The translations under genes and the position numbers were made by a program. DNA of 29,654 nucleotides from a virus. The stretch's first letter is position 1, and each line of letters opens with the position of its first letter. The notes below the pieces were generated by a model. It saw only the letters and a list, made by a program, of their open reading frames with translations, was not told where the DNA came from and did not search any database. Positions 1-29,654 of this stretch are shown piece after piece. The stretch is taken from IMG/VR virus record IMGVR_UViG_3300013103_000040, positions 1 through 29,654 of that record; one strand, given 5' to 3'.

Positions 1-105
1 CTGACAGCAACTAATCCACTAGAGGAAGATTTTGTGAGGAGGTTGTATGGGAAAGTGGATAATATCTCAGGAGATGTTTGTAAAACTGACAAAAATGATG
101 CGTAA
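1..105 (+). CDS. C-terminal end of an upstream gene (partial)
   Basis: The first frame is open from the window edge to a TAA at 103-105 and gives 34 residues ending in KTDKNDA. The other two + frames stop within the first 12 bases, so any gene entering from the left must use this frame. It overlaps the next predicted gene by 59 bases, which is more than is usual here, so either this end or the start of that gene may be spurious. No function can be read from so short a tail. Confidence 0.35.
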   Translation: MTATNPLEEDFVRRLYGKVDNISGDVCKTDKNDA

Positions 106-325
106 GATGCCTGTTCGGCAGGTATCAATAAAATCTGGGTGTCCAGAATCAACACTGCATTTACTTAAACAAGGTAGAGTAGATTATAGACTACTACCAA
201 CAGATGCTGAAATAGAATGGAGAGATACTCATGGCAAGACTGGAAAGAACGGGCATAATGCTTGCGCATCCAATGACTACTACAAAATTAACAAGCTTTT
301 ATCCAAGCTGCATCGGACAGCCTAA
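47..325 (+). CDS. Small protein with possible helix-turn-helix
   Basis: This 92-residue ORF starts at an ATG four bases after a strong GAGGAGG ribosome site (36-42). Residues 23-44 (VRQVSIKSGCPESTLHLL and following) read like a helix-turn-helix: a first helix, a short turn containing GCPES and a second helix. That suggests a small DNA-binding regulator, but no family is recognised. The last 95 bases overlap the ligase gene in another frame, so the C-terminal third is constrained by, or may be an artefact of, ligase coding. The strong ribosome site is the main support for calling it a gene. Confidence 0.5.
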   Translation: MGKWIISQEMFVKLTKMMRKMPVRQVSIKSGCPESTLHLLKQGRVDYRLLPTDAEIEWRDTHGKTGKNGHNACASNDYYKINKLLSKLHRTA

Positions 326-1064
326 GCTAAATGGTGAACGGTGCAGGGTTGAATGGTTTGAAGGTGAACCGTTACTATTTAGTAGTTATGGGAATGAGTT
401 TGCTTTTAAGGACTTTATAAAAGACTCGCTGTGCCACCTACCTAAGTATAACTACGACGGTGAACTATACGTTCATGGCTGGTCTAGGGATAAGATCGCT
501 TCGGTTGCTAATAGGAAAAAGAATAAGCATCCTGACGATGACCAGCTTCAATTTCACATCTTTGATATTCAGTCAGACGACTACCAAATAACCCGCTGCA
601 GTAAACTACTAAATTTACCTAAACTTACAGCTGTACCAATAGTTGAATCATTTGTTGTCAGTCCCCAGGTTATTGGCGCTTGGACTCAAGAGATGCTCAA
701 TCGTGGATACGAAGGACTTATTCTTCGTCATCCCAAGGGACTATATGAGTATAAGCGAAGTAACTGGCTACTAAAACATAAACCAACTAAAGTTGATTAC
801 TACTGGGTTCTTGCAGTAAATGAGGCAGTATCAGAAGATGGTGAAGCTAAAGGAATGGTAGGTTCTTTTATTGTAACTAGCAAAGAACGGCAATCGTTCG
901 CAGTTAGTGCTGGAAAACTTAGTCATGCTGAGAGGGTTGCAATCTGGGAAGGAGATCTATGGAAAAATAAGTGGTTGAAGGTAAAGCATGAGCATATATC
1001 AACTAGCGGCGGCGTGCCAGTTAGTTGTGTTGCACTTGAACTTGTAAATATGATAGGAGAGTAG
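231..1064 (+). CDS. ATP-dependent DNA ligase
   Basis: This 277-residue protein has the nucleotidyltransferase motifs of ATP-dependent DNA ligases. Motif I is KLNGER, with the predicted AMP-accepting lysine at K32 and R37 downstream. DGELY (76-80) matches motif III, FHIFDI (108-113) motif IIIa, EGLILR (161-166) motif IV, and LLKHKP (180-185) motif V. The final ~90 residues probably form the OB-fold. The size fits the compact ligases of T7-like and other phages, which seal nicks during replication and repair. Motif I has N where KxDG ligases usually have D. The ATG at 231 has GGAGA seven bases upstream; ATGs at 258 and 273 are possible but less well served. It ends one base before the next gene. 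Confidence 0.9.
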   Translation: MARLERTGIMLAHPMTTTKLTSFYPSCIGQPKLNGERCRVEWFEGEPLLFSSYGNEFAFKDFIKDSLCHLPKYNYDGELYVHGWSRDKIASVANRKKNKHPDDDQLQFHIFDIQSDDYQITRCSKLLNLPKLTAVPIVESFVVSPQVIGAWTQEMLNRGYEGLILRHPKGLYEYKRSNWLLKHKPTKVDYYWVLAVNEAVSEDGEAKGMVGSFIVTSKERQSFAVSAGKLSHAERVAIWEGDLWKNKWLKVKHEHISTSGGVPVSCVALELVNMIGE

Positions 1065-1065
1065 T

Positions 1066-1410
1066 ATGGATAGAGCTGACTTTATCTTGTTTGTATCCTC
1101 ATATACAAATAAGCGTACTTCTGGCGTAAGTGCTGAAGATGCTATAAAAGATCTTAGTCATACTGACTTAGTACAGCTGACAAGCAATGGACTAGACTAC
1201 CTGCTACAAAAAGATCCAGATAGTGCTACTACTAGAATACTTGTAAGTCTACTACTTGAGCAAGATGCTCTGGTTTTGAAAAAACTCGAGACTTTCAGGA
1301 TTACACAGGCACTAATTATCAGCTCGTATGTCTATTCAATAGTTACTGAGATTGCAGGAGACGTAGATACTACTCCTGTGGTTGTATCTGGAAATTCAAC
1401 TGTACAATAG
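1066..1410 (+). CDS. Hypothetical protein, 114 aa
   Basis: The ATG follows the ligase stop by one base and is preceded by GGAGAG, so it should be co-translated with the ligase. The protein is mostly helical by composition: a polar N-terminus, a leucine-rich middle (ILVSLLLEQDALVLKKLETF, about residues 58-77), and a moderately hydrophobic stretch near 80-95 that is too weak to call a membrane segment. No family is recognised. It is read as a genuine small phage gene from its spacing and the following ribosome site. Confidence 0.65.
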   Translation: MDRADFILFVSSYTNKRTSGVSAEDAIKDLSHTDLVQLTSNGLDYLLQKDPDSATTRILVSLLLEQDALVLKKLETFRITQALIISSYVYSIVTEIAGDVDTTPVVVSGNSTVQ

Positions 1411-1420
1411 AGGAGCTACC

Positions 1421-1594
1421 ATGTATAATAATAAATACATGACAGTATGTAGGATCTGTGGTCAGGAAACACCATACACACGTAGTACTCTATGTGACGA
1501 GTGCTGGGAATTGGATACCGTCATTAGACGTAACCCAGAACTTGCTGCTAAGATACTAGCAATAATAAAATTGGAAGGAGAAAAGAATGAATAG
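1421..1594 (+). CDS. Small zinc-finger protein, 57 aa
   Basis: The start is placed at 1421 because GAGGAG lies immediately upstream (1410-1415); an ATG at 1382 in the same frame lies inside the previous gene and has no ribosome site. The protein carries two Cys pairs, C10-x2-C13 and C25-x2-C28, the spacing of a four-cysteine zinc ribbon or treble-clef knuckle. The C-terminal half is a charged helix. Such small zinc-binding proteins are common in phages as nucleic-acid or host-protein binders. Its own target is unknown. The end overlaps the next gene by eight bases. Confidence 0.7.
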   Translation: MYNNKYMTVCRICGQETPYTRSTLCDECWELDTVIRRNPELAAKILAIIKLEGEKNE

Positions 1595-2312
1595 AAAAGA
1601 ATTTAGTAAAATACTAAATGGACGAATCAGAACTTGCAAAAATATCCTTGAGCATAAAGCAGATGTATACGCTGCTGGTTCTGATAGGTTAAGCAACTTT
1701 AAAGATGCCGGGAGATTGCTGAGTTGTACACCTGAGCGAGCATTGCAGGGTTTCATGACCAAGCACATTGTAGCACTGAATGACTTTATTGCCCAGCTTG
1801 ATAATAGCATTGTCAGCCCACTCGCTGAATGGGAAGAGAAGATAGGTGATATTATCAACTATCTTATTTTACTGGAAGCTTTAGTTAAAGAGAAGCATCC
1901 CGAAATTAATTTCAGTTGCGGCCGCACACCGGCCGCTGGACCGGCACCAACCAAGAAGTCACCAAAGAAAACACTCCAGTCACCCGACAGTCCCACGGGG
2001 AACTCACTTGTAACAACAGTACTAACCGGCGACCCGGAACTCCCCGGCATGTCCCAGGAAGTTCCCGGAGCACGTAGTGGTAAACACTGGAAAGACGCTA
2101 TTGAACCACCTGCAGCAGGAACGAAAGTGCGGATTACTGACATAGGAATTAATGATGGTTTCTATAAGGATCGAAGTGAGTTTATTGGTTTAGAAGGAGT
2201 TGTTGTACATGTGGCCTTTGATGATAGTACCGGCTGGTTCTATGGCGAGTTAATGATTGAAGGAAAAGGTGGTATAGTATTTGCTGAAGTAAAACTGCAA
2301 ATTCAGGTGTAA
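1587..2312 (+). CDS. Nucleotide-modification-associated (Nmad1/MazG-like) domain protein with inserted linker
   Basis: This 241-residue protein has three parts. Residues 1-105 are an all-helical domain with RLSNFKDAGRLL, AKHI-type (TKHIVAL) and EKIGDIINYLILLEAL segments. These resemble phage Nmad1/DUF1599 or MazG-type proteins, where the E-x3-D helix helps bind metal and a nucleotide. Residues 107-163 are a Pro/Ser/Gly/Lys-rich linker encoded exactly by GC-rich element A. Residues ~175-241 look like a small SH3-like beta-barrel (GTKVRI, GLEGVVVHV, GWFYGELMIEG). The start is set by AAGGAGAAAAG before the ATG. If active, it would act on a free nucleotide pool, but no catalytic assignment is secure. 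Confidence 0.6.
   Translation: MNRKEFSKILNGRIRTCKNILEHKADVYAAGSDRLSNFKDAGRLLSCTPERALQGFMTKHIVALNDFIAQLDNSIVSPLAEWEEKIGDIINYLILLEALVKEKHPEINFSCGRTPAAGPAPTKKSPKKTLQSPDSPTGNSLVTTVLTGDPELPGMSQEVPGARSGKHWKDAIEPPAAGTKVRITDIGINDGFYKDRSEFIGLEGVVVHVAFDDSTGWFYGELMIEGKGGIVFAEVKLQIQV
1905..2075 (+). repeat. GC-rich hairpin element, copy A
   Basis: This copy lies inside the preceding gene. It starts with ATTAAT (1905-1910), then a perfect hairpin GCGGCCG-CACAC-CGGCCGC (1918-1936), then TGGACCGGCAC, a spacer, CACTTGTAA, ACCGGC, and a distal inverted repeat GGAACT...AGTTCC. The same order occurs in copy B (19714-19876), and most of it occurs on the opposite strand in copy C (3583-3705). The GC-rich composition contrasts sharply with the flanking AT-rich coding DNA. 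Confidence 0.7.
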
Positions 2313-2328
2313 TCTGGAAGGAGGGAGT

Positions 2329-2550
2329 ATGACAAAGACTAAGTATAAGAGACGCCGGCGACAGAATAAAGCTGGCAAAAGAAACTTTGCTATCGGACGA
2401 CTTGCTGCTATGAGCGGTGGACTGCGTTCTGCGACAACAGGTGTACATTTACTCGTAAATAGAGAGCAGTGGAAACGACTTGTGAATGCACAGGTAGCTA
2501 TTCAGGAAGTGTATGAGCAACTAGCTTATAAGTACTATCGGAGGAAGTGA
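2329..2550 (+). CDS. Small basic protein, 73 aa
   Basis: A strong GGAAGGAGGGAG site precedes the ATG. The first ~20 residues are extremely basic (TKYKRRRRQNKAGKRN), followed by a glycine-containing segment and a C-terminal helix rich in Gln, Glu and Tyr. This suggests a nucleic-acid-binding or phosphate-binding peptide, but no family is recognised. It is the first of a run of very small genes to 3061. Its stop overlaps the start of the next tiny gene by one base. Confidence 0.65.
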   Translation: MTKTKYKRRRRQNKAGKRNFAIGRLAAMSGGLRSATTGVHLLVNREQWKRLVNAQVAIQEVYEQLAYKYYRRK

Positions 2551-2624
2551 TGGAAATTCTACTTGTATATGCGGTGCTTATAGGTATTGTAGTATTTTAC
2601 TGCGCCAGGGAGAGTAATAAATGA
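2550..2624 (+). CDS. Tiny single-pass membrane protein, 24 aa
   Basis: ATG at 2550 follows GAGGAAG and encodes 24 residues. Residues 2-18 (EILLVYAVLIGIVVFYC) are almost all hydrophobic, enough for one membrane span, followed by a charged tail (ARESNK). Its TGA overlaps the next ATG in an ATGA junction, a usual sign of translational coupling. The next gene is also an N-terminal membrane protein, so the two may act together at the membrane. Short length keeps the confidence moderate. Confidence 0.5.
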   Translation: MEILLVYAVLIGIVVFYCARESNK

Positions 2625-2824
2625 AGTTGTTTATTATTGGTATATTACTGGCTATTGTGGCGCTGGTGTCTTATGAAAATTATAGTCTACACCAGCGTAA
2701 TAGGTACTTGGAAGCAACAGTTAGGAAGGTGGTATATAACCAGCAACATCGTTGCCTGGGATATGTTACACCTGAGAAGGTTATAAAAGAGTTATATATT
2801 AAACATCTACTTGATAAGAAGTAG
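2621..2824 (+). CDS. Small membrane-anchored protein, 67 aa
   Basis: The protein begins MKLFIIGILLAIVALVSYEN, an N-terminal membrane anchor (about residues 3-18). A predicted helical, basic domain follows, of about 47 residues with one Cys. Topology would be N-in, with the basic domain outside the cytoplasm, if it is not cleaved. It has the shape of a spanin or superinfection-type membrane peptide, but it lies far from the lysis genes and nothing identifies it. It starts within the stop of the 24-residue gene, and its stop is followed five bases later by palindrome 1. Confidence 0.6.
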   Translation: MKLFIIGILLAIVALVSYENYSLHQRNRYLEATVRKVVYNQQHRCLGYVTPEKVIKELYIKHLLDKK

Positions 2825-2829
2825 AGTTT

Positions 2830-2844
2830 GGTCAAAATTTGACC
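2830..2844. promoter_or_regulatory. Palindromic site 1
   Basis: GGTCAAAATTTGACC is a perfect inverted repeat with 7-base arms around one central base. It lies five bases after a stop codon and directly upstream of the ribosome site of the next gene. The same 15-bp pattern recurs at 11665, 19903 and 28565. The flank GATCTTCTGGAAGG also resembles that of site 2. It may be a protein operator or an RNA stem. No U-run follows it. Confidence 0.6.
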
Positions 2845-2866
2845 GATCTTCTGGAAGGAGAATAAG

Positions 2867-3061
2867 ATGGCGACAAATAAGTCTGAGTTAAGAACTATGA
2901 TTGCAGGAATGATTGGAATGACAAGCTTCATTCCACGAGGTAGTGATCAGGTTACACCAATACCTGTCGGGCAACGAAACAGTACACTTAGTTGTGCAGC
3001 TGCCCGGCGCCGGAAGGTAAGAAATAAAATGGCCAGACTATCACGAAGGAGAAATCGTTGA
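2867..3061 (+). CDS. Small basic protein, 64 aa
   Basis: GGAAGGAG lies eight bases before the ATG. The N-terminal half is neutral with Met/Gly/Ile residues; the C-terminal ~20 residues are very basic (AARRRKVRNKMARLSRRRNR), similar in flavour to the 73-residue basic protein just upstream but not clearly homologous. Nucleic-acid binding is a reasonable guess only. The TGA stop overlaps the TTG start of the next gene. Confidence 0.6.
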   Translation: MATNKSELRTMIAGMIGMTSFIPRGSDQVTPIPVGQRNSTLSCAAARRRKVRNKMARLSRRRNR

Positions 3062-3507
3062 TAAAAGACTTGTACATAGATATTAAAAAGCTGTGTGATT
3101 TGATCTGTAATAGTAGTTCAGATACTACAATTAAAGGTGAGATAGAAAGTAGAGCTTTTCTATTGGCACACTGCTTACGTATGGTAACAAAGGAGGAACG
3201 AATGAAAAAACTATACGTTGTGGCTAAGAACAACAGGGAATTTAACAAGTTTCGTGCATGCGTATCAGCTAGTACATTCTATCAACCAGTATATGTGCAT
3301 CATCCTGATGTACTCAGAGGTGTTCATAAAGAAGCGTATACGTATGTTGGAAAGTGGTACGAAAGAAAAGGTCTTGGTACTATTCAACAGTTATTGGTCG
3401 CCGGGGAGTGTTATTTTGTTGCTGCCTCGGCAATTGTACCAGCAGCACACGAATACTGGAAAGAAAATGAAGCTAATTCTAACTTAGAGGAGACTGATGA
3501 TGAGTAA
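3058..3507 (+). CDS. Hypothetical protein, 149 aa, with a second in-frame start
   Basis: Translation can begin at TTG (3058), which has AAGGAG upstream and overlaps the preceding stop. A second in-frame ATG at 3202 is preceded by AAAGGAGG at ideal spacing and starts a 101-residue product beginning MKKLYVVAKNNREF. The short product looks like a complete small alpha/beta phage protein (YVYVHHPDVLRG-like strand-loop near its residues 29-40, then WYERKG). The 48-residue extension is mainly helical. Both forms may be made, or two genes may have fused by loss of a stop. No function is recognised. Confidence 0.6.
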   Translation: MIKDLYIDIKKLCDLICNSSSDTTIKGEIESRAFLLAHCLRMVTKEERMKKLYVVAKNNREFNKFRACVSASTFYQPVYVHHPDVLRGVHKEAYTYVGKWYERKGLGTIQQLLVAGECYFVAASAIVPAAHEYWKENEANSNLEETDDE

Positions 3508-3718
3508 TGATATGAATGCTAAGGTCGCTGAGGCAAGCCCGTACACTGACACTCGGTTTATGTCCTGCTATAATGGTGTGGTGTGCCGGTTAGATCTGTC
3601 TTGTAAGTGCTTTTTCCAGCCGGGAACTGTGGAATTGCTCTGGACGGTAGCCGGCCTTGTGCCGCCGTGGACCAGGCGGGGGTGTGCCCCGCCTATAATA
3701 TTAATTTACAAAGTCTGA
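3497..3718 (+). CDS. Uncertain small ORF overlapping repeat C and a promoter
   Basis: The ORF (73 residues; start at 3497 or 3500 after GAGGAG) begins with a plausible polar segment, MSNDMNAKVAEASPYTDTR. From about residue 29 the codons come from GC-rich element C. A strong promoter also lies inside it at 3546-3574. The Cys/Trp/Pro-rich C-terminal part therefore looks like read-through of a structured non-coding element, not an evolved protein. The gene may be real but truncated or extended by the element, or not a gene at all. Confidence 0.35.
   Translation: MMSNDMNAKVAEASPYTDTRFMSCYNGVVCRLDLSCKCFFQPGTVELLWTVAGLVPPWTRRGCAPPIILIYKV
3546..3574 (+). promoter_or_regulatory. Sigma70-like promoter with extended -10
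   Basis: CTGACA (3546-3551, five of six to TTGACA), a 17-base spacer and a perfect TATAAT (3569-3574), with TGC just before the -10, form an extended -10 promoter. Transcription would start around 3581, at the edge of element C, and would run into its hairpin at 3674-3694 and possibly on to the gene at 3881. Confidence 0.6.
3583..3705 (-). repeat. GC-rich hairpin element, copy C
   Basis: Read on the - strand it starts with ATTAAT (3705-3700), then hairpin AGGCGGGG-CACAC-CCCCGCCT (3694-3674), then GGTCCACGG, and further on CACTT and AACCGGCAC. This is the block order of copies A and B. The loop CACAC is identical to copy A although the stem is different. It lacks the distal GAACT/AGTTC inverted repeat. 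On the + strand it begins where transcription from the 3546-3574 promoter should start and ends at the hairpin, so it could also encode an RNA of about 115 bases. Confidence 0.65.
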
Positions 3719-3727
3719 AAATAATGG

Positions 3728-3756
3728 TTGATTTCCTTAATGATATGTGGTATAAA
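3728..3756 (+). promoter_or_regulatory. Sigma70-like promoter
   Basis: TTGATT (3728-3733), a 17-base spacer and TATAAA (3751-3756) make a close match to a housekeeping promoter. It lies in the non-coding gap upstream of the 12-codon leader ORF and the gene at 3881, and would start transcription near 3763. Confidence 0.6.
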
Positions 3757-3810
3757 CGAGTATGAAATAAAGAAAAGATGAAGCTTAAAACAACATAGAA
3801 AGGAGGGAGT

Positions 3811-3849
3811 ATGAATTTGCTGGTTAATCCCAGTACAGGTTGTAGCTAG
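3811..3849 (+). CDS. 12-residue leader ORF
   Basis: A very strong AAAGGAGGGAG site at 3799-3809 precedes ATG 3811, which opens MNLLVNPSTGCS and a TAG. It sits between the 3728-3756 promoter and the gene at 3881, the position of a leader peptide. The ribosome site is better than those of many full genes here, so translation is likely, whether or not the peptide itself matters. There are no runs of one amino acid that would indicate classical attenuation. Confidence 0.4.
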   Translation: MNLLVNPSTGCS

Positions 3850-3880
3850 AAACTTAAATTAATACTAAAGGAGAGTACCA

Positions 3881-4318
3881 ATGACTAAACGTAATGAAGA
3901 TGAAGCACAAGAAGTACAGGAAGTGGCCGAAGCTGAAGTCCCAAAAACTCGGAAAAAGAAAGTAATGACGAAAGACCTGGCGAAGTATCCTGGTAAGCTG
4001 GCTATTACTGTCTTGGATACTGAAATTGGCGAGATGGTATTTGACCCGACTGACCTGCCCCAAGAAATCCAGGACCGGCTTCCTGCTTTTGCCTTGAACC
4101 ATCGTCTTGGTGATGCTGCTGCTGGTAAATCTGGTCAGGAAGCTGTGGATGCGATCAATAAAGTCTGGGAAGGCATGATGGCTAACAACTGGTCTGTTCG
4201 TGCGCCTGCTGCCAAGAAGATTAATGTCAGCACTATCATGAGTAACATTGACAAACTGCCGGCTGATGAGCAGGAGAAGGTTCGTGCTTCTCTGGCTGCC
4301 ATTGGAATTACAATGTAG
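3881..4318 (+). CDS. Conserved phage protein, 145 aa, in its own transcription unit
   Basis: The N-terminal ~30 residues are acidic and then basic (EDEAQEVQEVAEAE, then KTRKKK) and probably disordered. Residues ~32-145 form a soluble domain with LNHRLGDAAAGKSGQEAVD and VWEGMMANNWSVRAPAAKKI. I recall segments like these from uncharacterised phage proteins encoded near ssDNA-binding and recombination genes. The function is unknown. The gene is preceded by two promoters and a leader ORF and followed by an intrinsic terminator. Its codons are more GC-rich than those of its neighbours, as is also true of the ssDNA-binding gene. Both points suggest high expression. Confidence 0.75.
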   Translation: MTKRNEDEAQEVQEVAEAEVPKTRKKKVMTKDLAKYPGKLAITVLDTEIGEMVFDPTDLPQEIQDRLPAFALNHRLGDAAAGKSGQEAVDAINKVWEGMMANNWSVRAPAAKKINVSTIMSNIDKLPADEQEKVRASLAAIGITM

Positions 4319-4351
4319 TAAGTTTGTTGCAGTGTAGTATGGTGTGTATGT

Positions 4352-4384
4352 AGGCTGGAGGGTTAGCCCTCCAGTCTATATTTT
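4352..4384 (+). terminator. Intrinsic terminator
   Basis: A stem CTGGAGGG (4355-4362), loop TTAG and CCCTCCAG (4367-4374), extended by AGG/TCT pairs, is followed by TATATTTT. It lies 30-odd bases after the 145-residue gene and would end its transcript. Confidence 0.8.
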
Positions 4385-4429
4385 ACAAAACTCAGAGATG
4401 TATAATCCTCTGATACATAAGGAGATCAG

Positions 4430-5329
4430 ATGAAAATTCGTCTGTCAAATTCAAAGATTGATTCTGGGGAAGCTTGTATGTATAAGTTATACCTGGAGTC
4501 ACTACGTAAGATTGTCCCACGAGCAAAATCCTCCGCTTTACTTCATGGTAGTGCCTGGCACGTTATCATGGAACACTTCTATAAACATATCAAAGCAAAT
4601 GGTTGGAATGATACCGCTGGTGCTGTTACAGCTGCTGGTGTTGCTGCTAAAGAATTCTGGGATAGTGCATATAAGCTTTATGATGTGTATGCAGATTATC
4701 GAAATCTTAGCACTGAAATGGAGATGTTTATAGCCTACTTGACACATTTCACTGCTGACCAGGGGTTCTTGGCTGTTACTAGCACAGAAGAAAAACTTGA
4801 ATGTACAATTCCACTTGATGTAATTGCTGGTCCACTAGTTGATGAGATTACATATTCAGGTGTAATTGATTTGCGCTGCACAATCAGCGGTGTTCCTTGG
4901 ATTATTGACCACAAAACCACAGCTGCATACATGCAAAAAGTGATTGATGGACTGAACCGAAGTTTTCAGTTTATTGGGTACAGCTATCTTGAACGGGAGC
5001 ATTATGCAGAAGCTGAAGGTTCAATGGCTAATATTGCTAAGTGTTCAGCTAGGAAGAAGAAAGATGGAGAGTGGGGGAAGAAGGCAATAGACTTTGCACG
5101 TCCTGTGCAGGTGTATGCAGATGATGACTATGATATATTTGTTACTCATGTTAACGAGTTTGCTAGTCGTGTAGCACAATGTCTATATACTGATACCTGG
5201 CCTAAGAACTATAGTGCATGCTATAACTTTGGTCGTTGCCGGTACTATACACAGTGTGTATCTAATAGTCATGACCCAGTTGAGGGGTATATGCTAAATC
5301 CTGAGGAGGGTAGTGAATTAACCTACTAG
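4430..5329 (+). CDS. PD-(D/E)XK nuclease (Cas4/RecB-like, Fe-S)
   Basis: This 299-residue protein matches phage exonucleases of the RecB/Cas4-type PD-(D/E)XK superfamily. GVIDL (D147) and IIDHKTT (D160, K162) supply the metal-binding and catalytic residues, and YSYLE-type helix residues follow. One early cysteine (C16) and a late C264-x5-C270-x5-C276 cluster give four Cys, as in members with a [4Fe-4S] cluster. It probably degrades or resects DNA ends for recombination or host DNA breakdown. The ATG at 4430 follows AAGGAG. The Sak4-like ATPase and ssDNA-binding protein directly downstream complete a recombination module. Confidence 0.85.
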   Translation: MKIRLSNSKIDSGEACMYKLYLESLRKIVPRAKSSALLHGSAWHVIMEHFYKHIKANGWNDTAGAVTAAGVAAKEFWDSAYKLYDVYADYRNLSTEMEMFIAYLTHFTADQGFLAVTSTEEKLECTIPLDVIAGPLVDEITYSGVIDLRCTISGVPWIIDHKTTAAYMQKVIDGLNRSFQFIGYSYLEREHYAEAEGSMANIAKCSARKKKDGEWGKKAIDFARPVQVYADDDYDIFVTHVNEFASRVAQCLYTDTWPKNYSACYNFGRCRYYTQCVSNSHDPVEGYMLNPEEGSELTY

Positions 5330-5337
5330 GAGAAATA

Positions 5338-6063
5338 ATGAATGCTAAAGAGTATAATATTGAAACTGGTTACTTGAATGTGCTAGTTGTTGGTTCGTAC
5401 GGGACAGGTAAAAGTACGTTCTTTGCTACATTTCCTACACCAGGCTATTTGTTTGACTTTGATAATCAAGTAGCAGTATATCGAGGAAATGATTTTGACT
5501 ATAGTCAATATCAGCTTAGTCCTGCTGGTTGGGCAAAGTTTGAAGCGGACTTTCGTAAGGTGAAAGAAGCATGTAAGGAAGGTAAGTATAAAACTATCAT
5601 ATTTGATAGTGCTACTGGTATGATTGCACTGGCCATGGAAAGAGCTTTATCTCTTGACCCTAAACGTAGTCCAACTGGAGGACCACTCTGGAACGTACAT
5701 TATCAGATGGTTAAAAACTTGGTTGAGGGAAAGATCAGACAGCTACTCAGCTTGCCGCAGTCAAATCATCTACTTGCCTGTCACCTGAAAATTACACAAG
5801 ATATGGAAACTGGCGCAGTAATTTCAATTGATCCAAGTCTTACAGGACAACTTGTAAATGATGTGCCTGCTATGTTTGGTGAAGTGTATATTGCAAAGAC
5901 AAAACAGAAAGGAGGAAAAACACAGTATAAGCTACAAACTGTAACACGAGGTCATTTCAAAGCTCGATCAAATCTGAGTGGAAAGGTACATTTGTTACCT
6001 GATGAAATGGAAAACGACTATCCAACAATTATGAGTACACTGAAGGAGAAGGATAATGAGTGA
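5338..6063 (+). CDS. RecA-like ATPase, Sak4 type
   Basis: This 241-residue RecA-fold NTPase carries Walker A GSYGTGKS (19-26) and a Walker B strand KTIIFD ending at D90, followed by SATG. The length and the lack of a DnaB- or RadA-type extra domain fit the phage Sak4/AAA_24 group, which promotes single-strand annealing and acts with a phage ssDNA-binding protein. That partner type is encoded immediately downstream with an eight-base overlap, and a nuclease lies upstream, which strengthens the assignment. The C-terminal ~60 residues include a lysine-rich loop (KTKQKGGKTQ) that may contact DNA. Confidence 0.85.
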   Translation: MNAKEYNIETGYLNVLVVGSYGTGKSTFFATFPTPGYLFDFDNQVAVYRGNDFDYSQYQLSPAGWAKFEADFRKVKEACKEGKYKTIIFDSATGMIALAMERALSLDPKRSPTGGPLWNVHYQMVKNLVEGKIRQLLSLPQSNHLLACHLKITQDMETGAVISIDPSLTGQLVNDVPAMFGEVYIAKTKQKGGKTQYKLQTVTRGHFKARSNLSGKVHLLPDEMENDYPTIMSTLKEKDNE

Positions 6064-6550
6064 AGATTACGAAATGGATACTGACTTGGGTGGTATGGAT
6101 GCTCTCGATGCTGACTTTAACGTTGATGCTGATTACAAACCGACGCCTATAGTTTCACCTGGAAGCTATAGTGGAAATGTGACTGGTGTAAAACTTGACC
6201 CAAAGCATTCATGTATCGTCTGGGACGTGACTCTGGCAGACAATGAAGATGCCTACTGTAACGATGGTGAGACCAGTGTGAATGGTATCGGCCTGCAGTA
6301 TAGGAATTTTCTGCCGAAAGCGAATGACCGGAATGAGCTGAATAAAAAGGGTGTTACAAAGTTCCAGTCAAAGATTAACATGCTGCGGTATTTTAGCGAA
6401 GCAATGGGAATTAGTATGAATACGTTGCCTGACATTGTTGAAGCTATCGAGAATGGCGAGTGGATTGGGTTGGAAGTTACTGCAAAGGTTGTAGTTGACA
6501 GTTACCAAGGTAGAACTAACAACAAAATTGACCAGTTGGCTAAACGCTAG
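6056..6550 (+). CDS. ssDNA-binding protein, DUF669-like
   Basis: The 164-residue protein starts with an acidic tail (residues 1-28), followed by an OB-fold-like beta domain: PGSYSGNVTGVKLD, then WDVTLAD, and a final EWIGLEVTAKVVVDSYQGR strand pair with NKI. This is the pattern of DUF669 proteins, phage ssDNA-binding proteins linked to Sak-type recombinases. The gene overlaps the Sak4 gene by eight bases and ends 12 bases before a strong terminator. Its codon use is more GC-rich than that of its neighbours, consistent with a protein needed in many copies. Confidence 0.75.
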   Translation: MSEDYEMDTDLGGMDALDADFNVDADYKPTPIVSPGSYSGNVTGVKLDPKHSCIVWDVTLADNEDAYCNDGETSVNGIGLQYRNFLPKANDRNELNKKGVTKFQSKINMLRYFSEAMGISMNTLPDIVEAIENGEWIGLEVTAKVVVDSYQGRTNNKIDQLAKR

Positions 6551-6561
6551 GTTTTACCTGT

Positions 6562-6591
6562 AGGCCGGGGGAGAAATCCCTCGGTCTTTTT
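6562..6591 (+). terminator. Intrinsic terminator
   Basis: AGGCCGGGGGA (6562-6572), loop GAAA and TCCCTCGGTCT (6577-6587) pair over 11 positions with two G-T pairs and run into TTTTT. It closes the recombination/ssDNA module. The ribosome site of the next gene starts right after it. Confidence 0.85.
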
Positions 6592-6602
6592 AGGAGTATA
6601 AT

Positions 6603-6845
6603 ATGCTAAATGCTATTCATACAGACTTTCAGTTGGCAACTCCAGATATGCAGCTAGAGTTATTTCTGGCATATTATGAAAGAAGAAATATTGATCTAGC
6701 TAAAGACCCGACATACATTCCTGGTGTAAAGAAGAAGTCAACTACCCCCAGAAAGAAAAAAGGTAAGTCTGTTACACTAAATAAACTATCAAAACTCGAT
6801 GCTAGTACACTTGCATTGTTAAAGAAAGCAGGTATTGAACTATGA
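6603..6845 (+). CDS. Hypothetical basic protein, 80 aa
   Basis: The ATG follows TAGGAG. The N-terminal half is helical and acidic/neutral (MQLELFLAYYERRNIDLA). The middle is a lysine-rich linker (VKKKSTTPRKKKGK), and the last 20 residues form a short hydrophobic/charged helix ending KKAGIEL. No family is recognised. Its stop shares the ATGA junction with the DUF1937 gene, so the two are likely translated together. Confidence 0.6.
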   Translation: MLNAIHTDFQLATPDMQLELFLAYYERRNIDLAKDPTYIPGVKKKSTTPRKKKGKSVTLNKLSKLDASTLALLKKAGIEL

Positions 6846-7186
6846 TTACATACTTAGCGTCACCGTACTCAGATAAGGATGCTAGTGTGCAACACTCTAG
6901 GTATGAAGCAGCTTGTCGAGCATGCTTACTACTGGTAACTCGTGGTGCAAATCCCTACAGTCCTATCTGTCACTGGCATCCAATTGTAGAGCTTGGTTAC
7001 TATGTAGAGTACGAAGCATTACTTACCGTAGATTTAGCTATACTAAAAGCAGCAACAAGCTTGTATGTACTATGTCTTGATGGATGGAAAGAGAGTGTTG
7101 GTGTTAGACGTGAGATTGACTTTGCAAAAGAACATAAGATTAAAACCTCATACCATACACTAAAAGATTTATTGGTAACACTATAG
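6842..7186 (+). CDS. DUF1937 nucleoside 2-deoxyribosyltransferase-like protein
   Basis: The 114-residue protein has the DUF1937 signature. An N-terminal strand and glycine-poor loop MITYLASPYS is followed by a Tyr/Arg helix, GANPYSPICHWHPI (residues ~35-48), and LDGWKESVGVRREIDFA near the C-terminus. This fold belongs to the nucleoside 2-deoxyribosyltransferase group, in which the Ser/Tyr and Glu residues handle the deoxyribose-base bond. In phages such proteins are thought to act in nucleotide salvage or in clearing modified nucleotides. The substrate is unknown. It overlaps the previous gene by four bases. Confidence 0.75.
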   Translation: MITYLASPYSDKDASVQHSRYEAACRACLLLVTRGANPYSPICHWHPIVELGYYVEYEALLTVDLAILKAATSLYVLCLDGWKESVGVRREIDFAKEHKIKTSYHTLKDLLVTL

Positions 7187-7194
7187 GAGGTAGT

Positions 7195-8508
7195 ATGGAA
7201 GCTGGAATTGCACCAGAGTGTAGTATGCTTGATCCACTAACAATTAAAGTTAAAACTGGACTAGATAGGTATAGAAAAGATTTTGAATTAAAGGGGATGA
7301 TTAAATCCATTACTGAGTATGGGCAAATCCAGCCGATAATTATTAATAGGCAGAATGAGTTAGTAGTTGGTGGACGTAGACTTGCTGCCTGTATTGTACT
7401 TAATAGGCAGATTAAAGCTGTATATGAAGATGTGGTTGACGATTTACTAATGCGAGAGTGGGAACTTGAGGAGAATATTCAGCGAAAGAATTTTACGCCC
7501 GCAGAGGAAGCCATTGCTGTCAAAGATGTACATGAGATGCGACAAAGACGACATGGTGAAAGTAAACCTGGGACGACAGATGGCTGGGCAATGAAAGATA
7601 CTGCCGAGTTGTTGGGTAAGTCAAAGGCTTCTGTTGTTGCTGACATTCAGATTGCAGACTATATTGAACAATTTCCTGAGTTAAAAAAGGCAAAGACAAA
7701 GAGTGAGATTACTAAGGCTGCTAAGGGGTTGGAAAAGATGGCAGCTGCAATTGAAGCTACAGCAGCTATGGAGGAGTACACAAAAGAGCATGATATAGAA
7801 ACTCTTTGGACACTACATAAAGGTGATGCTAAAGAGTTGATGCTTAAAATGGATTCTAATTGTATCGACCTGCTGTTAACTGACCCACTATATGGAATAA
7901 GTGCTGATAAAATTGCAATCACTATTGGCAGAAAAACAGGAGGTGCTACGTCATGCGGCTTTAAAATTGATGACTCGCAGGATAAGGCATTTGAGGAGTT
8001 GTGGGTACTAGCAACTGAGTCATACCGAGTTACAAAGGATAGTGCTCACGGGTTTGTCTTTGTTGCACCTGAGTTTTTTCATATTGTACGTCAGATGTTT
8101 ATGGATGCTGGTTGGCTTGTGCATGTGAAGCCTATGATATGGATTAAGCGAACCAGTGGTCAGACTAATGTACCATACGCCTGGCCATCAAGTTGCTATG
8201 AGATGTTCTTGTATATGCGGAAGCAATCTTCTCGATTAGTAACTGAGGGTAGACCTGACTGGATTCAAGTTCCTATGGTCGAGTCTAGTAAAAAGATTCA
8301 TCAGTTTGAGAAGCCGGTAGCATTACTTAAGGAATTAATACAACGTACTGTACTTCCAGGTGCAAAAGTGTTTGATCCGTATGCAGGTAGTGGTTCGACA
8401 CTTGAAGCAGCTACTGCAGAGCACATGATATCTATTGGTATAGAGCAGTCAACTGAGGCGTATGCCTTAGCACTTAACAGACTAACTAATTTACGAAAAG
8501 GCGAGTAG
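7195..8508 (+). CDS. ParB-domain / DNA methyltransferase fusion
   Basis: The 437-residue protein joins two modules. Residues ~10-110 are a ParB/Srx-like domain (GQIQPIII, VVGGRRLAA with GGRR at 59-62, ENIQRKNFTPAEEA), followed by a helical DNA-binding segment to about 180. Residues ~200-437 are an amino-methyltransferase of the beta class: catalytic motif TDPLYGI (D230-Y233), with the SAM-binding motif VFDPYAGSGS (392-401) near the C-terminus. It would methylate adenine N6 or cytosine N4. The catalytic motif reads DPLY, not DPPY, one base from the usual proline codon. ATG 7195 follows TAGGAGG. Confidence 0.85.
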   Translation: MEAGIAPECSMLDPLTIKVKTGLDRYRKDFELKGMIKSITEYGQIQPIIINRQNELVVGGRRLAACIVLNRQIKAVYEDVVDDLLMREWELEENIQRKNFTPAEEAIAVKDVHEMRQRRHGESKPGTTDGWAMKDTAELLGKSKASVVADIQIADYIEQFPELKKAKTKSEITKAAKGLEKMAAAIEATAAMEEYTKEHDIETLWTLHKGDAKELMLKMDSNCIDLLLTDPLYGISADKIAITIGRKTGGATSCGFKIDDSQDKAFEELWVLATESYRVTKDSAHGFVFVAPEFFHIVRQMFMDAGWLVHVKPMIWIKRTSGQTNVPYAWPSSCYEMFLYMRKQSSRLVTEGRPDWIQVPMVESSKKIHQFEKPVALLKELIQRTVLPGAKVFDPYAGSGSTLEAATAEHMISIGIEQSTEAYALALNRLTNLRKGE

Positions 8509-8509
8509 A

Positions 8510-8704
8510 ATGAAAGGTATAATTCTACACGACTGGTTCTATAAAGAAGTTCCAGTTGGTATACTAGATGCCATAGATCAACATGAGCCAGAAAAATTAA
8601 TACAAGCAGTTAAATGTACTAGTACTACTACAAGCATAACACCTAAATATAAAATACTTAGACAAGTAGTCCTACACACTAACATATCTAATAACGGAGA
8701 GTAA
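8510..8704 (+). CDS. Small protein, first of a paralogous pair (64 aa)
   Basis: This protein aligns almost end to end with the C-terminal two thirds of the next gene product. Shared blocks are DWFYKEV / DWFYREI, EPEKLIQAV / EPEKLIKAV and LHTNISNNGE / LYTNIVNKGE. The similarity is also visible in the DNA around 8530-8700 and 8750-8975, so it is a tandem duplication. No function is recognised. The ribosome site is weak and the start is two bases after the methyltransferase stop, suggesting coupling. Confidence 0.65.
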   Translation: MKGIILHDWFYKEVPVGILDAIDQHEPEKLIQAVKCTSTTTSITPKYKILRQVVLHTNISNNGE

Positions 8705-8705
8705 T

Positions 8706-8978
8706 ATGATAGTAATGGTCTGTAAATTAGATAATCCTGCAAGTCCATACGACTGGTTCTATCGGGAGATTTCAGTTACTATAGCTGATGATCTAAGTCG
8801 AATAGCAGGCTTTACTGCAAAAAATATCTGTATGGAAATTATTAGTACAAATGGTAGTGAACCAGAAAAACTGATAAAAGCAGTTCAAAATATTATTGCT
8901 ACCACAAACACAACACCAGTATATAGAATGCTTAAAAGATTAGTCCTATACACTAACATAGTTAATAAAGGAGAGTAA
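8706..8978 (+). CDS. Small protein, second of a paralogous pair (90 aa)
   Basis: This 90-residue paralogue of the preceding 64-residue protein differs by an extra N-terminal segment (MIVMVCKLDNPASP) and an inserted ~16-residue stretch after the DWFYREI block. It has a GGAGAG site and begins one base after the previous stop. Both ends of the pair carry nearly the same junction sequence (AATAA[A/C]GGAGAGTAA), as expected from duplication of gene plus ribosome site. The function is unknown. Confidence 0.65.
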   Translation: MIVMVCKLDNPASPYDWFYREISVTIADDLSRIAGFTAKNICMEIISTNGSEPEKLIKAVQNIIATTNTTPVYRMLKRLVLYTNIVNKGE

Positions 8979-8979
8979 A

Positions 8980-9264
8980 ATGAATCAGCAGCAATTACAG
9001 CAGCGACAAGCACAGCAACTTCAAAGAGCAGTCCAGCAACTTCCACCTGAGGTATGTCCTGTGTGTACAAGTACAGTATTTACTCAGATAGTATCCCTGC
9101 GTAAGATGCCAGCAGTTATGAGTCCAACAGGTCAGGAAGGTTTAGCTATTGCACAGGCTGGCTATCTCTGTTCACACTGCAACTGGAAGTGGAATGCTGA
9201 AGGTATTGTGCCAGAAGATATTACCAGATTAGATGGTGTACAGCCTAAAGCTACTGAGTCCTAA
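8980..9264 (+). CDS. Zinc-ribbon protein with Gln-rich N-terminus, 94 aa
   Basis: Residues 2-20 are mostly Gln with Arg/Leu (QQQLQQRQAQQLQRAVQQL). The rest is a zinc ribbon, with CPVC at 26-29 and CSHC at 64-67 separated by about 35 residues. Such ribbons often bind nucleic acid or a polymerase. The gene sits directly upstream of the DNA polymerase, so a replication accessory role is possible but not shown. The start follows AAAGGAGAG. Confidence 0.7.
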   Translation: MNQQQLQQRQAQQLQRAVQQLPPEVCPVCTSTVFTQIVSLRKMPAVMSPTGQEGLAIAQAGYLCSHCNWKWNAEGIVPEDITRLDGVQPKATES

Positions 9265-9279
9265 ACAAAGGAGTATCGA

Positions 9280-11661
9280 ATGTTAGTTAAGACTGTTGGA
9301 CCTGAATACGCTAATATTATGATAGTAGGTGAGGCGCCGGGAGAACAGGAGGATGCTCAGGGTATTCCATTTGTAGGACAGAGTGGTCAACTGCTAGATA
9401 AAATTCTGGGTCAGGCACAGCTCAGTAAACATGAGTGCATACTAACCAATGTAGCTAAGATCAGACCACCTGGGAATCAAATTGGATATTACTTTGAAAA
9501 TAAAGCCAAAACTATTCCTAAACCTGTATTAGCTGAGCATATTGAAATGCTTCGCCAAGATATCCTCAGCTATAAACCTAATATTATTATAGCACTTGGA
9601 CGTACTGCCCTATGGGCACTTACTGGGCAGCCAGCTATATCAACTGCCCGTGGTTTTATTACTGAAAGTACACTAGTTCCTGGTGTAAAGGTGCTGCCAA
9701 CATATCATCCAAGGTATGTAACAGAGAACTGGGAAATGTTATTTCCTGTTATCATGGATATTAGGAAGGCTGTTGCTAATAGTCATAAGCCAGATCTAGT
9801 ACGAGACACAAGGGTGCTTATGTCCTCACCAACTAAGGGTGAGTTTATGGACTTCCTTAGGCATGCTGAAACATGCGAGAAAATTGCTGTAGATATTGAA
9901 ACTACATCCCCTGGTAGTCATATTGATATTCTAGGAATTGCAACGTCACCTAACGAAGCAATGTCATTTACTTTTATCCGTAATCGTAAGCCTAGATTTA
10001 GTAATCCAAGAGATGAAGTTGATATATGGGCTGCAGTTGCTCGGGTACTAAATACTGTTCCAACTATTATGCACAATGGTACATACGACTCAGCAGTACT
10101 AACACTTAACCATGGTATCTTTTGTAGGGGATATAAAGATGATACTATGGTTGCTGCACATGTCTGCTGGCCAGAAGTACCTAGAAGTCTTAGCTTTTTG
10201 TCAAGTGTTTGTATTAATGTCCCATCATGGAAACATCTGCAAACAACAATGCCAGCATGGTACAATGCGTCTGACGCTGCTAATACCTTTGGTGTCTATG
10301 AGGTTATATGGAAAGAGATACTACATGGTGGGCATCTGCCAACGTATCAGTTTGAAATGGCACAGGTTGAGGTTGCTAACTACTTACATCTTAAAGGTGT
10401 GAAGGTTGATCGTGATGTGCAGGCACGGTTAATTGCTGAAAATATTAGTGCAACTAAAAAATCTGGCACTACACTAGCTGAGGCTTTTGGTCATGAGATT
10501 AATTTTAACTCACCTAAACAAATGGCACAGTTACTATATAATGATCTAGGATTACCGCCACAGTATAAACGACGAAAGTCTGTTAGTGAGCCACGTAAAG
10601 TTACAACAGACAAAGAAGCTATTATTAGACTATCAAGAATGAGTGATAATCCACTGCTTGACTTGATAGTACAGCATAAAAAAGAGATTAAATTAAAATC
10701 ATTTCTTGACATTGAATTATCACCTACTGGCAGAGTACATACTAACTATAATATCACTGGCGCAACGATGGCACACCAGAAGAAAGCGATTGTTATAGAT
10801 GATGATGAGAACTATAAGTCGTTTGGTAGGTGGTCATCAAGTAAATCTATTATACTACCGTATGGTAGCGGTAACTTACAGAATATTCCACGGGTTGCTC
10901 GTGAGATGTATGTACCAGATGCTGGTTGTTGGTTTGTGCAGGCAGATTATAAGCAGGCTGAAGCTGTTATTGTTGCCTATATTATTGGTGATGAAAAGTT
11001 GAAGGATATGTTTAAGCAGTCCTTTGGTAAGTCTACTAAGTACTGTGCAGATAATAATCTAGATGTTCACAAGATTACAGCAGCTATGATGTTTGGAATA
11101 CCAGTAGACGAGGTAACACCTACCCAGCGTAAGGTTGGAAAGACAATACGTCACGCAACTTCTTACTCAGCAGGACCTAAGGTTGTTGCTGATAAACTCG
11201 GTGTTCCACTAAAAATAGCTAAACAACATCTAAATCAATATCTTGCAGCATCACCACAACTTCAAATCTGGCATAAACGTATTCAAGAAGAACTGGCATC
11301 AACCAGAATTTTAACTAATCTGTTTGGACGAAAGCATAAGTTTTTAAAGAAGTGGGGTGACTCACTATTTAGAAGTGCATACTCGTATATTCCACAGTCT
11401 ACTGTTGGTGAACTACTAAACAGAGCGATGGTAACGTATGCTGAGAAGTATAATACACAGTATCCACTATGCCTACAGCTACACGATGCTATGTACGTAG
11501 CTAGTCCACCGGATGCAGTTAACCTACGAGCTGCGAAGCATGCACTATATGAGTGTATGATGATACCAATCACCTATAAGGAGGAAACATTCTGTGTTGA
11601 TGTAGACTTCAAGGTTGGTCCTAACTGGAAAGACCTAACTGAAACAGATTTGGATTCATAG
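9280..11661 (+). CDS. Uracil-DNA-glycosylase / family A DNA polymerase fusion
   Basis: The 793-residue replicative polymerase has three parts. Residues 1-170 are a family 4-type uracil-DNA glycosylase domain: GEAPGEQED (17-25), FVGQSGQLLD, NVAKIRPPGNQ and HPRYV. The Cys ligands of the Fe-S cluster found in free family 4 enzymes are not present. Residues ~195-350 are a DEDD 3'-5' exonuclease (D205/E207, N266/D270, YxxxD 328-332). Residues ~365-793 are the polymerase: motif A DYKQAE (D556, E561), motif B R617-K621-Y629, motif C HDA (H735-D736-A737). Phage SPO1 polymerase also carries a UDG-like N-terminus. Motif C HDA replaces HDE, and position 625 is His. AAAGGAG sets the start. Confidence 0.9.
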   Translation: MLVKTVGPEYANIMIVGEAPGEQEDAQGIPFVGQSGQLLDKILGQAQLSKHECILTNVAKIRPPGNQIGYYFENKAKTIPKPVLAEHIEMLRQDILSYKPNIIIALGRTALWALTGQPAISTARGFITESTLVPGVKVLPTYHPRYVTENWEMLFPVIMDIRKAVANSHKPDLVRDTRVLMSSPTKGEFMDFLRHAETCEKIAVDIETTSPGSHIDILGIATSPNEAMSFTFIRNRKPRFSNPRDEVDIWAAVARVLNTVPTIMHNGTYDSAVLTLNHGIFCRGYKDDTMVAAHVCWPEVPRSLSFLSSVCINVPSWKHLQTTMPAWYNASDAANTFGVYEVIWKEILHGGHLPTYQFEMAQVEVANYLHLKGVKVDRDVQARLIAENISATKKSGTTLAEAFGHEINFNSPKQMAQLLYNDLGLPPQYKRRKSVSEPRKVTTDKEAIIRLSRMSDNPLLDLIVQHKKEIKLKSFLDIELSPTGRVHTNYNITGATMAHQKKAIVIDDDENYKSFGRWSSSKSIILPYGSGNLQNIPRVAREMYVPDAGCWFVQADYKQAEAVIVAYIIGDEKLKDMFKQSFGKSTKYCADNNLDVHKITAAMMFGIPVDEVTPTQRKVGKTIRHATSYSAGPKVVADKLGVPLKIAKQHLNQYLAASPQLQIWHKRIQEELASTRILTNLFGRKHKFLKKWGDSLFRSAYSYIPQSTVGELLNRAMVTYAEKYNTQYPLCLQLHDAMYVASPPDAVNLRAAKHALYECMMIPITYKEETFCVDVDFKVGPNWKDLTETDLDS

Positions 11662-11664
11662 TTC

Positions 11665-11679
11665 GGTCAAATATTGACC
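11665..11679. promoter_or_regulatory. Palindromic site 2
   Basis: GGTCAAATATTGACC has 6-base perfect arms and starts three bases after the polymerase stop codon. The flanks TTC before and AATCTTCTGGAGG after closely match those of site 1 and, in part, of site 4. The following GGAGG is the ribosome site of the DUF3987 gene, so a protein or RNA stem here could affect its expression. Confidence 0.6.
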
Positions 11680-11696
11680 AATCTTCTGGAGGCTAT

Positions 11697-12887
11697 ATGA
11701 GAAATTTTGATGATTGGCTTGCGGGGTACCGTGAGTTTACCGAAGAAACTGAGAGTGCACCAATACTACATAAATGGGTAAGTCTATCAACTATCGCTTC
11801 AGTACTTCGTCGAAAAGTTTGGCTGAAAGTTGGTAGACTTAAAATATATCCTAATATGTATGTAGTTCTGGTAGCAGAGCCAGGTGTTGCAAGAAAGACT
11901 CAGGCAATCAATTACGCAGTTCCTATCATAAGGGAAATATCTGGTGTTCGTTTGTCTGCTGATGCAATAACAAAGGAAGCATTGACCCAGGACATAGCAG
12001 AAGCTAGGGACGCGTCCATACTCCCTAATGGTGATGTGATGGAGCATTGTTCTATCAGTATTGTATCAAAAGAGTTTGAGAGCTTCCTGGGACAGAAAAA
12101 AGAGAACACTAAGATGCTTGTCTTATTAACTGACTTATTTGATGCCCCAGATAAATGGGACTACAGGACTAAGAATAGTGGACAAGACGCAACTGTAGCA
12201 GTATGTATTAATCTACTAGCGGCAACAACACCTGATAGTATTGCAAGTTCATTGCCTACGCAAGCTATTGGTGGTGGACTGACTAGTCGAATAATGTTTG
12301 TGTGGGCAGCTGGTAAGACAAAGAAGGTAACAGCCCCGCCGGTTCCAGATGCTAAACTAAAACTAGCTATTATTCAAGATTTAGCTGCTATCTCACGATT
12401 ATCTGGTGAGTATGTCATGTCTGCTGAATGTTTTAGAAAGTGGGATGCTTGGTATCATGCTTATGAAGAAGAAGATCCCCAGCGTATTGCACCTGATAAA
12501 TGCTTCAGAGGATGGTATTCACGAAAGCCACTGTATTTGCAGAAGCTTGCATTGATACACACAGCAGCAACTACCGACTCAAATATTATTGAGTGGCCAG
12601 CATTTGAAGCTGCTATGGAGGATGTACTAGAGGTTGAGAATTACATGGGACGGACGTTTAGTGCTGTTGGTAGAAGTGAGGTAAGTCCTGATGTTGATGC
12701 TGTAATGCGAGAAATTCAGTCACGTAAAGTTATATCTGAAAAGAAACTACTGCAGCTTGTTTGGCGAGATATTGACGCAAAGAAGTTTGATAATGTAATT
12801 GAAACTATCTTAAGGACAGGGAAAGTACTTAGAAAGTTTCAAGGGCCAGAAGGTGCTAGAGGAATCTGGTACTACTGGGTAACCTAA
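11697..12887 (+). CDS. DUF3987-type helicase/primase-helicase-like ATPase
   Basis: The 396-residue protein resembles DUF3987 phage and plasmid ATPases. A short N-terminal helical domain is followed by a P-loop EPGVARKT (61-68), where the RK-T form of Walker A is usual for this family. A Walker B-like strand SIVSKEFESF (121-130) comes next, and a Gly-rich segment IGGGLTSRIMFVWA later matches a sensor/arginine-finger region. The C-terminal ~90 residues look like a winged helix. Such proteins serve as replicative helicases next to the polymerase. No primase zinc domain is visible, so the priming partner is not in this window or is not recognised. TGGAGG precedes the ATG. Confidence 0.8.
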   Translation: MRNFDDWLAGYREFTEETESAPILHKWVSLSTIASVLRRKVWLKVGRLKIYPNMYVVLVAEPGVARKTQAINYAVPIIREISGVRLSADAITKEALTQDIAEARDASILPNGDVMEHCSISIVSKEFESFLGQKKENTKMLVLLTDLFDAPDKWDYRTKNSGQDATVAVCINLLAATTPDSIASSLPTQAIGGGLTSRIMFVWAAGKTKKVTAPPVPDAKLKLAIIQDLAAISRLSGEYVMSAECFRKWDAWYHAYEEEDPQRIAPDKCFRGWYSRKPLYLQKLALIHTAATTDSNIIEWPAFEAAMEDVLEVENYMGRTFSAVGRSEVSPDVDAVMREIQSRKVISEKKLLQLVWRDIDAKKFDNVIETILRTGKVLRKFQGPEGARGIWYYWVT

Positions 12888-12902
12888 AATGAGGAGGATA
12901 CT

Positions 12903-13016
12903 ATGACTAAGCGAGGAGTACCTAAGCGGGATGGATCTGGTAAGGGAAATCGAAGTAATAGAGGACGTGGTGGCTGTAAACCAACGAAACAGCCTAAGCA
13001 AGGAAAAGGAAAATAA
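12903..13016 (+). CDS. Tiny basic Gly-rich protein, 37 aa
   Basis: ATG 12903 follows GAGGAGG and encodes 37 residues rich in Lys, Arg and Gly (KRDGSGKGNRSNRGRGGC). It is the last + strand gene before the convergent terminator. Its composition suggests nucleic-acid contact by a disordered peptide. Short proteins with this KRDGSGxG-type start occur in other phages, to my recollection, without a known role. Confidence 0.55.
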   Translation: MTKRGVPKRDGSGKGNRSNRGRGGCKPTKQPKQGKGK

Positions 13017-13020
13017 CCAA

Positions 13021-13050
13021 AGAAAAAGGGAGCTTACGCTCCCTCTTCTT
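13021..13050. terminator. Bidirectional intrinsic terminator
   Basis: GGGAGC (13028-13033), loop TTAC and GCTCCC (13038-13043) form the stem. On the + strand it is followed by TCTTCTTCT; on the - strand by TTTTTCT. It separates the converging replication and late operons and can end transcripts from both sides. Confidence 0.8.
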
Positions 13051-13077
13051 CTAATAACTACCCTTGTCAGGCACAGT

Positions 13078-13482
13078 CTAATTTGTAACCGTATTAACTT
13101 CCTGGATCTTACTCTTAATACGAGCTTCCATAGCAGCCCCAAGATCACCAACGTGCTGCTCAGCTTGTTTAAGCATAGCTGGAGCAATCTTATTAGTTGC
13201 TTGTTTCACAACCTCATCTTGGATAGCCTGAATTTCGTCCTTAGTAAGTACTCCATCTGCAACTCTCTTTTCCATATTTTCACTGGTGTCCAGTAGTACA
13301 GACCGAACAGTGTCATCAAGCACCCCAAGAGTTGTTTCATATGATGCTCGTAACTTTTCATCGTTAATCTTCTGCCCCATCTTTTTCAAGTAGGCAGTCC
13401 CTAGTCCGATAAGGGCAATTACTATGCTCGTTACTGAGCCTATCAGTACTACATACAGTTGTCCTAATTGCTCTGGTCCCAT
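13078..13482 (-). CDS. Holin-like protein (LLH/phage holin 6 type)
   Basis: The 134-residue protein has one N-terminal membrane segment (residues ~10-32, VVLIGSVTSIVIALIGLGTA) followed by a long charged helical domain (YETTLGVLDDTVRS, LTKDEIQAIQDEVV). That shape fits LLH-type phage holins. It is the last gene of the late operon and lies in a block with an M15 peptidase and a lipoprotein, so a role in membrane permeabilisation at lysis is likely. A GGAGGATAGC site precedes the ATG. A structural membrane protein is the alternative. Confidence 0.6.
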   Translation of the reverse strand: MGPEQLGQLYVVLIGSVTSIVIALIGLGTAYLKKMGQKINDEKLRASYETTLGVLDDTVRSVLLDTSENMEKRVADGVLTKDEIQAIQDEVVKQATNKIAPAMLKQAEQHVGDLGAAMEARIKSKIQEVNTVTN

Positions 13483-13499
13483 GCTATCCTCCTGTTAAG

Positions 13500-13679
13500 T
13501 TATTTTAATCGTTCAGCCATGGATACAGCCCACAACCGAGCTTCTCGCTGTTTCTCCTTTATCGCACCACAAGGATTGCGTAAGATACGGAGCATTTCAC
13601 CTTCCGACATCCCAAATGAGCTATCTATATAGCTGTAAAATTCCGCATCTGTCATGTATGCGAGAGTAGCGAAGTTCAT
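13500..13679 (-). CDS. Small helical protein, 59 aa
   Basis: ATG at 13679 overlaps the TGA of the M15 peptidase gene in an ATGA junction. It encodes 59 residues beginning MNFATLAYMTDAEFYSYI and ending with a basic helix (KEKQREARLWAVSMAERLK). Without this gene 13500-13675 would be the only sizeable blank in the late operon, and the coupling overlap is typical of this genome. Function unknown; the position between endolysin and holin suggests a lysis accessory or regulator. Confidence 0.6.
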   Translation of the reverse strand: MNFATLAYMTDAEFYSYIDSSFGMSEGEMLRILRNPCGAIKEKQREARLWAVSMAERLK

Positions 13680-13984
13680 TTGGGGTCATACTCCATGTGA
13701 AATATATCCTTGTCGTAATACTCAACAACATCAAACCCTGGCCCAGCAGCTTCTTTAATATCATGCTTACTAGCCCCATTTCGCTTGAAGTCAACAGCGT
13801 TCTCATCATAGTGTAGTGAGCCAGGGTCATGATTACCTTCACCAATTGAAGTAATAAAGGCATCTCGATTATTACTCCAATAGCATTTATGTACTACTCG
13901 ACCCCAAGCTTTACGCAACGGGTTAGACATCTTTCCCATTACACCTTGCTTAGTCCAGACATGAGTTCCATTATTAATACTCAC
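13676..13984 (-). CDS. M15-type peptidoglycan peptidase (endolysin candidate)
   Basis: The 102-residue protein carries the zinc-site pattern of M15/DD-peptidase-fold phage enzymes: H58-x6-D65 within GSLHYDENAVD, and a later DIFHMEY that supplies H96. That fold cleaves D-Ala-containing peptide cross-links in the cell wall. It is shorter than most M15 endolysins, being essentially only the catalytic core with no wall-binding domain. The start is GTG at 13984, chosen because AAAGGAGG lies seven bases upstream. Neighbours are a lipoprotein, a 59-residue gene and a holin-like gene, which supports a lysis role. Confidence 0.75.
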   Translation of the reverse strand: MSINNGTHVWTKQGVMGKMSNPLRKAWGRVVHKCYWSNNRDAFITSIGEGNHDPGSLHYDENAVDFKRNGASKHDIKEAAGPGFDVVEYYDKDIFHMEYDPK

Positions 13985-14010
13985 TCTTCAACCTCCTTTC
14001 TAATCATAGA

Positions 14011-14397
14011 CTAAAATTTCACATAACTTAGGATGTTGGGCGCAAACTTTTTCACTGCCATGTTCACTGTAGCTTCTAACATACTAATACGTAAACCGAG
14101 GGCATAACCCAGTTCATAATCAGTCAGCTTGTCCCGGCGGCTTGCAATGTCGTCTAGCTCTTTCATAGCTTTGACAGCAGCCACCGGCAATTTGTCAATC
14201 TGTGACTGTAAATCTCCATGAATTACTCCAGAGCGAAACTCCCAGTTTTCCAGGAGCAACAAGGTTGCGGCCTTTGCTTGTTTTATCGTCTCAGTCTGTT
14301 GTTGTTCCAGCTTCATGAATCCCTGTGTTGTGTAGCAGCCGGGCAATATCAGTAGACTTAGAACAACAAACAGCCACACAGTGTATCGTTTATTCAT
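14011..14397 (-). CDS. Phage lipoprotein, 128 aa
   Basis: The protein starts MNKRYTVWLFVVLSLLILPG and has a clear lipobox, LPGC, with the lipidated cysteine at C21. The mature part (~107 residues) is helical and charged (LEQQQTETIKQAKAATLLLL), with no recognised domain. ATG 14397 follows AGAAAGG; a TTG two codons earlier is less likely. It overlaps the previous gene by eight bases. A lipoprotein in a lysis block could be an outer-membrane spanin subunit, though it is longer than most Rz1-like proteins. Superinfection exclusion is an alternative. Confidence 0.65.
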   Translation of the reverse strand: MNKRYTVWLFVVLSLLILPGCYTTQGFMKLEQQQTETIKQAKAATLLLLENWEFRSGVIHGDLQSQIDKLPVAAVKAMKELDDIASRRDKLTDYELGYALGLRISMLEATVNMAVKKFAPNILSYVKF

Positions 14398-14761
14398 TGT
14401 CAACCTTTCTGGTCATTACAACCTCGCTAGGTACGTAGAGTTCCAACCTATTCTCCCGCAGGATAAATGTAATATCATCCCCACCACAGTTGATGTTGAC
14501 AAAGTTATCACCACCGCTGACGTAGCGGCACTGGAGGACAGGAGCAATATAAATGCCGTCGTAGATTTCCAACTCGCCCTGTGGGCAGGGGCCTACGAAA
14601 CTTCCAGAGAACACTACATCAAAGCTCTGGTCGTCCACGACCAGTACATAAGTTTGCCCAGCTACATCATCCCAGATTGGTTGACAGGCTCGATCATCTG
14701 CAGGACATGGCCTTGGAATTAACAATAAAGTCAAGACCAGTAACAATAATAATTTCTTCAT
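14390..14761 (-). CDS. Secreted protein with signal peptide, 123 aa
   Basis: The start at 14761 is fixed by AGGAGGT seven bases upstream; a longer ORF reaching further upstream has no ribosome site there. MKKLLLLLVLTLLLIPRPCP followed by ADD is a signal peptide with probable cleavage after the Ala near residue 23. The mature domain is ~100 residues, beta-rich, with several Cys (C28, and others near ACQP, GPCPQG, QCRY, INCGG) that could form disulphides in the periplasm. No family is recognised. The position among lysis genes suggests an envelope function. Confidence 0.65.
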   Translation of the reverse strand: MKKLLLLLVLTLLLIPRPCPADDRACQPIWDDVAGQTYVLVVDDQSFDVVFSGSFVGPCPQGELEIYDGIYIAPVLQCRYVSGGDNFVNINCGGDDITFILRENRLELYVPSEVVMTRKVDNE

Positions 14762-14771
14762 CTTGCACCTC

Positions 14772-15098
14772 CTATTTATTAGGTTTATCCTCAGCCCGTT
14801 GTGAGCCAGGACTCTTACCACGTACACCTATCACATCAATAAGTAGTTGCATTTTTGCACATAATGTTTTTTCCAGCGCTTTAATACTAGCTCTAGTTGC
14901 ACCACATATAAGTTTATGTTCAGACTGCTTCAATACTAACTCGTCCAACTCTGCTATAGTACTAGCTAGATTAATCATTCGCTCTTGCATTGGTATAAGT
15001 GCAGTATTAATAGCATTCTTAATAGCTTTTATAACTACAATAAAGCCCACAATAAGTGTGACTACTGCACCAAGATCAATAAGAAGTTGTGATGGCAT
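14772..15098 (-). CDS. Membrane-anchored coiled-coil protein, 108 aa (holin/spanin-like)
   Basis: Residues 6-26 (LIDLGAVVTLIVGFIVVIKA) form an N-terminal membrane span. The rest is helical with coiled-coil character (MQERMINLASTIAELDELVL) and two Cys, ending in a polar tail. The start overlaps the stop of the 1352-residue gene (TAATG). N-terminal anchor plus periplasmic or cytoplasmic coiled coil fits a spanin inner-membrane subunit or a holin-type protein; the sequence alone does not decide. It opens the lysis block. Confidence 0.6.
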   Translation of the reverse strand: MPSQLLIDLGAVVTLIVGFIVVIKAIKNAINTALIPMQERMINLASTIAELDELVLKQSEHKLICGATRASIKALEKTLCAKMQLLIDVIGVRGKSPGSQRAEDKPNK

Positions 15099-18000
15099 TA
15101 ATCTCTCCCATGTTTTGTAGTTGGTATGGCAAGGAAATACCGAAGATACGATAGCTGGTCATCACCATAAATATCTGGTATATCATCAGTCTGTAGTCGG
15201 TGAAACTTATTAAATGTAATTGGGACTACAGAATTACTTCCAAGCCAATTTTGCATAAACTGTGTAAATATAAACTCGTCATCATTACTTTCACGTTGTC
15301 CCCAGGTTCTAAGTCCAGCTTGTATTGCAGGATTAAGTGATAAGGTTGCATGATAATCTCGTGTATCTAAGAAAGGAATATGGAAGAAATGATGCTGTAA
15401 TGCCATATCAGCACTGACTGCACCACCATAAGTTAATCCTCCAGCTATTGCCATATCTTTAATAAACTGATGTGCAATTGGAGTACCAAAGAAGTCGGTT
15501 TCTGAATTTAAAGCATCAATGAATAAATTTGCCTTGATCTCCTGCTCACCAGTCTTTAACCAAGTACGTACATCACGCAGCTGTTTTAGTACATCACTCG
15601 CATTACCAGCATTTACCTCATGCTTAATACCATTGTACACACCCTTGAATGTTCTACCAGTTCGTGCAGCCATAACAGCTCTACGTTCCATAATCTTATA
15701 GACAGTAGAACTGAACATAAATAATGCACGTAACTTTGGATTGTTCAGCCACTGTGGATTAAAGCCCTTAGATAGAAAGTTATTGTTTAGAATATAGCTG
15801 TACACACCATATGCTGACTGCTCAGGAGTCATACCACGCTTAGCAGCCATACCTAACGCTGCTGTAACAGATACACCTCTGTCAAATAATTCAGCTGTAT
15901 TAAGAAATACTGAACCAGCATCTTGTACATTGCGTGTAGTTCGTTGTATTCCCTTCCAGGTTGCCTCTGGAATTTCCATACTAGAATCAACAATTAAACC
16001 TCGAAGATTTCGAGAATGTATCATGGACTTGAACATGTCATCTACCAGTTTTGTTTGACCAGCCCGTTTAATGCCAAGCTCTGCAAGTCCTTTTCCTATG
16101 TATGGAATATCTAAGGCTTTACGCATAAGCATCTTAGATGATGCAGCTACAGCAGGAAGTATTTGTTCTGGACTGGTTGCTGCAATCGTAGCAAACACTT
16201 TTAATCCATGCTTAAAGCTAGCGCTTGGACTGAGAAATAGTCGTTTCCATACCTCAAAGTTTGCATAGTGCGCAGCCAGCTTATTGCCCATCCCCCATAC
16301 AACTGGATTAGTACCATTATATAAGGCTTTAAATCCTTCTCGAAGCCCTTCATTGTTTTGTACTAGGTCAGAGTACATAACATCTTTCCAGCCACCCGCC
16401 TCCCAAAAATCAAAATTCTGTATTCGAGCTTCTGAGTCTTTGATATAATAGCGCATAGTTTCAGCTATATCAGGTAACAGTGGCCTAGAGTTTTTATTAG
16501 TCCGTTGATAAAACTTAGCGAACGCATGTGCATCAAGTCGCATATCATCAATACTAGACATACGCTTTAATATATCTGGATGCAGCTTATGCGGAAAGTA
16601 ATCTTTTTCAATTACTGGAATACCACGAGCTTTGTATCTACTTTTGTACGTATCAAGTAACTGGCGCAATCTACTAGCTGCTGCTTTATCATCAGGTGTT
16701 ACCATGGTATTAAGCCATGGGTACTTATCTGTGCCGTCAAGCATTAGTGACACACGAACTGAAGAACTATCCTTAGCAAGTTCCCGCATTATCTCATCAT
16801 GTTGTGTGTAATACTTATTAACACTTGGTTTTAGCTCATCAATGATCTTCTTGTTCTTTGTTAACTCAGCTTGCATAACACCAAGTTCATCTTCAACAGA
16901 TGATACTTTACCTTTAGCAAATCGAGCAAGTAGCTTCTTTGCATCACCCTCAATAGTCCTTGCATTAGCTACACGCCAGTTATACTCAAATTCTTTACTT
17001 GCTAAGTCGAGTAACGGCTTAACAGCTTTATCAATCTTTCGATATTCAGACTTAATACCACCACGCTCTAGTATTGTAAGTAATACTCTTGAAGCGTTAT
17101 CTACATTAGTCATTTCTGCAGCAAAGTTTGATGCTTTTAGTACGGCAGGATTAATCATAAAGCCTTTAGCCTGATTCATTACTGTGTTAAATACCTGCCC
17201 AGGTGACATCTTATTATACATCATATTAGTTACAGCTTTTTTATTGATAAACTTTCTGGCATTCTTTGCAAAGAACTCACCAGCAGTCTCTTCAGAAAAC
17301 TTAATACAACTCTGAATATTTTCAGGTTTCAGTATCATCTGACCTTCTTTTACCATCTTAGCTACTAAGCCAGACTTTAGTAATCCTTCTGCAGCTGCAC
17401 CTAACATACCAGCTTCAGCATCATCAGATGGCATCGCAGTAAAAGCTAGTATTGTTCCAGCACCAATACCAAAGGTCTTGAAGGCAAGTACATTATTTTT
17501 ACGTGCATGATCAGCAATATCCATAGCTGGAATTTGTCGTTTCAGATACATAGGTAAGCCATTCGGATCTCGTACTATACCAGTTGGGGCTGCAGTAGGT
17601 GTCTGCATCTTAAGGAATGGCGGTAAGTTTTCATTTGGACCAAACTGATTTTTCCATACTTTGTTTAGTCCTTGCTCTAACTTTAGTAACTCTTCTGGTG
17701 TCTTAGCTTGATTAGCTTTACTAAGTCGTGAAAGTCTACGAGTTAAGTCTGCAGCTGTTGCGTCCATACTTGTAATTTTAGCAGCATCATGACGAACAAT
17801 TGAAGCACCATATTCAGCCATCTGGTTAGCATACTTAGCAGCATCATCCCAGTATATAAGAGCATTCTGATCAGCTAATGCTTTCATTGCACCCTGTCCT
17901 GGACCACCTGGATCAGTAAATACTTTATCAATAAACTCATCATACCGCAAGTTCATCAACGCCTTAGTACTTTCTTTCGGATCAACTGGACCAGTTGGTA

Positions 18001-19156
18001 TGTAAGACATACTTTGCACAGAAGTCTTAGGAGCAGGTAATGCTTTCATTGGAGTAGAAAGCTGTTTAGGTCCTTGTTCTTTAATTACACCCTTTGCTAA
18101 CTGATACTGGTAGTCAAGTTCAGGATCAATTACTTCTCCATACTGCCAATGTTCAAGCGCTTTCTTCTCAATAACTTCTGTAACGTCAGCAGTTCTCACA
18201 CCAGCCTTAGCTTTCTTTAATCCAGTTGCTCGCTTGAGTATGCCACCAGCATCAAATGACTTAGGTGTACCAGATTGTACTGCTAATTCAGTAAGTGCTT
18301 TACCAGCAAACTTTTCAGCTCCAGCTTTTACAGAACCACCAGCAGTGCCGTATGCAACTGCAAGTCCACCAAGTAATGCTTGTGCCTTGTCAATAAGACT
18401 ATCATTATGAATATTACTACGATACCACTCAGTTCGTTGAATTGCACTGTAAATTGGCTTGGCAACTATCTCTTCTAAAATTCCAACAGCAGCTCCCATA
18501 CCACCAGTTGCTAATGCTCCCGCACCTGTCCATGCTCCAGCCGCAGCACCAGTAGCAAATCCAGCAGCTGCCATTCCAGCTATATCCGTGTCAGTAGCAA
18601 AGATTGGTTCCTTCTTTAACTCTTCTGATTCAATAGCACGAGTTCGTTCATGCCACTGCTGGTATCCCGGTGGTTCTACAAGCTTTCCAGTACCCTTTAA
18701 AATACCAAAAAGATTCAGTGGGTCAGGCGCAGCTTTCTCTCTATAGTATTTATAGCTTTGCCCAAGCTTTGACTTTCCACGCTCGTCTTGACCAGCATAC
18801 ATACCAGTAGCAAGTGCGTCCAACAGTTGACCCGGTGAGTAATCAGTAGCTTTTCCTGATCTAATAATATCAACAAACTGTTTTTCTAGGTTGGTAGCAA
18901 AACCACGCATTGGGTGATCACTGGGCATAGCCTTGTCAACAGCTTGTACACGTAATGCAGTCTTTCTGTACTTTGGCTTCTTTGCTGTAGGTGAGAACTG
19001 TAAGGCAGTATCAGCTACCATCTTATCAATTTTACTTGGGTTGGCTAGTAGCTTATCCCAAGCGGCATATCGTTTATTACTCGCAGCTATCTTGGCATTA
19101 AGTCTAGCCTGTCCACCAGCGAATGCTTGCTGGATTAGTCTATCAGCAATATCCAT
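15098..19156 (-). CDS. Large internal virion / DNA-ejection-type protein, 1352 aa
   Basis: This is by far the longest gene, at the end of the structural operon, as in podoviruses whose big internal proteins are injected with the DNA. The N-terminal ~180 residues are polar and helical. Residues 191-228 are an Ala/Gly-rich hydrophobic stretch (AGMAAAGFATGAAAGAWTGA), and a second lies near 550-580 (FGIGAGTILAFTAMP); both could insert into membrane. The middle is long helices, with a KDYFPHKL segment (about residues 850-860) of a kind seen in large polyvalent phage proteins. The C-terminal third has repeated aromatic/Arg-rich helices (FMFSSTVYKIMERRAVMAAR). No transglycosylase or protease motif was recognised. 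Confidence 0.65.
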   Translation of the reverse strand: MDIADRLIQQAFAGGQARLNAKIAASNKRYAAWDKLLANPSKIDKMVADTALQFSPTAKKPKYRKTALRVQAVDKAMPSDHPMRGFATNLEKQFVDIIRSGKATDYSPGQLLDALATGMYAGQDERGKSKLGQSYKYYREKAAPDPLNLFGILKGTGKLVEPPGYQQWHERTRAIESEELKKEPIFATDTDIAGMAAAGFATGAAAGAWTGAGALATGGMGAAVGILEEIVAKPIYSAIQRTEWYRSNIHNDSLIDKAQALLGGLAVAYGTAGGSVKAGAEKFAGKALTELAVQSGTPKSFDAGGILKRATGLKKAKAGVRTADVTEVIEKKALEHWQYGEVIDPELDYQYQLAKGVIKEQGPKQLSTPMKALPAPKTSVQSMSYIPTGPVDPKESTKALMNLRYDEFIDKVFTDPGGPGQGAMKALADQNALIYWDDAAKYANQMAEYGASIVRHDAAKITSMDATAADLTRRLSRLSKANQAKTPEELLKLEQGLNKVWKNQFGPNENLPPFLKMQTPTAAPTGIVRDPNGLPMYLKRQIPAMDIADHARKNNVLAFKTFGIGAGTILAFTAMPSDDAEAGMLGAAAEGLLKSGLVAKMVKEGQMILKPENIQSCIKFSEETAGEFFAKNARKFINKKAVTNMMYNKMSPGQVFNTVMNQAKGFMINPAVLKASNFAAEMTNVDNASRVLLTILERGGIKSEYRKIDKAVKPLLDLASKEFEYNWRVANARTIEGDAKKLLARFAKGKVSSVEDELGVMQAELTKNKKIIDELKPSVNKYYTQHDEIMRELAKDSSSVRVSLMLDGTDKYPWLNTMVTPDDKAAASRLRQLLDTYKSRYKARGIPVIEKDYFPHKLHPDILKRMSSIDDMRLDAHAFAKFYQRTNKNSRPLLPDIAETMRYYIKDSEARIQNFDFWEAGGWKDVMYSDLVQNNEGLREGFKALYNGTNPVVWGMGNKLAAHYANFEVWKRLFLSPSASFKHGLKVFATIAATSPEQILPAVAASSKMLMRKALDIPYIGKGLAELGIKRAGQTKLVDDMFKSMIHSRNLRGLIVDSSMEIPEATWKGIQRTTRNVQDAGSVFLNTAELFDRGVSVTAALGMAAKRGMTPEQSAYGVYSYILNNNFLSKGFNPQWLNNPKLRALFMFSSTVYKIMERRAVMAARTGRTFKGVYNGIKHEVNAGNASDVLKQLRDVRTWLKTGEQEIKANLFIDALNSETDFFGTPIAHQFIKDMAIAGGLTYGGAVSADMALQHHFFHIPFLDTRDYHATLSLNPAIQAGLRTWGQRESNDDEFIFTQFMQNWLGSNSVVPITFNKFHRLQTDDIPDIYGDDQLSYLRYFLAIPTTKHGRD

Positions 19157-19158
19157 TA

Positions 19159-19698
19159 CTATCTCCCAGGAAGTGCAACTGAATTATTAAGTCCTAACAG
19201 ATCATCTTTTTTCCTTTTTCGAACTATACCTGGTATATTAGATTGTGCAGTAACTGTGTCACCAGGCTGCCATACAGGGGCAGGTTTGTCTCTGCCAGCA
19301 GCAGCTTGCTGTTCTAGCATCTCTGGTAAATAGACACTAGCAAGTGCTTTGTTCTTACTTGTTAAACTGGATTGAAACAGCTCTTCTTCACGTAACGCTG
19401 CACCCTCATCAAACTGCCTACCAAATTCTTTGGTTCTAGCATAGCTTGGACCAGCTGCTGTTACGGCAGCCCGTTCTCTAGAAGCTCCCTGCTCTTTAGT
19501 AGAAGCTAACTGTCCAGCATTTGCAAGCTTTTGCTGCTGAATTTGAGTAGCCATTCTTAAATTAATACGAGCTAATTCATCTGCTGACTGCTCCTCGTAA
19601 GTACCTTTCATTTCACGCTCATTCTTTCTACGCGCTTTCAGTAATCTTGCTGCACGTTCTGGACTATTATACTTAATCTGTGCCCAACTTTGTCCCAT
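19159..19698 (-). CDS. Small helical virion protein, 179 aa (ejection-complex candidate)
   Basis: Almost entirely charged helix up to about residue 140 (LLKARRKNEREMKGTYEEQS, ARINLRMATQIQQQKLANAG), with no membrane segment, followed by a Pro-rich tail (KPAPVWQPGDTV) and a basic end. Two bases separate it from the 1352-residue gene, and the pair resembles the small-plus-large internal protein arrangement of podoviruses. It starts after a GGGGGGAG site, just downstream of GC-rich element B, so its 5' untranslated region may contain that element's hairpin. Confidence 0.55.
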   Translation of the reverse strand: MGQSWAQIKYNSPERAARLLKARRKNEREMKGTYEEQSADELARINLRMATQIQQQKLANAGQLASTKEQGASRERAAVTAAGPSYARTKEFGRQFDEGAALREEELFQSSLTSKNKALASVYLPEMLEQQAAAGRDKPAPVWQPGDTVTAQSNIPGIVRKRKKDDLLGLNNSVALPGR

Positions 19699-19713
19699 AA
19701 CTTACTCCCCCCT

Positions 19714-19876
19714 ATTAATCTCAGTTGCGGTGCCAAAGCACCGCTGGTCCACGGCACACAAAGTACCCAATAATATTCACACTCCCGGAGTGCCAACTCA
19801 CCCGGAAGTCACTTGTAAATAATAACATTACCGGCACGCCCGAACTCCACGGATTTGTGCAGTTCCCGGCACGCCC
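19714..19876 (+). repeat. GC-rich hairpin element, copy B
   Basis: This copy fills most of the 222-base gap between two late genes. On the + strand it has ATTAAT (19714-19719), TCAGTT, hairpin GCGGTGC-CAAA-GCACCGC (19727-19744), TGGTCCACGGCAC, a small CACTC-CCG-GAGTG hairpin, CACTTGTAA, ACCGGCAC and GAACT...AGTTCCCGGCACG. The order and spacing match copy A; the distance from CACTT to ACCGGC is 15 bases in both. The late genes are transcribed in the opposite direction. No ORF is supported here. Confidence 0.75.
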
Positions 19877-19902
19877 CACACTAGCGGTATTTAAAGAACA
19901 TT

Positions 19903-19917
19903 GGTCAAATTGTGACC
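19903..19917. promoter_or_regulatory. Palindromic site 3
   Basis: GGTCAAATTGTGACC lies three bases beyond the stop codon of the 803-residue gene (TAG-TTC-site on the - strand, exactly as at site 2 on the + strand). Its arms are five perfect bases, with partial pairing inside. It is followed by element B and then by the 179-residue gene. Confidence 0.6.
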
Positions 19918-19920
19918 GAA

Positions 19921-22332
19921 CTATACAATTCCCATATCCAGTAGTTGTGTTGGATCAGTGATATTAGCAAGGCTAAATACTGCAGCTGTTATATCAGTAT
20001 GTACACCAGCAATAACAAGATCTATTGTCCAACCAAGTAGTATATCATAATTATCATCTTCTGGATCAACTTGTCCATGACCTACAAAGACTAATGCTGT
20101 ATTATCAATAGCACGATTATCCAGAAATGCGTATGCAAAGTTATAATTTTCCCAAAATAGCTTGTTACCCTCCCACACTCTAGGATATTCTTTAGTATGT
20201 GTTTCAAAATATACAATCGTAGCATCAAAGACTGTCTCATTTGGCTCAATCCAACGCTTTTCAACTGAGCCATTTGTATCCATAATCAACTGGATATTCG
20301 CATGTACATCTGTCGTTCTTGACCCCCAATCAGTACTTTCTGGTCCATGTATTCTACTTACCATGTCAGCAACAGAGTCTGGGGGGTTACCTGCGTATGT
20401 CATAGCTACAGTCATAAACTCTGAGTCAACATCATCCATATCTCCGTGTAATGTTACAGAATTACTAGGTATACCAACAAATTCTACTATAACACAAACT
20501 GAATATTTATCATTAAGCCAAGCATAACTGTCATAACATCCAGTAGGACAACCTCCAGGATATGGGCAAAAGCCATGTGTATGGTCTAAAATTGGCTCTG
20601 GATACTCAGCTATTTCTGTACTAAAAGCTATCTCGCACTCATCATACCAATAGCTTGGTGGTTCGCTTGTCCATTCAGAACCGCTAACTAAAGATCCAGG
20701 ACCACCATCAGCTATTCTTTTAGCATAGTCTTCCGGACTGAAGCAAATTCCACCAGCCCAAATTGCAAATCCCGATGAATGCCAGCCAAACTGCTCACCC
20801 ACGTGCATATTATATGTATGTGCTGGTGAATACCCACGTGCCTCTTTAATATATGAACAAAGATCGACAGTATTTAGTGAAAATGCGTTACTTCCAAGTT
20901 TTGCTGGTTCCCACCTATGCGTATGCCGTGCATCTCCAGCCAAGACCCAGCCATGATCAAACACTGGAGTTGGTACCTCGTTTATCATAACAATGTTGTA
21001 AGTGTACGCATTAGCTATGTGTCTTCTAGCAAATAGTGCAATACTAGTAGTAAAAGTGACGCTTGTTTCTTGTACTAGTGAATACGAATCTTCTGTAAGA
21101 TCATCAACATCATCTGTAGTACTATCAGCTAAAACAACTGCCCCAGCATTGTTAGAATCATATATTCCCCATACAAGGTCAGTAAACCCAAATGATCTAG
21201 CTCCAGCTGTTTGTACGCCTGCAGAATTAAAAGTCATTTGTATATAACTACCAGAACCACAGCCATAATCTTCGTAGTCATGACTTCCGCATAAACTACC
21301 TAAACCGTGCTCTGCCTTAGCAATAATTGTTATTGAAGTAGTTGTAACGTCAGCAATATGATCAATATATGCTGGTGGTCGTAAGTATCCAAGAACGTTT
21401 CCAGGTGTTGGTCCATCACAAAAAATATCACTCTCTACCGTACCTAGAATATCTAGGTAGTCAAAGTACTTAAATTCATATAGTTGATTGACGCCGCTAG
21501 CAGTAATATCAACAACCTTCACAGTTAAGTTTACCCAGTCTGGATAACCAGCTTCCGCTTCATGCTCCATACCAAACCATACAAATAACCCATTAAGTAT
21601 ATGGAACTGGTGATACTTCCTTTTTAATGCCACATGACTACTAAATTGATCGAATATATTTGCTGACATTGGATCAAATGCAGTACGTAGTATTCCAGAA
21701 CAGTAGCCTACATACACAGTATCATCTACAGTGAATGTTTTTGCTTCCCTAAAACTAGTACGACCCCACGCTGCATCACCGTCAGGCCAATCTGGACTTT
21801 CAGGAAAACGTGACTGTAACGATTCAACAGATGTACTCATAAGTCCTATTGTTATACCATTTACAATTGTTGTCACAATACCAGCATCATCTAATGCTGC
21901 ACTAGTAGCTTGTTCAATAACATCTACTGGGGTGCCAGGATCTGCGATAATAACTTCATCAATATAGTCAGAATAATTTCCGTCAAAGTCAGGCATTAAG
22001 TAGTAAAACTTATGTCCATTTTGGTTATGATACCCAGCAAAATCTGGATCAGCAACTTCTATATAATACTGTGCTCTTACCGTAATAAAAACTTCTACGT
22101 GGTAATATTTCCGCAGATCTTCGTATGATGGACTGTATATAGTAACAACATTATACCCAAACACTGTGGTACATGTAACTTTTGTGCCGTCAGCGAAATT
22201 AAGAGTTCGACGACCTTGCTTAAGCTGTTGACGATTAATATCATCCTGCAACCACTGTAAAACTCTAGTACCAGTTCCAACTAGTGTACGTGCCCTTAGA
22301 GCATTTCCAGTATAGTTAAAGCGTGTTGCCAT
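19921..22332 (-). CDS. Large structural (tail/fibre) protein, 803 aa
   Basis: The composition is beta-rich, with many Tyr, Asp, Thr and Gly, and no membrane segment, typical of a tail or fibre protein. It is also Cys-containing: a cluster near residues 585-600 (FCPYPGGCPTGC), GSLCGSHDYEDYGCGSG near 365-380, and single Cys elsewhere. The His-rich patch DHTHGFCPYP could bind metal. No family is recognised. It starts at the stop of the 636-residue gene with only a weak ribosome site, suggesting coupling, and it ends just before palindrome 3. A virion role is inferred from position and composition. Confidence 0.6.
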   Translation of the reverse strand: MATRFNYTGNALRARTLVGTGTRVLQWLQDDINRQQLKQGRRTLNFADGTKVTCTTVFGYNVVTIYSPSYEDLRKYYHVEVFITVRAQYYIEVADPDFAGYHNQNGHKFYYLMPDFDGNYSDYIDEVIIADPGTPVDVIEQATSAALDDAGIVTTIVNGITIGLMSTSVESLQSRFPESPDWPDGDAAWGRTSFREAKTFTVDDTVYVGYCSGILRTAFDPMSANIFDQFSSHVALKRKYHQFHILNGLFVWFGMEHEAEAGYPDWVNLTVKVVDITASGVNQLYEFKYFDYLDILGTVESDIFCDGPTPGNVLGYLRPPAYIDHIADVTTTSITIIAKAEHGLGSLCGSHDYEDYGCGSGSYIQMTFNSAGVQTAGARSFGFTDLVWGIYDSNNAGAVVLADSTTDDVDDLTEDSYSLVQETSVTFTTSIALFARRHIANAYTYNIVMINEVPTPVFDHGWVLAGDARHTHRWEPAKLGSNAFSLNTVDLCSYIKEARGYSPAHTYNMHVGEQFGWHSSGFAIWAGGICFSPEDYAKRIADGGPGSLVSGSEWTSEPPSYWYDECEIAFSTEIAEYPEPILDHTHGFCPYPGGCPTGCYDSYAWLNDKYSVCVIVEFVGIPSNSVTLHGDMDDVDSEFMTVAMTYAGNPPDSVADMVSRIHGPESTDWGSRTTDVHANIQLIMDTNGSVEKRWIEPNETVFDATIVYFETHTKEYPRVWEGNKLFWENYNFAYAFLDNRAIDNTALVFVGHGQVDPEDDNYDILLGWTIDLVIAGVHTDITAAVFSLANITDPTQLLDMGIV

Positions 22333-24243
22333 CTAGAAATTCTCATGCCATACATGCTGATTAGATGTTGACGGACCACTGGCATCACCCTTAGTTTTAT
22401 CGTAGTAGTATGTACTATTATAACCTCCAGCATAGCCAAGTGAAGCACTTGCATTTACGCTGGTTAATGCGCTGGATACGATCTGTGCAGCAACATTAGC
22501 CCCAGCCTTAGACGCCTCAGACTGAAGTGTATTCGAGCGTAAAGCAGCCTGAATATTTATTTCAGCTTGTTTCAGTGCAAGATCTGTATTTGACACAGCC
22601 TCACGGACCAGCGCTTCGAACTGGGAAATTTGTGCCTGAGCGTCTGCTGTAGCTGCTTGAATATCAGCCCGGTATGCATCTACCTGGAATCCGTATACTT
22701 TAGACTGAGCCTCAAGCTCTGCGACACTTCCAGAGAGACTTGCTTTATATCCTTCAATCTCTGCCAAGTACTCACTGACTAAAGCCTTATTTACCTCAAC
22801 CTCAGCCTGCAGCTCAATACTTTCAACCTCAGCCTGAACCTTGACCCCTTCAACTTCAGCTACATATGCAGCAACCTGTTCCTTGTAAAGGGCTGTCTTT
22901 GATACTTCACCAGCAATCTGCGCCTGGTACATATTAAACTCTGAGGTCTTTGCTCCAACCTTCGCAACATAAGCTTGAATCTTTGCCTGGTAGCCTTCCA
23001 ATTTTACTCTATCAATTTGAGCTTGTACCAGGGCACCCTGCAACTGCCCATTATACACTTTAATTAGGGAGTCGATGGCATTAATCTTTGACTGATAGAT
23101 TGCAACAAGTGTCTGTTGTACTTCAGCTTCAATCCGCTTGCCCTCAACTGAAGCTTTGTATACTTCAACATTTACAAGCTGTGCACGAACCCGTTCACTA
23201 TAGACTGCCGCCTGTGCTTTATATCCTTCAAGCTTTGTATTATAGTTAGCAACACTGGCATTGAATGTTAAGATTGCAGATTCTACTGCATACTTTGAAG
23301 CTTCAAATGCTCGGTTGGCTACAGCATCAGCATGCTGCATCAAAGAGTTTTCTCTGTTGAGTCCAGCTGTAATTGTCTCTTTAATATTTTGCCAAGTCAA
23401 CTCAGCTTGTTTAATGAGGATATCTCTGTTGATATCAGTAAGAGCATTTGTAAACTTTCTGTCTATCTCAGTCAGCCGTGCTTGTAATGCACCTGGTGGT
23501 AAGGCATGTCCCTTAGATGCAAAATAATTAGCTGACTCGTTATGTGCAAGATCACGTTCCTCTGACAACCTGCTCCTGGCTCTAAGGTATATTGCTTCCT
23601 CAACATCTGGGTCAAGCCCTGTTCCTCCAGCAACAATGTCAGCTAGTATCTTTGCGTCTAATGGATCTTTAAGTATTGACTGATAAAGTGCCTCATCGTA
23701 TGCAAATAGGTTTGCTGGCGGATCAAGTGTATTCTCTGGAAATACTCCCTCGAAAGTTATAGTATCAAGTGAAGGAGCCTCTGGTATTATTATATCAGCA
23801 AGTGTAGGTGCTACTGGAAGTGTAAACACCGGAGCTGCTGGAACATCAATTTCACTTGCAGCCGGTGCTTCACCTGGGTCTGTCGGAAGTGTTGCATCTG
23901 GCGCAGTTGGTAAATTAACTTCTGGTGGAGTAATTGAGAATGTTGGTACGTCTGGAACAGTTATTCCACTAATACTACCAAGTGATGGGACAGACGGTGG
24001 ACTACCAGCATCCAATTCCAGATCTGGATCATCAGGTCTTTCACCAATAATATCAAAGTTTAAAATCGGCGGGGTAGGTGGGAATGTAACATCAGCAATA
24101 GGAATACTTCCAGCGCTAAAATCTGTCTGCATATTAGCCAGAAAGTCAACAAACTCGTCCCAGGCATTCTGTGCATATGTACGAGCTTCATCAAACCGCT
24201 CAGTTAAAAACGCTTTATCCTGTTCGTAGGTTTCAGTTCCCAT
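22333..24243 (-). CDS. Long helical repeat virion protein with Pro-rich N-terminus, 636 aa
   Basis: Residues 1-45 are helical. Residues ~50-175 are a Pro-rich extended region with recurrent P-x-P/PxxP spacing (PPTPPILNF, TVPDVPTF, PEVNLPTAPDATLP). Residues ~185-600 are continuous amphipathic helix with degenerate repeats of the kind Y-x-A-x-V-E-x-x-K-x-x-A (YKASVEGKRIEAEV, YVAEVEGVKVQAEV, YLAEIEGYKASLSG). The tail is Gly/Tyr-rich. Proteins of this architecture occur in other phage structural operons. A long rod or a neck/fibre shaft is likely. The start overlaps the upstream stop (TAATG). Confidence 0.65.
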   Translation of the reverse strand: MGTETYEQDKAFLTERFDEARTYAQNAWDEFVDFLANMQTDFSAGSIPIADVTFPPTPPILNFDIIGERPDDPDLELDAGSPPSVPSLGSISGITVPDVPTFSITPPEVNLPTAPDATLPTDPGEAPAASEIDVPAAPVFTLPVAPTLADIIIPEAPSLDTITFEGVFPENTLDPPANLFAYDEALYQSILKDPLDAKILADIVAGGTGLDPDVEEAIYLRARSRLSEERDLAHNESANYFASKGHALPPGALQARLTEIDRKFTNALTDINRDILIKQAELTWQNIKETITAGLNRENSLMQHADAVANRAFEASKYAVESAILTFNASVANYNTKLEGYKAQAAVYSERVRAQLVNVEVYKASVEGKRIEAEVQQTLVAIYQSKINAIDSLIKVYNGQLQGALVQAQIDRVKLEGYQAKIQAYVAKVGAKTSEFNMYQAQIAGEVSKTALYKEQVAAYVAEVEGVKVQAEVESIELQAEVEVNKALVSEYLAEIEGYKASLSGSVAELEAQSKVYGFQVDAYRADIQAATADAQAQISQFEALVREAVSNTDLALKQAEINIQAALRSNTLQSEASKAGANVAAQIVSSALTSVNASASLGYAGGYNSTYYYDKTKGDASGPSTSNQHVWHENF

Positions 24244-24719
24244 TAAAGACTCCTATGCCGAGTAAGCGGTATAAATAAAATACCAAAGTAATCAAGTGAA
24301 AAATCTGCACCGTCTATATTACTGACTGTAAATCCCCAGTGTGTATTAGCATAATTTCTATTACCATTAAACACGCTGCTAGTTTCTTTGTCAGTAGTTG
24401 ACGGTGTAGTTAGTGTAACAGTAAAACTAATGTCTTCACCAGCAGTACAAACAATCTCAATCTTACCATCAGTTTCATAGTCTATATAACCTTTACGAAT
24501 ACGCTTAGGATTTTGAATACTGAAATTAGATGCTGGGATGTAGATGAAAGCATCAATGTTAACTGCTTCATCTTTATCCGCACTACCAATCTCAGCTATC
24601 CCAGTACCATTCGCACCATAGGCAACTTTGTTCTTGCACACAACTGAGTTAAATTCCCAGTCAGTTACTTGTGTCAAGCCACCATTTACTAGGTTAATCC
24701 GTACACCAAGCTTAGCCAC
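24243..24719 (-). CDS. Small beta-rich structural protein, 158 aa
   Basis: The start is GTG at 24719, since CATAGGAGG lies just upstream and the GTG overlaps the previous stop (TAGTG). The protein is beta-rich (LGVRINLVNGGL, ISFTVTLTTPSTTD, GFTVSNIDGADFSLDYFGIL) without membrane segments. No family is recognised. Tight packing within the fibre/tail gene block suggests a small virion component. Confidence 0.6.
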   Translation of the reverse strand: MAKLGVRINLVNGGLTQVTDWEFNSVVCKNKVAYGANGTGIAEIGSADKDEAVNIDAFIYIPASNFSIQNPKRIRKGYIDYETDGKIEIVCTAGEDISFTVTLTTPSTTDKETSSVFNGNRNYANTHWGFTVSNIDGADFSLDYFGILFIPLTRHRSL

Positions 24720-25636
24720 TACGGCCTCCTATGCATTATAATATAGTCATCGAATCGACCAGCCTGGTGTCCAGTAAGCATACCATCAAAGTATATTATA
24801 CCAGAAAGATCTCCAATATTTTCAACATAGCCGTGCATGTCAGCAGTAAGTATTGGTAACATCTGTGCTAGACTACCATGTGTACCCTGGACACCACTAC
24901 TAGCACTACGAATAGTTGCTAGTATAGCCGTTAAAGTACCAAGTATTTCCTGTGTGCCAATTATAGCTGAATTAATAGCTGGTAGAGTTGCAGCAAGATT
25001 TCCAAGTAATTCAACAGTGCCAGAAATATCTCCAACAATAATTGGTAAGTCTTTATTTATACTACCAAGAATACCAGCTTTACCAGTAAGAGTACTAGCT
25101 ACTGACTGCAACTCAGCAACACATTTTCCACCACCTGTGCATGTACCAGATATAGCTGGTAGGGTATTAGTAATCGTCCCAAGTATACCAACTCTACCAA
25201 CTATATCTGCGGTGATACCAGCTAAACTTGTATCAGCCAGTCCACCACCGAGCATCATAGACTGTACTATAGGTAATTCTTGTGAAACTGTGGCAGTAAA
25301 TACTGGCTCTACCATACGACCAACAACTGACTCAAGTGATGCCGCTACAGTCCCAAATATCTCATACTCATGTATGTAACCAGTAATTGGTTGAAGGGTT
25401 GCAGTCACATATCCACCACCAAGTAGATATCCAGTAATCGGCTGTAGTGCAGCATCTTCTGCAGACTGCAGTAGAAAGTCAAACATAACAGCGTTAGATG
25501 CAGGTACACTATACCCAGAGACAGTAAAATCGTACTCCCGCATTGTATCCGGAGTAAGTTCATCAGTAAAATCTAGTACAACTGCTGTACTACTGGGAGG
25601 TGTGTATCCATCATCAACAAAATCCAGAAGTATCAT
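24719..25636 (-). CDS. Repeat-built fibre-like protein, 305 aa
   Basis: After an N-terminal pair of strands with a duplicated motif (GYTPPSSTAVVLDF and GYSVPASNAVMFDF), residues ~63-285 consist of about eleven degenerate repeats. Most are 21 residues, L-P-x-I-x5-G-x5-G-x-L-x3 (LPAISG, LPIIVG, LPAINS, LPILTA). Three shorter 17-residue units carry GGG. Regular short repeats of this kind usually form a beta-solenoid or a fibre shaft. The last ~20 residues (GHQAGRFDDYIIMHRRP) differ and may be a foldon or attachment end. The ATGA overlap with the preceding gene fits the operon. Confidence 0.65.
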   Translation of the reverse strand: MILLDFVDDGYTPPSSTAVVLDFTDELTPDTMREYDFTVSGYSVPASNAVMFDFLLQSAEDAALQPITGYLLGGGYVTATLQPITGYIHEYEIFGTVAASLESVVGRMVEPVFTATVSQELPIVQSMMLGGGLADTSLAGITADIVGRVGILGTITNTLPAISGTCTGGGKCVAELQSVASTLTGKAGILGSINKDLPIIVGDISGTVELLGNLAATLPAINSAIIGTQEILGTLTAILATIRSASSGVQGTHGSLAQMLPILTADMHGYVENIGDLSGIIYFDGMLTGHQAGRFDDYIIMHRRP

Positions 25637-26523
25637 ACGCCAGTAATCCTGTCATAAATAAGTGCATTATATACAGCACCTGCAGCATCATCAAGTGCTA
25701 CAACGTAATACTCAGTAGATGTATCAGACACAGTAAATGTAAAGGTACCATCACCAGCACTTGATGTTGTGGTTGCAAGCAGCCGTCCAGTTGCCCTATC
25801 ATGTAAATTAACTGTCCGTGCAACAGCAGCACCTTCTTCCTTAACAACACCAGAAATTAGTCCAGTCATTGCTGATAATAGTATATTATCAAATACTTCC
25901 ATACTAGCTGTAACCCAAGTTTCATGAAAGCCAATATCAAGAATAAATGTGCTACCAATAGCAGATAGTACTGTACTAGAGATAGTTGCAGTAACACAAG
26001 ACTCACCGTTATTAATATTTACAGTAATTTTTCCAGTGCTAGTATCAAAGTCAATGACAATAGGAACAGATGTACTATTAGCTACTGCAATATCAACAGA
26101 AGCTAATAAAGTCCCTGGACTATCTACTGCACCAGAAACAGCTTCTGATATTCCAATACTAGTCCGATCTGTTGTATCACCGCTTGCCCCAAGACGAATA
26201 GCAGCAAAACTTTCATCTATTAATGCTACAGCATTTCGATTTGCTGCTGCTGCAGCAAACTTAATTGTAGTATAGTAGTCAGAATCACCTGCACGCTCAC
26301 AAGGAATAAAATCAGCTAACAACCGTAAGGTACCAGTAAATGTGTAACTATTAAAGGAGTATAAACTACAGCCACGTACAGTACCATTAACAAGTGCAAA
26401 ACTTTCCAGTTGTATCTGATCATTCTGTGTAACACGACAGTCATTTGACGATGAGACAGCATTAGACCATTTGCCAGTATCTATTGTAGTACCAGCAAAA
26501 GTGTCTTCTAGTAGTATTGCCAT
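25633..26523 (-). CDS. Lectin-like fibre protein with C-terminal carboxypeptidase-regulatory-like domain, 296 aa
   Basis: Residues 1-215 look like a jelly-roll domain of the concanavalin A-like type: LLEDTFAGTTIDTGKW at the start, alternating beta strands, and a closing MEVFDNILLSA. Residues ~220-296 match the small beta-sandwich found at the end of many phage fibre proteins (ISGVVKEEGAAVARTVNLHD, TGRLLATTTSSAGDGTFTF). The combination suggests surface glycan or receptor contact. The match is by pattern only, and no catalytic residues are seen. AAGGAG precedes the ATG. Confidence 0.6.
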   Translation of the reverse strand: MAILLEDTFAGTTIDTGKWSNAVSSSNDCRVTQNDQIQLESFALVNGTVRGCSLYSFNSYTFTGTLRLLADFIPCERAGDSDYYTTIKFAAAAANRNAVALIDESFAAIRLGASGDTTDRTSIGISEAVSGAVDSPGTLLASVDIAVANSTSVPIVIDFDTSTGKITVNINNGESCVTATISSTVLSAIGSTFILDIGFHETWVTASMEVFDNILLSAMTGLISGVVKEEGAAVARTVNLHDRATGRLLATTTSSAGDGTFTFTVSDTSTEYYVVALDDAAGAVYNALIYDRITGV

Positions 26524-26532
26524 AATAACTCC

Positions 26533-26988
26533 TTACGCAGATGCTGGTAAAGTAAATGTTGCAGTATCAATAGTTGTGGTAGCACCTGCAATGATTGAGG
26601 TAGAACTGAGAATTAAATCTGCACCGCTAGTACCTACAGTACCATCAAATCGAAGCTCTGTAGTGCTTGCACCCTGTACATCATTTGAGTCATAGAACCT
26701 GAACCAAGCTGCTGTTCCATCAGCTAATCCAAGTCCTTGCCAAGTCTCGCTGGTAGACTTTTCTGCTACACCAGCCGGTGCAGTTGCCTCGAAGTGAAGA
26801 GCATTTGCTGGAAAGGCACCATGATCAACTGTAATACGTAATAGTTTAGTTCCTGCACCTTCAGCTGCGTCTGCGTCAGCTGGGATGGCACCAGAAAAGA
26901 TATCAAGAACACCACCAGTCATTCCACCAACAAACCCAGTGCTTGCCATAATAGCAGCACGCAATCCTGTACTAAGTCGTAATCCCAT
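26533..26988 (-). CDS. Small structural protein, 151 aa
   Basis: The start is placed at 26988 because TAGGAGG lies nine bases upstream; a longer reading to 27009 would overlap the preceding gene and lacks a site. The protein has an Ala/Gly-rich N-terminus (GLRAAIMASTGFVGGMTGGV) and a beta-rich body (AWFRFYDSNDV, TELRFDGTVGTSGADLILSS). It resembles small tail or fibre-associated phage proteins in composition, but no family is certain. Confidence 0.6.
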   Translation of the reverse strand: MGLRLSTGLRAAIMASTGFVGGMTGGVLDIFSGAIPADADAAEGAGTKLLRITVDHGAFPANALHFEATAPAGVAEKSTSETWQGLGLADGTAAWFRFYDSNDVQGASTTELRFDGTVGTSGADLILSSTSIIAGATTTIDTATFTLPASA

Positions 26989-26998
26989 TGTAAACCTC

Positions 26999-27898
26999 CT
27001 ACTCGTCAATTAAGACTGTGTATACATTTTCTACTAAATACGCATTACCACTATTTGCATAAGGTAAGCGCAGCCTATTTTCAGTTACATCAGATACGCT
27101 ACCATCAGCGGTAGCTGCGTAAATAGCATTCTGAGTAGTAAATAGTCCAACTGGCCCAGGCACCACCTTACCTAAAATCATAGGAGAGTATGCCGTTAGT
27201 GCAGTGTCCTCAATAACATAATCATTTAATACTGGTATTGACTCAAAATCATCTGGCGATGATCCAATAAAAGCATGTACTGTGGTTTGATCAGCAACAA
27301 AAAGTGTTCGACCAACTGATAAAATCATACGAATATCTGAACCAAACGATATGAAGTTTTCAGCTTTGTTTAGTCCAAGATAGTATAATGGTTCAGTGTA
27401 CCACAGTGTTGGACCAACTGACAAATACATCCTACCTCGATGTAACTTCAAATGCTTACATACTGGCGGCGCCACGTACTCATGTACTGTATCTGGTCCA
27501 GCATACGTCCCAGGTGCCCAAGCATAATCTAGTGCATTATGAATAAAGCCATTTACAGTTCCATTACTGTAAAATACCTTATCCCCAGCACCGGCGTATC
27601 TAACCTTGGAAACACCAATATCTGTACGTACAGTAAGCATGGATAGATTGTCTGCTAACCTAACCAGGTTATCCTCGTATACACAGTATCCGTACAAGCC
27701 ATCATGAAAGATACTATGTGCATCGCCTAAAACTTTATACTCGAATCCCTTACGTCTGCTAATACGGTAGCCATCAGTAATATCTACATTTACAGCAGCA
27801 CGTAGGAACTCAAAGCCATTCTCAGTCCAGACAAATTGCCTTGGATCAATAGCAGCATTGATGCCCCGGTTCTTCTGAAGTACTGGAAGCTCTTTCAT
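26999..27898 (-). CDS. Nozzle / beta-propeller tail protein candidate, 299 aa
   Basis: The protein repeats beta-blade-like units: GLYGYCVYEDNLVRLADNLS, VFYSNGTVNGFIHN, RMYLSVGPTLWYTEP, TLFVADQTTVHAFIG, GLFTTQNAIYAATADGSVSD. These are short strands with W/Y/F turns, as in propeller-type nozzle or tail stabilisation proteins of podoviruses. It follows the adaptor gene directly, the usual order. The ATG at 27898 forms ATGA with the adaptor stop; a TTG three codons earlier is the alternative start. Confidence 0.6.
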   Translation of the reverse strand: MKELPVLQKNRGINAAIDPRQFVWTENGFEFLRAAVNVDITDGYRISRRKGFEYKVLGDAHSIFHDGLYGYCVYEDNLVRLADNLSMLTVRTDIGVSKVRYAGAGDKVFYSNGTVNGFIHNALDYAWAPGTYAGPDTVHEYVAPPVCKHLKLHRGRMYLSVGPTLWYTEPLYYLGLNKAENFISFGSDIRMILSVGRTLFVADQTTVHAFIGSSPDDFESIPVLNDYVIEDTALTAYSPMILGKVVPGPVGLFTTQNAIYAATADGSVSDVTENRLRLPYANSGNAYLVENVYTVLIDE

Positions 27899-28533
27899 AC
27901 GTCCCAAAATCCTGAAACAAAGTGTTTACGTTGTCTGCCGTAGTACGCCTGTAAGTCAGCAATAGCCCGATAAAACTTACCAGCATTGTACCCAGTGTTT
28001 ACTTTTTCATCCTCATTACCATCCTCAAGTTCACCATATGCAATAGCTGCACACCCATGAACAAATAAGTCCCGGTGTAGACCAACTGGTGCCCACGTAA
28101 GCTCACCAGAGGTTGGTATTGTGGGAGTCCCGTAGTAGATAAAAGAAATAACTTGATCGTCAGCAGGTACCTTCTGCGTCCATGCCATAAAATCTTCAAA
28201 GCATATAGCCTCAATTGGACCAACTTCGTCAAAATCAGCATAGTCAGCAAATAGCAACTCCAACGTCGGATAGATCCTTAGGTCTTCACCCTCAGTAACA
28301 TTATGTGCTGTGGCAATGTACGAAGCTGAGAACTCCGTGACTGTTGTCAGTACGTTTGTGCTTGTGTCACCAGTGGATACAGTAAAGTTACCAAGGGATT
28401 TGGTACTTGGTATCCGAACACGTGCGCCAATTATACCAGCAATTTGGTCAAGCAATTCAGAAACTTCATCCTCGCCATACGCACCATCCTGTATGGAATT
28501 AACTGCTGCAGTAATTATTTGATCTTTTGTCAT
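27895..28533 (-). CDS. Head-tail adaptor protein candidate, 212 aa
   Basis: The N-terminal helix pair (IITAAVNSIQDGAYGEDEVSELLDQI...), then GARVRIPSTKSLGNF and a helical C-terminus (LHRDLFVHGCAAIAYGELED, YRAIADLQAYYGRQRK) follow the pattern of podovirus adaptors that dock on the portal ring and carry the nozzle. The neighbour gene is a nozzle candidate and the operon starts at a capsid gene, so the position is right. No functional residues can be checked by eye. The upstream gap contains palindrome 4. Confidence 0.65.
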   Translation of the reverse strand: MTKDQIITAAVNSIQDGAYGEDEVSELLDQIAGIIGARVRIPSTKSLGNFTVSTGDTSTNVLTTVTEFSASYIATAHNVTEGEDLRIYPTLELLFADYADFDEVGPIEAICFEDFMAWTQKVPADDQVISFIYYGTPTIPTSGELTWAPVGLHRDLFVHGCAAIAYGELEDGNEDEKVNTGYNAGKFYRAIADLQAYYGRQRKHFVSGFWDV

Positions 28534-28564
28534 AATAGAACTCCCACAATACCAAACACAGTTC

Positions 28565-28579
28565 GGTCAGAAATTGACC
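28565..28579. promoter_or_regulatory. Palindromic site 4
   Basis: GGTCAGAAATTGACC lies three bases beyond the stop of the 169-residue gene (- strand), in the gap before the adaptor gene. Its flanks on the + strand, GTTC before and AATCT after, match those of site 2, so relative to transcription it is inverted compared with sites 2 and 3. The arms are five perfect bases. Confidence 0.55.
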
Positions 28580-28582
28580 AAT

Positions 28583-29092
28583 CTACTGCATTGGAATACG
28601 ACTTACAAGCATATGCAATCTGGCTGCACCGGCAGTAATTACATCGTCACTGGTAAGTGCTGCATAGACAACAGGTACGTCAGCATCAGCACAGACAATA
28701 ACATTAGGTTCATGTGTACCTGCAGCTAGTGCTGTAACAAAAGCACTCCCATCTGGAAAGTCAAGGCCAGTAGCACCAATACCACTATCAGCCAGATCTT
28801 CAAAGTAGAAGTTAGCATCAACCGCTGTAACAGTCGCACCATCAACTGAAGTTTCCAGGGGAATAGTACCAGTTCCAACTGTAATTGCAATAGTACCACC
28901 AGCAAAAGCAATGATAGTTTCCATGCAAACAGACTGAACCAGGTATACACTATCACCGTACGCAGCAGGAAATGAAAAGAAAACTGCCTCAAGATCGTCA
29001 GCAGCTGGCGTCAGTACAGCAGACGTCAACCAGAACGGATTCTCAAGAACATTGGTTCGTGCGTCCTGACGACGCAAGTCAAGCATACCCAT
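28583..29092 (-). CDS. Small beta-rich virion protein, 169 aa
   Basis: The sequence alternates small hydrophobic and acidic residues (MGMLDLRRQDARTN, then AFAGGTIAITVGTGTIPLET, ATVTAVDANFYFED), typical of a beta-sandwich virion protein such as a decoration or head-fibre protein. It appears to share a fold with the next upstream 137-residue protein (both have a VQSVCMET/AWVNLITP strand followed by TGxITIGxxG). Located immediately after the capsid gene block. AAGGAG precedes the ATG. Identity not certain. Confidence 0.6.
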   Translation of the reverse strand: MGMLDLRRQDARTNVLENPFWLTSAVLTPAADDLEAVFFSFPAAYGDSVYLVQSVCMETIIAFAGGTIAITVGTGTIPLETSVDGATVTAVDANFYFEDLADSGIGATGLDFPDGSAFVTALAAGTHEPNVIVCADADVPVVYAALTSDDVITAGAARLHMLVSRIPMQ

Positions 29093-29131
29093 AACATACT
29101 CCTTATGTATGTAGCAGGATTAAAAGATACT

Positions 29132-29545
29132 TTACATCAGTATAGTATACTGAGCAAATGCAATAAGTGCACAGTTGTTAGAAGAATCGCCGATACTAAA
29201 TGTTCCAGTAATACCACCAGAACCGTCATTAAACCAGTACCCATGCGCAGCTGCAGCCGCTCCACCATTTAACATGGAGGTAAAACCTGCAGCCTCACTG
29301 TCAATATCAGCATCAAGCAAGACAGCATCTACATCAGCTGCAGCATTGTTACCAACTATACCAATAGTAATGGCACCAGTAGACGCAGCAGAGTATGGGG
29401 TAATAAGATTTACCCAAGCATTTAACAAAAACGCATACCTGGGAATCCGAATCAGACCAAATGTTCCGTCAGCCGGATCAACAACAGTTTTACTGCGAAC
29501 AAGCCTGAGATTATCGGCAGCTGCATGACTAAAATAGTCGCTCAT
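29132..29545 (-). CDS. Small beta-rich virion protein, 137 aa (decoration candidate)
   Basis: The protein contains FGLIRIPRYAFLLNAWVNLI, then AITIGIVGNNAAADVDAVLL and FSIGDSSNNCALIAFAQYTI, a compact beta-rich pattern. It is the first complete gene after the capsid-like gene end, which is where decoration or auxiliary head proteins often lie. The start follows AGGAGGTACAT, a strong site. It has weak similarity in layout to the 169-residue neighbour. Confidence 0.6.
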   Translation of the reverse strand: MSDYFSHAAADNLRLVRSKTVVDPADGTFGLIRIPRYAFLLNAWVNLITPYSAASTGAITIGIVGNNAAADVDAVLLDADIDSEAAGFTSMLNGGAAAAAHGYWFNDGSGGITGTFSIGDSSNNCALIAFAQYTILM

Positions 29546-29567
29546 ATGTACCTCCTACCGTCTCAGG

Positions 29568-29654
29568 TTAATCTATTGCTTCGCCCCAGGTAGCACCAGT
29601 GATAACACCGTAGTCTTGATTATCAAAGTACGGTTTGGTACAGCCGAAAATACC
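29568..29654 (-). CDS. C-terminal end of major capsid-like protein (partial)
   Basis: The frame entering from the right edge is open for 28 codons, to a TAA at 29570-29568, and reads KPYFDNQDYGVITGATWGEA. This fits the closing strand of phage major capsid proteins that end in a D-Y-G-V-ITG-type sequence; I recall this from P22/SU10-like coat proteins, but a fragment this short is only suggestive. The order capsid, small head protein, adaptor, nozzle supports it. The rest lies outside the window. Confidence 0.5.
   Translation of the reverse strand, partial: GIFGCTKPYFDNQDYGVITGATWGEAID

Follow-up and report, generated by a model that had tools for sequence, protein, structure and literature searches.

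The stretch of DNA analysed in this study (hereafter the window; G000) is a 29.7-kb virus fragment, 29,654 nucleotides in full, in which the plus strand encodes a ligase, an exonuclease, a Sak4-like annealing protein, a DNA polymerase, and a primase, and the minus strand carries the genes beyond 13 kb. A relative, G001 (IMGVR_UViG_3300016457_000027; 47.5 kb), whose DNA is about 85% identical to that of the window, encodes a P22-like portal and a phage capsid. No tRNA or tmRNA was found. Two adjacent small genes at 8510-8978 (64 and 90 aa) have a 126-nt repeat in common at 79%, which represents a tandem duplication. The tetramer CGCG occurs twice in the window against 53 expected and 6 times in G001 against 85 expected, and GGCC is also scarce in the window; this scarcity looks like restriction-site avoidance.

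The window contains three GC-rich elements that are homologous to one another, namely, A (1905-2075), B (3705-3570, minus), and C (19714-19884), and that share the layout ATTAAT, gap, hairpin, TGGWCC/CGGC, CACTTRYAA, and ACCGGC. Each copy of the family is about 130-170 nt long, has a GC content of 53-58%, and is G+T-rich on its sense strand; the G+T-rich strand is the minus strand for A and C and the plus strand for B. Element A lies inside an ORF (1587-2312), directly 3′ of the part matching phrog_6802 (residues 1-106). The distal end of element B is a junction at which G001 carries about 1.2 kb extra, and element C fills the gap 5′ of a minus-strand gene (19698-19159).

A dispersed family of GC-rich elements

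The pattern CACTTRYAAN{10,11}ACCGGCRM had exactly three matches in the window and none in 100 shuffles. The local alignment between A and C, which covers the whole length of both and contains non-triplet indels, was equalled by none of 2000 dinucleotide shuffles, and that between B and C, restricted to the hairpin half, by one of 2000. The A-B alignment alone was not significant (169/2000 dinucleotide shuffles). Four hairpins with seven or more perfect pairs and a GC content of 75% or higher were detected in the window, three of them being those of A, B, and C, and none in the shuffles; the fourth, at 4355-4374, is terminator-like. When a blind composition criterion (GC of at least 50% plus strong G+T asymmetry) was applied, A, B, and C accounted for 26 of the 28 flagged windows. 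These comparisons showed at the sequence level that A and C are homologous and that B is homologous to them by collinear blocks, and they confirmed the dispersed three-copy family proposed in the sequence-only reading. The positions given there were also correct, except that C extends to about 19884; the GAACT...AGTTCCCGG part, previously assigned to A and B, is actually common to A and C. In the window, B is cut off at this part, and its G001 copy runs further.

The search for further copies in related phages, which had been suggested earlier, extended the family. G001 contains orthologues of all three elements at orthologous loci (A2, B2, and C2) and a fourth copy, element D (approximately L013:11850-11997), which was detected with a profile of copies built without D (E 3e-12) and is likewise assigned to the family on its sequence. 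A terminase search for phage fragments of the same clade led to a third phage, G002 (L100), with a terminase 83% identical; with its probable copy, the family is spread over three related environmental podophages. By composition, the most extreme outlier in G002 is a leader, rich in G+T, that ends in GGCGGCG-GCATGTT-CGCCGCC-GACTGTAAACTGATT-GGAGGATATA-ATG, a diverged and probable fifth element whose G+T-rich strand is the sense strand, as at B2, C, and D. Because its alignment score against A was reached by 1 of 1000 shuffles but those against A2, B2, C, and D by 11-28 of 1000, we regard this copy as a probable rather than certain family member of modest homology; it was not recovered by the element profile. 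Strict and loose DNA patterns run against IMG/VR gave G001 and chance matches only, two patterns gave zero copies in GTDB genomes, and BLAST against annotated phages gave matches at chance level only. By the methods used, no copy was detectable in L015-L018, which have the same replication-gene order and polymerases 45-53% identical.

Hairpin pairing and nucleotide-level constraint

The terminal hairpins of A, B, and C are located at 1918-1936 (GCGGCCG-CACAC-CGGCCGC), 3674-3694 (AGGCGGGG-GTGTG-CCCCGCCT; GTATG in G001), and 19727-19744 (GCGGTGC-CAAA-GCACCGC; loop CAAC in G001), respectively. The four terminal stems of the family (GCGGCCG, GGCGGGG, GCGGTGC, and GCCGGGC) are paired at 27 of 28 positions, with the single mismatch in D, and the terminal hairpins use Watson-Crick pairs only. 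When the arms were permuted, the next best arrangement gave 25 pairs, and none of 200000 sets of random arms reached 27. Pairing is conserved over sequence in the terminal hairpin, as had been proposed; the stems do not differ completely, since A and C have the outer GCGG/CCGC in common. Between the window and its G001 orthologues, none of 44 stem positions and 3 of 14 loop positions changed, and every one of the three loops was altered. The loops of A and B were altered alike, from CACAC in the window to CATAC in both G001 copies, as if both were read by one factor; this parallel change consists of two events and is only suggestive.

Outside the terminal hairpin, the folding evidence was mixed. 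The sense-strand consensus fold gave z values of -2.5, -2.0, and +0.4 against column shuffles for A, C, and B, respectively, and D and the G001 copies folded no better than shuffles. Substitutions preserved pairing more often than expected on the fold predicted for the window (P=0.005) but not on that predicted for G001 (P=0.6). RNAalifold found no common fold outside the hairpin region in all seven copies, which comprise three orthologous pairs and D; in the MAFFT alignment of the copies, the hairpin arm of B was misplaced. We therefore claim structure firmly for the terminal hairpin alone, and the earlier description of the elements as structured RNAs holds for this hairpin and not for the rest, where folding is weak or inconsistent.

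The elements are constrained at the nucleotide level. The window and G001 differ by 14%, 8%, and 6% in A, B, and C, respectively, and dS in genes is 0.40-0.88. The change was lower than at third codon positions of neighbouring coding sequence for A (P=0.005) and B (P=0.0005), and for C (P=0.0002) in a comparison with the third positions of its own gene. Codons 1-106 of the ORF around A have a dN of 0.085 and a dS of 0.65 (dN/dS 0.13), and the segment occupied by A has a dN of 0.143 and a dS of 0.132 (dN/dS about 1.1), with 9, 6, and 5 changes at the three codon positions. Because dS is low, dN/dS is about 1.1, and the changes are spread over all codon positions, sequence comparison indicates that this segment is conserved as nucleic acid and not as protein. 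This finding cautions that part of an annotated phage protein (1905-2075) may owe its conservation to the nucleic acid and not to the protein product.

That A is an ordinary linker in a protein, rich in proline and with a merely compositional likeness to B and C, is barely plausible. In favour of this reading, the frame through A is open in both phages. However, the A-C alignment with its non-triplet indels was unmatched in shuffles, the changes are even across codon positions, and dS is five times below the value in the same ORF, so that the comparison of orthologous loci refutes the linker reading as far as two genomes permit. Homologous proteins of other phages (L003-L005), which match the N-terminal domain, end about where A begins. 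Of the loci searched, the window and G001 alone have the C-terminal part behind A (2085-2312).

Conservation at the nucleic-acid level also argues against neutral selfish DNA. It is quite unlikely that the elements are relics of a small MITE- or REP-like mobile element that multiplied in an ancestor and was then fixed, although four homologous copies do occupy unrelated loci of one genome, one of them within an ORF at the point where the L003-L005 proteins end, and the sequence on either side of B occurs in one of these two phages but not in the other. Relative to G001, B in the window is flanked by two indels: one side lacks about 1.2 kb, and the indel on the opposite side involves a small gene of about 60 codons. 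Against this reading, the constraint is strong and not like that of dead insertions, and no empty/occupied pair was seen. The element ends are ATTAAT and approximately CACACT; comparison of the ends by eye showed neither the terminal inverted repeats nor the target-site duplications of a MITE, and none of the 25 longest inverted repeats listed joined them. No transposase-like match was obtained among the twenty-odd proteins searched from the two phages, about half of those encoded. The copies have diverged from one another (mean column identity 61-66%), which argues against recent transposition, and no sign of recent mobility was found. The suggestion of a small selfish element was thus not borne out, all window copies being orthologous and constrained in G001.

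Position before genes and proposed action

Read on the G+T-rich strand, the conserved blocks follow in the order GGGAACU..., GUGCCGGU, UUACAAGUG, GUGCCGUGGACCA, and terminal hairpin, with AACUGAGAUUAAU as an example of the tail behind it. The 3′ end of the element is arranged as 5′-GGWCCA, a GC-rich hairpin of 6-8 bp, a tail of ATTAAT or similar, a ribosome-binding site, and a start codon. At four of the five loci (C, B2, D, and the G002 copy, not A), the tail is followed by the ribosome-binding site and the start codon, the latter 25-45 nt 3′ of the hairpin, and at B2, C, and D the element makes up most of the intergenic gap. The tails were read as AATAGGGGGGAGTAAGTT, AATTATGGAGGTGGTA, and GATTGGAGGATATA. 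At C, the tail AACTGAGATTAAT, the ribosome-binding site AGGGGGGAG, and the start codon of the 179-aa gene behind it occupy 19689-19726 on the minus strand, with the ATG at 19698, 28 nt from the hairpin. About 400 kb of sequence, drawn from 14 phage genomes or genome fragments, was scanned for perfect GC hairpins with a ribosome-binding site and a start codon behind them. Apart from C, B2, C2, and the G002 copy, a single unrelated site was recovered; D was missed owing to its stem mismatch. The mixed orientation noted before accordingly applies to A, which lies on the opposite strand, and not to B (in G001), C, D, and the G002 copy, each of which precedes the next gene as a leader in the sense orientation. 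The gene that B precedes in G001 is missing from the window. Copy A does not fit this pattern; it may have been displaced or may act on an antisense transcript.

Sigma-70-like promoter matches were no more numerous than in shuffles. The best of the first 20 kb (3546-3574; 11/12, with TG before the -10) was formed at the indel junction just 5′ of B. A palindrome, AGTTCGGTCA-N5-TGACC, lies upstream of both C (19895-19924, minus strand), where it is a putative promoter or operator, and the G002 copy. The directional palindromic motif AGTTCGGTCA-N5-TGACCRATSTTCTGG occurs mostly shortly 5′ of gene starts, with 4 sites in the window (2825-2855, 11660-11690, 19895-19924, and 28560-28588), 10 in G001, 3 in G002, and 1 in L099, and is a candidate phage promoter, operator, or leader hairpin. 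Related phages carry palindromes of their own that are spelled differently (L017:12416-12456 and 6029-6069; L020:5067-5101 and 10794-10828), and that of L017 is directly 3′ of the polymerase gene, as in the window; these seem to represent a regulatory site changing along with its factor.

GC-rich hairpins in intergenic gaps might also be intrinsic or attenuating transcription terminators. The sequence disfavours this reading, which we consider very improbable: no T-run follows the terminal hairpins on either strand (tails AACTGAGATTAAT and TGGTCCACGG), and these hairpins are absent from the terminator scan output. A site at the DNA level is possible but doubtful. In that case, the blocks and the hairpin, perhaps as a cruciform or on single-stranded DNA, would serve replication, packaging, recombination, or a DNA-binding protein, and would be intergenic because the genes are otherwise tightly packed. 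This would accommodate the opposite-strand location of A within an ORF, the Watson-Crick-only hairpins, which are equally possible in DNA, the several CCGG tetramers per element, which GC content may explain, and the weakness of RNA-level structure beyond the hairpin. However, a DNA site would not require the same orientation immediately 5′ of start codons at four of five loci, and neither an origin nor a pac site would usually be present as four scattered copies.

This anatomy is compatible with a leader, or an intercistronic element, that would act on the gene behind it, in the simplest case as RNA. Because most copies lie directly 5′ of a gene's start signal, the elements are probably regulatory leaders rather than selfish DNA. 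We assign a probability of roughly 0.55 to the reading that they are cis-acting leaders, dispersed and constrained at the nucleotide level, that end in an RNA hairpin. Such an element would most likely act in the mRNA of the next gene, where the terminal hairpin and the upstream GUGCCGGU...UUACAAGUG...GUGCCGUGGACCA may bind a phage or host factor; alternatively, it may set mRNA processing or stability. The expected outcome would be tuned expression of the downstream gene. A bolder proposal, which we consider unlikely, is that the copies form a new class of phage leader RNA, in which dispersed copies with freely covarying stems and loops that change in step would let one trans-acting factor coordinate genes of the replication arm (B) and the structural arm (C and D). 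In compact phage genomes, dispersed elements that are associated with gene starts and constrained at the nucleotide level point to a rarely annotated layer of post-transcriptional control.

Comparison with known repeat families

No match near the gathering score was found in Rfam 15 for any copy tested, the best being SAM-III with 18.2 bits against a cut-off of 45. Repetitive extragenic palindromes (REPs) are 20-40 bp long, carry a GTAG or CGTC tag, and occur in many copies, the GTAG class often together with RAYT transposases (PMC3733652). Like REPs, the elements described here are GC-rich hairpins between genes and sometimes within genes; unlike REPs, they are few, lack the GTAG/CGTC tag, and are accompanied by no RAYT detected among the approximately half of the window and G001 proteins searched.

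The SAS/ESAS of Cluster K mycobacteriophages are dispersed repeats located 5′ of translation starts in a subset of genes, and ESAS consist of imperfect 17-bp inverted repeats linked to the 13-bp GGGATAGGAGCCC repeat; they are conserved with the gene behind them, their consensus varies among subclusters, and their function is unknown (PMC3203893). The present elements similarly lie immediately 5′ of translation starts at C, B2, D, and the G002 copy, though not at A, and have an inverted repeat there. They differ from ESAS in their length of 130-170 nt, in a stem that covaries between copies of one genome, in their G+T-rich strand, and in belonging to another phage group. The 13-bp repeat at the ribosome-binding site was absent from the tails read directly.

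Promoter-early stem-loops (PeSLs) of T4-type phages are dispersed stem-loops at gene boundaries that are associated with early promoters. The elements resemble PeSLs in being dispersed stem-loops at gene boundaries and in the gain or loss of a gene beside B. No early promoter or terminator tail was found in the elements themselves, although the palindrome upstream of C and of the G002 copy may be a promoter; the portal is P22-like, and the phage is not T4-type. We regard the elements as a new family of a known kind, closest to the start-associated ESAS repeats and to the PeSLs of T4-type phages.
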